A stretch of 64,000 nt of DNA, from assembly GCF_001999765.1 (NCBI RefSeq), contig NZ_KV908323.1:4585-68584 (forward strand), given 5' to 3'. The DNA is from Sinomonas mesophila (lineage in GTDB: Bacteria; Actinomycetota; Actinomycetes; Actinomycetales; Micrococcaceae). Position 1 is the first letter of the stretch, and the number at the start of each line of letters is the position of its first letter. The notes under the pieces are model-generated. The model made no database searches. It was not told the DNA's origin and saw only the letters and a program-made list of their open reading frames with translations. Of this stretch, positions 1 through 64,000 are shown piece after piece. The position numbers and the translations under genes are program-made.

Positions 1-1
1 C

Positions 2-922
2 CTCCACCGCTACCCCGCCATCGCGGCGGAGCAGCTCAAGGAGGCCCTCGCGCTCCGGTGGGGCGTCGGCGTCGAGAACATCGGGCTCGGGGCGGGGTCG
101 GTCGAGGTGGCCTCGCAGCTCATCCACGCGGCCACCGACCCGGGGGACGGCGTGATGTTCGCGTGGCGCTCCTTCGAGGCGTACCCGATCCTGTCCACGG
201 TGGCCGGGGCAGTCCCGCAGCCGGTCCCCCTCACGGCCGACGGCGGCCACGACCTGGCCGCGATGGCCGCCGCGATCACGCCCCGGACCCGGGTCGTCTT
301 CCTCTGCAACCCCAACAACCCCACGGGGACGGTGCTCACGGCCTCCGCCGTCGACGACTTCCTGGAGAAGGTACCCTCGCATGTCCTCGTCGTCATCGAC
401 GAGGCCTACGTGCACTTCAACCGGCACCCGGACACCGCCATTGGCATGGAGCTGTTCCGCAGGTACCCCAACGTCGCCGTCCTTCACACCTTCTCCAAGG
501 CGTACGGGCTGGCCGGCCTGCGCCTCGGGTACGCCGTCGGTCCCCGCCAGCTGATCGAGACCCTGGGGAAGGTCGCGGTCCCCTTTGCCGTCACGGCGCT
601 GGCCCAGGCGGCGGGCATCGCCTCCCTCGAGGCCGAGGACGAGCTGCGCGAGCGCATCGATGCCCTCGTCGCCGAGCGCCGCCGCGTCTTCGCGGGGATG
701 CTCGACGCCGGCCTGCCGGTCCTGCCGTCCGAGGCCAACTTCCTCTGGCTGGCCGCGGGCGCCGACACGGAGCGCCTCGCCCGGCTCTTCGAGGACAGCG
801 CCCTCTCCGTCCGGGCCTTCCCGGGCGAGGGCCTGCGCATCTCGCTCGGCACCCCCGAGGCCAACGACCGCGTCCTCAGCACCGCCCGCACCGCGGCCTC
901 CCTCCTCGCCCCACAGCACTGA
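2..922 (+). CDS. hisC: histidinol-phosphate/aromatic aminotransferase, 5' truncated
   Basis: Fold-type I PLP aminotransferase of the HisC family. It would transfer an amino group between glutamate and an imidazole- or aryl-pyruvate-type substrate in the cytoplasm. The reading frame is open from base 2, so the N-terminus lies outside the window; 306 residues are visible against about 360 for the family. Visible motifs are NPNNPTG, the IDEAY strand and HTFSKAYGLAGLRLGY, whose lysine (codon at 497-499) should form the Schiff base. The TPP enzyme starts 10 bp downstream, so the two are probably co-transcribed. Origin-proximal actinobacterial members of this family are often annotated as aromatic aminotransferases, so histidine biosynthesis is not certain. 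Confidence 0.85.
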   Translation, partial: LHRYPAIAAEQLKEALALRWGVGVENIGLGAGSVEVASQLIHAATDPGDGVMFAWRSFEAYPILSTVAGAVPQPVPLTADGGHDLAAMAAAITPRTRVVFLCNPNNPTGTVLTASAVDDFLEKVPSHVLVVIDEAYVHFNRHPDTAIGMELFRRYPNVAVLHTFSKAYGLAGLRLGYAVGPRQLIETLGKVAVPFAVTALAQAAGIASLEAEDELRERIDALVAERRRVFAGMLDAGLPVLPSEANFLWLAAGADTERLARLFEDSALSVRAFPGEGLRISLGTPEANDRVLSTARTAASLLAPQH

Positions 923-932
923 AGGGCCCCTC

Positions 933-2648
933 ATGACCACGACCGTCTCGACGACCTCTGTCTCCCCCGCTGTCACTGTCTCCTCCCCTGTCACTGTCTC
1001 CACGGCTGTCGCTCAGGTCATCGCCGAGCGCGCAGGCCACCTGTTCGGCCTGATGGGCAACGGCAACGCCCACATGATCAGCCACTTGACCTACGCGGGC
1101 TTCCCGTTCACCTCTGCCCGGCACGAGGCCGCGACCGTGACGATGGCCGACGCGTGGCACCGCGCCACCGGCCGGATCGCGGCGGCGACGACGACGTATG
1201 GCGCGGGATTCACGAACACCTACACGGCCCTGGCCGAGGCGAGACTGGCCCGCATCCCGCTCGTCCTGGTGGTCGGCGATGCCCCCACGACCGGGCCCCG
1301 CCCGTTCGACATCGACCAGGCCGGCGCGGCCGCCGCCGTCGGCGTGACGACCCTCGTCGCGACCCCGGAGAACGCCACGGCCATGGCGCACCGCGCCTTC
1401 GACCTCGCCGCCCAGACCGTCCAGCCGGTCGTGCTCGCGATCCCCTACGACGTCGGGAACTCGCCATTGGCCGGGCCCGCGGGGCAGGTGCCTCTCGAGC
1501 CGCTGCCCATCAAGCCCGTCTGGCACGCCGACCCCGCCGAGCTCGACCGGGTCGCCGAGCTGCTGGCCTCGGCCCAGCGGCCGCTCGTGCTCGCCGGGCG
1601 CGGGGTCGTCCTGGCCGACGCCGCCGCCCCACTCAAGGAGCTCGGCGACCGGCTCGGCGCCCTGTACATGACCTCGGTCATGGCCGTCGGCGTCGTCGAC
1701 TCCCCGTGGGACCTGGGCGTGGCCGGCGGGTTCACCCGCACCCACCGGCTCGAGCTCGCCCGGCAGGCCGACGTCGTCCTCGTCGCCGGCGCGTCCCTGA
1801 ACGCCTTCCAGTGGCGCTACGGGACCCTCTTCGCCGAGGGCACCCGCGTCATCCGGATCGACAACGAGCCCGAGGCCGACCTCGCCCACCCCCAGGTCAC
1901 CGACTACCTCCACGCCGACCTCGCCCCTGCCCTGCAGGGACTCGCCGGACGCATCCCCGCCGCCGACCAGGCCGGGACGTGGCGGGCCGCGGTTCCCGAG
2001 GTGGCCGGGGAGGCGTTCCGCTCCGCCGACCCCGTCGAGGACCCGGCCGAGTTCGGCCCCGACGGCCGGCTCAACCCGCGCGCCGTCGTCGCCGCCCTCG
2101 AGCGCATCCTGCCCGCGGAGCGCTCCGTGGTGATGGACGGCGGGCACTTCATCGGCTGGGCGCCGATGTACCTCTCCGTGCCCGATCCCCGGGCCATGGT
2201 CCTCGTCGGCACCGCGTTCCAGTCCATCGGGCTCGGCTTCGGCTCGGCCGCCGGGGTCTCCACCGCCCGCCCGGACCGGACCACTGTGCTCGTCACCGGC
2301 GACGGCGGCGGGCTCATGGGCCTTGCCGACCTCGAGACGTTCCTGCGCGCGACCCGGCGGGGCGTCATCCTCGTGCTCAACGACTCCGCCTACGGCGCCG
2401 AACTGCACCAGTACGCCTCCAAGGGCCTGGACCCGACGGCGATGCTCATCGGCGAGGTCGACTTCGCCGCTCTCGGCCGGGCCCTTGGCGCGCACGGGGC
2501 CAAGGCCCGCACCCTCGCCGACCTCGCCGCACTCGAGGAGTGGCTCGCCACGGGCGAGGACGGCGTGTTCGTGCTCGACGTCGCCATCTCGCAGAAGGTC
2601 GTCGCCGAGTTCATGGCCGCGTCCCTCGACGCCGGAAAGCGGCTCTAG
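933..2648 (+). CDS. thiamine-pyrophosphate-dependent enzyme (acetolactate synthase-like)
   Basis: 571-residue TPP enzyme with the three-domain layout of acetolactate synthases and 2-oxoacid decarboxylases. The cofactor-activating glutamate is in RHEAATVT (E65). The TPP/Mg motif is GDGGG near residue 456, followed after about 27 residues by ND in place of the usual NN. The ATG at 933 follows the aminotransferase stop by 10 bp. The N-terminus is a low-complexity Ser/Thr/Val stretch containing two near-identical copies (VTVSSPVTVS), so translation could begin a little later. Pairing with an aminotransferase suggests decarboxylation or ligation of the oxoacid the aminotransferase makes or uses; that is inference and the substrate is unknown. 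Confidence 0.8.
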   Translation: MTTTVSTTSVSPAVTVSSPVTVSTAVAQVIAERAGHLFGLMGNGNAHMISHLTYAGFPFTSARHEAATVTMADAWHRATGRIAAATTTYGAGFTNTYTALAEARLARIPLVLVVGDAPTTGPRPFDIDQAGAAAAVGVTTLVATPENATAMAHRAFDLAAQTVQPVVLAIPYDVGNSPLAGPAGQVPLEPLPIKPVWHADPAELDRVAELLASAQRPLVLAGRGVVLADAAAPLKELGDRLGALYMTSVMAVGVVDSPWDLGVAGGFTRTHRLELARQADVVLVAGASLNAFQWRYGTLFAEGTRVIRIDNEPEADLAHPQVTDYLHADLAPALQGLAGRIPAADQAGTWRAAVPEVAGEAFRSADPVEDPAEFGPDGRLNPRAVVAALERILPAERSVVMDGGHFIGWAPMYLSVPDPRAMVLVGTAFQSIGLGFGSAAGVSTARPDRTTVLVTGDGGGLMGLADLETFLRATRRGVILVLNDSAYGAELHQYASKGLDPTAMLIGEVDFAALGRALGAHGAKARTLADLAALEEWLATGEDGVFVLDVAISQKVVAEFMAASLDAGKRL

Positions 2649-2737
2649 CCACACAGGTCACACGGCTGGGGCGGCGGCGGCGCCCCGCTCTCTGGCCTCC
2701 GCAGAGAATTGTCGGAGGTGCATGCGATCATCGGTCC

Positions 2738-4537
2738 ATGGCAGGGGAACATGGATTCGATGAAGAGGTCACCGGCGAGACCGGTGGCGCCCCCCATCCA
2801 TCACGGCCTGCCCCTAGGTGGGAGCTCGACGTGGCCGAGCCCGAGGACTGGGGGTATCTGGAAGCCGACTGCGTTGACCTGAGCCCCGAGGAGCTCGGGG
2901 TCGTGGACCCGATGAGCCCGGAGGAGTTCGCCTACCTCTGTTCCCCCGACGTGCGGTGGATCGAGGCTCCGCGGTTCGACCCGGCACAGTTCGACCCGCT
3001 CCCGGGCATGCCCAGGACGACGGCGGACGGCGGCTGCCGCTGCGGCTGCACCTGCGGGCAGGCAACCGAGGCAGCCGCAACCGCGCCCGACTCCACGTCA
3101 GGTCCTGGAGCCGCTCCCGCGCCTGATCCCGAGTCCGATGCCGGGCCGAGGTCAGCATCCGATCCAGCGTCCGTGCCCGCGGCCGATCCCGGGGCTGACC
3201 CGTCCGGGGAGCCGCCCTCGCCTGAGGCGGCGATGGCGCAGATCCGGCTCGAGCGCGCCGCGGAGGTCCTGGACGCCCTCGAGGCCAACGGGGCCGACCA
3301 GGCCCGCCTCGACGCCAACAGGATCTTCCTCCTCGCCGCGCTCGCCCGCGCCGAGGGCTCCTCCAGCGAGGCCCCCGTGGACCGGCTGGACGCCCCCGCC
3401 GTGGCCGCCGCCGAGGCCGCCGCGGGCCTCAAGCTCGCCCAGCGCACCACCCGGGCCATGGTCGAGGAGGCCCTCGCCCCGACCCACCCCTCCATGGCCC
3501 CCGTCCTGGCCGCCATGCGCGCCGGCCGGCTCACCCGGCGCCGGGCCGCGGTCATCCTCGACGCAGCCATCCCCATCCCGGCCGCCCGCCTCGAGGAGTT
3601 CGCCACCGCCGCCGCGGGAATCGCCGCCCCCGAGGACCCCGACCTGACCCCCACCCCCGGCGCCCTCGGCCGGCGGCTGCACCGCCTCGCCGAGGACTAC
3701 GCCGACACGCCCCTGGCCGTGCGCAAGGCCAAGGCCCTCGCCGACCGCCGCGTGGACATCACCCCCTGCGGGGACGGCATGGCCCACCTCACCGCCCTCA
3801 TCCCGCTCGAGACCGGCGCCCTCATCGACACCCGACTGACCGCGATCGCCCGCTCCCTCCAAACCCCCGACGAGGCCCGCACGGTCAACCAGCTGCGCGC
3901 CGACGCCCTCACCGACCTCCTCCTCGCCACCGGGACCAGCTCGGCCGGGGGCCCGATCGCGGGCGTGCGGACCGAACTCGTGGTCACCGTCCCCGCTGCG
4001 ACCCTCGCCGGCACCAGTGACACCCCCGGGGAGATCCTCGGCTACGGGCTCATCGACTCCGAGGCCGCCCGGCGGCTCGCCGCGCAGACGAAGTTCTGGA
4101 CCCGGCTCGTCGTCCACCCCCTCACCGGGGCCCCGCTGGCCATCGAGCGCACCCGCTACGCCCCCACCGCCGCCATGCGCCGCTTCCTCACCATCCGCGA
4201 CGCAACCTGCACCTTCCCCGCCTGCGACAAGCCAGGCCCCGCCACCGAGGCCGACCATACCCACGCATGGTCCCAGGGCGGTGAGACCGACATCGGAAAC
4301 CTCGCCCTCCTCTGCCGCGAACACCACCGCCAGAAGACCCTCGGCTACTGGAAAGTCCGCCAGATCGGCAGCAAACAAGGAACAGAGCACAAGAGCGGGC
4401 AGGACTCCTCTAACAGCCCAGGCACCCCACCGCCCAAGACACCAGACAGTCCCCCTCCGGGCACCCTCGAATGGACCGCGCCCTCCGGCCGCAAGCACAT
4501 CACCTACCCCCACACCGACCCACCCCCACCCTTCTGA
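2738..4537 (+). CDS. DUF222/HNH endonuclease signature protein
   Basis: 599 residues. The C-terminus carries an HNH nuclease motif: CxxC-type TFPACDKPG near residue 491, then EADHTHAWSQGG (about 504) and NLALLCREHHRQKT (about 521-534). The central part (about 165-430) is the DUF222 region typical of actinobacterial 13E12-type proteins. These occur in many paralogous copies and their role is not established. The N-terminus has a Cys-rich GGCRCGCTCG cluster and a long Ala/Pro/Asp/Ser repeat. GGAGGT at 2714-2719 is 18 bp from the ATG, a long spacing, but no better in-frame start is visible. The last 60 residues are Pro/Thr-rich. Confidence 0.85.
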   Translation: MAGEHGFDEEVTGETGGAPHPSRPAPRWELDVAEPEDWGYLEADCVDLSPEELGVVDPMSPEEFAYLCSPDVRWIEAPRFDPAQFDPLPGMPRTTADGGCRCGCTCGQATEAAATAPDSTSGPGAAPAPDPESDAGPRSASDPASVPAADPGADPSGEPPSPEAAMAQIRLERAAEVLDALEANGADQARLDANRIFLLAALARAEGSSSEAPVDRLDAPAVAAAEAAAGLKLAQRTTRAMVEEALAPTHPSMAPVLAAMRAGRLTRRRAAVILDAAIPIPAARLEEFATAAAGIAAPEDPDLTPTPGALGRRLHRLAEDYADTPLAVRKAKALADRRVDITPCGDGMAHLTALIPLETGALIDTRLTAIARSLQTPDEARTVNQLRADALTDLLLATGTSSAGGPIAGVRTELVVTVPAATLAGTSDTPGEILGYGLIDSEAARRLAAQTKFWTRLVVHPLTGAPLAIERTRYAPTAAMRRFLTIRDATCTFPACDKPGPATEADHTHAWSQGGETDIGNLALLCREHHRQKTLGYWKVRQIGSKQGTEHKSGQDSSNSPGTPPPKTPDSPPPGTLEWTAPSGRKHITYPHTDPPPPF

Positions 4538-4638
4538 CCCGACTCGTGCGAGCCCCGTGACCCTAGGTGTCACCGCCGCAGACCCGACGGCTGAACATGA
4601 CCATGCCCTTGCCGCGCTGCATCCACGCGGCTAAACCC

Positions 4639-4679
4639 CGACGGCGGGAGGCAGCACGCGACGGCCGCTCCCGCCGTCG
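4639..4679. terminator. inverted repeat in the 4538-4845 gap, possible terminator
   Basis: The arms CGACGGCGGGAG and CTCCCGCCGTCG are fully complementary around a 17-nt loop. They lie 100 bp after the HNH gene stop in a 308-bp gap that otherwise shows nothing recognisable. There is no T-tract, so intrinsic termination is only possible. Confidence 0.4.
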
Positions 4680-4845
4680 TCCGCCAGACGCCTCAGGCGC
4701 CATGACCGTGCGCCTCGGCGTCAACCTCAAGGGCCTCGGCCTTGTCCTCGGCAGGGGTGTGTTCGTGCGGGCCGACCGGCCCGCGCTGCTTCCGATGCAC
4801 GCGGCGCCGTGGTGCCCGCCACAGGAGCGGGGCATACTGGCGCCC

Positions 4846-5379
4846 ATGGCCACTCAGTTCTACACCGCCTCCAGCATCGATGGGTTCATCGCCGACCCCG
4901 AGCACTCGCTGTCGTGGCTATTGACCCGCGACATCGATGGCCGGGGGCCAATGAACTACAACGCGTTCATCGCCGAGGTCGGGGCGATTGCCATGGGGGC
5001 CAACACCTACCGCTGGATCCTCGACCACCCCGAGGCCCTCGAGGACGGCCGCTGGCCCTACCGGCAGCCGACCTGGGTGTTCACCCACGGCGGGGTCCCG
5101 ACCGTCGACGGCGACATCCGGGTCACGTCGGCCCCCGTCGCCGAGGTGCACGGTGAGATGATCCAGGCGGCGGGTGGGCGCAACCTGTGGGTCGTGGGTG
5201 GCGGGGGCCTCGCGGGACAGTTCGCCGACTCGGGCCTGCTCGACGAGATCTGGGTCCAGTACGCCCCGGTCGCTCTCGGCTCCGGCGCGCCCTTGCTGCC
5301 GCGCCGCCTCGAGCTCCGGCTCGAGGACGTCGCCCGGAACCGCGACTTCGCGTGCGCGCGTTATACGGTGGTGCACTGA
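4846..5379 (+). CDS. dihydrofolate reductase family / RibD C-terminal-domain protein
   Basis: 177-residue NADPH-binding reductase of the RibD C-terminal/DHFR-like family. It starts FYTASSIDGFIAD, the typical first strand, and ends with the LWVVGGGGLAGQF nucleotide-binding turn and the DEIWVQYAPVALGSG strand. Such small stand-alone proteins have no agreed substrate; DHFR activity should not be assumed. CATACT at 4833-4838 is 7 bp before the ATG, a -10 element placed for a leaderless transcript; AGGAG at 4823-4827 is too far away to be a normal ribosome site. The GNAT gene follows after 2 bp, so the two are one transcription unit. Confidence 0.8.
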   Translation: MATQFYTASSIDGFIADPEHSLSWLLTRDIDGRGPMNYNAFIAEVGAIAMGANTYRWILDHPEALEDGRWPYRQPTWVFTHGGVPTVDGDIRVTSAPVAEVHGEMIQAAGGRNLWVVGGGGLAGQFADSGLLDEIWVQYAPVALGSGAPLLPRRLELRLEDVARNRDFACARYTVVH

Positions 5380-5381
5380 AC

Positions 5382-5963
5382 ATGCCGATCGAGGTCCTGC
5401 CCGCCACGGCCGAGCGGTTCGACGACGTCGCGACGGTGCTCGGGCCGAAGAACCCAGACTCGAACGTCTGCTGGTGCCTGAGCCACCGGGTCGACTCGCG
5501 TCTGAACCGCTCCCTCGTGGGCCGCGAACGCGGCGAGTACGTCCGGAAGCTGTGCGGGCGGGACCTGCCGCCCGGCGTCCTGGCCTACCTCGATGGCGAG
5601 GTGTGCGGCTGGGCCGGCGTCGCGCCCCGCTCCGAGCTCCACCCCTTCGAGCACTCAACCAAGATCCCGCATCTCGACGATCTGCCCGTGTGGAGCATCT
5701 GGTGCCTCCGGGTCCGGGCCGGCTATCGCAAGAAGGGCATCGCCCAGGCCCTCGTCGACGGGGCCGTCGAGTTCGCCCGTTCCCGCGGCGCCCCCGCCGT
5801 CGAGGGCTACCCCGTGGACAACCGGGGCGAGCGCGTCGACCTCACGATGGCCTATGTCGGCACCCGGGCCATGTTCGAGCGGGCCGGGTTCTGGAAGGCC
5901 GCGGACACAGGCTCGGTCTCCGCGGGCTTCCCCCGCGTGCTCATGCGCCTCCAACTCGGCTGA
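5382..5963 (+). CDS. GNAT family N-acetyltransferase
   Basis: 193-residue acetyl-CoA-dependent acyltransferase. The GNAT core is WSIWCLRVRAGYRKKGIAQAL (about 105-125), in which the RKKGIA segment is the pyrophosphate-binding Q/RxxGxG/A motif, followed by AVEGYPVDN and MFERAGF. The ATG is 2 bp after the previous stop and there is no separate Shine-Dalgarno sequence, so translation is probably coupled. The acceptor substrate cannot be told from sequence. Confidence 0.82.
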   Translation: MPIEVLPATAERFDDVATVLGPKNPDSNVCWCLSHRVDSRLNRSLVGRERGEYVRKLCGRDLPPGVLAYLDGEVCGWAGVAPRSELHPFEHSTKIPHLDDLPVWSIWCLRVRAGYRKKGIAQALVDGAVEFARSRGAPAVEGYPVDNRGERVDLTMAYVGTRAMFERAGFWKAADTGSVSAGFPRVLMRLQLG

Positions 5964-6007
5964 GCCAAGGGACCCCATCCGCCCGCTTCCCCCGCTAGCG
6001 TGTGCCC

Positions 6008-6367
6008 ATGGCCATCGCACGCTCGCCCATCACCGTCATCGACTGCCCCGATGCGCCAGCCCTCGCAGCCTTCTACTCGGCGCTGCTGGGCTGGACCGTG
6101 GAGGAATCCTCGGCCGAGTGGGCCCAGATCCGCGCCGAGTCCGGCCAGGCCCTCGCGTTCCAGGGCGTGCAGGGCTACCACGCGCCGGAATGGCCGGGGC
6201 AGGAGGTACCCCAGCAGATGCACCTCGACGTCAGCGTCGACGACCTCGACGCGGGCGAGGAGGCCGTCCTGGACCTCGGGGCCAGGAAGCACGAGCATCA
6301 GCCCGGGACGACCTTCCGGGTGTTCCTTGACCCGGCCGGGCACCCCTTCTGCCTCTGCCTCGACTGA
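6008..6367 (+). CDS. VOC family (glyoxalase-like) protein
   Basis: 119 residues with one vicinal-oxygen-chelate fold: DCPDAPALAAFYSALLGW at the N-terminus and GTTFRVFLDPAGHPFCLC at the C-terminus. Members bind a metal and act on diverse small molecules or confer drug binding; the specific role here is unknown. TAGCGT (5996-6001) lies 6 bp before the ATG and no ribosome site is present, which favours a leaderless mRNA starting at this ATG rather than the GTG two codons upstream. Confidence 0.8.
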   Translation: MAIARSPITVIDCPDAPALAAFYSALLGWTVEESSAEWAQIRAESGQALAFQGVQGYHAPEWPGQEVPQQMHLDVSVDDLDAGEEAVLDLGARKHEHQPGTTFRVFLDPAGHPFCLCLD

Positions 6368-6374
6368 GGCGGTC

Positions 6375-7763
6375 CTAGAACCCGCCGCCCTCTCCGCCAG
6401 CGTCGGCCGCCATGTTGGCGAAACGCGAGTAGTGGCCCTGGAACGCCACGACGATGTCCTTGGTCGGGCCGTTGCGATGCTTGGCCACGAGGATGTCCGC
6501 CTCGCCAGCGCGCGGGGACTCCTTGTTGTAGACGTCCTCGCGGTGGAGCAGGATCACCATGTCGGCGTCCTGCTCGATCGAACCCGACTCGCGGAGGTCC
6601 GAGACCATGGGGCGCTTGTCCTGGCGTTGCTCAGAGCCGCGGTTGAGCTGCGACAGGGCGATGACCGGTACCTGGAGCTCCTTGGCGAGGAGCTTGAGGG
6701 CGCGAGAGAACTCCGAGACCTCCTGCTGCCGGCTCTCGACCTTCTTGCCGCTCGTCATGAGCTGGAGGTAGTCGAGGACGACGAGCTTGAGGTCGTGCTG
6801 CTGCTTGAGCCGGCGGCACTTGGCCCGGATCTCCATGAGCGACATGTTGGGCGAGTCGTCGATGAACAGGGGCGACTCGTTGAGCGGGCCGAGGACCGAG
6901 GCGATCTTGGACCACTGCTCGTCGCGCAGCGTCCCGCGGCGGAGGTCTTGGAGCTGGATCGAGGCCTCCGCGCTCATGAGGCGCATCGCGATCTCGTTGC
7001 GCCCCATCTCGAGGGAGAAGAAGACGGTGGCCATCTTGTGCTTGATCGCGGCCGAGCGGGCGAAGTCGAGCGCGAAGGTCGACTTGCCGACGGCGGGACG
7101 CGCGGCGATGACGATCATCTGGCCCGGGTGCAGGCCGTGGGTGAGCTCGTCGAGCTCGTAGAAGCCCGTCGGGACACCGGTCATCCCGCCGCCGCGGTGC
7201 CCGGCCGCCTCGATCTCGTCCATCGCGGACTCCATGACCTGCGAGAGCGGGACGTAGTCCTCGGAGGTGCGGCGCTCTGCCACGGCGTAGACCTCGGCCT
7301 GGGCCTGGTTCACGAGGTCCTCGACCTCGCCGTCCTGCCCGTAGCCGAGTTGGACGATCTTGGTGCCCGCCCCGACGAGCCTGCGCAGGACGGCGCGCTC
7401 GGCCACGATCTCGGCGTAGTAGCCGGCGTTGGCGGCCGTGGGGACGGACTGGATGAGCTCGTGGAGGTACGCCGGCCCGCCGACGCGGTTGATCTCGCCG
7501 CGCTTGGTCAGCTCGTCCGAGACCGTCACGGCGTCAGCCGGCTCGCCGCGGCCGTAGAGGTCGATAATCGCCTCGTAGATGGCCTCGTGGGCGGGGCGGT
7601 AGAAGTCGACGCCGCGCACGACCTCGACGACGTCCGCGATGGCGTCCTTGGAGAGCATCATGCCGCCGAGCACGGACTGCTCCGCCGCGATGTCCTGGGG
7701 TGGGGTCCGCGCCGCGTCCGCGTCGCGGTAGGCCGGCGGGGATTCGACGGATGATGCGGACAC
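6375..7763 (-). CDS. dnaB: replicative DNA helicase DnaB
   Basis: Hexameric 5'-3' helicase of the replication fork, 462 residues, the usual length. The N-terminal DnaB domain begins PPQDIAAEQSVLGGM. The RecA-like domain has Walker A ARPAVGKST (about 221-230), Walker B LKLVVLDYLQL and the arginine-containing GSEQRQDKRP and SDLRESGSIEQDAD motifs; no intein interrupts it. The frame is open further upstream to 8036, but the GTG at 7763 has GAGGT 6 bp in front and matches the normal DnaB start. It is separated from rpsF-ssb-rpsR-rplI by three unrelated genes. Its upstream region carries many DnaA boxes, so DnaA may control it. Confidence 0.96.
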   Translation of the reverse strand: MSASSVESPPAYRDADAARTPPQDIAAEQSVLGGMMLSKDAIADVVEVVRGVDFYRPAHEAIYEAIIDLYGRGEPADAVTVSDELTKRGEINRVGGPAYLHELIQSVPTAANAGYYAEIVAERAVLRRLVGAGTKIVQLGYGQDGEVEDLVNQAQAEVYAVAERRTSEDYVPLSQVMESAMDEIEAAGHRGGGMTGVPTGFYELDELTHGLHPGQMIVIAARPAVGKSTFALDFARSAAIKHKMATVFFSLEMGRNEIAMRLMSAEASIQLQDLRRGTLRDEQWSKIASVLGPLNESPLFIDDSPNMSLMEIRAKCRRLKQQHDLKLVVLDYLQLMTSGKKVESRQQEVSEFSRALKLLAKELQVPVIALSQLNRGSEQRQDKRPMVSDLRESGSIEQDADMVILLHREDVYNKESPRAGEADILVAKHRNGPTKDIVVAFQGHYSRFANMAADAGGEGGGF

Positions 7764-7885
7764 CGGAACACCTCGGTCATTAGCTTTGGCCCAGAGTGCC
7801 GCTGCACGCGCGGGCGCTCCGGAGGGGTTGCCAGCAACGTTAACGGTGCTCACCGACAGCCGTGAAGCCGCGTTTTCACCACCCC

Positions 7886-8042
7886 TGTGGAAAAGGTGTG
7901 GAAGAGCGGCCCTTCGTTGTTCGCATCCCCTGTGGATAAGTGTGGATAACTTCTCGATGGCTCGCATAAGTGGCCTTTGACGTGGGAAAACTCCATCGAC
8001 AGCGTGTGGATCAAAGTTTTTTGTCCACAGCGGCAATCCACA
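7886..8042. promoter_or_regulatory. cluster of DnaA boxes upstream of dnaB
   Basis: Two perfect TGTGGATAA boxes lie head-to-tail at 7931-7939 and 7941-7949. Weaker copies are TGTGGAAAA 7886-7894, TGTGGATCA 8005-8013, and, on the other strand, TTGTCCACA 8021-8029 and CAATCCACA 8034-8042. The 468-bp gap (7764-8231) between the divergent dnaB and the L7/L12-like gene holds no ORF of note. A role in DnaA control of dnaB, or in DnaA titration, is inference. Confidence 0.75.
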
Positions 8043-8231
8043 GCGCAGACGGGCGGAGTTCTGCTCACATATGTGTTTTCAGCCACGCGCCGGGAAAATA
8101 TGTGGTGTTCGTCACGTTTCTGGTCCATGCTCCTCGAGGCCCATGTTCTCCGTGGCATATAGGCGGCTCTCGAGGGGGTCAGGGACTAGGCTTGAAGTGC
8201 CCGTCCCGCAACCCTGAGAAGCCCGCCTCCC

Positions 8232-9122
8232 ATGGAAAACCTCCTGCCGCCCCTGGCCATCCTCCTCGTGGTCGCCGCCGCCGTCCTCGTGATCCGCGCC
8301 GGGGTCCGCCGCAGCCGCGCGTCCCTCGGCGACGCCCTCTCGGACGGCCCCGAGGCCGCCGCGGCGGCCGCGGCCCGCCTCACTGAGGCCCAGCACCGCT
8401 CCATCTACTCGCTCATCGCGAGAGGCCAGACGGTCCAGGCCATCGCCGCCTACCGAGAGGCGACCCACGTGCGCCTTGTCGAGGCGCGCAACGCCGTGCT
8501 CCTCCTGGACCGCTATCCCCAGCCGTACCGCGGCGGGCAGGCCGCGCCCGCGGCCCCGCCGACGTCTGCCGAGCCCGGGAGGCCCGGAAAGCCCGTGTCC
8601 GAGAAGCCCGCCCCCGGCCGGCCGGCCGGCGAGGAGCCCGCCCCCACGGGATCCGCCCCCCAGGAGCCCACGCGCCCCCAGACTGGGGGGACCGAGCCCG
8701 CCCCCATGGAGCCCACCCAGACCGCAGGCCCCGACGCCCGCTCCCACCGCGACGCCGCGGACGCCCCGGTGGCGGGCCGAGCTCCCGAGGTGCCCCGGAC
8801 GCCCGAGCAGCCGCCCGCCGTCGTGCGCCCCGAGAACGGCCCCGAGAACGCCGTACACCCCACGAAGGCGACGGAGCCCCCGGCCAAGGCCACGGCCGAT
8901 TCCGGCGAGGGCCGCCCCCAGCGCTTCCCGTACCGCTACCGCGCGATCGTGAGCAACGGGCGGCAGACGCTCGAGGTCGCCAGCAACATGCTCAACGACC
9001 AGATCTACTCCGAGATCAAGGAGCTCGCGCACATCGGAGACACCGAGGACGCCGCGCAGATGCTGTGCCGGCACTCCGACATCAGCATCGAGGATGCGCG
9101 CGCGTTCGTCGCGCTGCTCTAG
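8232..9122 (+). CDS. membrane-anchored protein with two L7/L12 C-terminal-like domains
   Basis: 296 residues. A single N-terminal membrane helix (PPLAILLVVAAAVLVI, 6-21) is followed by a short domain (about 52-94) with IARGQTVQAIAAYREATHVRLVEARNAV. This resembles the helix-turn-helix of ribosomal L7/L12 C-terminal domains. Next comes a 130-residue Pro/Ala/Glu-rich linker and a related second domain at the C-terminus (about 245-296; IKELAHIGDTEDAAQML...SIEDARAFV). The function is unknown and it is not a ribosomal protein in the usual sense. Its stop overlaps that of the convergent dipeptidase in a shared CTAG. Start choice: ATG at 8232 with weak GAGAAG upstream. Confidence 0.7.
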   Translation: MENLLPPLAILLVVAAAVLVIRAGVRRSRASLGDALSDGPEAAAAAAARLTEAQHRSIYSLIARGQTVQAIAAYREATHVRLVEARNAVLLLDRYPQPYRGGQAAPAAPPTSAEPGRPGKPVSEKPAPGRPAGEEPAPTGSAPQEPTRPQTGGTEPAPMEPTQTAGPDARSHRDAADAPVAGRAPEVPRTPEQPPAVVRPENGPENAVHPTKATEPPAKATADSGEGRPQRFPYRYRAIVSNGRQTLEVASNMLNDQIYSEIKELAHIGDTEDAAQMLCRHSDISIEDARAFVALL

Positions 9123-10261
9123 GAGTCGGCCGCCTCGAGGACGCGCATGGCGTTGGCCCACGAGAGCGCGTCCAGGTCCGCTCGTGACCAGCCGCGGTCG
9201 GCGAGGGACTCGAGGAGGGGCGCGTAGCCGGCCACGCCGTCCATGCCGACGGGGAGGTCCGGGGTGCCGTCGAAGTCGCCGCCGAGCCCGAGGTGGCGCG
9301 GCCCGACAACCTCGCGGGCGTGCTCAAGGTGGCGCACGACGTCGTCGACCGTCGCCGCGGGCGCGGGGTGGGCGGCCTGCCAGGCCGCGAACTCCGAGGC
9401 CGCATGGGGGTCCTCGTCGGGGGCGGTGTCGTGGAAGCCGACCGGCAGGCCCAGCTCGCGGCGCTTCTCGCGCAGGTCCCAGGCATAGGCGCGGCAGGCC
9501 TCGGAGAGGAACTTGGGCACGAATGTCACCATGAGCACGCCGCCGTTGTCGGGCAGCCGCTCGAGGACGCCGTCGGGGACGTTGCGCGGGTGACCGCAGA
9601 CGGCGCGGGCCGAAGAGTGCGAGAAGAGCACGGGCGCTGAGGTCGCGTCGAGGGCATCATGCATCGTTCGCTCGGAGACGTGGGAGAGGTCCACGATCAT
9701 GCCGATCCTGTTCATCTCCGCCACGACCTCGCGGCCGAACGCGGTGAGCCCGAAGTCCTCGCCCGCCTCACGCGCCGCGCCCGTGGCCGAGCAGGCCCAC
9801 GAGATGTCGTCATTGTGGGTGAGCGTCAGGTAGCGCACGCCGAGCTGGCGCATCGCGCGCAGCGTCCCGAGGGAGCCCGCGATGCTGTGGCCGCCCTCCA
9901 TGCCGAGGAGGGACGCGATCCGGCCGCGTGACGCGCTCGCCCGGACGTCGGCGGCCGTCTCGGCGAGCTCGAACACGTCCGGGTGGGTGGACGCGAGACG
10001 GTGGACGCAGTCGATCTGCTCCAGGGTGGCGACCACGGAGTGCTCGGGGCTCAGCGTCGAGGGCACGAAGACGGACCAGAACTGGGCCCCCACGCGCCCG
10101 GCCTTGAGCCGCGGGATGTCGGTGTGGAGGCGGGGCTGCGGCGCATCGAGCGCGGCGGCGGCGATGTCGTAGCCGAAGTCCTGCCGCAGAGCCCAGGGCA
10201 GGTCATTGTGGCCGTCGAAGACCGGTGCCGGCGATGCGAAGTCCTCCGCGGGGTCGTCCAT
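9119..10261 (-). CDS. membrane dipeptidase (peptidase family M19)
   Basis: Zinc dipeptidase of the renal-dipeptidase family, 380 residues. Metal ligands are visible as FDGHNDLPW (HxD), the glutamate of MEGGHS, and histidines in VDLSHVS and FSHSSARA. It would hydrolyse dipeptides, including D-residue-containing ones in some relatives; the substrate here is unknown and no signal peptide is seen. TACGAT (10269-10274) lies 7 bp before the ATG at 10261 and overlaps an alternative ATG at 10270, so the later ATG on a leaderless transcript is preferred. Confidence 0.88.
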   Translation of the reverse strand: MDDPAEDFASPAPVFDGHNDLPWALRQDFGYDIAAAALDAPQPRLHTDIPRLKAGRVGAQFWSVFVPSTLSPEHSVVATLEQIDCVHRLASTHPDVFELAETAADVRASASRGRIASLLGMEGGHSIAGSLGTLRAMRQLGVRYLTLTHNDDISWACSATGAAREAGEDFGLTAFGREVVAEMNRIGMIVDLSHVSERTMHDALDATSAPVLFSHSSARAVCGHPRNVPDGVLERLPDNGGVLMVTFVPKFLSEACRAYAWDLREKRRELGLPVGFHDTAPDEDPHAASEFAAWQAAHPAPAATVDDVVRHLEHAREVVGPRHLGLGGDFDGTPDLPVGMDGVAGYAPLLESLADRGWSRADLDALSWANAMRVLEAADS

Positions 10262-10296
10262 GCCCGCCATCGTACGCGGGAGCGGCGGCCGGACCG

Positions 10297-11025
10297 TCAG
10301 CGGCTCCCGGTCAGATCCGCGAGGATGTCCTCGAAGGACTTGTCCTCGGGGCGGGTGGCGACGGCGGGGCGGGTGGCGAGGGCGGGGCGGCGGGTCCCCT
10401 CGCCCGAACGCTCGCCCGACCCCGCGTGCGCGCCCGCGCCCGACCCCTCGTCCGCGCCCGCGTGCGCCGGGGCGGGGGCGAGCTCGGCCGCGAGCTCCGC
10501 AGCTGCCCGCTCGATCCGGGCCGAGAGGCCGCCATTGGCGCCCTCCGCCCCGTCCCGGCCCCAGTCCATGGGCGCGGCAAACACCGCCGTCGGGACGATC
10601 CGGGTGCGCAGGTAGGCGAAGAGCGGGCGCATCGCGACGTCCACCACCATGCTGTGGCGCTCGGAGCCGCCGGTCGCGCCGAGGAGGACCGGCTTGCCCT
10701 GGAGGGACTTCGGGTCCAGGACGTCGATGAAGGACTTGAAGAGGCCACTGTAGGAGGCGCTGAAGACAGGGCTCACGGCGATGATCGCGTCGGCGCGCTC
10801 GACGGCGTCGATCGCCTCCGCCAGCCGCGGCGCCGCGTACCCGGTGACGACGTTGTTGGCGATGTCCACGGCGAGGTCGCGCAGCTCGTAGACGGTCACG
10901 AGCGGCTCCAGGCCCGCCTCCCGGGCGCGGCGCTCAGCGGCCGCGGCGAGCTGGTCCGCGAGCAGCCGGCTGGAGGACGGCACCCCGAGGCCCGCGGAGA
11001 TGACGACGATGCTGGTGGCTTCCAT
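10297..11025 (-). CDS. NADPH-dependent FMN reductase family protein
   Basis: 242 residues. The flavodoxin-like fold starts with IVVISAGLGVPSSSRLLADQL, the FMN-phosphate loop. The central part has AIIAVSPVFSASYSGLFKSFIDVL and LLGATGGSERHSMVV, typical of the CE1759-type flavin reductases of actinobacteria. It probably reduces free flavin with NAD(P)H for an oxygenase or in redox defence. The C-terminal 60 residues are an Ala/Gly/Arg-rich extension. The ATG at 11025 has GAGGGA 5 bp upstream; earlier in-frame codons lack one. Confidence 0.82.
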   Translation of the reverse strand: MEATSIVVISAGLGVPSSSRLLADQLAAAAERRAREAGLEPLVTVYELRDLAVDIANNVVTGYAAPRLAEAIDAVERADAIIAVSPVFSASYSGLFKSFIDVLDPKSLQGKPVLLGATGGSERHSMVVDVAMRPLFAYLRTRIVPTAVFAAPMDWGRDGAEGANGGLSARIERAAAELAAELAPAPAHAGADEGSGAGAHAGSGERSGEGTRRPALATRPAVATRPEDKSFEDILADLTGSR

Positions 11026-11067
11026 GGTTCCCTCGCTCTGTTCCCGGCCCCTCCCTGGGGAGGGTAT

Positions 11068-11079
11068 ATGCATTTGCAT
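11068..11079. promoter_or_regulatory. inverted repeat upstream of the FMN reductase gene
   Basis: ATGCA-TT-TGCAT is a perfect 5-bp inverted repeat 42 bp before the start codon, in a locally A/T-rich stretch of a G/C-rich gap. It resembles MarR-type redox operators of actinobacteria; the regulator is unknown. Confidence 0.4.
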
Positions 11080-11155
11080 CTATCGCCTCAACGGAAGCGG
11101 CCCGCGTCGTATTCCCACCCGGCCGGCGGGGGCGGAGGCGGGGCGGGAAACGGAA

Positions 11156-11185
11156 GAGGACCCCCTCCTTGCGGAGGGGGTCCTC
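11156..11185 (-). terminator. intrinsic terminator of the rpsF-ssb-rpsR-rplI operon
   Basis: A perfect 13-bp stem (GAGGACCCCCTCC / GGAGGGGGTCCTC) with a TTGC loop lies 32 bp past the rplI stop. On the minus strand it is followed by TTCCGTTTCCC, a weak T-rich tail. Confidence 0.8.
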
Positions 11186-11216
11186 GTGTCCAACGGCCCT
11201 GAGGGGCCCGGCGGGA

Positions 11217-11669
11217 CTACTTCGCGGCGACGACCTCGAGGGTCACGACCGCGGAGACCTCGTCGTGCAGGCGCACGGTGACCTCGTACTTGCCGGTGGT
11301 CTTGATGTGACCCGGCAGGATGACCTTGCGCTTGTCGATGGCGCCGAGGCCGGCGGCCTCGACAGCACCGGCAACGGCCTCGGCGCGGACGGTGCCGAAG
11401 AGGCGACCCTCCTTGCCGGCCTTCACCTCGAGGCGCACGGGCGCCTGGGCGAGGGAAGCGGCCTGGGCCTGGGCGGCCTCGAGCGTCTTGTGCTCGCGCG
11501 CCTCGCGGGCGGAGCGGATCTGCTCGACCTGCTTCTCGCCACCCTTGGTCCAGGTGAGCGCGAAGCCGCGCGGCAGCAGGTAGTTGCGCGCGTAGCCGTT
11601 CTTGACCTCGACAACGTCACCGGCGGTGCCGAGACCGGACACCTCGTGAGTCAGGATGAGCTTTGCCAT
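11217..11669 (-). CDS. rplI: 50S ribosomal protein L9
   Basis: 150 residues, full length. It begins with the conserved [33 protein letters not shown] region that binds 23S rRNA, followed by the long connecting helix and a C-terminal domain ending [17 protein letters not shown]. It is the last gene of the rpsF-ssb-rpsR-rplI operon, 18 bp after rpsR, and is followed by a strong terminator. In many relatives dnaB follows directly; here it does not. Confidence 0.97.
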
Positions 11670-11687
11670 GATCTATCGCTTCCCTTC

Positions 11688-11927
11688 TCAGCCGCGGCCA
11701 GCGCCGGAGTAGGGCAGCAGAGCGACCTCGCGGGCGTTCTTGATCGCCTGGGCGATCTTGCGCTGCTCCTGGACGGACACGCCGGTCACCCGACGGGCGC
11801 GGATCTTGCCGCGGTCCGAGATGAACTTGCGCAGCAGGGCGACGTCCTTGTAGTCGATGACAGTGATGTCAGCGGCCTTCAAGGGGTTGGACTTTGGTTT
11901 CGGCTTGCGGATTTCAGCCTTGGCCAT
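11688..11927 (-). CDS. rpsR: 30S ribosomal protein S18
   Basis: 79 residues, matching the family. [17 protein letters not shown] and [22 protein letters not shown] are the S18 core that packs beside S6 on the 30S platform. The frame is open well upstream, but the ATG at 11927 has AGGAG 7 bp before it and begins the conserved protein. No CxxC zinc motif is present, so it is the zinc-independent form. Confidence 0.97.
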
Positions 11928-12003
11928 CGTGGAGCTCCTTAGAGTCGTGGAGCCCGTGGGCGGTGCCACGGGATGGTGTGTTGATGAGTAGAAGTCGATC
12001 GGC

Positions 12004-12615
12004 TCAGAACGGCGGTTCGGAGTCGGAGCCGTTGCCCCAGCCTCCGGAGCTGCTGACGCCCGGGGTCGCCCACGGGTCATCCTGCTGCTGGGCGCCGCCG
12101 CCCTGCTGCCAGCCGCCGGAGCCGCCGCCCTGGTTCTGGGAACCCTGGCCGCCTCCCCAGCTCCCGCCGGCGTTGCCGCCGCCGAACTGGCCGCCGCCAC
12201 CACCGAAGTTGCCCCCGCCGCCGAAGTTCCCGCCACCCTGGCCGCCGGAGCGCTGGGTGCGGTTGACCTTGGCAGAGGCGTAGCGCAGGCTCGGGCCGAT
12301 CTCGTCGACCTCGAGTTCGATGACGGTGCGCTTCTCGCCTTCCTTGGTTTCGTACGAACGGCTCTTCAGCCGGCCCGAGACGATCACGCGCATGCCCTTG
12401 GTCAGGGACTCGGCGACGTTCTCGGCGGCCTCGCGCCAGATCGATGCGCGGAGGAACAGGGTCTCCCCGTCCTTCCACTCGTTGGTCTGGCGGTCGAAGG
12501 TGCGCGGCGTGGAGGCCACGGTGAAGTTGGCGACGGCCGAACCCGACGGCGTGAACCGAAGTTCGGGATCGTTCGTCAGATTGCCGATGACCGTGATGGT
12601 CGTCTCGCCTGCCAT
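12004..12615 (-). CDS. ssb: single-stranded DNA-binding protein
   Basis: 203 residues. The N-terminal OB fold (about 1-115) has [16 protein letters not shown] and [17 protein letters not shown]. It is followed by an extended Gly/Gln/Asn-rich linker with GGGNFGGG repeats and the acidic DSEPPF tip that recruits replication and repair partners. It is the second gene of the rpsF operon; location and tail mark it as the housekeeping replicative SSB. The start ATG is preceded by AGGAGG. Confidence 0.97.
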
Positions 12616-12684
12616 GCTTCCTCCTGGTTCCGTGCCTGCGTACTGAACAGCGTTGTACTGGATTGCGAGGGAATCACGCCAAGA

Positions 12685-12990
12685 CTACTTGGCGGAAACC
12701 TTCTGGTCCTCGGGGCGGATGATCTTCGTGCGGAGGATCGTCTCGTTGAGGTTGAGCTGACGGTCAAGCTCCTGGGCCGTGGCCGGCTCCGAGGTGAAGT
12801 TGACGACGGCGTAGATCGCCTCGTTCTTCTTCTTGATGTCGTAGGCGAGGCGGCGACGGCCCCAGATGTCCACCTTGTCGACGGTTCCACCGTCGGTGGT
12901 GATCACATTGAGGAACTTCTCCAGCGACGGCTGGACAGTGCGCTCGTCGACCTCCGGGTCAATGAGAACCATCAGTTCGTAAGGACGCAT
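12685..12990 (-). CDS. rpsF: 30S ribosomal protein S6
   Basis: 101 residues with the S6 ferredoxin-like core: [16 protein letters not shown] at the N-terminus and [22 protein letters not shown] in the middle. It is the first gene of the operon and pairs with S18. The ATG at 12990 is 11 bp after AAGGAGG; a GTG four codons earlier sits inside the ribosome-binding site and cannot be the start. The 198-bp gap upstream (12991-13188) separates it from a divergent membrane protein and presumably holds both promoters. Confidence 0.97.
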
Positions 12991-13188
12991 ACGTGAACCC
13001 ACCTCCTTCGGGCTAAGCGGTTGCGGTCTCTCCGCAACAGGAGGTTCAGTGCGTGTGCCCGCGCTCCCCGCCGACCCGAAGGACCGGCTTGGAACACAGA
13101 CTGCACTATCTTACCGGACGCGCGGCACCGTCGGGACGCGCATGTGGACAACGCGCCGCTGCGCGCAGCTGTGGAGGAGGATAGCCCC

Positions 13189-13848
13189 ATGAGCCCGGAG
13201 CAGGCAGCCCCCTCCGCCCGTGCGCGCACGGCCCGCACCCGCCTGACCGTGATGGCGGCCCTCGGCGCGGCCGGGTTCGCCGCCACCGGCCTTGCGGCGT
13301 CGTGGTGGTACGCCCCCGCCGTCGGCTGGGGCGTGGCCGCCCTCGTCTACGACGTCTGGGTGTGGTCCCGCATCGCCCCCATGGATGTCGGTCAGACGCG
13401 CGCCCACGCCCTCGAGGAGGACCCGAGCCGGCGCACTCGCGAGTTCCTCATCCTGTGCGCGAACGCGGCGGCGATCATCGCCGTCATCCTTGTCATGATC
13501 TCGGCGAGCGGCGAGGACAAGGCCGAGCGGGTTGTCCTCGCTCTCGTCGCGCTCCTGGTCGTCTCCGCGTCTTGGCTCCTGGTCCATACGCTCTTTACGC
13601 TGCGCTACACCGAGCTCTACTACACGGAACCCGAAGGGGGCATCGGTTTCAACCAAGAGGCGCCGCCGAGCTACACCGATATCGCCTACATGGCGTTCAG
13701 CCTCGGCATGACGTTCCAGGTCTCAGACACCGCCATCACGGACGCCGCCGTCCGCGCCGAGGCCCTCAAGCACAGCCTCCTCGCCTACGTGTTCTCCACC
13801 CTCGTGCTCGCAAGCACGGTCAACCTCGTGATCGGCGTCGCCGCCTAG
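13189..13848 (+). CDS. DUF1345 family membrane protein
   Basis: 219 residues with about five membrane helices: around 20-45, 47-63, 92-112, 122-142 and near the C-terminus. Between them is the conserved YTEPEGGIGFNQEAPPSYTDIAYMAFSLGMTFQVSDT segment that defines DUF1345. The function is unknown. GGAGGAGG at 13172-13179 sets the ATG at 13189; the frame is open further upstream but that part has no family similarity. Confidence 0.82.
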   Translation: MSPEQAAPSARARTARTRLTVMAALGAAGFAATGLAASWWYAPAVGWGVAALVYDVWVWSRIAPMDVGQTRAHALEEDPSRRTREFLILCANAAAIIAVILVMISASGEDKAERVVLALVALLVVSASWLLVHTLFTLRYTELYYTEPEGGIGFNQEAPPSYTDIAYMAFSLGMTFQVSDTAITDAAVRAEALKHSLLAYVFSTLVLASTVNLVIGVAA

Positions 13849-13876
13849 GCCGGGACCTCGGGGGAAGCGGGCACCA

Positions 13877-13910
13877 AGAAGCGGGGCGCTTCTCGCGGCG
13901 CCCCGCTTCT
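13877..13910. terminator. terminator between convergent genes
   Basis: A 13-bp perfect stem (AGAAGCGGGGCGC / GCGCCCCGCTTCT) with an 8-nt loop sits between the DUF1345 gene and the converging usp operon, so it can serve either strand. Confidence 0.75.
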
Positions 13911-14021
13911 GGCATGCAGCCGGCCCGGCTCCCGCGCCCGGCCGTCGGGCTTCCTGTTGCGAAGGGATGCGGGAGGGGTCGGCGCGCCACCGGTCCTGCC
14001 CGGCGGTCCTGGCAGGCGGCC

Positions 14022-14402
14022 CTAGAGGCCGTCGGTCCTCACCGAGAGCACCGGGCAGGTCGCCTCGAGGAGGATGCGCTGGACGGTGCTGCCGAGGATG
14101 AGCTTGCCCACCATGGAGCGGTGTCGGAGCCCGACGACGATCATGGTGGCACCCCTGTCCTGGGCGATCTGCACGACGGCGTCTCCGGGGTCCGCGAGCA
14201 CCGAGGACTCCACGGTGAGAGCGAGACCGTTCTCGGCGAGCCGGGCCTCCACCTCCTTGAGCTCTTCCGGCTCAAGCTCGTGGTGCCCTCGGCTCACGTT
14301 CACGATGAGCAGGTCGGTCTTGCGCAGCAGGGCTTCGGCGATCCCTGCCTTCAGCGCCTCCCGCCCCTCGGGGGCGGGAGCGTAGGCCACGAGGATAGTC
14401 AT
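14022..14402 (-). CDS. universal stress protein
   Basis: 126-residue UspA-fold protein. It starts TILVAYAPAPEGREAL and ends with GLRHRSMVGKLILGSTVQRILLEATCPVLSV, the G-x2-x-x9-G(S/T) ATP-binding pattern. It is the last gene of the prpF-tctC-tctAB operon, 44 bp after tctAB, with GGAGGAG before the ATG. A USP after a TTT transporter recurs in actinobacteria; it may sense ATP or modulate uptake, which is inference. Confidence 0.85.
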   Translation of the reverse strand: MTILVAYAPAPEGREALKAGIAEALLRKTDLLIVNVSRGHHELEPEELKEVEARLAENGLALTVESSVLADPGDAVVQIAQDRGATMIVVGLRHRSMVGKLILGSTVQRILLEATCPVLSVRTDGL

Positions 14403-14446
14403 GTGGGGGTTCTCCTCCAGTCTGTCGGGATCCGCGGGCTGCGGTC

Positions 14447-16426
14447 TCAGATGATGGTCTGCAGCCAGCCTTGCGGCAGGTCGATGGGCAGCAGGGATGG
14501 GAGGGCCAGGAGCGCGACGTACAGCACGAGCGTGTAGGCGACGGCGACCTTGGTCCGGGCCCTGGCGACGACAAGCAGGAAGGCGGGGATGAAGACGAGC
14601 ACCGCGATGAGGTATCCGAATCCCGCCGTCAGGGCCAGGAAGCCCGTCATCCAGAGGAACGTCTTCAGGGCGAAGCCGGCATCGGGGGTCCACCCGGGGC
14701 TCGTACGTCGCGCCGCTCTCGCCTTCAGTGCCGTCCGGACTTCGATTCCGAGGAGGATGCCCGAGAAGATCAGGCCGGCGGCGCCGACGAGCTGGGGGAC
14801 CAGCCGGGCCTCTGGGGAGAAGCCGGTGGAGGCGATGAGCGCGGCCGCGAAGGCCACCACGAACACCCCTGCGGCAGCGAGGGACCACGTAGAGTTCTTC
14901 AGCTCGCTCTCGTCGTCCTCCGGCCGCTCATCGCGGTGGCCATCGTCCAGATTGGTGCGACGGCGGGCCCTGATCCACTTCACAAGGGCCCAGAGGATGG
15001 GCAGGACGAGGATCGCGAGGAAGACGAGCACGCCGGGGCGGGCCATCCAGCCGAGCCCGTCGTAGAGGCTGTCGGTCAGGAAGTAATAGCGCTCGAGCGG
15101 GATGGCGAGGACGAAGCCGATGAGGAACGGCGCGCGCGGGAAGCCCGTCGTCTTCAGCAGCCACCCGAAGGCGCCCAGGATGATCATGACCCAGAGGTCG
15201 CCCAGCTGGCCGCCCTCCTGGAAGGAGCCCAGGAGCATGATCGCGACGAGCCCGGCGGCGAGGGCGGCGAAGGGGACCTTCGTCAGCCGCGCCAGCGGCT
15301 TGACACTCAGGAAGCAGAAGAGTGCGCCCAGGACGCTCGCGATGGCGAAGGACCACACGATGAGGTACATCAGGTCCAAGTGGTCGGTGATGATGGAGGG
15401 CCCCGGCTGGATGCCGTAGGTCAGCAGCATGCCCAGGAGCATGGCGGAGGGGACGCCGCCGGGGATTCCGAACAGGAGCGTGGGGATCAGGTCCCCGGCT
15501 TCGACGGAGTTGTTGGCGCTCTCGGGACCGACGATGCCGCGGGGATCACCCTTGCCGAACTGCCGCTTGTCCTTGGCCGTCGCGACCGCCTGCCCATAGG
15601 CGAGCCACGTGCCTGCCGTGGCACCCACTCCCGGGAGGACGCCGGCCCAGATGCCGATGAGCGCGCCCCGGATCACCTGGGTCCAGTGCGAGGCCCACTC
15701 CCTGATGCCACGCAGCCATCCGCCGCCGAGCGTGATGTTGGAGTGCTGGCCCTTCCGCTGGCTGGCGCGGGAGGCGATCTCGGCCAGTCCGAAGACGCCG
15801 AGCGCGACGGCGACGAGCGAGAGCCCGTCCCCCAGGAAGAGGCTGCCGAACGTGAAACGTTCTTCCGCGGTCGTGGGCGAGGTCCCGACCATGCCCAGGA
15901 CAAGGCCCAGGAGGCCTGCCGAAACGCCCTTGATGATGTTGCCCCGCGAGAGGACGGCAGCGAGGGCGACGCCGAGGACGGTCAGCATGAACAGCTCGGG
16001 GCTCGCGAAGGAGAGCACGAGGGGGCGTGCGAGCGGAATGGCCAGGGTCAGGCCGACAGCGCCGATGATCCCGCCTGCCATGGAGGAGAGGAAGGCCAGG
16101 GTCATGGCTCTGGCCGCCTGGCCCTTCTTGGCCATGGAATACCCGTCCAGCATCGTCACGCTCGCCGAGGCGGAACCCGGCGCGCCCAGGAGCACGGCGG
16201 AGACCGTGTCGGAGGTATGGACGACGGCGAGGGCGCCGATGAGCAGGGCAAGGGCCTGGGCCGGCTCCATGCCGAAGGTGATGGGCAGGAGGATGGCGAC
16301 GGCGCCGGTGCCGCCGAGCCCAGGGATGAGGCCCATGACGAGACCGGCGACGGTGCCGATCAGGAGCATCAGGAGCAGGGACGGATCAGCGAGTGATGCC
16401 AGCGCTGCCATGGCGGAGTCGAGCAT
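14447..16426 (-). CDS. tripartite tricarboxylate transporter, fused TctA-TctB membrane subunits
   Basis: 659 residues. Residues about 1-505 are the large TctA subunit, with the conserved GLIPGLGGTGAVAILLPITFGM and GVLPGVGATAGTWLAYGQAV signatures and about 11-12 helices. Residues about 530-659 are a TctB-like four-helix small subunit joined by a charged linker (RRRTNLDDGHRDERPEDDESE). Usually these are separate genes. With TctC it forms a secondary, ion-driven uptake system for tri- or dicarboxylates. It starts 7 bp after the tctC stop. Confidence 0.9.
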   Translation of the reverse strand: MLDSAMAALASLADPSLLLMLLIGTVAGLVMGLIPGLGGTGAVAILLPITFGMEPAQALALLIGALAVVHTSDTVSAVLLGAPGSASASVTMLDGYSMAKKGQAARAMTLAFLSSMAGGIIGAVGLTLAIPLARPLVLSFASPELFMLTVLGVALAAVLSRGNIIKGVSAGLLGLVLGMVGTSPTTAEERFTFGSLFLGDGLSLVAVALGVFGLAEIASRASQRKGQHSNITLGGGWLRGIREWASHWTQVIRGALIGIWAGVLPGVGATAGTWLAYGQAVATAKDKRQFGKGDPRGIVGPESANNSVEAGDLIPTLLFGIPGGVPSAMLLGMLLTYGIQPGPSIITDHLDLMYLIVWSFAIASVLGALFCFLSVKPLARLTKVPFAALAAGLVAIMLLGSFQEGGQLGDLWVMIILGAFGWLLKTTGFPRAPFLIGFVLAIPLERYYFLTDSLYDGLGWMARPGVLVFLAILVLPILWALVKWIRARRRTNLDDGHRDERPEDDESELKNSTWSLAAAGVFVVAFAAALIASTGFSPEARLVPQLVGAAGLIFSGILLGIEVRTALKARAARRTSPGWTPDAGFALKTFLWMTGFLALTAGFGYLIAVLVFIPAFLLVVARARTKVAVAYTLVLYVALLALPSLLPIDLPQGWLQTII

Positions 16427-16433
16427 GGGAGTC

Positions 16434-17618
16434 CTATTCCACGTGGATGTTGTACTTGGCTGCGAGCAGCTCGGAGATGTAGGCCCGGACGGAGCTGCTG
16501 ACGCTGTACGCGTCCCGGACGCGGGCTGGCATTCCTGGGTCGGCCACGAGCGGGTAGCCGCCGAGCACCTTCGCCGCCTTCTCCTGGAAGCCCTTGTCGG
16601 CCCCGAGCTGCGCGCACGAGCTGCGCAGCAGGTCCACGGCCCTGGCCGGTGCGCCCTTCGGCACCCAGAGGCTCTTCTGGTAGGTGTACGTGAGGCCCAA
16701 GAGGGTCTTGTAGGCCTCGTACTTCTCCCCGGCCGGCTGTGCGCCGTGGAGCTGTTCGTAGGCCTCGGGGACGGTCGGGACGTCAGGGAAGTTGGGGTCA
16801 CGGACGACCTGGCCCGCGTCGTCGAGCTGTCCGAAGGACATGAGCACCGTGGCCTTGCCCTCCTTGGCGATCCCCGCGACGGCAGGGCCGTACGACGACG
16901 TCGTCTGGTAGTCGATGTCGATCTCGCCCCGCTGCAGGGCCAGGTTCACTGGTCCCCTGCCCTCGAAGCCGAAGGTCGAGGTGACGTCAGCCTCCAGGAG
17001 GTCGAAGGCGACGAGCGTGGTGATGTCCAGACCTGTCGCGCTGATTCCGCCGAATTCCAAGGGCGCCGATCGGCCGACCAGGTCTTCGAGGCCCCGGACT
17101 CCGGCTTCGGTACGGGCGTAGATCACGCCGCCGGTGCCGTTGACGACGATGGGCTGAAGGTCATCGAACGAATACCGCACGGCGGAGCGGCCCAGCACCC
17201 ACGGGACGACCGTCGATGCGGTTCCGACGAGCAGCTCGGTGCCATCCTCGCGTGCGGAGCGGGCAAAGCGGTTGGTGCCCGAGATGCCCTCTCCACCCGG
17301 TTCGTTGACCGGAGCAAAGCCCGGCCGCCCGGGGACACGGCTGACCAGCTCGGTGCCGATGAACCGGGCCCACGTGTCGGTGCCGCCTCCCGAGGCCAGG
17401 GGGATCAGGAACTCAAGGGTCTCGCCGCTGAAGTCCCCGTCCTCGGTGCTCGACGGCGGATTCAGGAGCCGGCCGCCGAAGACCGCCGTGACGGCGCCGA
17501 GCGCCGCGAATGAGGCGACCGCGGTGATCACGGTGCGGCGCGACGGCGCAGGCGGCTCTGCCGGCTCGGGGGCTACGTCTCCGGGGATCTGCCCCGGAGG
17601 TTCCAGGGATGACTTCAT
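16434..17618 (-). CDS. tripartite tricarboxylate transporter substrate-binding protein (TctC/Bug family)
   Basis: 394 residues. A basic N-terminus with SRRT followed by a hydrophobic stretch (ITAVASFAALGAVTAVFGG) is a signal or anchor, possibly Tat-type. The mature part has LEFLIPLASGGGTDTWARFI and EGISGTNRFA, typical of Bug solute-binding proteins that bind carboxylates through ordered water. A GTG at 17624, two codons upstream, is better spaced from AAGGA than the ATG at 17618, so the start is uncertain by two codons. It lies between prpF and tctAB in one operon; a hairpin (17643-17672) precedes it. Confidence 0.88.
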   Translation of the reverse strand: MKSSLEPPGQIPGDVAPEPAEPPAPSRRTVITAVASFAALGAVTAVFGGRLLNPPSSTEDGDFSGETLEFLIPLASGGGTDTWARFIGTELVSRVPGRPGFAPVNEPGGEGISGTNRFARSAREDGTELLVGTASTVVPWVLGRSAVRYSFDDLQPIVVNGTGGVIYARTEAGVRGLEDLVGRSAPLEFGGISATGLDITTLVAFDLLEADVTSTFGFEGRGPVNLALQRGEIDIDYQTTSSYGPAVAGIAKEGKATVLMSFGQLDDAGQVVRDPNFPDVPTVPEAYEQLHGAQPAGEKYEAYKTLLGLTYTYQKSLWVPKGAPARAVDLLRSSCAQLGADKGFQEKAAKVLGGYPLVADPGMPARVRDAYSVSSSVRAYISELLAAKYNIHVE

Positions 17619-17691
17619 CGTCACAGCGGGTCCTTCGGTTGGGTCCGGCCGCTGACTTCGCGGCGAACCGGACACGGTTTAAGTGTGGCGG

Positions 17692-18771
17692 CTACCATGC
17701 CGCCGGGAGCAGGAGTTCTGCGTCGGCAATGCGCCGCGCGCTGCGCAGTGCACCCACGACGGGAACTCCGTCGCGGTCCTCGGCCCACGTCTCGATCAGG
17801 CCTGCGGGCGTCTGCATGGTCAGCCCCGACGAAGGGTCCCCCGTGATGAGGTTCCGAACGAGGGTCCCTTCGTGCTGGGCCGCCATGGTGAGGGCGACGC
17901 TGCCGGTGATCGCCAGCGCGGGATGGAGCCGGCCCATCGACAGCATGCGGACGGCGAGGTCTGCTCCGCTGCCGTCCGCGGACCGGGCGACGATCGCCAG
18001 CTTGGGGACCGCACGCTCGGCCTCGGCACGGGTCGGTGCCAGGCCCATGAGGACCGCTGCATCCCGCCGCACGTCGTCCAGGTGGACGAGCAGCTCGAGC
18101 CGGCTGTCGATCTCGGCGGCCGTCTCCTGGCCGGTCAGGCCGAGGTCCGCGGCGTCGAGGATGACGACGGGCGCACCGGCGTCGATGAGCGTCGCCTGCA
18201 CCTGCCGGCCGTCGAAGGCCAGCTTGTCGACGTGCTCCCCCGTGGGGAACAGCCTGCCGGTGGTCCGCCCGGCGGGATCGAGGAAGCCCATGCCCACGGG
18301 CAGGCCTGGGAAGGGGACGCCGGGGATCATCTGGGTGCCGTTCTCCGGCAGGCGGCCTCCCGGCGTGGGCACCTTCTGGAGGATCAGCTGCCCGGTGTTG
18401 GTGTTCAGAGTCCTCACCGAGGTGGACTCCGTGCCCGCGGGGACCCAGCCCCGGGCGATGGCATAGGGGGCCACGACGGCGGAGCAGTTGCCGCAGTTGC
18501 TGCCCCAGTCCACACGCTGCTCGTCGATGCCGACCTGGGCGAACGTGTAGTCGACGTCCGCGTCGTCGGACGAGGACGGCGCGAGGATGACAGCCTTACT
18601 CGTCGTGGAGGTCCCCCCGCCCACGCCGTCGATCTGCCGGTTGTCCGGGCTGCCGAAGAGGCGGAGCAGGACCTCGTCGATGTCCTTGCCCGGCACCTCG
18701 AGGCTGTCCCACTCGAACACCCAGCACTTGCTGGTGCCTCCGCGCATCCATGTCGCAGGGATCTTGTGCAT
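17692..18771 (-). CDS. PrpF family isomerase (methylaconitate / oxalomesaconate type)
   Basis: 359 residues. It has the PrpF hallmarks HKIPATWMRGGTSKC at the start, GVGGGTSTTSKAVI and DWGSNCGNCSAVVAPYA in the N-lobe. Family members shift double bonds in unsaturated tricarboxylates (2-methylaconitate, 4-oxalomesaconate, aconitate). As first gene of the tctC-tctAB operon it probably processes the imported acid; which acid is not decided by sequence. AGGAGAAG before the ATG at 18771 fixes the start. Confidence 0.88.
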   Translation of the reverse strand: MHKIPATWMRGGTSKCWVFEWDSLEVPGKDIDEVLLRLFGSPDNRQIDGVGGGTSTTSKAVILAPSSSDDADVDYTFAQVGIDEQRVDWGSNCGNCSAVVAPYAIARGWVPAGTESTSVRTLNTNTGQLILQKVPTPGGRLPENGTQMIPGVPFPGLPVGMGFLDPAGRTTGRLFPTGEHVDKLAFDGRQVQATLIDAGAPVVILDAADLGLTGQETAAEIDSRLELLVHLDDVRRDAAVLMGLAPTRAEAERAVPKLAIVARSADGSGADLAVRMLSMGRLHPALAITGSVALTMAAQHEGTLVRNLITGDPSSGLTMQTPAGLIETWAEDRDGVPVVGALRSARRIADAELLLPAAW

Positions 18772-18995
18772 CTTGGTTCTTCTCCTGAAGCCTGTCCCGG
18801 GGAGGCGTTTCGGCGCCGTCCGGCTGCATTCAGTGTTGCCCTGGGAAGAGTGAATTACCATCACAGATATCTGAAGCCCTGTGCACTTCTACTTCAATCG
18901 TGGTCGGCTTCAGCCGTGCGGAACCCCGGTCGACGTCGTCACCAACGATCCATGTGGTCCCCTGACGCGCAGTGTGTGCAGCCGATGTCACATAG

Positions 18996-19013
18996 ACTTC
19001 ATGATGTTGAAGT
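18996..19013. promoter_or_regulatory. probable LysR operator between prpF and the LysR gene
   Basis: ACTTCA-N6-TGAAGT is a perfect inverted repeat 24 bp before the LysR start. Further ACTTC half-sites lie at 18885-18896, closer to prpF. This fits the two-site arrangement of divergent LysR-controlled promoters in the 265-bp gap. Binding is inferred. Confidence 0.55.
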
Positions 19014-19036
19014 AGGTCTTCAGAGAGGGAACGGAA

Positions 19037-19984
19037 ATGCTCAACGTCCGCAGGCTCGAGCTGCTGCTCGACGTCGTCGAGCTCGGCTCGATCACGGCGG
19101 CAGCGGAGAAGCACGTCTACTCGCCCTCCGGCGTCTCCCAGCAGCTGCGGCGTCTTGAAGAGGAGATCGGCCAGCCGCTGCTCCAGCGGCAGCCGAGGGG
19201 CATGGTCCCTACCGAGGCAGGCCACGTCCTCGCGGCGCACACACGTCGCATCCTGCGACAGCTCGCCGCTGCCGAGGCCGACTTGGCAGAGATCGCAGGC
19301 CTGCGGCGGGGGACGTTGACCGTCGGCACCTTCCCCACTCTGGGCGGGTCGTTCCTGCCGCTCGTGATCAGCCGCTTCAAGAAGCAGTACCCGGCCATCG
19401 AGCTGCACGTCCGCAGCAGCCGGTTCGGAGAGCTCGTGGAGATGCTCGAGAACGGCCAGGTCGGCATGTCGCTCCTGTGGGACTACGAATGGAACAGGAT
19501 CAGTCCCGAGAGCTTTGCCCTCACGACGGTGTTCGAGGACGAGACGGTGCTCATTGTCGGCAAGGAGCACAGGCTCGCGCGACGCCGCCAGGTGCAGATG
19601 GCAGATCTGTCCAAGGAAGAGTGGATCGTGCGCGCCGACGAGCACCCCGTCGTCGAGGTCCTGGAACGAAGCGCGCAGTCAGCCGGATTCGTCCCGCGCA
19701 TCGCCTTCCAGGCCAACGACTACCAGGAGGCGCAGGCCATGGTGAGCGTGGGTCTCGGGGTCGCCCTGGCGCCCCGTACCGCCGTCGTGAACAAGCACCC
19801 CGGAGTTAGCATCCTCTCCCTCGGCCGGACGGCCCCCTCGCGGAGGATCCTGCTCGCACACCGGCACGACCGGGTCCGCCCGGCAGCGGAGATCGCCTTC
19901 CAGGCCGCACTGCTCGAGACCGCCCGCGACGAGGCAGCCCAGACGCGCTCCGTGCCCTCGCCGCCGGGCGCCGTCGCCCGCTAG
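19037..19984 (+). CDS. LysR family transcriptional regulator
   Basis: 315 residues. The N-terminal winged helix-turn-helix (VVELGSITAAAEKHVYSPSGVSQQLRRLEEEIG) is followed by a LysR substrate domain (about 90-295). It is divergent from prpF, so it likely activates the tricarboxylate operon in response to the imported acid and represses itself. GAGGGA at 19025-19030 precedes the ATG. Its stop shares CTAG with the converging peptidase gene. Confidence 0.92.
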   Translation: MLNVRRLELLLDVVELGSITAAAEKHVYSPSGVSQQLRRLEEEIGQPLLQRQPRGMVPTEAGHVLAAHTRRILRQLAAAEADLAEIAGLRRGTLTVGTFPTLGGSFLPLVISRFKKQYPAIELHVRSSRFGELVEMLENGQVGMSLLWDYEWNRISPESFALTTVFEDETVLIVGKEHRLARRRQVQMADLSKEEWIVRADEHPVVEVLERSAQSAGFVPRIAFQANDYQEAQAMVSVGLGVALAPRTAVVNKHPGVSILSLGRTAPSRRILLAHRHDRVRPAAEIAFQAALLETARDEAAQTRSVPSPPGAVAR

Positions 19985-21264
19985 TGGCGGAAGAAGCGCT
20001 CGGCGACGAGCGCGAGCCGCCACGGGTCCTGCAGGCCCGCGAGCTCCCGCGCGGAGTGCATCGACAGGAGCGGGATGCCGACGTCGACCGTCCGGATGCC
20101 CAGCCGCGTCGCCGTGAGCGGGCCGATCGTCGAGCCGCACGGCAGGTCGTTGTTGGAGACGAACTCCTGGTACGGCACCTCGGCCTCGGTGCACAGCGCG
20201 GCGAAGAGCGCCGCGCCCGGCGCGTCCGTCGCGTACCGCTGGTTCGCATTGATCTTCAGCAGCGGCCCGCCGTTGAGCACGGGGTGGTTGGCCGGGTCGT
20301 GCCGCTCGGCATAGTTGGGGTGGAGGGCGTGGCCGGCGTCCGCGGAGAGGTGCCACGAGCCCGCCAGCGCACGACGCCGGTCGGTCGCCGCCGCGCCGAG
20401 CCCGTCGCCGATGCGCGCGAGGACGTCCTCGAGGAACGGCCCCGAGGCGCCCGAGCGCGACGCCGAGCCGACCTCCTCGTGGTCGAAGGCCGCCAGGACG
20501 GCGATCGAGTCGCCTCCGGCTGACGGGTGCTCGTGGGCCCGCTGCAGGGCGACGAGGCCCGCGTGGACCGAGGAGAGGTTGTCGAGTCGGCCGGAGGCGA
20601 AGAGCTCCTCGTGCGCTCCGAAGACGGCGGGCTCCTGGGCGTCCGCCGCGACGACGTCGAACCCGCCCACGCTCGCGGCGTCCACCCCTGCGGCCTTGGC
20701 GAGGAGCCCGAGGAGGTCGGCCGACGACGGTTCGCCGAGCCCCCAGACCGGGTTCATGTGCTGCTGCTTACCCAGCGTGAGCCCGTCATTGACGGTCCGG
20801 TCGAGGTGGATCGCGAGCTGCGGGAAGCGCAGGAGGGGGCCGGTCGCCACGAGGTGCTGCCCGCCGTCGTGCGTCACGAGGCGGCCGGCGAGCCGCAGCT
20901 CCCGGTCGAGCCACGAGTTCAGCATCGGCCCGCCGTAGACCTCGACGCCGGCCTGGAGCCAGCCGTGCCGGCCCGTCGTGGGCTTGGGCTTGAGCTTGAA
21001 CGACGGCGAGTCGGTGTGCGCGCCGAGGATGCGGAACGGCGTGCGCGGCCCGGCGCCGTCGGGCACGGACCACGCGATGAGCGCGCCGTCGCGCACGACG
21101 GCGTAGCCTCCCGGGCCGGTCGGCCACTCCTCGGTCTCGGAGAGCACCTCGAAACCGGCCTCCCCGAGCCGCCGGGCGCCCTCCGCCGCGGCGTGGAAGC
21201 TCGACGGCGAGGCCATGACGAAGCGGCCGAGGTCCTGGGCGTGGCGGTGCGCGGCGGTAGGCAT
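19981..21264 (-). CDS. M18 family aminopeptidase
   Basis: 427-residue dodecameric zinc aminopeptidase of the aspartyl-aminopeptidase family. Metal and catalytic motifs in order: GAHTDSPSFK, ASGRLDNLSS, FDHEEVGS and SMHSARE. It removes N-terminal residues from peptides in the cytoplasm. TAGAGT (21271-21276) lies 6 bp before the ATG with no ribosome site, so a leaderless mRNA is likely. The stop overlaps the LysR stop. Confidence 0.92.
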   Translation of the reverse strand: MPTAAHRHAQDLGRFVMASPSSFHAAAEGARRLGEAGFEVLSETEEWPTGPGGYAVVRDGALIAWSVPDGAGPRTPFRILGAHTDSPSFKLKPKPTTGRHGWLQAGVEVYGGPMLNSWLDRELRLAGRLVTHDGGQHLVATGPLLRFPQLAIHLDRTVNDGLTLGKQQHMNPVWGLGEPSSADLLGLLAKAAGVDAASVGGFDVVAADAQEPAVFGAHEELFASGRLDNLSSVHAGLVALQRAHEHPSAGGDSIAVLAAFDHEEVGSASRSGASGPFLEDVLARIGDGLGAAATDRRRALAGSWHLSADAGHALHPNYAERHDPANHPVLNGGPLLKINANQRYATDAPGAALFAALCTEAEVPYQEFVSNNDLPCGSTIGPLTATRLGIRTVDVGIPLLSMHSARELAGLQDPWRLALVAERFFRH

Positions 21265-21319
21265 GGGTTCACTCTAGCCAGCGGGGGTTTCGGCTCCGCT
21301 CAACCGGCCCGGGCCGCCC

Positions 21320-22054
21320 TCAGCCGCGCGCGTAGAGCCGGCAGAAGTTCCGCAGGAGCTTCTGCGGCTCGGTCACGAGGGCCCCGAAAGCGCGCTCCTT
21401 GACGGCCTCGGCCTCGTCAGGCGGGAAGTACCCCGAATGCCGGTAGGCCTCGATGCGCCGCTCGATGCCGGTGAGGTCGAGCTCGGGATGGAACTGCGTC
21501 GCGTAGAGGTTGCGGCCGAACCGGAACATCTGCACGGGGCACGTGTCCGAGCCCGCGAGCAGCGCCGCGTCCCTCGGGAGTGTCCGAATGGCCTCCTTGT
21601 GCCCGACGTACGCGTCGAAGACCGGGTCCAGGCCGGCGCACAGCGGGTCCGCGAGGCCCGCGGCGCTCAGGCGCACCTTGACAGGCCCCACGGCCTCGCC
21701 GAAGTGCCGGTCGACGACGGCGCCCCGGTGCGCGCCGAGGAGCCCGACGCCGTAGCACGCGCCCAGGAACGGGAAGTCCTCGGCGACAATCACGTCCAGG
21801 AGCGCGGAGATCTCCCCCTCGACGCGCCGCTGGACCTCGTCCTTGGACTCCTCCGGGTCCGACGCCGTGAACGGGCTCCCGCCGAGCATCACGCCCGAGT
21901 AGTCATCGAGGCGGATCTCCGGCAGGGGGCCTGCCTCGGCGCGGACGCGGTGCAGCTGCTCGGGTCCGAGGCCCGAGTACTCGCAGAAGGCGCGGTACTC
22001 GTCGTCGGCCACGATGTCGTGCTCGCGCGAGGCCAGGAGCAGGAAGGGCCGCAT
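21320..22054 (-). CDS. class I glutamine amidotransferase-like protein
   Basis: 244 residues. The nucleophile elbow is FLGACYGVGLLG (Cys about residue 100) and the catalytic His-Glu pair is in ATQFHPELD. This matches the stand-alone GuaA-type amidotransferase proteins whose physiological acceptor is unknown. CAGAAT (22061-22066) lies 6 bp before the ATG, suggesting a leaderless transcript. Confidence 0.85.
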   Translation of the reverse strand: MRPFLLLASREHDIVADDEYRAFCEYSGLGPEQLHRVRAEAGPLPEIRLDDYSGVMLGGSPFTASDPEESKDEVQRRVEGEISALLDVIVAEDFPFLGACYGVGLLGAHRGAVVDRHFGEAVGPVKVRLSAAGLADPLCAGLDPVFDAYVGHKEAIRTLPRDAALLAGSDTCPVQMFRFGRNLYATQFHPELDLTGIERRIEAYRHSGYFPPDEAEAVKERAFGALVTEPQKLLRNFCRLYARG

Positions 22055-22135
22055 GCGGCCATTCTGCTCCGATCCCCCGACAAACCGATAGGGGCGCGGC
22101 CACGGCGCGGCCGAGGTTCCGAAGCAGAGGCCGGC

Positions 22136-22891
22136 TCAGTAGTCCGGGTTGCTCGGGACCACGAGGCCCGTCTCGTAGCCGTAGACGACGGCCTGGACGC
22201 GGTCCCGCAGGTGCAGCTTCGTCAGGATCCGCCGGACGTGGCTCTTGACCGTCGCCTCGGAGAGGTAGAGCCGCCGGGCGATCTCGGCATTGCTGAGCCC
22301 CTCGCAGATGGTCCGGAGCACCTCGAGCTCGCGCGGGGTCAGCTCCTGCAGGAGCGGGTCGGGCTCGGGCGCGGCGGCGGGACGGGGCCGCCCGGCGCCG
22401 CTCCCCTCAGCCTCCGCTACTGCCTCCCCGCGCACGTAGGTCTCGAGGAGGCGCTGGGTCACGCGGGGACTCACGACGGCGTCGCCGCTCGCCACGACGC
22501 GCACGGCGGTCACGAGCTCGGCGGGGGCCACGTCCTTGAGCAGGAACGCGGACGCCCCGGCCTGCAGCCCCGCAAAGGCATACTCGTCGAGGTCGAAGGT
22601 CGTCAGGATGATCACGCGGGCCTCGCCGTCCGCGGCGATCCGCCGGGTCGCCTCGATCCCGTCCATGACGGGCATGCGCACGTCCATGAGCACGACGTCG
22701 GGCGCGAGCTCCGCGGTGAGCCGGACCGCCGCGGCCCCGTCCCCGGCCTCGCCCACTACCTCGATCCCCTCCTCCGACTCGAGCACGAGCCGGAAGCCCA
22801 TCCTCAGGAGCGGCTGGTCGTCGACGAGCAGGAGCCGCAGCGCGCCGTCTTTGGCCTCGGTCGCGCTGTCCCCTGTCCCGGATCCCCCCAT
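22136..22891 (-). CDS. LuxR/NarL family response regulator
   Basis: 251 residues. The receiver domain (about 18-135) has LLLVDDQPLLR, phospho-acceptor Asp in VVLMDVRMPVMDG, and ILTTFD and LLKD. An Ala/Pro/Glu-rich linker precedes the LuxR helix-turn-helix LTPRELEVLRTICEGLSNAEIARRLYLSEATVKSHV. It is the last gene of the ABC-HK-RR operon, with GAGGGGG overlapping the end of the kinase gene. Confidence 0.93.
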   Translation of the reverse strand: MGGSGTGDSATEAKDGALRLLLVDDQPLLRMGFRLVLESEEGIEVVGEAGDGAAAVRLTAELAPDVVLMDVRMPVMDGIEATRRIAADGEARVIILTTFDLDEYAFAGLQAGASAFLLKDVAPAELVTAVRVVASGDAVVSPRVTQRLLETYVRGEAVAEAEGSGAGRPRPAAAPEPDPLLQELTPRELEVLRTICEGLSNAEIARRLYLSEATVKSHVRRILTKLHLRDRVQAVVYGYETGLVVPSNPDY

Positions 22892-22900
22892 GAGTCCCCC

Positions 22901-24157
22901 TCAGTCACCGTTCGGCTCCGCCCAGAGCAGCGTGGCCTCCACGGCCCATCCTCCCCCAGGGCGCGGGCCGGCGCTGAGTGTCCCGCCGTAGATCGCGGCC
23001 CGCTCGCGCATGCCCGCGATGCCCCGCCCCGTGCCGAGCTGCGGCCGCGCCCCCTCCGGCGGGACGGTGCCGTCGTGCTCGACGTGGATCCGCACCCTCC
23101 CGTCCTCGCGGGCGACGACGACGTCCGCCCGGCCGACGCCGCGCCCGTACCGCAGCGCGTTCGTGAGCGACTCCTGGACGATCCGGTAGACGGCGAGCTG
23201 GAAGGACGCGTCCTCGGGCAGCGGCCCGCCGAGCAGCGTCAGGACGGCGGGGAGCCCTGCGGTGCGGAAGCCCGCGACGAGCGACTGCAGCGAGCCCGTC
23301 CCGGGCGAGGGCGCGCGGCTCGCCCCGCCCGCGTCCTCGCGCAGGACGCCGAGCACGCGCCGCATGTCCGCGAGGGCGGCCCTGCCCGTGCGGGACAGCT
23401 CGCCGAGGACCTCCTGGGCGCGCTCCGGGTCCTTCGCGACAACCGTCGCGGCGCCGTCACTCAGGGCGACCATGACGGTCAGGGAGTGCGCGACGACGTC
23501 GTGCATCTCCCGCGCGATCCGGTTCCGCTCCTGCACGGAGGCGAGCTCGGCGCGACGCAGAGCCCACGCCCGCACGTCCGCCTGGTGCAGGCGGTTGCCG
23601 CGCACCCACATGCCGAGGCCCGCGGCGAGGACGTACATGAGCGCGACCGAGGCGGCCGCGACGAGCCCGACGTAGCGGCCGTTGTCGGGGACGTACTCGC
23701 CGTCCGGCCTGTAGACGAACGCGTAGTAGATCCAGGCCGGCAGGGCCGCGGCGAGGACCCCGGGGATGGCCGCGGCGGCGGGGACGGCGGTCGCGAGCGC
23801 GTAGAGCGCGAAGAGGACGGAGACGCTCGTGATCGAGCTGTGCGGCGAGGAGAACAGGAGCGCCGCCTCGATCGCGACCGCCGCGGCCAGCACCGCCCAC
23901 GGGGCGCGGCGCCGGAACACGAGGAGCAGCTGCTGGAGGATCAGGAGGGCCCCGAACCACCAGAACCGGTGCAGGGCGTACTCGACGAAGAGCGGCACCG
24001 AGAGGAAGAGCGCGCTCGCGACGACGATCCAGTCCACCAGCGCGGGGTGCTCCGCGAGGTAGCGGCGCACGCGCCCCGGCCGTGCCGGGACCGCGAGGGC
24101 CGGCACGGCCGGGGCCGCGGGTGCGTGCTGTGCCGCCGGGGAGCCCATGCGCTCCAT
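22901..24157 (-). CDS. histidine kinase (NarL-type, HisKA_3)
   Basis: 418 residues with about six N-terminal membrane helices (40-190). The HisKA_3 phospho-acceptor segment is ERNRIAREMHDVVAHSL. The HATPase is of the HATPase_c type, with VQESLTNALRYG (N box) and TGRGIAGMRERAAIYGG (G box). It presumably phosphorylates the adjacent response regulator. It begins 10 bp after the permease stop, with no strong ribosome site, so it is probably coupled. Confidence 0.92.
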   Translation of the reverse strand: MERMGSPAAQHAPAAPAVPALAVPARPGRVRRYLAEHPALVDWIVVASALFLSVPLFVEYALHRFWWFGALLILQQLLLVFRRRAPWAVLAAAVAIEAALLFSSPHSSITSVSVLFALYALATAVPAAAAIPGVLAAALPAWIYYAFVYRPDGEYVPDNGRYVGLVAAASVALMYVLAAGLGMWVRGNRLHQADVRAWALRRAELASVQERNRIAREMHDVVAHSLTVMVALSDGAATVVAKDPERAQEVLGELSRTGRAALADMRRVLGVLREDAGGASRAPSPGTGSLQSLVAGFRTAGLPAVLTLLGGPLPEDASFQLAVYRIVQESLTNALRYGRGVGRADVVVAREDGRVRIHVEHDGTVPPEGARPQLGTGRGIAGMRERAAIYGGTLSAGPRPGGGWAVEATLLWAEPNGD

Positions 24158-24167
24158 CGTCGTGCGC

Positions 24168-25031
24168 TCAGACGTCCCTGGCCTTGAGGCTCGCCGCCGC
24201 GCCGACGACGAGGGCGGCGACATAGCCGGCCAGGATGAGGGCGCCCTGCCACGGCTCGAGCAGCTGGCTGCCGGCGACGGGATCGACGCCCCACTGGACC
24301 ATGGCCGAGGCCGCATTGGTGGGCAGGTACTTCCGGGCCTCCTCGAAGAACTCACCCGGGATGAGCTGGAAGATGATCGGCAACACGAACAGCCCCGCGA
24401 CGAGGGTGACGATCGCGCCCGCGGAATTCCGCAGGAGCGTCCCGAGGCCGAGCCCCATGGCCGCGACCGCCGCGACGTAGACGCCGTTGAGCAGGATCGA
24501 GCGCTGGACGTCCTGCGACGCGAGGTCAAGGGCCAGATCGTACTCCTGCACGATCGGCTGGGCCGCGAGCCCGCCGAGCATCGCCCCGGAGTACGTGACC
24601 ACGAACGCGAGGACGACGACGAGGAGCAGCTTCGCGGCGAGCACCGGCAGCCGCTGGGGCACGGCGGAGAACGTCGCGCGGGCCATTCCGGTCGTGAACT
24701 CCGAGCTCATGGCGAGCACGGCGAGGGCGCCGATGATGAGCTGGGTGAAGGAGACGGCGGCGGTCGGGATCGTGAGGGCGATGTCGCCGCCCTGCTGGGC
24801 GAGCGCGGCGGCCGCCTCGGGGTCGGTGGCCGCGGCGCGCGTGAACTCGCCCGTGCCCCACGCCTGGAGCGCGGCGAAGCCGGCCATGAGGGCGACCGCG
24901 CAGAGCAGGAGGATCGTGGTCGAGAGGAGTGTTCGGGTCTTGATGGCCTCGGCGTTGAGCACGCGGAGGAAGCTCGGGCCGGGGACGTGGTTGGCGGAGC
25001 TGGCGGGGGCGCTGCTGGTGAGGGTGCTCAT
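24168..25031 (-). CDS. ABC transporter permease
   Basis: 287 residues, six predicted membrane helices, with the ABC-2-type pattern seen in antimicrobial-export or bacitracin-type permeases: a short cytoplasmic N-terminus FLRVLNAEAIKTRT and a first long periplasmic loop. Its ATG overlaps the ATPase stop (ATGA at 25028-25031), a sign of translational coupling. Confidence 0.88.
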   Translation of the reverse strand: MSTLTSSAPASSANHVPGPSFLRVLNAEAIKTRTLLSTTILLLCAVALMAGFAALQAWGTGEFTRAAATDPEAAAALAQQGGDIALTIPTAAVSFTQLIIGALAVLAMSSEFTTGMARATFSAVPQRLPVLAAKLLLVVVLAFVVTYSGAMLGGLAAQPIVQEYDLALDLASQDVQRSILLNGVYVAAVAAMGLGLGTLLRNSAGAIVTLVAGLFVLPIIFQLIPGEFFEEARKYLPTNAASAMVQWGVDPVAGSQLLEPWQGALILAGYVAALVVGAAASLKARDV

Positions 25032-26008
25032 CGGATCACTTCCCTGAGGGTGGCCGGGCCTGCAGTGGCCGGGACTCCAGGCGCGGCGCCGCCGCCGGCC
25101 TGGGCCGGGTGGGACTCGTACTCGACGTCGTCCCGCGTGAGCTGGAGGTAGGCCTCCTCGAGGGACGCCTGCAGCGGCGTGAGCTCGTAGACGAGGATCC
25201 CGGCGCCGAGCGCGGCGCGGGCGATCTCGCGCGGCTCGAGCCCCGTGACCTCGAGGTGGCCGTCCTCCTGCGCCGCGATGCTCACGCCCTCGCGGGCGAG
25301 GAGGGCGATGAGCTCGGCGGGGCTGTCGGTCCGGACGCGGGAGCGGGCGCGGCCCTGCCCGTCGAGGATGTCCCTGATGGGGGCGTCCGCGATGATCCGG
25401 CCGCGGCCGATCACGATGAGATGGTCCGCGGTCTGGGCCATCTCGCTCATGAGGTGGCTCGAGAGGAACACCGTGCGCCCCTCGCTGGCCAGGTATGTGA
25501 CGAGGTTGCGCACCCACACGACGCCCTCGGGGTCGAGGCCGTTGACGGGCTCGTCGAGCACGACGACCTGAGGGTCGCCGAGGAGGGCGGCGGCGATCCC
25601 GAGCCGCTGCCCCATGCCGAGCGAGAAGCCCTTGACTTTCTTGCGGGCGACGGCGCCCAGGCCGGTCATGTCGATGACCTCGCCGACGCGGGAGCTCGGG
25701 ATGCCGTGGGTCGCGGCGAGGGCGTGCAGGTGCTGGAAGGCTGAGCGGCCGGGGTGCACGGCGCGTGCCTCGAGCAGTGCGCCGATCTCGCGCAGTGGCG
25801 CGCGGTGCCTCGCGTAGGGCTCGCCGTTGACGGTCACGGTGCCGCGCGTCGGGGCGTCGAGCCCCATGATCATGCGCATCGTCGTGGACTTCCCGGCGCC
25901 GTTCGGCCCGAGGAAGCCCGTCACGCGGCCGGGCTCGACCGTGAAGGTCACGCCTGCCACGGCCGTCTTCTCGCCATACACCTTGGCCAGGTCTGTCGCC
26001 TGGATCAT
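25028..26008 (-). CDS. ABC transporter ATP-binding protein
   Basis: 326 residues. Walker A is GPNGAGKST, the signature is FSLGMGQRLG (variant of LSGGQ) and Walker B is VVVLDEPVNGLDP, with an H-loop in FLSSHLMSE. The domain after about 225 is typical of ABC-2-linked ATPases. It leads a four-gene operon (ATPase, permease, kinase, regulator) that resembles peptide-antibiotic sensing and export modules, though the inducer is unknown. GGGGGACCC precedes the ATG at 26008. Confidence 0.93.
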   Translation of the reverse strand: MIQATDLAKVYGEKTAVAGVTFTVEPGRVTGFLGPNGAGKSTTMRMIMGLDAPTRGTVTVNGEPYARHRAPLREIGALLEARAVHPGRSAFQHLHALAATHGIPSSRVGEVIDMTGLGAVARKKVKGFSLGMGQRLGIAAALLGDPQVVVLDEPVNGLDPEGVVWVRNLVTYLASEGRTVFLSSHLMSEMAQTADHLIVIGRGRIIADAPIRDILDGQGRARSRVRTDSPAELIALLAREGVSIAAQEDGHLEVTGLEPREIARAALGAGILVYELTPLQASLEEAYLQLTRDDVEYESHPAQAGGGAAPGVPATAGPATLREVIR

Positions 26009-26161
26009 GGGTCCCCCTGGGGTTGATGTCGTTGGTCCAGCCGGCGGCTCGTGCACCGCGCTGGCTGACACCTCCACGCTAGGGGCGGCCGACCTGCGGG
26101 CGCGACGCCCGGGAGGATGAACCTCGCCGGGGACGTTCCTCCCCCAGGACTACTCCGAGGG

Positions 26162-27724
26162 CTACTCCCCGTCTGGGGCGAGCGGCGAGTAGACCGTGAG
26201 CGCGCCCGGCTCGACCCACAGCTCGGCGCGGCGGACGCCCGGCAGCACCTCGCCGTCGATCGCAAGGGTCAGTGCACCGTCGTCCGCGCGGACGTCGAGC
26301 CGCGCCGCCTCGCCCTCTCGGTCGCCCATGCGCACGACGCGGCAGCTCGCCGTCGTGCCCGTCACGAGGGCCGCGGCGAGGCGCAGGCGGGCAAAGCGCC
26401 CGTCGTCGTTGACCGACCGGACGTCGAGCACGGCGTCGTCGAGAAGGGGCCGCTCGAGGGGGGCGAGGTCCCTGGGCCAATAGCGGCCGCGGCCCACGTA
26501 GAGGGTCCAGAGGCGGTGCGGGACGCCGTCGACCGTGAGCCGGGTGGGCACGCCGCCAACGAAGGTCCGCAGGGCGGCGACGGCCGCGGCGCCGCGCTTG
26601 CGCAGGATCGGGACGCGGTGCAGGTAGTGGTCCCGGCGCCGCACGAGGTCCGGGTAGAGGCCCACGCTCGCCGTGTTGAGCATGACGAGTTCCTGGACCT
26701 GGGGCGCGTCCGCGGCGCCGCGCTCGGCGCGCACCCTGCCGAGGTCGCTGCGCACCGCGCGGCCGGCGGACACGGCCTCGGCAACCTCCGCGGGCTCGAG
26801 CGCGCCAGCGTCCCGCGCGAAGTGGTTGAACGTCCCGCCAGGCAGCACCGCGAGCGGCAGGCCCGCCTCAGCACATACCCCGGCAACGGTGCCCACGGTC
26901 CCGTCCCCGCCCCACACCGCGAGGGCGCGGATGCCCGCCGTCGCGGCGAGATCCCGGGCCGCGCGGGCGACGTCGTCGTCCGGCTCGAGCTCGTGCACAA
27001 GCGCGTGCGGGAAGAGCACGCGCAGGGCGGCAAGGACGTCCTGCTCCACCTCCCCGCTGAGCGGGTTGACGACGACGGCGAGTCCCCGGCCGCCGTCGAG
27101 CGCGGGAGCGGTGGCCGCGGTCAGGGTGCGCGGCGGCGGGGCCTCCTGGCGGGGCCACCACGAGCGCGTCACGAAGGCCGCACCCACCCCCATGGCCGAG
27201 CCGAGGACGACGTCGCTCGGCCAGTGCGCGCCCGTGTGCACGCGGGAGTACGCGACCCCGGCGGCCACGGGGGCGAGCGCCGCCCCGAGGGGCGGGCTGA
27301 CGATGCCGACGCCGGTGGCGAAGGCCGCGGCCGACGCCGAGTGGCCGCTCGGGAGGGACGAGCTCGTGGGCTGCGGGTGCAGGAAGCGGTGGACCGGGAG
27401 GTGGTGCGGCTCGGGCCGGGCGCGCGGGAGGATCGTCTTGAAGACGATGTTCACGACCGCCGAGGCGACTGCCACGGCGAGCAGGCCATGGGCGGCCGCA
27501 CGGCGGGGCGGGCCCTTACGGGTGGCAAGCAGCGCGGCCACGGCCATCCACAGCTTGGACTTCGTCGCCGCCCGCGTGAGCCACACGAGAGCCCTGTCCC
27601 ACGGGCCGCGCGGCAGGCTCGCAATCCTGCGCACGAGCGCCCTGTCCATGCCCTCGACGGCATGGAACGGCGGCCGGCCCGGCGGGCGGAGGCGCCGGCG
27701 GACCCTGACGGGCTCGCTCATCAT
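26162..27724 (-). CDS. PAP2 phosphatase fused to diacylglycerol kinase-like domain
   Basis: 520 residues. The N-terminal half (about 50-190) is a membrane-bound PAP2 phosphatase: KTILPRARP, PSGHSAS and SRVHTGAHWPSDVVLG are the three active-site motifs. The C-terminal half (about 215-520) is a DAGK/sphingosine-kinase-like domain with WGGDGTVGTVAG and LPGGTFNHFARD. The pairing suggests recycling of lipid phosphates at the membrane. TAGGGT lies 7 bp before the first of two ATGs, so leaderless start at 27724 is favoured. Confidence 0.9.
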   Translation of the reverse strand: MMSEPVRVRRRLRPPGRPPFHAVEGMDRALVRRIASLPRGPWDRALVWLTRAATKSKLWMAVAALLATRKGPPRRAAAHGLLAVAVASAVVNIVFKTILPRARPEPHHLPVHRFLHPQPTSSSLPSGHSASAAAFATGVGIVSPPLGAALAPVAAGVAYSRVHTGAHWPSDVVLGSAMGVGAAFVTRSWWPRQEAPPPRTLTAATAPALDGGRGLAVVVNPLSGEVEQDVLAALRVLFPHALVHELEPDDDVARAARDLAATAGIRALAVWGGDGTVGTVAGVCAEAGLPLAVLPGGTFNHFARDAGALEPAEVAEAVSAGRAVRSDLGRVRAERGAADAPQVQELVMLNTASVGLYPDLVRRRDHYLHRVPILRKRGAAAVAALRTFVGGVPTRLTVDGVPHRLWTLYVGRGRYWPRDLAPLERPLLDDAVLDVRSVNDDGRFARLRLAAALVTGTTASCRVVRMGDREGEAARLDVRADDGALTLAIDGEVLPGVRRAELWVEPGALTVYSPLAPDGE

Positions 27725-27774
27725 GCGGGCAACCCTACGCGCCGCCCTCCGGGCGCGCCACGGGCCGGCCAGCC

Positions 27775-29124
27775 CTACGCGCCGGCCTCCGGGCGGCCCA
27801 CGGATTCGGCCGCCGCGCCTTCACCGGCCCCGCCGGCAGCGACGCCGGCGACAGGGGCGGGCTCCTTGCGGGTGACCCCCGCGAGGACGAGGGCCAGGGC
27901 GATGGGAACGAGGATCGCGAGCAGCGCAGGGCGCAGCCCCACGTGGTCGCCGAGGTAGCCGAGGAACGGCGGGCCAGCGAGGAACGCGATGTACCCGATG
28001 GTCGAGACGACGGCGACGCGGTTGGCGGCGTGCCGGGGATCGTCCGCCGCGGCTGACATGCCCATGGGGAACGCGAGCGCCGCGCCGAGGCCCCACAGCA
28101 CTGCGCCGACGGCGGAGAGCCAGTAGGTGCCCGCAAGGGAATATGCCGTGAGGCCCATGAGCGCCGAGACCATGCTGATCCGCAGGGCCGCGACCCGTCC
28201 GATCCGGTCGATCACGCCGCCGCCGAACCAGCGGGCGACCGTCATGGCGCCCACGAACACCGCAAAGAGCGAGGCGCCCGCGGCCTCGCTCGCACCGAGT
28301 CCGTCGACGACGCCCTTCGAGATCCAGTCGTTGCCCGCGCCCTCCGTGAGCGTCGCGCCGAGGACCACGACGCCGATGAGCAGCGTGCGCGGGTGCCGCC
28401 ACGCGGCGAGGGCGCCGCCGCGGGCCTTCCCGGGCTGCTCGGCGGCCGCTGTTCCTGCCGCGGCGCCACCCGCCGCCTCGCCCGCGGGGGCCGGGTGGCC
28501 GGCGTCGTGCGCGAGGAAGTAGCGGGGCACGACGAGGATCACCGCGAGCACGACGACGACGATCGCGAACAGGTGCATCGGCAGCGAGACGTCCGCGGCG
28601 GAGAGGCCCGCCCCGAGCATCGCGCCGGCGAACGCTCCGCCTGAGAAGGCCGCGTGGAACCGGGGCATGATCGTGCGCCCGAGGCGGTGCTCGACGTCGG
28701 CCCCGGCGATGTTCTGCGCCACGTCCCAGAGGGCGATGCCCGCGCCGAACACGGCGAGGGCCACGGCGACGACGGGCACGGAGGCCATGAGCAGGCCCAC
28801 GGCCACAGCGGTGCCGGCGGCTGCGGCCAGGATCCCGCCGAGCCGCACGGTGCGGTTGAGGCCGATTCGGTCCGCGACGGTGCCCGTGAGCGGCATCGCG
28901 ATGAGCGAGCCGACGGCGATCATGAGCAGGAGGGCGCCCATCTGCCCGGTCGAGAGACCCAGGATGTCCGTCACGGAGGGGATGCGCGCGGCCCAACTCG
29001 CGAACACGAAGCCGTTCGTGCCGAAGATCGCGAAGACCGCGAGGGCGGCGGCGCGCACGGCGCGGGAGCTTGGGGGCTTCCTGTGCGTGGTGGGCGCGGA
29101 CGGCGTGGTGTTCTCGGGATTCAT
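27775..29124 (-). CDS. MFS transporter
   Basis: 449 residues, about 12 helices, with ADRIGLNRTVRLGG as the loop 2-3 motif. A Gly/Ala-rich cytoplasmic loop divides the two halves. The ATG at 29124 overlaps the DeoR stop (ATGA at 29121-29124). The link to a DeoR regulator suggests a sugar or nucleoside substrate; none can be assigned. The upstream in-frame extension to 29265 is inside the regulator gene. Confidence 0.87.
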   Translation of the reverse strand: MNPENTTPSAPTTHRKPPSSRAVRAAALAVFAIFGTNGFVFASWAARIPSVTDILGLSTGQMGALLLMIAVGSLIAMPLTGTVADRIGLNRTVRLGGILAAAAGTAVAVGLLMASVPVVAVALAVFGAGIALWDVAQNIAGADVEHRLGRTIMPRFHAAFSGGAFAGAMLGAGLSAADVSLPMHLFAIVVVVLAVILVVPRYFLAHDAGHPAPAGEAAGGAAAGTAAAEQPGKARGGALAAWRHPRTLLIGVVVLGATLTEGAGNDWISKGVVDGLGASEAAGASLFAVFVGAMTVARWFGGGVIDRIGRVAALRISMVSALMGLTAYSLAGTYWLSAVGAVLWGLGAALAFPMGMSAAADDPRHAANRVAVVSTIGYIAFLAGPPFLGYLGDHVGLRPALLAILVPIALALVLAGVTRKEPAPVAGVAAGGAGEGAAAESVGRPEAGA

Positions 29125-29879
29125 GCGGTGACGACCTCGATGCCGTGGGTGGTCAAGTACTCGGTTTCCTCGGGGGTGCACGCATGGTCGGTCACGAGGA
29201 CGCTGGCCATGCCCAATGCTCCCACGCGGGCCAGCGCCACGCGGCCCCATTTGCCCTCGTCGCACAGGACGATGGTCCGGGCCGCGACCTCGGCGGCGGC
29301 CCGCTTGATGCTCGCGTCCGCGAGGTCGTAGGCCGTGAGCCCGTCCGCGAGCGTGAGCCCGCAGGGGACCACGACGGCGGTGTCCACACGCAGCGCTCGC
29401 ACCCCCGCCTCCGCCGTGGGGCCCGCGAAGGCCTGCTCTCCGCGGCGGATCGACCCACCGGGCAGGACGAGTTCGATGCCCGCGGCGTCCGCGAGGGCCG
29501 TCGCGGCCTGGAGCGAGAGGGGCATGACGGTCGCGCGGCGGCCAGCGAGGCCGCGGGCGAGCTCGACCGCCGTCGTGCCCGAGTCGAGGATGAGGCTCTC
29601 GCCGTCCTGGATGAGCGCGGCGGCCGCGGCGGCGACGCGGGCCTTGCCCTCGGCGTTCTCGATGCGCCGCTGCCCGAAGCCCGGGTCCTCGCCGCGGCCC
29701 AGGAGGCTCTCGGCCCCGCCGTGCCGCCGGCGCAGGACGCCGCGCTCCTCCAGCACGCCGAGGTCGCGGCGGACCGTGACCTCGGAGACGCCGGTCTCCG
29801 AGGCGAGCTCGGCGACGCCGACGGTGCGGCGCGCGCGCACTATCGCTGCGATGAGGCGGTGCCTCTCGTCGGTCTCCAT
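29121..29879 (-). CDS. DeoR/GlpR family transcriptional regulator
   Basis: 252 residues. The N-terminal HTH (ERHRLIAAIVRARRTVGVAELASETGVSEVTVRRDL) is the DeoR signature. The C-terminal sugar-phosphate sensor domain has LILDSGTTAVELARGL and LTLADGLTAYDLAD. It is the first gene of an operon with the MFS transporter and likely represses it until a sugar phosphate accumulates. Confidence 0.93.
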   Translation of the reverse strand: METDERHRLIAAIVRARRTVGVAELASETGVSEVTVRRDLGVLEERGVLRRRHGGAESLLGRGEDPGFGQRRIENAEGKARVAAAAAALIQDGESLILDSGTTAVELARGLAGRRATVMPLSLQAATALADAAGIELVLPGGSIRRGEQAFAGPTAEAGVRALRVDTAVVVPCGLTLADGLTAYDLADASIKRAAAEVAARTIVLCDEGKWGRVALARVGALGMASVLVTDHACTPEETEYLTTHGIEVVTA

Positions 29880-29891
29880 GGATTCCAGCGT

Positions 29892-29924
29892 ATCAAACGA
29901 AAGCAGATGATGATCGAATGATCA
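29892..29924. promoter_or_regulatory. possible DeoR operator
   Basis: ATCAAACGAAA (29892-29902) and the palindrome TGATC-GAAT-GATCA (29911-29924) lie 12-45 bp before the deoR start in a very G+C-poor patch. They resemble TTTCGTTTGAT-type DeoR sites. The region also sits before the divergent membrane-protein gene. Confidence 0.45.
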
Positions 29925-29956
29925 CGGTCGTCGGGACCGTGGCATAGTCTGTGGCC

Positions 29957-30784
29957 ATGGTGAAGGGCACGGCTCAGGGGACCGAGGCGCCGCCGCGGGT
30001 CCGCCCGACGGCCGTGGCGGCAGCCGCACTCGTGACGGGCTCCGCCGTCCTGCTCTACGCCCTGCGGGCGCCGCTGCCGGGCTACGCGGTCATGGCCGCC
30101 GGCCTGGCCCTCGCGGCGCTGACTGACCGGGCGCTCGCGCGGAGCCTCGCGCTCATCGCAACCGGGCTCGTGATCGTCTCGACGATCTCGGTCGAGGCGG
30201 ACATCTCCTACCCGAACATGGCGCTCATGGGCATCGTCCTGTCGCTCGCCGTCGCCGTGCCGTACATCGTCTCCCGCCACGTGTTCCGCGAGCGGGCCAT
30301 CGGCTTCCCATGGCGCGGGGACCACGCGTGGACCCGCGCGCAGTGGGCGTACCTCGTGCTCGTGGTGGCTCTTGCGTGGCTCATCCTGCCCTTCTACTTC
30401 ATCACCTCGGGCGCCTACCGGAACTGGCCGGCCGTCGCCGCGCCGGACGAGATCGCCAGGCTCTTCGTGGGCGTCAACGCCGTGGGCATCTGGGACGAGC
30501 TGTTCTTCGTCTGCACGGTCTACGTGCTCCTGCGCCGGCACTTCCCGGACTGGCTCGCGAACCTGCTGCAGGCGGTCGCGTTCGTGGCGTTCCTCTGGGA
30601 GCTCGGATACCGCGAGTGGGGGCCCGCGCTGACCATTCCGTTTGCGCTCCTGCAGGCGTTCACGTTCTCGATCACGCGCTCGCTCGCCTACGTCGTCGCG
30701 GTGCACCTGCTGTTCGACCTCGTGGTGTTCCTCGTGATCGTGCACGCGCACCATCCCGGGACTCTTCCGATCTTCCTCCTCTGA
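29957..30784 (+). CDS. polytopic membrane protein, CPBP-like
   Basis: 275 residues with about eight membrane helices. The segment GIWDELFFVCTVYVLLRR and the last helix VAVHLLFDLVVF recall the CPBP/CAAX-protease motifs, but the usual EExxxR and FxxxH residues are not intact, so proteolytic activity is doubtful. TAGTCT (29945-29950) lies 6 bp before the ATG at 29957, with no ribosome site, which favours this start over the GTG at 29951. The stop is immediately followed by the 21-bp repeat array. Confidence 0.6.
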   Translation: MVKGTAQGTEAPPRVRPTAVAAAALVTGSAVLLYALRAPLPGYAVMAAGLALAALTDRALARSLALIATGLVIVSTISVEADISYPNMALMGIVLSLAVAVPYIVSRHVFRERAIGFPWRGDHAWTRAQWAYLVLVVALAWLILPFYFITSGAYRNWPAVAAPDEIARLFVGVNAVGIWDELFFVCTVYVLLRRHFPDWLANLLQAVAFVAFLWELGYREWGPALTIPFALLQAFTFSITRSLAYVVAVHLLFDLVVFLVIVHAHHPGTLPIFLL

Positions 30785-30789
30785 CACCC

Positions 30790-30882
30790 GGGGTCACCTC
30801 CCAACGATGCGAGGTCACCTCCCTGCGACCCGGGGTCACCTCCCAACGATGCGAGGTCACCTCCCTGCGACCCGGGGTCACC
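30790..30882. repeat. 21-bp tandem repeat array, locus 1
   Basis: Four full units of 21 bp and a partial fifth. Two forms alternate: one begins GGGGTCACCTCCCAACG, the other GAGGTCACCTCCCTGCG. The array fills the space between the CPBP-like gene and the penicillin-binding protein gene, and its last unit supplies the TGA stop of the latter. Confidence 0.9.
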
Positions 30883-32851
30883 CCGCCGCCGTCAGGAACG
30901 CCGTCAGCAGCGGCCCCGACACCTCCGCGCCGAAGCCGCCCTCCTCGACGAACACCGCGACGGCGAGGTCGCCCTGGGTCCCGATGATCCACGCATGCGT
31001 CTTGGGCGGGGTGTCGGCGCCGAACTCGGCGGTGCCGGTCTTCGCCCCGACAGGCGCGCCGGGGATGGCGGCGAGGAAGCCCGCGTGGCCGCTCGTGACG
31101 ACGGCGCGCATGAGGCCCTGCAGGACGCCCGCCTCGGCGGCGGTCACCCCGGGTGCGGGCGACGCCGTCGGGCTCGGTGCCGCCGTCGGGGACGCCGAGT
31201 CCCCCGTCGCCGCCGGGCTCGCCGGGGCCGACGCCGGCAGATCGACCACGAGCCGCGCCGAGACCGGCGAGCCCTTCGCGACCGAGCCCGCCATGATCGC
31301 CGCCGCGAGCGGTGAGTACAGGATCCTCCCTTGGCCGATCATGGACGCGGCGTGCTCGGTGCCGTCCGCCGTCCCCGGCACGGAGCCGAGGAACGCGGCC
31401 GCACCGAGGCCCGGGTGGTCGACGGCGACGCCGAGCGCGGTCGCCGCCGCCTCGAGCTGGCCCTGCGAGACCGCGCCGCGCTGGCCGATGAAGGCCGTGT
31501 TGCACGAGTGCGCGTACGCGTCGCGCAGCGTGATGTCCCCGAGGGACGACGCCGGGTAGCCGGGCGCGTTGGAGAACGTCCGGCCGTCCACGGTGAGGGT
31601 CTCCGGGCACTGCACGCGGGTCTCGGCGGATCCGCCCGCGCGGACGATCGCGAGCGAGTCGACCGTCTTGAAGATCGAGCCCGGCGCGTACTGGCCGAGC
31701 ATCGCCGTGTTGTAGCCGTTGCTGCCTGGGCCGGACGCGGCGGCCAGCACGGCGCCGTCGGACGGGCGGAGCGCGACGAGGGCCGACGCCCGCCCGACCC
31801 CGGCGAGCGTGTCCTCGGCGAGCTGTTGGAGCCCAGGGTCGAGGGTGGTCTTGAGGGGCGTCCCGGGCACCGGGTCCGCGGAGAAGAGCGTGCGCCGCAC
31901 CGAGGGGTCCGCGCGCAGGGCCTCGGCGGTGAGTTCAGCGGGCTGGGCGTAGACGGCGAGGCCGTCCTTGCCGCGCAGCTGCGCGTCGTACTGGGCCTGC
32001 AGGCCGCCGATCCCGGTCTCGTCGCCGGCCTGGAGCGCGCCCTCGGAGGCCTCGACCTGCTCCGCGGTCGCCTGCCCGACGCTGCCGAGGACGGGGCGAG
32101 CGAAGGTCCGGCTCGGGGCGAGCGGGAGGGTGTCCTTGACCGTCACGGCGCCCGGGACGGCGGCGATCTGCTCGTCGGTCGGGCTGCGCGCGGGCTCGTC
32201 GCGCAGCACGATCGCCTCTGCGAAGGCCCGCTCCCCCGAGGCGGCGACCTGCTGCGCGAACACCGCGGGGTCGATGCCGACGAGCTCGGCGAGGGCCTTC
32301 GCCGCCGCCTCCTGCCCCTCCGCGGCCACCTTGGTCTTGTCGATCCCCACGCGCAGGACTGGCCGCGAGGTCACGAGCTTCGCGTCTTCGGCGCCGAGGA
32401 TCTCGGCCCGCTCGGGCGCGGTCGCCTCGAGCACGAGCACCTCCTCCGCGGCGAGCTGCGGCGCGAGCACGTCCGCCCGCCACTCGGCGAGCCAGCGGTC
32501 GCCCTCGCGGGCGAGGCTCGCCGTCGTCGAGTAGGTCCACTCCTGCCCCGAGAGCGTCCAGCGGTAGTCGAGGACGACGTCGGCCCGGTCGCCGTCGATC
32601 GTCGGCTCGACGGCGACGACGGCCGGCTTCGCCCCGTCGAGCCCCTCGACGGCGGCCTCGACCTGGGCCTGCGCGGCGGATGGTTCCGTGCCCCGCATCG
32701 GCACGCCGCCGACGTCGAGCGCGGACAGCGCGGAGGCGAGCTGCCCGACGGCCTGCTGGGCAGCGGCCTTCCGGCCGTCGTCGCACGCGGCGAGGGCGCC
32801 GGCGAGCAGCGCGGCGGACAGGACGAGCGCAAGCGCGCGTGGCTTCCCCAT
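30878..32851 (-). CDS. penicillin-binding protein, lipoprotein (class B type with NTF2-like domain)
   Basis: 657 residues. A lipoprotein signal with lipobox LAAC (Cys about 23) anchors it outside the membrane. An NTF2/MecA_N-like domain (about 25-140) and a dimerisation domain precede the transpeptidase (about 345-657), where the active-site motifs are SIFK, SCN and KTGTAEF. It would cross-link peptidoglycan; relatives of this layout include low-affinity beta-lactam-resistant PBPs. A Ser/Pro/Ala-rich insert follows about residue 555. TAGGCT 7 bp before the ATG suggests a leaderless mRNA. Confidence 0.9.
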   Translation of the reverse strand: MGKPRALALVLSAALLAGALAACDDGRKAAAQQAVGQLASALSALDVGGVPMRGTEPSAAQAQVEAAVEGLDGAKPAVVAVEPTIDGDRADVVLDYRWTLSGQEWTYSTTASLAREGDRWLAEWRADVLAPQLAAEEVLVLEATAPERAEILGAEDAKLVTSRPVLRVGIDKTKVAAEGQEAAAKALAELVGIDPAVFAQQVAASGERAFAEAIVLRDEPARSPTDEQIAAVPGAVTVKDTLPLAPSRTFARPVLGSVGQATAEQVEASEGALQAGDETGIGGLQAQYDAQLRGKDGLAVYAQPAELTAEALRADPSVRRTLFSADPVPGTPLKTTLDPGLQQLAEDTLAGVGRASALVALRPSDGAVLAAASGPGSNGYNTAMLGQYAPGSIFKTVDSLAIVRAGGSAETRVQCPETLTVDGRTFSNAPGYPASSLGDITLRDAYAHSCNTAFIGQRGAVSQGQLEAAATALGVAVDHPGLGAAAFLGSVPGTADGTEHAASMIGQGRILYSPLAAAIMAGSVAKGSPVSARLVVDLPASAPASPAATGDSASPTAAPSPTASPAPGVTAAEAGVLQGLMRAVVTSGHAGFLAAIPGAPVGAKTGTAEFGADTPPKTHAWIIGTQGDLAVAVFVEEGGFGAEVSGPLLTAFLTAAG

Positions 32852-32988
32852 GGGGCACAGCCTAAGCGCGCGGCGCCGCGTGGGTTCGTTACTGCGCCGT
32901 CACGGCGGTGAAATCTCGTCGGCGTAGCGTCGGGACCGAGGGCCGCACCCATGGGCCCCGCCGCACCCGAACCACCGATGGGGGAATC

Positions 32989-33636
32989 ATGAGAATCGCC
33001 GTCATCCGCGCGCTGACCACATCCGATCCGAGGCTCCAGCACGCCCACGGCCGCGCGCTCGAGCGCGCCTACGGCTTCCACGTCGTGACCCGGTGCATCC
33101 CGGACCAGCCCCGCGGTGTCCATGACGCGGCGTCGTTCGCCGAGGCGGCACCCAAGGTCGTCGCGATGGCCCGGGAGCTCGAGGGCCAGGTCGACGCCGT
33201 GCTCATCTCCTGCACGGCCGATCCCGGCCTGAGCCAGGCCCGACGCGCCGTGCGCGTGCCGGTCGTCGGGGCCGGCGCGGCCGGGGCCGCCGCGGCGCTC
33301 GCTATGGGCGGGACGACGGGCGTCCTCGGCCTCGAGAGGGCCATCCCCGAGGCCGTCACCGACGCGATCTGGCCGCGGCCCAGCGTCACGGCCGGCCCGG
33401 CCGGCGTCGCCGACCCGGCCGGGTTCCACACCCCCACCGGCGCGTTCGGCGCCGTCGCCGAGGCCGCGCATCTGCGCGACGCCGGGGCGGATGTCATCCT
33501 GCTCGGCTCGGCCGCGCTCTCGAGCATCGGGATCGCCCCGCATCTCCGCCGGACGCTCGGGGTGCCGGTCATCGACCCGGTCCTCGCCGCGGGGTCGGCA
33601 CTGGCCTCGGCGCTCGGGCTCCCGGCCGTTGCGTAG
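32989..33636 (+). CDS. Asp/Glu/hydantoin racemase family protein
   Basis: 215 residues, two pseudo-symmetric halves. The first half has the catalytic-type VLISCTADPGL (Cys about 65). The equivalent position in the second half reads VILLGSAALSSIG, with no cysteine, so classic two-base cysteine racemisation looks impossible. A related lyase or decarboxylase activity is conceivable. The ATG at 32989 follows GGGG; it is divergent from the PBP gene across a 137-bp gap. Confidence 0.75.
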   Translation: MRIAVIRALTTSDPRLQHAHGRALERAYGFHVVTRCIPDQPRGVHDAASFAEAAPKVVAMARELEGQVDAVLISCTADPGLSQARRAVRVPVVGAGAAGAAAALAMGGTTGVLGLERAIPEAVTDAIWPRPSVTAGPAGVADPAGFHTPTGAFGAVAEAAHLRDAGADVILLGSAALSSIGIAPHLRRTLGVPVIDPVLAAGSALASALGLPAVA

Positions 33637-33668
33637 GAGTCCGAGCGCCTTCGCCGGAGCCCGATCCT

Positions 33669-33744
33669 GTACGAAACTGCACAACCCTGGCCCTCATGTG
33701 GCCCCTCCGGCCGCCATTCCGGCCTGAGTTGTGCAGTTTCGTAC
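33669..33744. repeat. long inverted repeat between convergent genes
   Basis: GTACGAAACTGCACAAC at 33669-33685 is matched by its exact reverse complement at 33728-33744, around a 42-nt G/C-rich spacer. It lies between the convergent racemase and ABC-F genes and can fold on either strand, so it may act as a bidirectional terminator, or be a dispersed REP/MITE-like element. Confidence 0.85.
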
Positions 33745-33760
33745 GCTCCCAGCTGCGCGC

Positions 33761-35443
33761 CTACCGCGCCCGCTCGACCCGGCCCTCGTCCCACACCGGC
33801 TCGGACGCCTCGCGCACGGTGCCGTCGGAGCCGAAGACGAGGAACCGGTCGAAGGACTTCGCGAACCAGCGGTCATGGGTCACCGCGAGCACGGTCCCCT
33901 CGAACGCGTCGATGGCCCGCTCGAGCGCCTCGCCCGAGTGGAGGTCGAGGTTGTCGGTGGGCTCGTCGAGGAGCAGGAGCGTGGCCCCGGAGAGCTGGAG
34001 CAGGAGGATCTGGAAGCGGGCCTGCTGGCCGCCCGAGAGCGAATCGTACTTCTGCTCGGACTGGCCGGCGAGCCCATAGCCGTCGAGCGCCCCGGCCGCG
34101 GCCTCACGCGCGAGGCCCGAGCGGTGCTCGTCGCCGCGGTGCAGGATCTCCAGGAGCGTCCGGCCCGCGAGGTCCGGCCGCGAGTGCGTCTGGGCGAAGT
34201 AGCCAGGCCGGATCCTGGCGCCGAGCTTCACGGTCCCCTCGTGCGGGACCGGGGCGATGACGACGTCGGAGACCGGCAGGGGCTCCCGCTCGGGGTCCGT
34301 TCCCCCGAGGGCGAGCAGCCGCAGAAAGTGGCTCTTGCCCGAGCCGTTCGAGCCGAGCACGGCGACCCGGTCCCCGAACCAGATCTCGGCGTCGAACGGC
34401 TTCATGAGCCCCGTGAGGCCCAGCCTCTCCGCGACGACGGCCCGCTTCGCGGTGCGCCCGCCGCGCAGTCGCATGCGCACGTTCTGCTCGAGCGGCAGGG
34501 CCTCGGGCGGGCCGGCGGCGAGGAACTTCTCGAGCCGGGTCTGCGCCGCGTGGTACCGGTTGGCCATGTCGGAGCGGAAGGCGGCCTTGGTCTTGTACAT
34601 CGTCACGAGCTCCTTGAGCTTCGCGTGCTCCTCGTCCCAGCGCTTGCGCAGCTCCTCGAAGCGCGCGTTCCGCTCGGCGCGGGCGTCGACGTAGGAGCCG
34701 AAGCCGCCGCCGTGGATCCACGCGCTCGCGCCGTTGATGCCCGGCTCGAGCGTGACGATGCGCTCGGCGGCGTTGTTGAGCAGCTCGCGGTCGTGGCTGA
34801 TGAAGAAGACCGTCTTGCGGGACTCGGCGAGCTGGGCCTCGAGCCAGCGCTTGCCGGGCACGTCGAGGTAGTTGTCCGGCTCGTCGAGGAGCAGGAGCTC
34901 GTCGGGGCCCGCGAAGAGGGCCTCGAGCACGAGCCGCTTCTGCTCGCCGCCGGAGAGGGACGACGCCGCACGGTGCTGCGCGCGCTCGTACGGCACCCCG
35001 AGCGCGGCCATCGTGACCTCGTCCCACACGGTCTCCCACTCGTACCCGCCCGCGTCGCCCCACTCGGCGATCGCGTGGGCGTAGCGCATCTGGGTGGCCT
35101 CGCCGTCGTCCTCCATCATGGCGAGCTCGGCGTCGTCGAGCGCCCGGCCCGCCGCCGCGACGTCGGACGGCGCGGCTCCCAGGAGCAGGTCCCGCACCGT
35201 CGAATCGTCCCGGATATGCCCGATGAACTGCCGCATGACGCCCATCGCGCCCGAGCGGCCCACGGTCCCCTCGTCCGGGGCGAGGTCTCCGGCGATGATC
35301 TTGAACAGGGTCGTCTTGCCCGTGCCGTTCGGCCCGATGAGTGCGGTCTTGGACCCGTCGGGGACCTTGAAGGTCACGCCGTTGAGCAGCTGCGTGCCGT
35401 CGGAGAGGAAGTAGTCGATGCCGGAGAGGTCGAGGTGGGCCAC
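33761..35443 (-). CDS. ABC-F family ATP-binding protein
   Basis: 560 residues, two ABC cassettes on one chain and no membrane domain: Walker A GPNGTGKTT and GSNGSGKSH, signatures LSGGEQKR and LSGGQQAR, Walker B LLLLDEP in both. The linker between them (about 245-330) is the coiled P-site tRNA-interaction region. ABC-F proteins act on ribosomes as translation factors or antibiotic protectors; which applies here is unknown. It starts at a GTG with TAGACT 6 bp upstream, consistent with a leaderless mRNA. Confidence 0.92.
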   Translation of the reverse strand: MAHLDLSGIDYFLSDGTQLLNGVTFKVPDGSKTALIGPNGTGKTTLFKIIAGDLAPDEGTVGRSGAMGVMRQFIGHIRDDSTVRDLLLGAAPSDVAAAGRALDDAELAMMEDDGEATQMRYAHAIAEWGDAGGYEWETVWDEVTMAALGVPYERAQHRAASSLSGGEQKRLVLEALFAGPDELLLLDEPDNYLDVPGKRWLEAQLAESRKTVFFISHDRELLNNAAERIVTLEPGINGASAWIHGGGFGSYVDARAERNARFEELRKRWDEEHAKLKELVTMYKTKAAFRSDMANRYHAAQTRLEKFLAAGPPEALPLEQNVRMRLRGGRTAKRAVVAERLGLTGLMKPFDAEIWFGDRVAVLGSNGSGKSHFLRLLALGGTDPEREPLPVSDVVIAPVPHEGTVKLGARIRPGYFAQTHSRPDLAGRTLLEILHRGDEHRSGLAREAAAGALDGYGLAGQSEQKYDSLSGGQQARFQILLLQLSGATLLLLDEPTDNLDLHSGEALERAIDAFEGTVLAVTHDRWFAKSFDRFLVFGSDGTVREASEPVWDEGRVERAR

Positions 35444-35467
35444 CGGCCAAGTCTAGGCGCCCGCCCG

Positions 35468-35510
35468 CCCCAACGTTGCGGGGTCACCTCCCAACGATGC
35501 GGGGTCACCT
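35468..35510. repeat. 21-bp repeat, locus 2
   Basis: One full unit (35480-35500, beginning GGGGTCACCTCCCAACG) is flanked by partial units (35468-35479, 35501-35510). It lies between the start of the ABC-F gene and the end of hrpB and belongs to the same family as 30790-30882. Confidence 0.85.
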
Positions 35511-35516
35511 GGACCG

Positions 35517-38252
35517 CTACATCCGACGCTTCGTCCTAGCCGTCGCCACCGCGGTCCACGGGTCCTCGGGCCAGGGGTGCTTGGGGTAGCGGCCGCGCAT
35601 CTCGGCCCGCACCTGCGCGTACGGGCCCGACCAGAATGATGCGAGGTCGCCCGTCACAGCGAGCGGCCGCCCGGCCGGCGAGAGGAGGTGGAAGATCACG
35701 GGCACCCGGCCGTCGACGAGCCGCGGCGTCTCGGCCCAGCCGAAGCACTCCTGGAGCTTGACAGCGACCACCGGCTGCGCGCCGTCGCCAGCATCGACCG
35801 CAGGGTACTCGATCCGCACGCGCGAGCCGCTCGGCACGTCGAACCGCTCGGGCGCGAGCTCGTCGAAGCGCGCGGCGTCGGGCCAGGGCAGGAGACGGCG
35901 CAGGGGCTCGGCGAGGTCGATCCCGCGCACGGATGCGCCCTCGGCCAGGGCATCCACCTCGGGGGCGAGCCACGCGTCGAGCCTGGCGAGGAGCGCGGGC
36001 TCGGACACGTCGGGCCATGGCTCACCGAGCTCGCGCCGCACGAGCGCGAGCCGGCGGCGCAGCGCGTCCGCCGTGTCGGACCAGCCGATCACGCCGAGCC
36101 CCTCCGCCGCGAGGGCGCGCACGACGGCGGCGTGCCCCTCCTCGCGCTGCGGCCGCACCGGGGTCGAGGCGAGCCGGATGGCGCCGAGGCGCCGCTCGCG
36201 GCGGGCGGCGACGCGTCCGTTCTCGAAGCGCGCCTCGACGCGGTCCGTGAGCAGGTGATCGGCGGCGCGCTCGGCGAGGTCCTGGGTGATGGGGGCGGCG
36301 GCGCGGATGACGGCGCCCGTCCCCGCCGCGTCGCGGCCCTCGGTCCGCGAGGCCTCCGCGATGGCGAGCCACTCGTGCCCGGCGAGTCCGCTCCCGGCCG
36401 GCAGGCCGGCGCGCGTGCCGGAGGCCAGGAGGTACTGCTCGCGGTCCCCGGGCACGCGCCGCGCGACGGAGCCGGGGAAGGCAAGAGCGACGACGGCCCC
36501 CACCCCCCACGCGGGGTCACCTCCCCACGATGCAGGGTCATGTCCCTGCGATGCGGGGTCACTGCCCTGAGACGTGACCCCGCGTCCTAGAGAGGTGACC
36601 CCGCGTCCTTGAGATCTGACCCCGCGTTCTGGGGTGGGGTGGGCCGCGAGGCGCTCGAGGCGGCGCACCTCCTCGGCCCAGCGCCGGGCGCCGGGATCCC
36701 TGCCGGAGCGCAGATCCGTGAGGAGCCGGCTGAGGTCCGCCCCGGGCGCCCGTGAGTCCCCCTCCACGAGCGCGACGGCCTCGGCCGCCGCCCGGGCCCC
36801 GACGAGCCCGGCCCCCTCGAGCAGCGCCCGCCCGAGCCGCGGATCGGCGGGGATCCGGGCGAGGGCGCGGCCGAGGTCCGTCGCGTGGCCGCTGTCGTCG
36901 ACGGCGCCGATCGCCGCGAGGGCTGCGACGGCGTCGTCGAGCGCGGCCCGCGGCGGCGCGTCCGGGAGCGGGAGCCCGGCACCGCCCGGGGCGCCCCAGC
37001 ACGCGAGTACGAGGGCCGCGGACGTGAGGTCCGCCGCGGCGATCTCCGGCGTCGACTGGGCCGGCGCGGCCGCGAAGGCGCGCTCGTCGTAGCAGCGCAC
37101 GACGCGGCCCGGGCCCTGGCGGGCGGCGCGGCCCGCGCGCTGCTCAGCCGAGGCCCGCGAGCACGAGACCGTGACGAGGCCGGTCATTCCCCGGCCGGCG
37201 TCGCGCCGCGGCTCGCGGGCCAGGCCCGAGTCGACCACGAGCCGGACCCCGGGGACGGTGAGCGAGGACTCGGCGAGGGCCGTGGAGACCACGATGCGCG
37301 GCGGGTCCCCCGGGCCGCGGCCGGAGACGGCGCGATCCTGCTCGGGGGTCGGGGCCTGGCCGTGCAGCTCGAGGACCTCCGCCGCCACACGCCCGCGCAG
37401 GCGCTCGGCGACCTGCCGCACTTCCCGCGCCCCCGGCAGGAAGACGAGCGCATCCACGTCCCGCCCGGCGGCGAGGGCGGCGCCGTGCTCGGCCGCCGCG
37501 GTGTCCGCGACATGATCGAGGAAGGCCCTCGCTACGCCGCGCTCGTCGAGCCGGGGCGCGCCCGCCGGGACCCACCCCACCTCGAGCTCGTGGAGCACCG
37601 AGGGCGAGTCGACGACGGGCGCCGGGGCCCCGCCGTCGTCCGCGAGCAGGGCCGCGAAGCGCGGCGCCTCCAGGGTAGCGGACATCGCTACGAGCGTGAG
37701 GTCGCCGCGCAGCTGGCGCACCTCGGCGAGCATGCCGAGGGCGAGGTCGGTCTCGAGGCCGCGCTCGTGGACCTCGTCGAGCACGACGGCGGCCGTGCCC
37801 TCGAGCGCCGGGTCAGCGAGGAGGCGGCGCAGGAGGATCCCGGGCGTGACGAACTCGACGAGGGTCGCGGGCCCAGCCTTGCGCCCGCCCCGCACCGTGA
37901 AGCCGACGCGCTCGCCCAGGGCGGAGCCGTCGAGCGCTGCGAGGCGCTTGGCCGCCGCCCGGACGGCGACGCGCCGCGGCTGGGTGACGACGACGCGCGG
38001 CGGGGCGCCGCCGTCGTGCGCGCCAACCGCGCGCCCGTCTTCAGGCCCACCCAGAAAGAGATTGGCCACGAGCGGCGGGACGAGCGTCGTCTTGCCAGTC
38101 CCGGGCGGGGCCTGGACGACGGCGGCGGGCCCGGCAGGGCTTCCGGCCTGCCGGCTCAGGGCCGCCTCGAGCTCCCCGAGCGAACCGGCGAAGGCCAGCC
38201 CGGCGCCGATGCGGGCGAGGTCGAAGGGCTCCGGAAACTGGCGGGAGGTCAC
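35517..38252 (-). CDS. hrpB: ATP-dependent helicase HrpB
   Basis: 911-residue DEAH-box helicase. Motif I APPGTGKTTLVPP (about 49), motif II LDEVHERG, motif III SATLEA and motif VI QRAGRAARQGPG are intact, followed by the HA2-like and HrpB C-terminal domains. The substrate in bacteria is uncertain, probably RNA. Residues about 539-580 are encoded by six 21-bp repeat units and form a low-complexity insert (VTSLGRG, VTSQGSD, PASQGHD) absent from the family. The start is the GTG at 38252, overlapping the previous stop (GTGA). Confidence 0.92.
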   Translation of the reverse strand: MTSRQFPEPFDLARIGAGLAFAGSLGELEAALSRQAGSPAGPAAVVQAPPGTGKTTLVPPLVANLFLGGPEDGRAVGAHDGGAPPRVVVTQPRRVAVRAAAKRLAALDGSALGERVGFTVRGGRKAGPATLVEFVTPGILLRRLLADPALEGTAAVVLDEVHERGLETDLALGMLAEVRQLRGDLTLVAMSATLEAPRFAALLADDGGAPAPVVDSPSVLHELEVGWVPAGAPRLDERGVARAFLDHVADTAAAEHGAALAAGRDVDALVFLPGAREVRQVAERLRGRVAAEVLELHGQAPTPEQDRAVSGRGPGDPPRIVVSTALAESSLTVPGVRLVVDSGLAREPRRDAGRGMTGLVTVSCSRASAEQRAGRAARQGPGRVVRCYDERAFAAAPAQSTPEIAAADLTSAALVLACWGAPGGAGLPLPDAPPRAALDDAVAALAAIGAVDDSGHATDLGRALARIPADPRLGRALLEGAGLVGARAAAEAVALVEGDSRAPGADLSRLLTDLRSGRDPGARRWAEEVRRLERLAAHPTPERGVRSQGRGVTSLGRGVTSQGSDPASQGHDPASWGGDPAWGVGAVVALAFPGSVARRVPGDREQYLLASGTRAGLPAGSGLAGHEWLAIAEASRTEGRDAAGTGAVIRAAAPITQDLAERAADHLLTDRVEARFENGRVAARRERRLGAIRLASTPVRPQREEGHAAVVRALAAEGLGVIGWSDTADALRRRLALVRRELGEPWPDVSEPALLARLDAWLAPEVDALAEGASVRGIDLAEPLRRLLPWPDAARFDELAPERFDVPSGSRVRIEYPAVDAGDGAQPVVAVKLQECFGWAETPRLVDGRVPVIFHLLSPAGRPLAVTGDLASFWSGPYAQVRAEMRGRYPKHPWPEDPWTAVATARTKRRM
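36513..36636. repeat. 21-bp repeat array inside hrpB, locus 3
   Basis: Three units in one orientation (36513-36575) meet three in the opposite one (36574-36636), forming an inverted pair of arrays. Because 21 is a multiple of three the hrpB frame is kept and about 41 extra residues are encoded. Confidence 0.88.
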
Positions 38253-39766
38253 CCGTCCATTGTGCCGAGCGTCGATACCCGAGCCACGTCGGTACGATCG
38301 GCTGTCGGCTGGACACTCCGCCCCGTGATCCGGTCGAACGCCGAGCGCAGGGTGCGCAGCGTGACCGCGTCGGGTGCGCCGTCGAACGCCCCGCCCTGCG
38401 GGTCATCCTGGCGGCTGCGCCGGATGGGATCCGAGGACGGGTTGTAGATGTCCATCACGACGCGCACGCACAGGTACCCGAGCATGCCCATGTGGGCGAT
38501 GATCGCCGCGATGTAGTACGGCGAGTCGATGTTGTTCTGCGGCGAGCCGCCACTCGTCCATTGCCCGAGGTACATCCACACAGCCGCCCAGTGCGCGGCC
38601 TCGACGGCCATCCAGAGGAGGAAGTCGCGCCAGCGCGGCCGGGCGAGCGCGAGGAGCGGGATGAGCCATACGACGAACTGCGGCGAGTAGACCTTATTGG
38701 TCAGCACGAACGCCGCGACGATGAGGAACGCAAGCTGCGCGAGCCGCGGCCGGCGGGGCGCGTGGAGGCCGACGACGGCGACGGCGGCGCAGGCGAGCGC
38801 GAACGACCCGGTGGCCATCGCGTTGATCCCCGGGGCGTCGAGCAGGATCCAGTGCAGCCGCTCGGCCATGAGGTTCCACGCGAAGTAGATCGAGGAGAAC
38901 CCGGCCGGGCGTTCGCGGGTGAACTCGAGGAAGTACGCCCAGCCCGCGGGATTCATGAGCATGATCGGCACGTTGACCGCGAGCCACGAGCCCGCGGCGC
39001 CGGCGAGCGTGAGCAGGAGGGGTCGATACCTGCCGGTGCGGACGGCGAGGACCAGGACGGCGCCGAACACGACGATCGGGTACAGCTTGGTCGCCGTGCC
39101 GAGGCCGATGAACACGCCGGCCCACACGGGCCGGTTCCGCGCGAAGGCGAGCATGCCGAGGGCCAGGAGCGCCACGGCCCACATGTCCCAGTTGATGAAG
39201 CCCGAGAGGATCGCGCCGGGCGCGATGGCGAGCATCGCGGCGTCCCACGGGCGGCGGCGGTTCGAGCGCGCCGTCGCCACCACGGCGACGAGCCACATGA
39301 TCGCGACGAGCACGGCGTTGATGTCGAAGTACGCCGTCGCCCGGGCCTGGCTGACGCCGCTGCCCGGCACGAGGAGGGCGGTCGCCCCGGCGATGAGCCC
39401 CATGACCACGGGGTACTCGAAGAGGGCGTCCTGGGTGAAGAACGGCAGCACGCCCTCGGCGAGGCCGCGCTCCCCGAAGAGCGTGGGCAGGTCGGAGTAG
39501 CACGTCGCGTAGAAGTGCTGCGGAGTGGTCCACCCGTTGACGCGGCAATAGCCCTTGAGGACGACGCCGAGCACGGCCGCGAGCGTCGTCAGGACGATGA
39601 GCACGCGCTCGGGGGTCCAGAGACCACTGCCCACGACCCCCGGGGCGGCGTGGTCCCCGAGCGGGCCGCCGACGGACTCCGAGAGGGTGCGCAGGAGGGG
39701 ATCGTTGCGGGTCGGCGAGATCACTGCGTGGTGCTGGGGGGCCCTGCCGTCCTGCGTCGACTCCAT
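38249..39766 (-). CDS. GT87/DUF2029 family polyprenol-phosphate glycosyltransferase-like protein
   Basis: 505 residues with about 11-12 membrane helices and the conserved loops of GT-C enzymes: FTQDALFEYPVVMG, NWDMWAVALL and TKLYPI. Relatives move mannose or other sugars from polyprenol carriers to cell-envelope glycolipids or proteins on the outer face. TAAGCT lies 7 bp before the ATG at 39766 (leaderless type). The stop overlaps the hrpB start, so the two are in one transcript. Confidence 0.82.
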   Translation of the reverse strand: MESTQDGRAPQHHAVISPTRNDPLLRTLSESVGGPLGDHAAPGVVGSGLWTPERVLIVLTTLAAVLGVVLKGYCRVNGWTTPQHFYATCYSDLPTLFGERGLAEGVLPFFTQDALFEYPVVMGLIAGATALLVPGSGVSQARATAYFDINAVLVAIMWLVAVVATARSNRRRPWDAAMLAIAPGAILSGFINWDMWAVALLALGMLAFARNRPVWAGVFIGLGTATKLYPIVVFGAVLVLAVRTGRYRPLLLTLAGAAGSWLAVNVPIMLMNPAGWAYFLEFTRERPAGFSSIYFAWNLMAERLHWILLDAPGINAMATGSFALACAAVAVVGLHAPRRPRLAQLAFLIVAAFVLTNKVYSPQFVVWLIPLLALARPRWRDFLLWMAVEAAHWAAVWMYLGQWTSGGSPQNNIDSPYYIAAIIAHMGMLGYLCVRVVMDIYNPSSDPIRRSRQDDPQGGAFDGAPDAVTLRTLRSAFDRITGRSVQPTADRTDVARVSTLGTMDG

Positions 39767-39847
39767 GGCCCCGAGCTTACCGGCGCCCCGGAGATGGGCA
39801 CGGCCCCGGCGGGAAGCCGGGGCCCTGCTCGCCATCGCACGGGAACG

Positions 39848-40696
39848 TCAGACCGGGACGTGGAACGTCCTGAGCCAGTCCTGGACCACCGGGATGTCCA
39901 CGCGCTGGTAGCCGTCGAGGTAACGGCAGGTGGAGGTGTAGCCGAAGCTCGTCACGCCCACGATCCTGTCCCCGAGGTAGAGCGGCCCGCCGGAGTCGCC
40001 GAAGCACGTCCCGCCGGTGCCGAACGTGTCGTTCTCGTTGCCGTTGGTCTGCAGGATCTGCGGGGTGAGCTTCTGCCCCGGCATGTCGACGTAGCGGCGC
40101 ATGAGCGGGTAGGTCATGGGCTGCGGGTTCTGCGGGCCCTCCTCGGCCTTGCGCACCTCGGTGCCGTAGCCGACGGCGCGGAAGATCGTGCTGCGCAGCT
40201 CGCTCGTCGGGATCGCGCCGAGCGTCCCCGCGGGCGCGACCTGCCCGGGTGGGAGCGAGACGGCCTTCTCGAGCACGACGACGCCGACGTCGTTCCAGTT
40301 CTCCATGTCCGTGAAGCCCGAGTACTGCGGGTGCGTGTGTGCCGTGCCGTAGGAGTAGCCCTTCAGGTCCCGGGCCGTGAACCCGACCGAGGAGTCGGAG
40401 GCGGCCGGGAGGCCAGAGGGCGGCTCCTCGGCGATGACCGACTCGAACGTGACCATGGTCTTGCCCACGGTGCCGTCCGTGCAGTGCGCGGCCGTGAGGA
40501 GCACGGTCGGCGTCACGAGCGTCGCGGAGCAGCGGAACCTGCCCCCAGACGCGTCATAGAACAGGATGAGCCCCACGTTCGGGTGCAGGTCGCCGTCCGG
40601 CGTCCCCCCTGTGCTGGCGGCGGCGGGACCCGCCGAGACGGCGAGCCCGAGCGCCGTTGCCAGGGCCGCGAAGGCAGCGACGATCTTCGTGCGCAT
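39848..40696 (-). CDS. secreted trypsin-like serine protease (S1 family)
   Basis: 282 residues. A Sec signal (KIVAAFAALATALGLAVSAGPAAAS) is followed by a chymotrypsin fold with the catalytic triad His in LTAAHC, Asp in WNDVGVVVL and Ser in CFGDSGGPL. It is exported; the physiological substrate is unknown. AGAGGAA lies 11 bp before the ATG at 40696. A 40-bp perfect hairpin precedes it. Confidence 0.9.
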   Translation of the reverse strand: MRTKIVAAFAALATALGLAVSAGPAAASTGGTPDGDLHPNVGLILFYDASGGRFRCSATLVTPTVLLTAAHCTDGTVGKTMVTFESVIAEEPPSGLPAASDSSVGFTARDLKGYSYGTAHTHPQYSGFTDMENWNDVGVVVLEKAVSLPPGQVAPAGTLGAIPTSELRSTIFRAVGYGTEVRKAEEGPQNPQPMTYPLMRRYVDMPGQKLTPQILQTNGNENDTFGTGGTCFGDSGGPLYLGDRIVGVTSFGYTSTCRYLDGYQRVDIPVVQDWLRTFHVPV

Positions 40697-40710
40697 GACT
40701 GAGTTCCTCT

Positions 40711-40750
40711 CCCCCGAGTGTGTGAAGGACATTCTTCACACACTCGGGGG
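40711..40750 (-). terminator. perfect hairpin upstream of the protease gene
   Basis: The 17-bp arms CCCCCGAGTGTGTGAAG and CTTCACACACTCGGGGG surround a 6-nt loop. It starts 14 bp before the protease start codon and 35 bp after the end of the 61-codon gene, so it may end that transcript or gate the protease mRNA. Confidence 0.6.
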
Positions 40751-40785
40751 CGCTGACCAGACTTCGCGCAGCCGATGTGCCGGGG

Positions 40786-40971
40786 CTACGCGAGCGGCAG
40801 GCGCTGCACCCGGCGGTAGACGGTGTCGCGGTGCTGCGCGATCCGCTCGTCGTCCGGCTGGGGCAGGCGTGAGAGGCAGCGGCGTACGACGGCGATGACG
40901 CGCCGCACGCCTGCGGCCGCCGCTCCCGCGCGGGTCGGGGCGGCGGAGACGGGATGCTGAGTGGAAGGCAC
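40786..40971 (-). CDS. small basic hypothetical protein
   Basis: 61 residues. AGGAG followed after 6 bp by the GTG at 40971 is a near-ideal start, and the C-terminus (DDERIAQHRDTVYRRVQRLPLA) is a charged helix. I do not recognise a family. An inverted repeat GCTGAATTC-N9-GAATTCAGC (41005-41031) sits 34 bp upstream. It may be co-transcribed with the 26-codon ORF at 41298-41378. Confidence 0.5.
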   Translation of the reverse strand: MPSTQHPVSAAPTRAGAAAAGVRRVIAVVRRCLSRLPQPDDERIAQHRDTVYRRVQRLPLA

Positions 40972-41004
40972 GGAAGGCTCCTGGGGGTGGCCGACAGCGG
41001 GCAT

Positions 41005-41031
41005 GCTGAATTCAGACAGGCAGAATTCAGC
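41005..41031. promoter_or_regulatory. operator-like inverted repeat
   Basis: GCTGAATTC, a 9-bp spacer and GAATTCAGC form a perfect inverted repeat in an unusually A/T-rich gap 34 bp before the 61-codon gene. It could bind a dimeric repressor or fold in RNA. Confidence 0.45.
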
Positions 41032-41297
41032 GGAAATGTGTGCAGAAATCAGGACGGCATTCGCATCCTCGACAAAAGAACACCTGCGGAAATACCGGAA
41101 GGGTCAGAATCCGTCGCAGCACGGCACGTGAAAGCGGCCGCGAATTCGACCCCGCCGGGACTGGTCGTCGGGGAAGATCGCGGTTCCCTGTTTAGCGGCA
41201 ACGCCTTTCCCCGGCGGCGCAGGGCGCCCACGGGAGTGCCCGGAATCATCCAGGCGGGCGTGGTGAAGGGAAGCGCGCGGCGGCTAGCCGAGGCGCC

Positions 41298-41378
41298 TTA
41301 TGCGCCGAGAATGCCAGCAGCCAGCTCGCGACGGTCAGTGCCGATCCGACCACGGGTGATGTACGCGGTGATCATCAT
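41298..41378 (-). CDS. 26-residue small ORF with strong ribosome-binding site
   Basis: Two ATGs in tandem follow AAAAGGAGG at 8-bp spacing, the best ribosome site in this part of the window. The peptide starts MMITAYITRGRIG and ends RRELAAGILGA, then TAA; it is basic with a short hydrophobic C-terminus. TTGACG- and TTGCGC-like -35 candidates lie 60-90 bp upstream. The 326 bp from its stop to the 61-codon gene (40972-41297) hold nothing else clear. It may be a leader peptide or a functional microprotein. Confidence 0.5.
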   Translation of the reverse strand: MMITAYITRGRIGTDRRELAAGILGA

Positions 41379-41504
41379 CGTCCCAGCCTCCTTTTGCTGC
41401 TAGCTTTTCGCCCCCGAGCGGAGGCGCACGTCAAAGCTAATGCACATTTCGGATAATGCGCAAGCGCAGGCGAGGAAATTCCATATCCCGCATGTCGGCG
41501 CAGC

Positions 41505-42104
41505 TCAGAGTCCCCAGGCCTCGATGGCCGGCGTCTTCTTGTCCCATCCGAGCCGGCAGGCCTTGGCCGTGCCGAGGATGAAGTGCCGGCCCTCCACGGG
41601 GTCGAGGTCGAGCCAGCGTGCGGCGAGGATACGGCAGAAGTGCCCGTGCGCCACGACGAGGGCGTTCGCGACCCCCGAGGCCCGCACGCGCTCGACGATC
41701 CGGTCCGCGCGCTCCCCGACCGCAGCAATCGCCTCGCCGTTCGGGACGCCGTGGGTCCAGATGAGGTAGCCCGGGTTCTTGAGCCGGATGTCGGCGGACT
41801 TGATGCCCTCGTAGTCGCCGTAGTCCCATTCGACGGCGTTCGGCTCGACCTCGGCGTCGGGGAACCCGACGAGCTCAGCCGTGCGCCGGGCCCGCTGCAG
41901 CGGCGAGGTCAGCACGAGACCGAAGTCGACGCCGTCGAGCGTCGCCCGCGCGGCACGCGCCTGGTCCTCGCCGGCAGGGGTGAGCGTGAGGTCCGTGAGG
42001 CCCGTGTACTGGCCGCTGCGAGACCACTCGGTCTCGCCGTGGCGCAGGAGCCAGAGGCGCGTGAACCCGTAGTCCTCGGCGCCCGGAAGCCCCATGCCGC
42101 TCAT
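41505..42104 (-). CDS. histidine phosphatase family protein
   Basis: 199 residues with the branch signature LLRHGETEW near the N-terminus, the second catalytic histidine in VVAHGHFCR, and the flanking DLTLTPAGEDQARA and TSPLQRARRTAEL segments of phosphoglycerate-mutase-like phosphatases. The substrate is not assigned. The ATG at 42104 overlaps the cca stop (ATGA), so it is coupled to cca. Confidence 0.9.
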   Translation of the reverse strand: MSGMGLPGAEDYGFTRLWLLRHGETEWSRSGQYTGLTDLTLTPAGEDQARAARATLDGVDFGLVLTSPLQRARRTAELVGFPDAEVEPNAVEWDYGDYEGIKSADIRLKNPGYLIWTHGVPNGEAIAAVGERADRIVERVRASGVANALVVAHGHFCRILAARWLDLDPVEGRHFILGTAKACRLGWDKKTPAIEAWGL

Positions 42105-43597
42105 TCGCTGTCCCCGTCCTTGGTGTTCTTCACGTTCTCCTGCTGGCCCGCAGCGTCTGGCTGCTCCGCCCACCAGGCGAGCAGCCGGCGTCGTGCCTCC
42201 TCCTCGCCGAGCGGGCCGTGCTCCATGCGCTCCTCGAGCAGGAAGCGGTAGGCGCGGCCCACGACGGGGCCGGGCCGGATCCCGAGAAGGGCCATGATCT
42301 GCTCGCCGTCGAGGTCCGGGCGGATCGCCGCGAGCTCCTCCCGCTCGGCGAGCTCGGCGATGCGCTGCTCGAGGTCGTCGTAGGCGAAGGCGAGGCGCTC
42401 GGCCTTGCGTTGGTTGCGGGTCGTGACGTCGGAGCGCGTGAGCCGGTGGAGGCGCTCGAGCAGCGGCCCGGCGTCGGTCACGTAGCGGCGCACGGCGGAG
42501 TCGGTCCACCCGGCCTCGCCGTAGCCGTAGAAGCGCATGTGGAGCTCGACGAGCCGCGCGACGGCGGCGATCGAGTCGTTGTCGAAGCGCAGCGCCTTCA
42601 TGCGCTTCTTCACGAGCTTGGCCCCCACGACGTCGTGGTGCCGGAAGCTCACCGCGCCGCCCGGTTCGAAGCGGCGCGTCGCCGGCTTCCCGACGTCGTG
42701 CATGAGCGCGGCGAACCGCAGCACGAAGTCCGGGCCGGGCACGGGGCCGTCGGCGTCCGTCTCGAGGGACACGGCCTGCTCGAGGACCGTGAGCGAGTGG
42801 TGGTAGACGTCCTTGTGGCGGTGGTGCTCGTCGGCCTCGAGCCGGAGCGCGGGGACCTCGGGCAGGACGCGCTCGGCGAGCCCCGTCTCGACGAGGAGGT
42901 CGATGCCGGCCCGCGGCGCCGCACCGTTGATGAGCTTGACGAGCTCGTCGCGCACCCGCTCGGCCGAGATGATCTCGATTCGCCCAGCCATCGCCGTCAT
43001 CGCCGACCTGACCTCGGGGGCGACGTCGACGCCGAGCTGGGAGGCGAAGCGCGCCGCGCGCATCATGCGCAGCGGGTCGTCGGAGAAGGAGAGCTCGGGC
43101 GCACCTGGCGTGCGGAGGATTCCGGCGTGGAGATCGCGGACTCCGCCGAAGGGGTCGACGAGCTCGAGCGAGGGCAGGCGCAGCGCCATGGCGTTCATGC
43201 TGAAGTCGCGACGCTCGAGGTCGTCCACGAGGTTCCGGCCGAAGGCGACGACGGGCTTGCGCGAGTCTGGGTCGTACGCCTCGGCCCGGTACGTGGTCAC
43301 CTCGATCTGGTGCCGGCCCCGGCGCAGGCCGATGGTGCCGAACTCGCGGCCGATGTCCCAGTGCGCGTCGGCCCAGCCGCGGACCACCGAGACCGTCTGG
43401 TCCGGCGTAGCGTCGGTCGTGAAGTCCAGGTCCGGGGAGATGCGGCCGAGGAAGAGGTCCCGCACGGGCCCGCCCACGAGGGAGAGCTCGAATCCGGCGT
43501 CCGCGAAGCGCGCCCCGAGCTCGAGTACCACCGGGTCGACCTCGAGCTGCACCGCTGCCTGCTGGGTCCCCTGGGGTGCCGTCTCATCTGCTGCCAT
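42101..43597 (-). CDS. cca: CCA tRNA nucleotidyltransferase
   Basis: 498 residues. The polymerase-beta-like head has SLVGGPVRDLFLGR and DLDFTTDATP (catalytic Asp pair); RRDFSMNAMAL and the RMMRAARF helix are the nucleotide-binding motifs. A C-terminal HD domain (HHSLTVLEQAV, LMHDVGKP) follows. It adds or repairs the 3' CCA of tRNA. The frame is open to 43696, but the ATG at 43597 has AAGGA close by and starts the conserved protein. Confidence 0.94.
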   Translation of the reverse strand: MAADETAPQGTQQAAVQLEVDPVVLELGARFADAGFELSLVGGPVRDLFLGRISPDLDFTTDATPDQTVSVVRGWADAHWDIGREFGTIGLRRGRHQIEVTTYRAEAYDPDSRKPVVAFGRNLVDDLERRDFSMNAMALRLPSLELVDPFGGVRDLHAGILRTPGAPELSFSDDPLRMMRAARFASQLGVDVAPEVRSAMTAMAGRIEIISAERVRDELVKLINGAAPRAGIDLLVETGLAERVLPEVPALRLEADEHHRHKDVYHHSLTVLEQAVSLETDADGPVPGPDFVLRFAALMHDVGKPATRRFEPGGAVSFRHHDVVGAKLVKKRMKALRFDNDSIAAVARLVELHMRFYGYGEAGWTDSAVRRYVTDAGPLLERLHRLTRSDVTTRNQRKAERLAFAYDDLEQRIAELAEREELAAIRPDLDGEQIMALLGIRPGPVVGRAYRFLLEERMEHGPLGEEEARRRLLAWWAEQPDAAGQQENVKNTKDGDSE

Positions 43598-43688
43598 AGT
43601 CCTTAAATCTTTGCAGATCCCGGCGCGCCCGCCCTCCACAGTCCCGGCGTCGGCCCTCAGGACGGAAGCGTTGGCTAGAGTGGAGTGC

Positions 43689-44243
43689 ATGGTCATCCCG
43701 TTGCCGAGCGATCCTCAGAAGAGGAGGAGTGCGCCCCTGCCCTCGGCGATCGGGCCGCACATCGCGCCGGTCGGGCACGGCTACCCCTCCTCCCTCCCGA
43801 CGGTCGAGGAGGTCTCGGCCGGCGGCGTCGTCGTCGACACCTCGGACCCGAACCTGCCCGTTGCGATCATCGCGCGCCTCAACCGCGGCGGCCGCCTCGA
43901 GTGGTGCCTGCCCAAGGGCCACCCCGAGGGCCGCGAGTCGAACGAGCACGCCGCGATCCGCGAGATCAGCGAGGAGACGGGGATCCACGGCGAGATCCTC
44001 GCCCCGCTCGGGAGCATCGACTACTGGTTCACGGTCACGGGGCACCGCGTCCACAAGACGGTGCACCACTACCTTCTCCGCGCGGTCGCCGGCGAGCTCA
44101 CGATCGAGAACGACCCGGACCACGAGGCCGTCGACGTCGCGTGGATCCCCATCTCCGAGCTCACACGGCGGCTGTCCTTCCCGAACGAGCGCCGGATCGC
44201 GGACCTGGCCCGCGAGGTCCTTCCGGAGCACCTGCTCTCGTGA
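43689..44243 (+). CDS. NUDIX hydrolase
   Basis: 184 residues with a perfect Nudix box (G-x5-E-x7-REIxEETGI) starting at GHPEGRE. It hydrolyses a nucleoside diphosphate linked to some other group; the divergent cca and following murJ do not settle which. TAGAGT (43676-43681) lies 7 bp before the ATG, so a leaderless transcript that continues into murJ (10-bp gap) is likely. Confidence 0.92.
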   Translation: MVIPLPSDPQKRRSAPLPSAIGPHIAPVGHGYPSSLPTVEEVSAGGVVVDTSDPNLPVAIIARLNRGGRLEWCLPKGHPEGRESNEHAAIREISEETGIHGEILAPLGSIDYWFTVTGHRVHKTVHHYLLRAVAGELTIENDPDHEAVDVAWIPISELTRRLSFPNERRIADLAREVLPEHLLS

Positions 44244-44253
44244 GGCGCTGACC

Positions 44254-46197
44254 ATGGCGTCCACGCCCGCCCCCGCATCCGAGGCCCGCTCGAGCGCGAT
44301 CATGGCCGCCGGCACGCTCATCTCGAGGGCGCTGGGGTTCGTGCGCTCGTGGATGCTCATCCTCGCCTTGGGCCTCGGATCGACGGTCGCGGACACCTTC
44401 GTCAACGCCAACAACCTGCCGAACCTCATCTTCCTGCTCGTCGCCGGCGGCGTGTTCAACGCCGTCCTCGTCCCGCAGATCATCAAGGCGAGCGGGGCGC
44501 CCGACGGCGGCGCTGACTACATCTCGCGGCTCCTGACCCTGGGGGTGCTCGTCATGCTCGGCCTCACGGCCGCCGTGACCCTCGCCGCGCCGCTCGTCAT
44601 GCAGCTGACGACGTCCGGGTACAGCGAGCAGCAACTGGCCCTCGCGACGGTGTTCGCGTTCTGGTGCCTCCCGCAGATCTTCTTCTATGGGCTCTACGCC
44701 CTCCTGACTCAGGTGCTCAACGCCCACGGGGCCTTCGGGCCCGCGATGTGGGCCCCGATCATCAACAACGTCGTGGCCATCGCGGGCCTCGGCCTGTTTG
44801 CGTGGATCTTCGGCACGAACGCGGTGAACCCGCACAGCCTCGACTCGTGGAACCCCATGCACACGGTGCTCGTGGCCGGGTTCTCGACGCTCGGCGTCGT
44901 GGTCCAGACGGCCCTCCTGCTCGTGCCCGTCAGGCAGCTGCGGCTCGGGCTGCGGCCCAGGTTCGGGTGGCGTGGCGTGGGCCTCGGGCACGCGGCCAGG
45001 CTCGGCGCGTGGACGCTCGCGACGGCGGCCGTGGGGCAGCTGACCTTCCTCTACGTCATGAAGGTCGCATCTCTCCCGGGCGCGGAGCGCGAGCGGCTGC
45101 GCGAAGCCGGCGACCCGCTGTGGCAGCGGATCCCCGGCAACACCGTCCTCGAGATCGCCTCGCAGCTGTACCTCCTGCCGCACTCGATCATCGCGCTGTC
45201 CCTCGCGACGGTCCTGTTCAACCGCATGACGCAGGCCTCCCAGGCCCACGACCGCGCTGGCGTCCGGGAGGCGCTGTCCCACGGCCTGCGGACGATGGCG
45301 GTCGCGACCGTGTTCAGCGCCCTTGCGCTCTTCGCCCTCGCCGCGCCGCTGGGCATGTTCTTCTCGGGCGGCAAGGCGTCCGACGGCGTAATGCTGGCCC
45401 AGACGCTCAGCATCCTTGCGCTGAGCACACCGTTCATGAGCGCGAACTTCATGATGGCGCGTGTCTTCTACGCGAACGAGGACGCCCGCACGCCCTTCAG
45501 GATCCAGCTGTGGCTCGCCGCTCTCAACGTGGCCGGCGCGTTCGGCATCCAGTACCTGCCGCCGAGGTACGTGATCTTCGCGATCGCCGCCCTCTACACC
45601 GTGGGCAACATCCTCTCCGTCGTCATCAGCAGCCACTACCTCCGGCGCCTGCTCGGCCACCTCGACGGCGCGCACGTTGCCCGCTCCTACATCCGGATGG
45701 GGTACGCCGCGGCGGGCTCGGCGCTCGTCGGGGCCGCCGCGGTCGCGCTCCTCGGCGGCTACAACCCCGAGGGCTTCATCTGGACCTCGAGCGGGGCCGC
45801 GCTCGTGGCCGTGGCCGTCATCGGCGTGCCGATGCTCCTCGTCTACATCGTGCTCCTGCGCGCGTTCCGCGTGACCGAGGTTCGCGACCTGGCGCGGCCC
45901 CTCCTCGGCCGGCTCGGCGCGCGCGGTGCGGCCGCGCCGTCGCCCGCGCACGACGCCGGTGCTGCCGCCACCGGGAAGGCAGCCGCGCCTGCCGCCGGCG
46001 CGAAGGAACCCGTAGCCCCGATGACTGCGCCGATCAACACCCTCTCGGACGACACGGGCATCATCCCCCGGATCTCCGGGCAGTTCGACCCGAGCATGTA
46101 CCGGGCCCGCCCCTCGAACACGCGGCCCGAGAGGCTGCCCGGCCGGCGCACCTTCCAGGGCCCGCCGGGGCAGAATCCGCACTTCCCCGAGGGCTGA
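44254..46197 (+). CDS. murJ: lipid II flippase MurJ (MviN)
   Basis: 647 residues with 14 predicted membrane helices. MAAGTLISRALGFVRSW at the start, FVNANNLPNLIFLLVAGGVFNAVLVPQI and the conserved arginines in the cavity helices identify MurJ, which flips the peptidoglycan precursor lipid II. The last about 110 residues are an Ala/Pro-rich cytoplasmic tail ending RRTFQGPPGQNPHF. GAGG precedes the ATG. The pseudokinase-like gene 101 bp downstream corresponds to the fused C-terminal part in mycobacterial MviN. Confidence 0.95.
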   Translation: MASTPAPASEARSSAIMAAGTLISRALGFVRSWMLILALGLGSTVADTFVNANNLPNLIFLLVAGGVFNAVLVPQIIKASGAPDGGADYISRLLTLGVLVMLGLTAAVTLAAPLVMQLTTSGYSEQQLALATVFAFWCLPQIFFYGLYALLTQVLNAHGAFGPAMWAPIINNVVAIAGLGLFAWIFGTNAVNPHSLDSWNPMHTVLVAGFSTLGVVVQTALLLVPVRQLRLGLRPRFGWRGVGLGHAARLGAWTLATAAVGQLTFLYVMKVASLPGAERERLREAGDPLWQRIPGNTVLEIASQLYLLPHSIIALSLATVLFNRMTQASQAHDRAGVREALSHGLRTMAVATVFSALALFALAAPLGMFFSGGKASDGVMLAQTLSILALSTPFMSANFMMARVFYANEDARTPFRIQLWLAALNVAGAFGIQYLPPRYVIFAIAALYTVGNILSVVISSHYLRRLLGHLDGAHVARSYIRMGYAAAGSALVGAAAVALLGGYNPEGFIWTSSGAALVAVAVIGVPMLLVYIVLLRAFRVTEVRDLARPLLGRLGARGAAAPSPAHDAGAAATGKAAAPAAGAKEPVAPMTAPINTLSDDTGIIPRISGQFDPSMYRARPSNTRPERLPGRRTFQGPPGQNPHFPEG

Positions 46198-46298
46198 CGG
46201 GCCTGTTCCTCAGGGCCCGCCCAGCCCTTTCCGCTAGGATCACTAGCAGCACAGGGCGCGGCCGGAGGCCCGCCCGGGCCAGCGACCAGGAGGTTTCC

Positions 46299-48080
46299 GT
46301 GTCCCAGTCCATCGACGTCGGCACCGTGCTCGGGGGGCGGTACAAAGTCACGTCCTCGATCGTGGCGTCCCAGGACGGCGATCTGGTCCTCGATGGCGTG
46401 GACCAAGTGCTGAACCGCCCCGTGAGCATCCTCGTCTCCGGGCCGTCCAACGCGGACCAGCTGGTTCAGAGCGCCCGCGAGGTCGCGATGGGAGAGCGCC
46501 ACGGCGCAGTGCAGGTGCTCGACCTCGGCTCCAGCCACGGCTCGACCTACCTCATTACGAACCACACCACGCCGACCGACCTGCTCGACCTCATCGTCCC
46601 GCAGGAGACGCCCTACATTGAGCCGTTCTTCACCGACACGCTCGGCAGCGAGATCTTCGGCGAGGAGCGCTCGCGCGAGCCCGAGACCTATGACGGTCAC
46701 GTCGACGCCGGCCACCCGCGTGACTACATCCGCTACGACGAGTACCGGCATGACGACGGCGATTCGCGCCGGGGAGCGGGTGCCGCCGGTGCGGCTGGAA
46801 CGGCTGGCGGCGCGGCGGCTGGCGCCGCGGCGGCCGCCGCGCACGGGCCCGGTTCGGGTGCAGGCGGAGCCATTCCCCCGCAGCCCCCGGCGCCGCCCCG
46901 CTCCGCCGGCGGCGGTCCCGGGCAGAGCGCAGCCCAGGGCCGAGCGACCCAGGCTCAACCTGCGTACCCAGGCCAGCCGACCCAAGCCCAGCCCGCGTAC
47001 CCAGGCCAGCCGACCCAGGCCCAGCCCGCGTACCCGGGCCAGCCGACCCAGGCCCAGCCCGCGTACCCGGGCCAGCCGACCCAAGCCCAACCCGCGCGCC
47101 GCGCCGCGGGTGGGTCTTCCGGGGCCGACCAAACGTGGTCGGGTGGCCATGGCGACAGCGCCGCTGCTGCGGGGGCGGCCGCGGCCGCCGCGAGCCCCAA
47201 GGTCACCCCATGGCCCTCGGCCGAAGGCCAAGGAGCAGCAGCCGCCGAGCCTGTGCCGACTGCCGCCGCACCGGTCCAGCCTTCACCAGGCCGCACGGGG
47301 GTACCCGGCGGTCGGTCCGCAGACCGCCGCGAGCCTGTCCAGCCCGCACGCCGGCCATCCTCAGTCTTCCCGCTGCCTCCCGGCCCCGGATCGTCCAGGG
47401 ACGAGGACCTCGAGGACGACGAGGAGTCGCGTCCCCGCTCGGTGCCGTGGCTCGTCGGCGGGGTACTCGCCGTCGTTCTCATCGCCGCGCTCATCTTCGC
47501 GTTCACGACCCTCGGATCCCTGTTCCAGCCCGAGGGCACCGGCCCGCAGTCCCAGCAGAACAATGGGCAGTCCCCGCAGGCCACAGGTGGAGCGACGTCG
47601 AGCCCGTCGGCGAGCACGGCGCCCTCCGGCCCTCCGGCCATCGACTCGGTCACGCGCCTCAACCCGTCTGAGCTTGGCTTCGCCAACGAGTTCGACAGCA
47701 AGCTTCCGACGACCTTCGACGGCAACACGGCGACCTACTGGTCCGAGATGGAGTTCGCACGAGAAGACTGGGGCGGCTTCGTCAGGAGCGTCTCGCTGGT
47801 GGTCAAGCTCAAGGATGCCGCCGAGATCGATCAGGTCACGCTCCTGCAGTCGGGCGGTTCCGGCGGCAACATCAGCGTCTACACCAACAGCTCGCCCAAC
47901 CTGAGCGGCGCCACGCTCGCCGGAACGACGTCCTTCACTGGGCCGCAGGTGTCCGTGCCGGTGGCCAACGCCCCCACGGCAGAGTACGTGATTGTCCAGA
48001 TCAACTCGCTGCCTCGCCTGTCGGCACCCAAGACCCAGTTCGGCTTCGGTCTTCGGCTCGCCGAGATCAAGGTGCAGTAG
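46299..48080 (+). CDS. pseudokinase-like membrane protein linked to murJ
   Basis: 593 residues. The N-terminus (about 1-110) resembles the N-lobe of a Ser/Thr kinase (GTVLGGRYKVTSSIVASQDG, LNRPVSILV) but lacks the VAIK lysine and all later catalytic motifs. A long Ala/Pro/Gln region with five TQAQPAYPGQP repeats follows. Then comes one membrane helix (PWLVGGVLAVVLIAALIFAF, about 382-401) and an extracellular beta-rich discoidin-like domain (about 435-593; ATYWSEMEF, VVVKLKDAAEIDQVTLLQSGG). It starts at a GTG with AGGAGG upstream. Probably a MurJ partner, as in the mycobacterial fusion. Confidence 0.75.
   Translation: MSQSIDVGTVLGGRYKVTSSIVASQDGDLVLDGVDQVLNRPVSILVSGPSNADQLVQSAREVAMGERHGAVQVLDLGSSHGSTYLITNHTTPTDLLDLIVPQETPYIEPFFTDTLGSEIFGEERSREPETYDGHVDAGHPRDYIRYDEYRHDDGDSRRGAGAAGAAGTAGGAAAGAAAAAAHGPGSGAGGAIPPQPPAPPRSAGGGPGQSAAQGRATQAQPAYPGQPTQAQPAYPGQPTQAQPAYPGQPTQAQPAYPGQPTQAQPARRAAGGSSGADQTWSGGHGDSAAAAGAAAAAASPKVTPWPSAEGQGAAAAEPVPTAAAPVQPSPGRTGVPGGRSADRREPVQPARRPSSVFPLPPGPGSSRDEDLEDDEESRPRSVPWLVGGVLAVVLIAALIFAFTTLGSLFQPEGTGPQSQQNNGQSPQATGGATSSPSASTAPSGPPAIDSVTRLNPSELGFANEFDSKLPTTFDGNTATYWSEMEFAREDWGGFVRSVSLVVKLKDAAEIDQVTLLQSGGSGGNISVYTNSSPNLSGATLAGTTSFTGPQVSVPVANAPTAEYVIVQINSLPRLSAPKTQFGFGLRLAEIKVQ
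46947..47096 (+). repeat. 33-bp in-frame tandem repeat in the pseudokinase-like gene
   Basis: Four full units and a partial one of 33 bp, each encoding TQAQPAYPGQP. Silent differences between units (CAGGCC/CAAGCC, CCAGGC/CCGGGC) show that the array is not brand new. Confidence 0.9.
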
Positions 48081-48101
48081 CCGACGGATCCATCGCCGCG
48101 A

Positions 48102-48130
48102 GCGGGCCCCCGGACTCTCCGGGGGCCCGC
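48102..48130 (+). terminator. intrinsic terminator after the pseudokinase-like gene
   Basis: A 12-bp perfect stem (GCGGGCCCCCGG / CCGGGGGCCCGC) with a 5-nt loop, then TTCATG, lies 22 bp past the stop codon. Confidence 0.8.
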
Positions 48131-48264
48131 TTCATGTCGTTCTCGATATCAGTTCCCCGGGCCTTCGGTACCCTTGAACAAGACTGTGCCGTGGAATAGC
48201 ACCGCGCAGCGATGCGTTGTGGCTTCAACGGCCGAAAAAGATTGACGAGGAAGAGGGACAGCCT

Positions 48265-49230
48265 GTGAGCACTGCCGCAGACATTCGCGACGTGATTATC
48301 GTCGGTTCGGGACCGGCCGGTTACACCGCCGCCATCTACACGGCGCGAGCCAACCTCAAGCCGTTGATCTTCGCGGGTTCCGTCACCGCCGGCGGCGAGC
48401 TGATGAACACGACCGAGGTCGAGAACTTCCCCGGCTTCCCCGAAGGCGTCCAGGGCCCCGAGCTCATGGACAAGCTCGAGCAGCAAGCCGCAAAGTTCGG
48501 TGCCCAGATCGAGTTCGAGGACGTCGAGTCTGCAGACCTCACGGGCGAGATCAAGACGGTCACCCTCGCCAACGGCGACGCCTACCAGGCCCGCGCCGTC
48601 ATCATCTCGACCGGGTCTGCATACCGCGAGCTTGGCCTCCCGAACGAGAAGCGCCTTTCCGGACACGGCGTGAGCTGGTGTGCGACCTGCGATGGCTTCT
48701 TCTTCAAGGACCAGGACATCGCCGTCATCGGCGGCGGCGACTCGGCGATGGAAGAGGCCCTCTTCCTCACCAAGTTCGCCCGCACCGTCACGGTGGTCCA
48801 CCGCCGCGACACCCTTCGCGCCTCGAAGATCATGGCGGATCGCGCACTCGCACACGACAAGATCCGCTTCATCTGGAACACCGAGGTCGCCGACGTCGTC
48901 GGCGGGGACAAGGTCACGGGCCTGACCCTTCGCAGCACGCTCGATGGCACGATGTCCTCCCTCGACGTCACCGGTGTGTTTGTGGCCATCGGCAACGATC
49001 CCCGTACCGAGCTCGTCAAGGACGTCTTGGAGATCACCTCTGAGGGCACCATTGCCGTTGAGGGCCGCACGTCCAAGACCACGATCCCCGGCGTCTTCGC
49101 AGCTGGCGACGTCGTGGACCCCACCTATCGTCAGGCCATCACCGCAGCCGGATCCGGTTGCGTTGCCGCCCTCGACGTCGAGCACTACCTCGCCAACGTC
49201 GAGGCGCACGCCCTCGCTGCCCGGGCCTGA
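48265..49230 (+). CDS. trxB: thioredoxin-disulfide reductase
   Basis: 321 residues. FAD-binding [16 protein letters not shown], redox-active WCATCDG and NADPH-binding [10 protein letters not shown] are present, ending with the FAD motif [10 protein letters not shown]. It reduces thioredoxin with NADPH. The start is a GTG at 48265 with GAAGAGGGA 6 bp upstream; the in-frame ATG at 48217 lacks a ribosome site. It forms an operon with trxA. Confidence 0.96.
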
Positions 49231-49256
49231 GCCACCCTACAGATCGGAATTCAGAG

Positions 49257-49586
49257 ATGAGCAACGCCAAGAACGTCACAGACGCCGAGTTCACTGACAA
49301 GGTGCTTCTCGCCGAGAAGCCGGTCATCGTGGACTTCTGGGCCGAGTGGTGCGGCCCGTGCCGCAAAGTCGGGCCCATTCTCGATGACATTTCGGTTGAG
49401 TACGCGGACCAGGTCGAGGTCGTCAAGGTCGACGTCGACAACAACCCGAACATTGCCGCCGAGTACGGGATCACGTCGATTCCGGCGATCTATTTGTTCG
49501 AAAAGGGCAAGGTCACTGGCACGGTCATTGGCGCACGCCCGAAGCAGTACTTCGAGAAGGAGTGGAGCGAGGTTCTCTCGAAGTAG
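49257..49586 (+). CDS. trxA: thioredoxin
   Basis: 109 residues, the standard size, with the active site WAEWCGPCRKVGP and the cis-proline TSIPAIYLF. It is the substrate of TrxB, 26 bp upstream, and reduces protein disulfides in the cytoplasm. Confidence 0.96.
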   Translation: MSNAKNVTDAEFTDKVLLAEKPVIVDFWAEWCGPCRKVGPILDDISVEYADQVEVVKVDVDNNPNIAAEYGITSIPAIYLFEKGKVTGTVIGARPKQYFEKEWSEVLSK

Positions 49587-49616
49587 CCATGCGCGACTGA
49601 CTTTCGGTCTCGTTGC

Positions 49617-49650
49617 AGGAGGGGAGCGGCTCAGGCCGCTCCCCTCCTTT
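49617..49650 (+). terminator. intrinsic terminator of trxBA
   Basis: A 14-bp perfect stem (AGGAGGGGAGCGGC / GCCGCTCCCCTCCT) with a TCAG loop is followed by TTT. It closes the operon just before the gene-poor domain. Confidence 0.88.
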
Positions 49651-49697
49651 TGTGTCCTCCCAGATTCCCCTCCGCCTCGCAGCATTCGTTTTCGGGT

Positions 49698-49713
49698 TGT
49701 TTCATGTGAAACA
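49698..49713. promoter_or_regulatory. parS site (one mismatch)
   Basis: TGTTTCATGTGAAACA differs from the ParB consensus TGTTTCACGTGAAACA at one central base. It lies 48 bp after the trxA terminator. Confidence 0.8.
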
Positions 49714-49945
49714 GGATTCGAGCGTCCCTGAAGGCAAGTGATTTGGAGTGCATTCCTATATATCCAGAAATTGCCTTGTGATGGCTGGGGCCCTGGGCGC
49801 CAGGACATGCCTTGTTCAATCGGCAGTGCAACAGAGCACACTTGGTATGCGGACGCCAGGCAACACATTATGCCTATCTTGGCTCCCGGAGGGAGGACCC
49901 CTATCGCTATTGCTCCGGGAGGCCAGGCAGCGTGATCCGATCCGA

Positions 49946-49961
49946 TGTTTCACGTGAAACA
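49946..49961. promoter_or_regulatory. parS site (perfect)
   Basis: Exact 16-bp consensus TGTTTCACGTGAAACA, bound by ParB as the nucleation point for chromosome partition complexes. Confidence 0.95.
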
Positions 49962-50690
49962 CATTTGCGGGCTGAAAAACTTGGCTTCTCTCCATTTCCA
50001 GTATCGGCTTCGCGAACACGGACACCCTAGCGACCCTGAGAATCGCCAGATATCAAGGAGCCCGCCAACCGGGCGCGCCACTGCATCGGTGCGCTAGATT
50101 TCTCTCGACCCCGCCGCACGCCTCCCACTAGATGCCACAGTCACTCGAAACGCGAGGGGGGCTCCGTCTCTGCTCCCACAGGGCCCGGCGGCTTTCACAT
50201 AATCTGCGAAGCCCGCCTCCGTGAACCACCGTGAACCCCCGCGCCATCCGCCCTCATGTGCCCAGGAAGCGCGAAGTTCGCGGACTCGCATTCCGAAAGA
50301 CAAACTCCCACGAAGCCAGAACGGACAATGGTGAGGACGTTCGGCAGAGAGCTGACGGCATTCGTCCCCGTACCCATGGTTCGTTGGAATTTCGCCTCTG
50401 CTCGGGATCGGCGCGGAGCGTCCCCGATCGGCCACAAGGGACCTTCATCAGAGACCGTCGGATGCTGCGGGCCTCATCGCCGCGCTGCGCCGCAGCACCG
50501 GAAACAATCCTGAACCAACGGATCAGGCCACGCTCTTCCAACCCCAAATGCATATTTCGAAGCCTGATACCACGTTGCGACCGGACAGAATCAACTGGAG
50601 CCCAGCCGCCCTCCAGACCGATTTGCATGGCGGCCACAAGCTGCACCGGGCGATGAGCTATCACCCGCAGGTAGCCAGCACCCAGGCAGA

Positions 50691-50699
50691 TTATCCACA
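50691..50699 (+). promoter_or_regulatory. perfect DnaA box
   Basis: TTATCCACA, the consensus DnaA box, isolated between parS sites in the gene-poor domain. Confidence 0.8.
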
Positions 50700-51322
50700 G
50701 TTCATTGAGCCCGTCCCACGCAGTTCCTCGACACCTCATTCCTCGACACGCTCGGGCCAAGCGCTCAGGGAGCTTCGGCCGTGCACCCGGCATGTCGGGC
50801 CTCAGGACGATGCAAGAACTCTCGTCGCAATGGCCTGCCCCCTGCGACGCGGCAACCCATCTCGTCGTCTTCCGGGATGTTTTACCCGCCGCGCGTCCAT
50901 GCTCCCTGGACCGGCAGGCCCCCAGGCTACGCGCTTCACTTCGTTGGCCAGAGAAGCTCCTGCGTCCAGAACCTCGACTCACTAGCTCGTCTTTCTTGAC
51001 CGCTGGTCCGATGCCCACACACGGTGCCACCCTCGCCGGTCGACGCGCGGTAAACGCGACTACGTCCGAAGAACGCGTGCCCGCTCGGAATTGGCGCACC
51101 GTCAATGCCGACCCCGGACCCCCGCCCCACGGTCGACGACCGGGGTTCTGACCATCTAGTCGCTAACCCCGAGAACGCGCGTCGGGGCTGGCTGAATTGG
51201 CGGCGCTGCGCATGATCCATGAGTCGGTCCGGGAGCTCGAAGAGCGCCGGGGGCATCCCCGAAGAGTCGGAAGGGAAGGGCATGGTCTCCACGACGGGTC
51301 CCTTGGCGAGATCCAGTGGACA

Positions 51323-51338
51323 TGTTTCACGTGAAACA
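51323..51338. promoter_or_regulatory. parS site (perfect)
   Basis: Exact TGTTTCACGTGAAACA, followed 10 bp later by a second, weaker site, so two ParB clamps could load side by side. Confidence 0.95.
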
Positions 51339-51348
51339 CCATCGACCG

Positions 51349-51364
51349 TGTTTCACGTGAAAAG
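51349..51364. promoter_or_regulatory. parS site (two mismatches)
   Basis: TGTTTCACGTGAAAAG matches the consensus except at the last two bases; tandem partner of the site at 51323. Confidence 0.75.
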
Positions 51365-52053
51365 ATGCCGTTCCATGGTGAGTCGCCTCTCGGAGGCCAG
51401 CCCAGTGGCCGTGACAGTAGAGACTCTCCAGTTCTCATGGCATTGCTTGGAGGGGACTCCGGGGTTCCACCTTGAAGACATGGATTGGAGTCGCCGCGGA
51501 AGTCCGAGCGCGTACCTCTGGGCGCCGAACCCTGCATGATGCTCGTCGACGGCAGCACCGAACGGCCTTCTAGTGAACCGGACCTCCAAGCCTGGACACG
51601 GCTGCCATGGGACTGGTTCCCCCTAGCGTCGAGTCGCATTCCCGTGGGTCGACGCGGCGGCATCTAGGGCGCTGCGCACGTCAGTCGGACGTTGCTCCTC
51701 AAGGACGTTGCTCGTCAATCGCGCGAGTGCTCGACCTTGGGGATCAAGTCCGACCGGCAGCCAGATGCGGGAAGCCATAATCGCGCTCAGGCCAGATGAG
51801 AGAGCGCGTCCTACGCCAGCCATCTAGCGCCGAGGCATGGCACGGTCGCCGGACAGTCTCGCTGGATCGTCCTCATGGGCATGCACCTCCCGTCAGGGCT
51901 TCGGCGTCGTCGGCATGGTACGGCCGGAGTCATGTTCGTCGCCAAATGCCGGGCGCTTGCAGTGGTCCGGTTACCTCCAACGCCACTTCCCGCGCCGCCG
52001 CTGACTCTCCGCGAGACGGGGCAGGATCGGTCTTGGGGCGCCTGGACCAGCCT

Positions 52054-52087
52054 TTGTCCACAGGAGTATCCACAGGACTTATCCACA
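52054..52087 (+). promoter_or_regulatory. DnaA-box array 1
   Basis: TTGTCCACA (52054), GTATCCACA (52066) and TTATCCACA (52079) run in the same orientation at 12-13 bp spacing, about one helical turn, as in initiator-binding arrays. Confidence 0.8.
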
Positions 52088-52445
52088 CTCTTCCCACAGT
52101 CGTCAGGGCGCCGGTTGAGAGTTTTTCCCTCGCAGGTGGCCGGCCGGGCCTCACCGTCAGGACGCAATTTGTGGTGCGGGTCGCGCCTGCAGCGCCGCTC
52201 GCACCCATGTTTAGATCCCGCTGACCACCATCCAGCGCAGACCGAGAGCTTCCGCAGATCGTATGTTGACCGAAATCTGGTGATTGGAGACTGTTAGGTT
52301 CGTCACGCAACTCGCAGATGGTCACAATGCTGGGCGGTGTCCGAAGGCGCCCAGGCGGTGCGCCGACGGGGCGCCACGATGGGCAGTCGCCCGAAGTCGC
52401 TCCGGAGCGTCCTAGGGTCGCTCGCCCAAGTCCGGGGCACTTCCT

Positions 52446-52511
52446 CTATCCACACGGTTATCCACAGGACAGCGAGCGACGGGCTGTTATCTATACACAG
52501 CGTTATCCACA
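52446..52511 (+). promoter_or_regulatory. DnaA-box array 2
   Basis: CTATCCACA (52446), TTATCCACA (52458) and TTATCCACA (52503) share one orientation with array 1; a degenerate CTATACACA is at 52491. Confidence 0.8.
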
Positions 52512-52909
52512 GGCACCATTGGGAGCTGGGGATGTGCAGCTGCATTCAATCCGTCCACCGCGGGGGTGGGTTGGCAGGCCGGCGGACCCCACCCAACGCA
52601 TAGGAACAAGCGCGGCACTGCCACTGACATCGCCTTGCGCCGCCTTCCCACAGCCATGGTGAGGTAGCCTTCCTGCATCTGTCGGGTCGGACCAGGAAGT
52701 CACCTAGGCATCACTCTCCACCACTTGTCGTCTCGGGCCGATCGTCGCACCGTCCGTGGCGGGCACTTGGCCCACAGGGTTCCCACATTGAATTTGGCTT
52801 ACGCCCCAGTCCACTCGCCCACCGAGCGCCTCATGGGGTTCAGCGCTTGGACATGTCCCTTGGTTGCGACGCTCATTCCCTTGGCCTCTGGGAGACCCTC
52901 TCCGGGTCG

Positions 52910-52925
52910 TGTTTCACGTGAAACA
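52910..52925. promoter_or_regulatory. parS site (perfect)
   Basis: Exact TGTTTCACGTGAAACA, about 400 bp past DnaA-box array 2. Confidence 0.95.
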
Positions 52926-53039
52926 CCGCGACTCGAAGCCACCGGATCCTCTGCGATCCTGCAGTCATCGCTCGCCCCCAAGTCATCTGCAGGGAGGGCG
53001 CTGCCACCCAGCTACAATCTGCCCTTCCTCCCCTCATAC

Positions 53040-53093
53040 AAAGAGCCCAGCGGCTCGTTGAGCACCAAAGAGCCCAGCGGCTCGTTGCGCACG
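53040..53093. repeat. 27-bp tandem duplication
   Basis: Two adjacent 27-bp copies, each beginning AAAGAGCCCAGCGGCTCGTT, differ at only two positions. A partial copy (GCCCAGCGGCTC) recurs at 53923. They are in no recognised gene. Confidence 0.8.
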
Positions 53094-53591
53094 AACGTGT
53101 CCCCCAAACAAGTTGACCATCGCCACGACATTCGAGCGGAGTGGGTGCCCCCAGTGGGCCAGCGCTGGAACGGGCTTGGTCGAGACAGAGGGCTCTTGCC
53201 AACGAACTGACTCTGCAGGCGTCCGTGCCGTCGAGGCAGCGGGCCAGGGCGTCGGCGGCCGAGGCCTAGGAGGCACGAATTCCAGGCCGCCATATCTTTG
53301 GCGGCAGTAGATCAGCCAGCTGATTCGGCTGCAGCCCCATCGCTTCCGGGTCACCGCACAGTAGGCAGGATCATGCCACAATGCGGGCCCGGAAATGATC
53401 TGGTCTGGAGGGGCGACGGGAGACCCGCCATGCTTCGAACCATTTGCACTGCCCATGGCACTACTGCCCGCGCGTGGATGTCGCGACGTTCATCGTACAT
53501 CGTGTGCCCAGATGCCTGTGTGCCCGCCAATTTACCGCCGGGGGTCCCGCCGGCACCAAGGGAGTTGTCATCGATTGGAGATCAGGTAGGT

Positions 53592-53630
53592 GTCCTCGAA
53601 GAAGCTGTCATCGAAGAAGGTGTCATCGAA
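53592..53630. repeat. 15-bp tandem repeat
   Basis: GTCCTCGAAGAAGCT, GTCATCGAAGAAGGT and GTCATCGAA follow one another directly. The role is unknown. Confidence 0.75.
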
Positions 53631-54082
53631 CGATTGGCCGAGACGCGGTCCCTGAAAGAAGTGGCGTCGTTCCATCAATCTCGTGTGCATCGCATATGGC
53701 CCGCGCCGTTGGGACAAGCACCGTTCAGCCAGTGCCATGGGTTGGCCTCGCCGCCCCTATTGCGCCATCCTGCATGGCGGCAGCCTGGGCCTGAGAAGCC
53801 ACGTGGGGGACGATCAGCGCGGGGCACCACACCCATAGTCGTGCGCGCTGCCTCTGCCTGATGGCTCGAACCTGGAGAAGGGTTGGGATGCCCCGGTGAA
53901 GAAGCCGCGGAGGAGCAGGATGCCCAGCGGCTCACTGTCGTCACGTCGACCTGCCACCAGGGAGCGTCGAGCCTGGCACTAGGGAAGCAATGCCACAGCT
54001 CAATCAATGTCCTCAGCAGCTCCCGTGGTTCATGACTTTCGCCTGCGGGCTGCACCCGGCATGCGCCCATTCTAAGAGAGTC

Positions 54083-54098
54083 TGTTTCACGTGAAACA
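54083..54098. promoter_or_regulatory. parS site (perfect)
   Basis: Exact TGTTTCACGTGAAACA, about 1 kb from the end of parB. Confidence 0.95.
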
Positions 54099-54842
54099 GC
54101 GTCCCAGGTCCAATGCCAGGCCATGCCGAGTGATCCACTTTGACTTCGGCAGTCAAAATCCCTGCCATTCCAGAATCTCATCATCGCCAATCGATCCGGA
54201 CCATGTCGGAAGCGAGTAACGACAAAGAACCATAGCCGCCGGCCAAGGCGTCCGCAGTCCCCCTTCAGGACTGATTCTTGCCGCCAAGACACAAGCTGCA
54301 AGATCGAGATCCCGCCCCACACGGCTCAGACGATCGATCAGCGCCCCCGAATGCTGACTGCAAGCCGACTTTTGCTCGGCAGTCAAGGCGGCTGGGCGTC
54401 AGCAGGCGTTCCCGGACCAGCGAAACTCGCCTTGCCGCCATGCTTCGCGGCATTCATCAGGAACAATCATCCACCCTGCACGTAGGCGAGTCGCAATTCG
54501 ACCGGACCGCGAGCACCTGTGGCCTTTCCACGGCACGCGGTGTTGGTCGCGCCGCAAAGTGGCGGTGGTTCACCAGGCCAACGGTCGGTCGGCGGCGTAA
54601 CACGCTGTGAGTCGAGTTTCCGGGTCCGTGCCGCAAAGGGGACCCAATCAAGTGCAGTTCATGATCTGCGATTGCCATCCTCACCGCGCCTCGCACGAGG
54701 GATCCGGCACCCGAGGGGCTGAGACCGGAACGAAGGACTCGGGCCAGGAGAGGTGGACTCAGACCAGAGACTCAAAAACGGCAAACGGCTCCGGGCGGAA
54801 TGGGACCTTGGAGCGGTTGAAGTCATGCGCGTCCTTACGCCG

Positions 54843-54865
54843 ACGTCTCCTGCGGAGACGTTTCT
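54843..54865 (+). terminator. orphan terminator-like hairpin
   Basis: An 8-bp perfect stem (ACGTCTCC / GGAGACGT) with a TGC loop, followed by TTTCT. No recognisable gene ends here on the plus strand, so it may end an uncharacterised RNA. Confidence 0.45.
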
Positions 54866-55005
54866 CCATGGTCGGACGCGGTGGAACTCAGCATCGCCAG
54901 GAGAATCAATGCGATCGGTGAAGGAGATTCGCTGCCTTCACGCTCGTCTGTAAGCGACGTGATGCGTTTGGACGCAGTCCCAGAAGGCGCAGCCCAAGAA
55001 AAAAT

Positions 55006-55037
55006 GCGGGCATCGTTTCACGTGAAACGATGCCCGC
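55006..55037 (-). terminator. parAB terminator containing a parS site
   Basis: A perfect 32-bp palindrome, the sequence GCGGGCATCGTTTCAC and its reverse complement, lies 48 bp past the parB stop. On the minus strand it runs into ATTTTTTCTTGGG, an intrinsic terminator. Its centre (55014-55029) is CGTTTCACGTGAAACG, the parS core with only the two end bases changed. Confidence 0.85.
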
Positions 55038-55084
55038 CGGATGCGCTCATGCGCGATGTCGCGTCACCCCACGAATCGAGCGAT

Positions 55085-56302
55085 CTACTCCTCGTCGGGG
55101 CTGATGAGCGACATGATGCGGTTGAGATCCTCGACCGAGGCGAACTCGATGCTGACCTTTCCCTTGCGCGCACCAAGCGTGATCTTGACGTTCGTGTCGA
55201 GGCGGTCGGCGAGGCTCGACGCCAGGAAATCCAGTCGCTCGTGCCGCGCATTGGGCCGGGGAGCGTTCCGACGCGGCTCCTGCGGCTCCTGATACAGCGC
55301 GACGGCCTCCTCCGTGCCGCGCACGGACAGCCCCTCGGCGATGATCTTCTGCGCCATGCGCTCGATGGCGGCGTCGTCCGGGAGAGACAGGAGCGCCCGG
55401 GCGTGGCCCGCAGTGATGACGCCTGCCGCCACGCGGCGCTGCACGAGCGGAGGCAGCCGCAGGAGGCGGATCGTGTTCGAGACCTGCGGACGCGACCGTC
55501 CGATCCTGTCCGCGAGCTCCTCGTGGGTCGCACCGAAATCCTCGAGCAGCTGCTGATAGGCAGCCGCCTCTTCCAGCGGGTTCAGCTGGCTGCGGTGCAG
55601 GTTCTCGAGCAGAGCGTCGCGCAGGAGCGCGTCGTCTCCGGTGTCCCTGATGATCGCTGGGATGGTCTCCAGGCCGGCCTCGCGAGTAGCCCGCCAGCGG
55701 CGCTCACCCATCACGAGCTCGTATGGCTCGCTACCGGATTCCGTTGACTTGCGGACGACGATCGGCTGGAGAACGCCAATCTCGCGCACGGAGTGGACGA
55801 GCTCCGCCATCTCCTCCTCGTCGAAGACGGAGCGCGGCTGGCGGCGGTTGGGGTGGATGTCGGCGACGCTCAGCTCCGCGAACTGAGCGCCCGGCACCTC
55901 GACCAGGTCGAGGTTGTCGCCGTCAACCGCGGGGGCGGCCGAACGGCTCTTGGCTGCAGCAGGCTTCCTCTTGGCGGGTGCCGGCTGGCCCCCGGCGTCG
56001 CCCCCCGTGGACTCCTCCTCGCCCACCGGAGTGTCCTCGGAGACGGCACCAGTCTCGGGGGCATCGGTCGCCGGCCTGGCGGGAGCCTCGGCGCCGGCAC
56101 CGACCACCGCTGCCGCGGTGGACTGAGACTCCGCCGCCTCCCCAGCGGACGCATTCGGCGCATCCTGCGTCCCGCGCTGGCCGGAGTCAGGGAAGAAGAG
56201 ATCCACGGGGCGCGACGAGGTCGCGGTGCTGCCTGCTGCCGGAGCAGTGCTGGGGATGAGGGCGCCCAGCCCCCGCCCCAGTCCTCGGCGCTTCTCGCTC
56301 AT
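55085..56302 (-). CDS. parB: chromosome partitioning protein ParB
   Basis: 405 residues. The N-terminus [14 protein letters not shown] is the ParA-contact helix. A long acidic/Ala-rich linker (about 20-140) follows, then the CTP-binding domain with PNRRQPR and [12 protein letters not shown] (about 195-205), and the helix-turn-helix [27 protein letters not shown] that reads parS. A C-terminal dimer domain ends the protein. It forms CTP-gated clamps spreading from the parS sites listed here. Confidence 0.96.
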
Positions 56303-56387
56303 GGCGCTTATCCTCCCTTAAGACCCGCGAGCTGCGCGGGCATTGTGACTCTATGCGTGTGGCTTCGACGGCCGGGGTTGGACTCCG

Positions 56388-57275
56388 TCAGCGCTCTGCG
56401 ATCTCCGCCGCGGCCTCGAGGTATGAGAGCGCGCCCGTCGACGACGGATCGTAGGTCATGACGGTCTGCTGGTAGCTCGGCGCCTCCGAGATCCTCACAG
56501 ACCGGGGAACCACCGCCTCGAGGACCTGCTGCGGGAAGTGCTCCCGTACCTCGGCAGCGACCTGCGCCGCGAGGTTGGTCCGGCCGTCGTACATCGTCAG
56601 GAGGATCGTCGAGACACGCAGATCCGAGTTGAGGTGCTTCTGGATCATCTCGATGTTCTTCAGCAGCTGGCTCAGCCCCTCGAGCGCGTAGTACTCGCAC
56701 TGGATCGGTATTAGGACCTCGGTCGCCGCGCAGAACGCGTTGACCGTGAGCAGCCCCAGGCTGGGCGGGCAGTCGATGAAGATGTAGTCGAGGCGCGGCT
56801 GGCCCTCGGCCTCGCGCTTCTTTGCGTAGTTTTCGATGGCCCGGCGCAGACGCTGCTCGCGGGCCACGAGAGAGACCAGCTCGATCTCCGCGCCCGCAAG
56901 GTGGATGGTCGCGGGAGCGCACTCGAGATTGGCCACATCGGGGCACGGCCCCACAACGTCAGCCAGGGCGACGTCGTTGATGAGCACGTCGTAGATGCTC
57001 TCGACATCCGCGTGGTGCTCGATGCCCAGGGCCGTAGAAGCATTGCCCTGCGGGTCGATGTCGATGACGAGCACGTTGAGGCCCGCGGAGGCCAGGGCCG
57101 CGGCGATGTTGACGGTTGTCGTCGTCTTGCCCACGCCGCCCTTCTGGTTGGAGACCGTGAACACCCGGGTCTCCTCGGGCCGGGGAAGCTCGCGGTCGCG
57201 GAGACGCTCGCGCCGCCGTGCCTCGTTTGCGAGCTGGCTCGCGATCGGGCTGCCGTCATCCATCGCGTCGAGCAC
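56388..57275 (-). CDS. parA: chromosome partitioning ATPase ParA
   Basis: 295 residues with the deviant Walker A motif SNQKGGVGKTTTTVN, IDIDPQGNASTAL (A') and YIFIDCPPSLG (Walker B). It segregates origins by forming a gradient to which ParB-parS complexes bind. The GTG at 57275 has GAGGGGAG 5-6 bp upstream and is preferred. The same frame is open to a GTG at 57437, which would add 54 residues, part of them (VSRET) encoded by a parS site. parB starts 85 bp downstream. Confidence 0.93.
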   Translation of the reverse strand: MLDAMDDGSPIASQLANEARRRERLRDRELPRPEETRVFTVSNQKGGVGKTTTTVNIAAALASAGLNVLVIDIDPQGNASTALGIEHHADVESIYDVLINDVALADVVGPCPDVANLECAPATIHLAGAEIELVSLVAREQRLRRAIENYAKKREAEGQPRLDYIFIDCPPSLGLLTVNAFCAATEVLIPIQCEYYALEGLSQLLKNIEMIQKHLNSDLRVSTILLTMYDGRTNLAAQVAAEVREHFPQQVLEAVVPRSVRISEAPSYQQTVMTYDPSSTGALSYLEAAAEIAER

Positions 57276-57296
57276 CGTGACTCCCCTCGGATTGGT

Positions 57297-57312
57297 TGTT
57301 TCACGTGAAACG
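57297..57312. promoter_or_regulatory. parS site upstream of parA
   Basis: TGTTTCACGTGAAACG, one mismatch from consensus, 22 bp before the preferred parA start, where bound ParB could autoregulate parAB. Confidence 0.85.
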
Positions 57313-57510
57313 GAACCAGCCTGATCAATCGCGGAAGGTTGAGCACCCAGACCGGCGCCCCCGAAGACCGCCGAGCGCGCAGAGCCGAGTGTCAGAAATG
57401 GGGGAATCCTCTGGGCTGGCGTCTCGCCATTGCTCACTGTTCACTCACTCTCGCCTTGCGTCGGATGCCTCCCTCTAGACTACCGGCTGACGCCGCCCCC
57501 TCCGGGGAGC

Positions 57511-58218
57511 CTAGGCCGGTCCGACGGCGACGCGGACAACCGTCGTCGGCTCGTCCAGGAGCCCGTCGCCGACCGTGTGCACCTCGGCGGAATGCCCCTT
57601 GTACTTCTTGAGCGCCTTGGTCGCCTTCTGGACCTCGTCGGCAGCGCTGCGGCCCTTGATGGCCACGAGCGAGCCCTCCCCGCCGAGCAGCGGAAGGGTG
57701 ATGGGGATGAGGGTCGAGAGGGCGGAAACGGCCCGCGCGGTGACGAAGTCGACGTCGACCTCACCCACCGCCTGCTCGGCGCGCCCGCGCAGCACGCGCA
57801 CGTTCCCGAGCTCGAGGTCCGCAATGACCTCCTCGAGCCACGCCACGCGCCGCTCGAGCGGCTCGATGAGCGTCAGGGACAGATCCGGACGTGCGATGGC
57901 GAGGCACAGCCCGGGCAGTCCGGCCCCGCTGCCGACGTCCGCAACCGAGGCGCCCTCGGGGAACTCGGACTCGACGACGGCGCAGTTCAGGACGTGCCGG
58001 CTCCACAGCCGGGGAACCTCGCGCGGGCCGATGAGGCCGCGCTCGAGGCCGGACGTCGCGAGATGCCCGACGTAGCGGCGCGCGACGTCGAGCCGGTCGC
58101 CGAAGAGGCGCTCGGCCGCGGCCAGCTCGGCTCCGGCAAGATCCGGCACCCCGGCGGCGGCTCCGCGTCCGGCGGCGTCGTCCGTGTCGCCCGGGTGCGC
58201 GCGGTGAGGCTCCCCCAT
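57511..58218 (-). CDS. rsmG: 16S rRNA (guanine527-N7)-methyltransferase RsmG
   Basis: 235 residues with the class I methyltransferase motif VADVGSGAGLPGLCLAIARPDL and IEPLERRVAWLEEV (GidB family). It methylates G527 of 16S rRNA; loss gives low-level streptomycin resistance in other bacteria. The start ATG is 4 bp after the jag stop, an alternative GTG is one codon earlier. Confidence 0.95.
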   Translation of the reverse strand: MGEPHRAHPGDTDDAAGRGAAAGVPDLAGAELAAAERLFGDRLDVARRYVGHLATSGLERGLIGPREVPRLWSRHVLNCAVVESEFPEGASVADVGSGAGLPGLCLAIARPDLSLTLIEPLERRVAWLEEVIADLELGNVRVLRGRAEQAVGEVDVDFVTARAVSALSTLIPITLPLLGGEGSLVAIKGRSAADEVQKATKALKKYKGHSAEVHTVGDGLLDEPTTVVRVAVGPA

Positions 58219-58222
58219 CACG

Positions 58223-58765
58223 TCAGCCGGCCGAGACGACGATGTGCCGCTGGGCGCCCTCGCCCTCGGACTCGCTGACGAAGCCGAGGTCCGCGACGGC
58301 GTCGTGGACGATCTTGCGCTCGTAGGAGCTCATCGGCTCAAGGTGGACCGGGCCCTTGCCGGCCTTGACCTCGGCGACGGCGTTCTCGGCGATCTCCTGG
58401 AGGGCCGTGGACCGCTCACCCCGGTAGCCGTTGATGTCGAGGACAAGCCGCGAGCGGTACCCCGTGGACGCGAGGACAGAGAGCCGCGTGAGCTCCTGCA
58501 GGGCCTCGAGGACTTCGCCGTCCTGGCCCACGAGGGCGTCGAGCCCCTCGGCCGATTCCTCGGCAACGACGGAAAGGTAGGAGCGGCCGTTGCGGACCTC
58601 GATGTCGATGTCGCCGTCGATGTCGGCGATGTCGAGGAGCTCCTCGAGGTAGTCGGCCGCGACATCGCCCTCCTCCTCGAGGCGGTTGATCGGCGTCTGG
58701 CGCGCGGACTCGTCCTCGGGCTCGGTGCCCTCGCTGGCGTTCACGGCGGTGCTCTCGGAGGTCAT
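58223..58765 (-). CDS. jag: Jag/KhpB RNA-binding protein (KH-R3H)
   Basis: 180 residues. An acidic N-terminus is followed by a KH-like domain (about 65-125; VVAEESAEGLDALVGQDGEVLEALQELTRL) and an R3H domain with SSYERKIVHDAVADL near the C-terminus. It lacks the Jag_N domain of Bacillus, as is usual in actinobacteria. The ATG overlaps the yidC stop (ATGA). Confidence 0.92.
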   Translation of the reverse strand: MTSESTAVNASEGTEPEDESARQTPINRLEEEGDVAADYLEELLDIADIDGDIDIEVRNGRSYLSVVAEESAEGLDALVGQDGEVLEALQELTRLSVLASTGYRSRLVLDINGYRGERSTALQEIAENAVAEVKAGKGPVHLEPMSSYERKIVHDAVADLGFVSESEGEGAQRHIVVSAG

Positions 58766-59727
58766 GCCTTCTTCCTTCTGTTCTTCCTCTGCGGCTGCTG
58801 GCGCTGCGTCTTCGGGGCCGGCGGGGCCGGGATCTCCTCGGGCTTCAGGGCCTTGCCGGTGGTGACGTCGATGGGGGCCAGGCCCTTGGCGGCCCGGCGC
58901 TCGTTGAGGGCCTTGGCTGCGGGCGAACCCGGGGCGGGCATGCGGCGGATCACGTAGAACTGCTGGCCCATGGTCCAGAGGTTGCTGATGGTCCAGTAGA
59001 TGAGGACACCGATGGGGAAGTTGATGCCGCCCACGCCGAAGACGAGCGGGAGGATGTAGAGCAGGATCTTCTGCTGGCGCATGAAGGGGCTGGCCATGGC
59101 CTCTTCGGACATGTTCTTGGCCATGATCTGCTTCTGCGTGATGAACTGCGAGGCGGTCATCGCGATGATCATCAGGATGGACAGCACGGCCACGGCCACG
59201 GCGTCCCCGCCGCCGCCGTGCAGGAGCGAGGCCGAGAGGGGGGCGCCGAAGATGCTCGAGGCGTCGAACTGGACGACCTGATCGTGGCTCATGGCGCCGA
59301 TGCCGGTGTTGTTCTTGTTCGCGTTGCTGATGCCCGAGAGGACCTGGAAGAGCGCGAAGAAGAAGGGCATCTGGATGAGCATGGGCAGGCACGCGGAGAA
59401 CGGGTTGGTGCCGTGCTTCTTGTACAGGGACATCTGCTCCTGCGCCATGGCCTGGCGCGAGAGCTGGTCGGTCTTGCCCTTGTACTTGGCCTGCAGCTTC
59501 TGGAGGTCCGGCTGCAGGAGCTGCATGCCGCGCTGGGCCTTGATCTGCTTGACGAAGACCGGGATGAGGGCCGCGCGGATGACGATCACAAGCCCGATGA
59601 TCGACAGCGTCCACGTCCATCCGGAGGCCTCCGGGAGGCCCAGGAACGTCAGCCCGTCGTGGAAGGCCACCATGATGAAGGAGACCAGCCACTGGAACGG
59701 GAACATGATTGTCCCGAAGAAGTCCAT
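58762..59727 (-). CDS. yidC: membrane protein insertase YidC
   Basis: 321 residues with five-six membrane helices. The conserved arginine of the hydrophilic groove is in VIVIRAALIPVF and the helical-hairpin LQAKYKGKTDQLSRQAMAQEQMSLYKKHG and NPFSACLPMLIQMPFFFALF segments mark the YidC/Oxa1 fold. The basic tail (RQQPQRKNRRKKA) probably contacts the ribosome. Confidence 0.96.
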   Translation of the reverse strand: MDFFGTIMFPFQWLVSFIMVAFHDGLTFLGLPEASGWTWTLSIIGLVIVIRAALIPVFVKQIKAQRGMQLLQPDLQKLQAKYKGKTDQLSRQAMAQEQMSLYKKHGTNPFSACLPMLIQMPFFFALFQVLSGISNANKNNTGIGAMSHDQVVQFDASSIFGAPLSASLLHGGGGDAVAVAVLSILMIIAMTASQFITQKQIMAKNMSEEAMASPFMRQQKILLYILPLVFGVGGINFPIGVLIYWTISNLWTMGQQFYVIRRMPAPGSPAAKALNERRAAKGLAPIDVTTGKALKPEEIPAPPAPKTQRQQPQRKNRRKKA

Positions 59728-59736
59728 CAGTTTTCC

Positions 59737-60156
59737 CTACATTCCTCGTGTCGTCGCGGCCGAGTCGTTGCCGTTGTCCGGCCCGTCTGTCCAGTAGCGG
59801 TCCGGGTGGTTGAGCACCACGATCCGCGGGACCCGGTCCTCGGGCCAGTGGCGGTGGCCCTCGGGCACCGGGTCGAGTCCCCCGGAGTTCCAGGGATGGC
59901 AGCGCAGCAGGCGCCGTGCCGCCAGATACGATCCTCGCACAGCCCCGTGGACTGTGATCGCCTCGAGCGCATAGGCCGAGCACGAGGGGAAGAACCGGCA
60001 GACCTGCCCGTAGAGCGGCGAGACCACGGCCCGGTAGGCGATGAGGAGCAGGATGATGAGGCGCTGCGGAAGCGTCCACACGGCGCGGACGACGGCGGAC
60101 GCCCGCCCGGGTGCGCCGTCGCGCCCGGGCGGGCGGCCCGCCTCAGCGCTCGTCAT
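59737..60156 (-). CDS. yidD: membrane protein insertion efficiency factor YidD
   Basis: 139 residues. The conserved core [30 protein letters not shown] and [18 protein letters not shown] identifies YidD, a small membrane-associated helper of YidC. AGGAGG 9 bp before the ATG at 60156 sets the start; it overlaps the end of rnpA by 14 bp. Confidence 0.95.
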
Positions 60157-60538
60157 GTGCCGTCGCCTCCTGTCCCGTGTCGCCAGCGGTTCCCCTGGCC
60201 CTGAGGCGCTTGAGGGCGCCGCCGAAGGCCGACTCGTAGTCCCGGCTGAGCTCCTCCCAGGGCGCCTGGGCCGACGCCGGGAGGGCACGCACGACGACGT
60301 CGACGCCCGCCGGGTGCCGGCGGAGCGACGAGGCTGCCGCCTCCCTCAGCCTCCTCTTAACGAGGTTGCGGGTGACAGCGTTCCCCACGGACTTGGAGAC
60401 GATGAAGCCGAAGCGCGAGGGACGCCCCGGCGAATCCACGGCATACAGCACGACGTTCCGGCGCCCTTGGCGGACGCCGGAACGTACGGTGTGCGTGAAA
60501 TCGGCGCCGGAACGCAGACGGTGGGGCGCGGCGAGCAT
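60143..60538 (-). CDS. rnpA: ribonuclease P protein component
   Basis: 131 residues. [16 protein letters not shown] and [26 protein letters not shown] (the RNR motif) are the RNA-binding core. It assists the RNA subunit in trimming tRNA 5' ends. It is the second gene of rpmH-rnpA-yidD-yidC. Confidence 0.96.
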
Positions 60539-60584
60539 GTGCCTACTCCGCGCTAGCCTGCGGCCGGGCCTGCAGTCTCAGCGC

Positions 60585-60722
60585 TCAGGCCGACAGTGCG
60601 GTGCGGCCCTTGGAACGGCGGGCGGCCAGGATGGCACGGCCGGCGCGGGTGCGCATACGAAGGCGGAAGCCGTGCTTCTTGGCACGACGGCGGTTATTCG
60701 GCTGAAAAGTCCGCTTGCTCAC
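60585..60722 (-). CDS. rpmH: 50S ribosomal protein L34
   Basis: 45 residues, full length, [21 protein letters not shown] then [15 protein letters not shown]. It starts at a GTG with GGAG 8 bp upstream. The same minus-strand frame stays open for another 1,030 codons across dnaA, which is an artefact of high G+C. Confidence 0.96.
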
Positions 60723-61292
60723 GGTCTCACTCCAGTGGATCCAGAGCGCCTGCCGGATGACGGATGTGCTGGCGGACGCTGCGTATTCGGGGCCTGCCGC
60801 CCCGTCGCGCCTCATGCCGTCCGCCGCCGCGCTCCCGGCCACGGGGCCGGGCTCGAGAGGGCGTCCGTGGGCATGCGACAGGACAGTAGGCAGACACAAA
60901 GGACTTAACGACGTTAGGGCACGCGCGGCGGCGGCGTCAATTCGGGAGGGTGCGCGAAGGAGGGGCGACGAGGCCGGCCGCGTGTCCCCAGCTGTGTCCA
61001 ATCGCACCCACAGCCCTGTGGACAGCGCGTCCGCGCGGGCCGGCGAGAGAACCACAACAGTGTAATTCATGACCGCCCTCTTCCCAGTTATCTTCTGGGT
61101 TGTCCCATCAACTAGGCTGTCCGAGTGCTCACTGTCCACTCCTGTGGGTATCCCTGTGGACGGGCGGAGGCCAAGAAGCGGCCCCGGCGCCGCCGTCGGG
61201 CCCCTGCCAGGCACACGAAGCACAGCGTCACACACAGTCATCGGCGCAGAGCACGGCCAACGGCAAGAACCGACCAGCAGCAAGAGGAGTCC
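60723..61292. other. rpmH-dnaA intergenic region
   Basis: 570 bp that must hold the divergent rpmH and dnaA promoters. Only weak DnaA boxes are seen: TGTGGACAG 61017-61025 and TGTGGACGG 61155-61163. A TAGGCT element at 61113 could be a -10 for dnaA. No gene is recognised. Confidence 0.55.
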
Positions 61293-62705
61293 ATGGGCAC
61301 TGAGGAAGCCAACGAGGCCAACACGCTTGGCAGTTCGTGGCGCCGTGTCGTCCGACTCCTCGAGGAGGACGAGCGCGTCTCGCCCCGCCAGCGCGGCTTC
61401 GTCTCGCTCGCCCAGGCGCAGGGCCTCATCGGCTCGACGCTGCTCGTCGCCGTCCCCAACGAACTGACCCGCGAGGTCCTCCAGGGCCAGATCAAGCCCG
61501 CGCTCGACGACGCCCTGCGCTCGGTCTTCTCCGAGGACATCCGCTGCGCGATCGACGTCGACACCGACCTCGTGCCCGTGCGCGAGGAGACGTTCGAGCC
61601 CGTCAAGCGGCCCGAGATCCGCGAGGACCTGCGCCCCGCGCCGACGCCGCCGAGCACCTCGCAGGAGGTCAGCCGGCTCAACCCCAAGTACGTGTTCGAC
61701 ACGTTCGTGATCGGCGCGTCCAACCGCTTCGCGCACGCGGCCGCCGTCGCCGTCGCCGAGGCGCCGGCCAAGGCGTACAACCCGCTCTTCATCTACGGGG
61801 ACTCGGGTCTGGGCAAGACCCACCTGCTGCACGCGATCGGGCACTACGCGCGCCGGCTCTACAACGGCATCCGGGTCCGCTACGTGAACTCGGAGGAGTT
61901 CACGAACGACTTCATCAACTCGATCCGCGACGACGAGGGCACGAGCTTCAAGACCACGTACCGCAACGTGGACCTGCTCCTGATCGACGACATCCAGTTC
62001 CTCGCGGGCCGCAACGCGACCCAGGAGGAGTTCTTCCACACGTTCAACGCCCTGCACAACAGCAACAAGCAGGTCGTCATCACCTCGGACCAGCCGCCCA
62101 AGATGCTGCACGGCTTCGAGGACCGCATGAAGTCGCGCTTCGAGTGGGGCCTCCTGACGGACATCCAGCCTCCCGAGCTCGAGACCCGCATCGCGATCCT
62201 CCGCAAGAAGGCCAACAGCGACGGGCTCTCGGCGCCGGATGACGCGCTCGAGTACATCGCGTCCCGCATCTCGGCGAACATCCGCGAGCTCGAGGGCGCC
62301 CTCATCCGCGTCACGGCGTTCGCGAGCCTCAACAAGCAGCCGGTCGACGTGGGCCTCGCCGAGATGGTCCTGAAGGACCTCATCTCGGACGACTCCGCCC
62401 TCGAGATCACGGCGGAGCAGATCCTCGCGGAGACCGCGGCCTACTTCAAGCTCACGGTCGAGGAGCTCAACAGCAAGTCCCGCACCCGCACGCTCGTCAC
62501 GGCGCGGCAGATCGCGATGTACCTGTGCCGCGAGCTGACCGACATGTCCCTGCCGAAGATCGGCCAGGTCCTCGGCGGCCGCGACCACACGACCGTAATC
62601 CACGCGGACCGCAAGATCCGCGAGCTCATGGCCGAGCGCCGCGCGATCTACAACCAGGTCACCGAGCTGACGAACAAGATCAAGCAGGCCCAGCGGAACA
62701 CCTGA
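61293..62705 (+). CDS. dnaA: chromosomal replication initiator protein DnaA
   Basis: 470 residues. N-terminal DnaB-loading domain, AAA+ domain with Walker [16 protein letters not shown] (about 168-180) and Walker [13 protein letters not shown], and the C-terminal DNA-binding domain with the conserved [11 protein letters not shown] signature. AAGAGGAG 4 bp before ATG 61293 decides the start; the frame is open 168 bp further upstream. Confidence 0.98.
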
Positions 62706-63332
62706 GCCGACGCCCGCAGCAGGGCCGACGGCGGGTGTGGGCAGGGGACGAAAGCACGAGTCCCCGCGCACCCGCACCTTATTAACAGCCAGTTGTGGAC
62801 AAGCCTGTGGACGGTTAAGTGCACATCGGCCGTCCAGGGGCTTAAAACCCCCTCGGCGGCTGTGGAGACCACGAATGACACGAACCCTGCCCTCCACAGC
62901 CGGGCCCCTACTCGTCCGCAGCCGATCAACACGCCGTGAACACCCTGCATCCGCGCCAGCGCTGGTCGCGAGGCGGTTTTCCACAGTTTCCACAGCAGTT
63001 ATTAACACCACGAATCCCAAGAAATCCGAGGATCCCTGAACAACAGTCACCCTCCGGGCCCGCAGCACGCCACCCTGGCTCCATGACCGAACCACAGCGC
63101 GACCGCAACGGGCCCGGCCGTGCCGGCCGCCCGCCGTCGTCCGCCATCCCCGGCCCCTCGCCCTCCCCAGACCAGCCGTTGAACTCGTCTCGGCACATGG
63201 GGCTAAGCTGTGGTCAGCGTTCCGGGGACTCCTTCCTCTGACTTCATGTGATTTCCTGTGATTCCCGGACCGCGGCCTGCACCGCGCCCCCGGGCGCCTC
63301 GAGAAGACTGCGATGAAAGGCGGATCACCTCC
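62706..63332. other. dnaA-dnaN intergenic region, candidate oriC
   Basis: 627 bp with DnaA-box-like sequences TGTGGACAA 62794-62802, TGTGGACGG 62806-62814, TGTGGAGAC 62861, TTTTCCACA 62977-62985 and GTTTCCACA 62986-62994. Two identical A/T-rich TTATTAACA motifs (62779-62787, 62999-63007) flank most of them and could unwind. The position is the classic origin place in actinobacteria, although the boxes deviate from consensus. No gene is seen. Confidence 0.65.
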
Positions 63333-64000
63333 GTGAAGTTCCGAGTCGAACGGGATGTCCTCACCGAGGCCGTCAGCTGGGCGGCCCGCTCGCTCTCCCC
63401 GCGGCCGCCCGTCCCCGTCCTCGCTGGCCTCCTGCTCAAGGCGCACGACGGCGTCGTGAGCCTCTCGAGCTTCGACTACGAGACCTCGGCTCGCCTCGAA
63501 ATCCCCGCGGAGATCGTCCAGGAGGGCACAATCCTGGTCTCCGGCCGCCTCCTCGCGGACATCTGCCGCAGCCTCCCGGCCGCGCCCGTCGACGTCGAGA
63601 CCGACGGCACCAAGGTCACGCTCACGTGCCGCCGCAGCTCGTTCCACCTCGCGACCATGCCCGAGGGCGAGTACCCGGCCCTCCCCGAACTGCCGCCCAT
63701 CACCGGCGCCGTCTCGGGAGACGCGTTCGCCAAGGCAGTCGCCCAGGTGATCATCGCCGCGAGCAAGGACGACACGCTCCCGATCCTGACCGGCGTGCGC
63801 ATGGAGATCGAGCACGACCTCATCACGCTCCTAGCCACCGACCGCTACCGCCTCGCGATGCGCGAGCTGCCGTGGTCCCCGGCCAACCCCAGCACCTCGA
63901 CGGCGGCGCTCGTCAAGGCGAAGACGCTCAACGAGGTCGCCAAGACGCTCGGCGGCGCGGGGAGCCTCAACGTCGCCCTCGCCGAGGACGAGAGCCACCT
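63333..64000 (+). CDS. dnaN: DNA polymerase III beta subunit (sliding clamp), 3' truncated
   Basis: About 222 codons are visible and the frame runs off the window. It begins [20 protein letters not shown] and continues with the clamp's first domains ([34 protein letters not shown]). It tethers the polymerase to DNA. The start is the GTG at 63333; the upstream ATG at 63312 is closed by a stop after seven codons. AAAGG at 63316-63320 is a weak ribosome site, and GGATCACCTCC directly abuts the GTG. Confidence 0.96.

Follow-up and report, generated by a model that had tools for sequence, protein, structure and literature searches.

A gene-free parS domain carrying paired DnaA-box arrays beside parAB in Sinomonas and related genera

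Initiator-binding sites near origins and centromeres

Clusters of multiple parS sites near oriC and parAB are a known feature of Actinobacteria, and the locus described here shares it. In Bacillus and Streptomyces, clusters of DnaA boxes restrain or tune initiation. The datA and DARS loci of Escherichia coli also restrain or tune initiation (PMC4585315). All of these, like the Sinomonas-clade locus, are non-coding box clusters outside oriC, whereas the Sinomonas-clade arrays are embedded among parS sites and are clade-specific, and the likeness is one of sequence layout. In Caulobacter crescentus, binding of DnaA at the parS centromere starts partitioning (Mera et al. 2014, described in the review PMC6399470). 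There, as here, DnaA boxes lie in a ParB centromere near oriC, and in Caulobacter they link the initiator to segregation. The Sinomonas clade, a group of Actinobacteria known in this respect from its sequences, differs in having two phased, one-strand arrays ~340 bp apart in a multi-kilobase gene-free parS domain. The rctA/parS2 region of Vibrio cholerae chromosome II is a centromere locus that also binds an initiator and titrates it from the nearby origin (PMC6399470), which resembles the role proposed below; however, the Vibrio initiator is RctB, not DnaA, the chromosome is a secondary one, and the resemblance would be convergent at best. The bipartite oriC of Bacillus and Helicobacter likewise has two DnaA-box clusters with a spacer between them (PMC4285127), but that spacer is usually the dnaA gene, and the Sinomonas clade has a separate conserved oriC at dnaA-dnaN. 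A search of the available literature on parS or DnaA in Arthrobacter found nothing relevant.

A gene-free interval and its parS sites

The window analysed here is a stretch of 64,000 nucleotides from Sinomonas mesophila, in which 5.5 kb without a recognisable gene separates the trxA stop (49586) from the parB stop (55085) (Table 1). Coding DNA of this high-GC genome is marked by strong 3-base GC periodicity. The spread of this periodicity in the interval is 0.075, compared with 0.071 for random sequence and a mean of 0.364 for the rest of the window. The non-periodic run at the interval is the longest in the window at 5.6 kb, the runner-up being 1.1 kb; G007, a complete relative, has a corresponding run of 4.4 kb, and the second-longest run in 400 kb there has a third of that length. 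GC content falls to 62%, against 70.6% for the window. Decayed genes were rejected on the absence of periodicity, of Pfam families among ten of the longer open reading frames, and of plasmid similarity for the segment; an RNA gene was rejected on an Rfam search over the whole window that returned no match. The initial annotation had described a stretch without recognisable genes and with a shifted base composition, and both descriptions hold; the pseudogene or protein matches that it had proposed looking for did not appear. Its coordinates (49653-55005) marked a real region but were slightly short, the true interval being 49587-55084.

The parS motif TGTTTCACGTGAAACA occurs eight times in the window with at most two mismatches, where 0.03 copies are expected. 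Seven copies lie within 49587–55084, six of them in 49653-55005 as originally counted, and the two that had been assigned to the parAB locus were found at 55014, by the parB stop, and at 57297, inside parA. A genome-wide scan (14-mer, at most one mismatch; 4.0 Mb, 99.98% complete) returned the same eight sites as every copy, which places the entire parS complement of the genome within 7.6 kb beside parAB, the arrangement of a ParABS centromere. Exact parS copies among the matches listed form one cluster of ~8 kb or less in 16 of 16 Sinomonas genomes. The segment is the predicted centromere of the chromosome, with ParB occupancy predicted from these sites. The copy within parA falls in the 5' part of the gene, where it reads as VSRET, and a parS in the matching place is kept in many relatives.

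The parB-adjacent parS is part of a terminator-like hairpin (z = -4.3). Among the window site and its counterparts in relatives, the palindrome is extended by at least 4 bp in 28 of 35 cases, with differing arm sequences, and 13 of these parB-adjacent sites have a T tract as well; other parS sites have an extended palindrome in just 17 of 463 cases. A search of the literature for a parS-terminator hairpin found no paper describing one. Since the parS beside parB so often has an extended palindrome, one site may serve both ParB binding and the ending of the parB transcript.

Table 1. Coordinates of features in and around the trxA-parB interval
Feature	Position	Strand	Remarks
trxA	49257..49586	+	left border of domain
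Gene-free domain (predicted centromere)	49587..55084	.	between convergent trxA and parB; no codon periodicity, no Pfam match
parS	49698..49713	.	1 mismatch (TGTTTCATGTGAAACA)
parS	49946..49961	.	perfect
Lone DnaA box	50691..50699	+	TTATCCACA; outside both arrays
parS	51323..51338	.	perfect
parS	51349..51364	.	2 mismatches; 26 bp from parS at 51323
DnaA array A	52054..52087	+	TTGTCCACA, GTATCCACA, TTATCCACA; spacing 12 and 13 bp; arrangement conserved
Moderately AT-rich stretch	52231..52316	.	midway between arrays; 46% AT vs 38% for interval, a modest effect at a position picked after inspection
DnaA array B	52446..52511	+	CTATCCACA and TTATCCACA 12 bp apart, then CTATACACA site, TTATCCACA; arrangement conserved
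parS	52910..52925	.	perfect
parS	54083..54098	.	perfect
Terminator-like hairpin of parB	55006..55037	-	upper stem is parS 55014-55029, then T tract
parS	55014-55029		in upper stem of parB hairpin; just downstream of parB
parB	55085..56302	-	homologues present in named genomes
parA	56388..57437	-	with intragenic parS
parS	57297-57312		within parA
dnaA-dnaN intergenic region	62706..63330	.	presumed conventional oriC; opposed DnaA boxes and AT peak

Paired DnaA-box arrays and their geometry in relatives

When no more than one mismatch is allowed, the interval contains seven DnaA boxes (50691, 52054, 52066, 52079, 52446, 52458 and 52503), all on the + strand, the number of DnaA-box-like motifs first reported; simulated sequence gave a mean of 0.42 and a maximum of 3. 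Perfect TTATCCACA has 22 copies genome-wide, four of which are inside the interval. What goes beyond the earlier description is that six of the seven boxes are grouped as two compact phased arrays, A and B, in an arrangement conserved across species. In array B, the degenerate site CTATACACA is located between the boxes at 52458 and 52503. Seven boxes, six of them in two arrays, apart from dnaA-dnaN, constitute a DnaA-box cluster outside oriC. Such boxes might regulate promoters of trxA, parB or a small RNA, and DnaA boxes are found upstream of dnaB too in the S. mesophila genome. However, trxA and parB both end toward the interval, the arrays are more than 2 kb from either gene, and the interval carries no Rfam family or coding signal, which makes DnaA-regulated promoters quite improbable.

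The arrangement was compared across 33 box-bearing trxA-parB intervals, 12 from Sinomonas (including the window) and 21 from Arthrobacter, Pseudarthrobacter and Paenarthrobacter. These intervals are 3.1-9.2 kb long, usually 4-7 kb, and mostly non-coding. Alignment-free word enrichment found only parS and TTATCCACA, with their extensions, to be strongly enriched; TTATCCACA was observed 77 times (0.5 expected) and is present in all 33 genomes, and TATCCACA occurs 114 times on one strand versus twice on the other. In 31 of the 33 intervals, two box clusters lie 342±26 bp apart (range 297-389). Box-to-box gaps inside clusters measure 12 or 13 bp in 61 of 102 cases, and the first array is located at 0.38-0.64 of the interval length. 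The two exceptions are L002, where the insertion of a transposase-like gene has set the arrays 1.8 kb apart, and L009, where the second array is degenerate. Six genomes that had no part in defining the pattern, among them one of a further genus and some that may be close kin of earlier ones, all have the array pair (6/6). The two-array layout is present in 37 of 39 genomes, comprising all 16 Sinomonas species in the set, Arthrobacter, Pseudarthrobacter, Paenarthrobacter and the one further genus. A modestly AT-rich middle is seen on average in the Sinomonas group and in the Arthrobacter group; no shared motif was found within the middles of both groups, which bears on a datA-like, IHF-type bend site. 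Insertions of transposase-like genes into the spacer were observed in L002 and L086.

Between sister species whose proteins are 89-97% identical and whose fourfold sites are 40-65% identical, 1-6% of the interval can be aligned, compared with 95-99% of the dnaA-dnaN region (pairs with both regions). This drift is what is expected of unconstrained DNA at such distance; the sites and their geometry persist regardless. The comparison of Sinomonas and Arthrobacter intervals that the initial annotation had proposed shows sites that stay in place while the remainder drifts, and the dedicated long non-coding segment combining parS sites with DnaA boxes is borne out as conserved and lineage-specific. 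The domain might still be a relic of an earlier intergenic expansion, in which parS sites piled up and boxes survive by chance, in keeping with a spacer that tolerates transposase insertions and evolves freely. This reading is contradicted by box strand, phase, pair distance and mid-position, which persist in 37 of 39 genomes between unalignable flanks, and its probability is close to nil. The anatomy of the domain, parS sites with paired arrays, is practically certain.

In a tree built from ParA, ParB, DnaA and GidB by a quick search, array-bearing rows form one clade of 35 (SH-aLRT 99), in which two rows without a readable trxA border likewise have boxes at the right place. Rows outside the clade have no boxes in the interval, and several retain a parS-rich, largely non-coding spacer; Arthrobacter koreensis is one relative without the array pair. 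In the other Micrococcales families sampled, most parS sites lie on the side of parB that faces oriC, and few or none are found downstream. Because the arrays are confined to one clade and the parS spacer is found outside it too, the distribution is consistent with one gain of the arrays on an older parS-rich spacer; the counts alone are compatible with losses too.

The position of the arrays relative to parS differs between groups. In the Arthrobacter group, a parS is located 88-132 bp before array B in 16 of 19 genomes and 91-114 bp after it in three, while in Sinomonas the nearest parS is more than 150 bp from the arrays, which means that close contact between ParB and DnaA is not a general feature. 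Tandem-box matches across the 16 Sinomonas genomes all lie inside the parS cluster (13/13). Restriction of tandem boxes to the centromere holds for these 16 genomes; family-wide they are also found at dnaA-dnaN, dnaB and other loci. The distances between arrays and parS bear on a segregation trigger, in which DnaA bound at the centromere would start or license ParABS movement with little effect on initiation. The central placement of the arrays among the parS sites, the parS close to array B in 16 of 19 Arthrobacter-group genomes, and the start of Caulobacter partitioning with DnaA at parS (Mera 2014, described in PMC6399470) speak for such a trigger. However, the Sinomonas arrays lack a nearby parS, and the description of the Caulobacter site consulted in PMC6399470 does not give it a phased two-array structure; a segregation trigger appears possible but rather unlikely.

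Relation to oriC and possible roles

Oppositely oriented DnaA boxes at a distance of ~182 bp are found in the dnaA-dnaN region together with an AT peak, a layout common to relatives with and without arrays; the window's own copy has just two near-consensus boxes. In the Arthrobacter group the AT peak reaches 0.66 at dnaA-dnaN versus 0.49 between the arrays, and no conserved sequence was found between the arrays. An oriC combines boxes with a strongly AT-rich conserved unwinding element, a description that dnaA-dnaN fits better than the arrays, which have no such element. In G007, a complete relative, GC skew near the locus was too weak to locate the origin within ~10 kb. A replication origin, either additional or displaced, might nevertheless lie here, with DnaA loaded at the arrays and unwinding in the AT-rich middle, since two arrays flank an AT-rich stretch and bipartite origins are known (PMC4285127). 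This is improbable, given that dnaA-dnaN retains the conserved layout and the stronger AT peak, that the inter-array sequence is not conserved, and that an unwinding element is reportedly never found inside a cluster (PMC4285127). Because a conserved conventional oriC remains at dnaA-dnaN, the segment is probably not an origin; a site at which DnaA binds for regulation or segregation is more likely. The initial proposal of a segregation/initiation domain stands as to a distinct domain and is weakened as to initiation, on the same ground.

DnaA boxes were also observed at other loci. A cluster at 7886-8029, just upstream of dnaB, has two perfect TTATCCACA copies 10 bp apart plus weaker ones, and in another genus L146 has triple tandem boxes beside dnaB. 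L092 and L093 (G000 contig 3, 83.6-86.6 kb) contain several DnaA boxes ~16-19 kb on the other side of dnaA, and genome G031 has a tandem array (L147) ~14 kb from its dnaA-dnaN array.

The most likely role of the domain, with about an even chance, is that of a regulatory platform for DnaA binding, close to the origin and inside a ParB centromere; DnaA at Caulobacter parS and loci such as datA are its precedents. DnaA would fill both arrays as short cooperative oligomers on same-strand boxes phased at 12-13 bp, and the filled arrays would perhaps pair across the intervening loop. The locus should double right after initiation because it is ~9 kb from oriC. It would most likely hold oriC in check by binding or inactivating DnaA, in a datA-like or titration-like manner, and DnaA at the arrays would be in contact with the ParB complex covering the same DNA. 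We infer that the layout is most simply explained by a DnaA sink near oriC that is copied shortly after initiation, with the segregation trigger as the main rival to this reading. More tentatively, the paired arrays inside the ParB complex could act as one lineage-specific switch, in which centromere release and origin restraint would both depend on the level or ATP state of DnaA, although we consider this unlikely.

It has long been asked how bacteria coordinate the copying of their chromosomes with the separation of the copies, and the evidence comes mostly from a few model species. In this lineage, ~5 kb is kept clear of everything but ParB and DnaA sites, in a fixed geometry across several genera. 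Because the domain is gene-free, a clean deletion of the element could leave every gene intact, and close relatives with the parS spacer but without the arrays provide a natural control. The layout suggests a built-in link between copying the chromosome and separating it.
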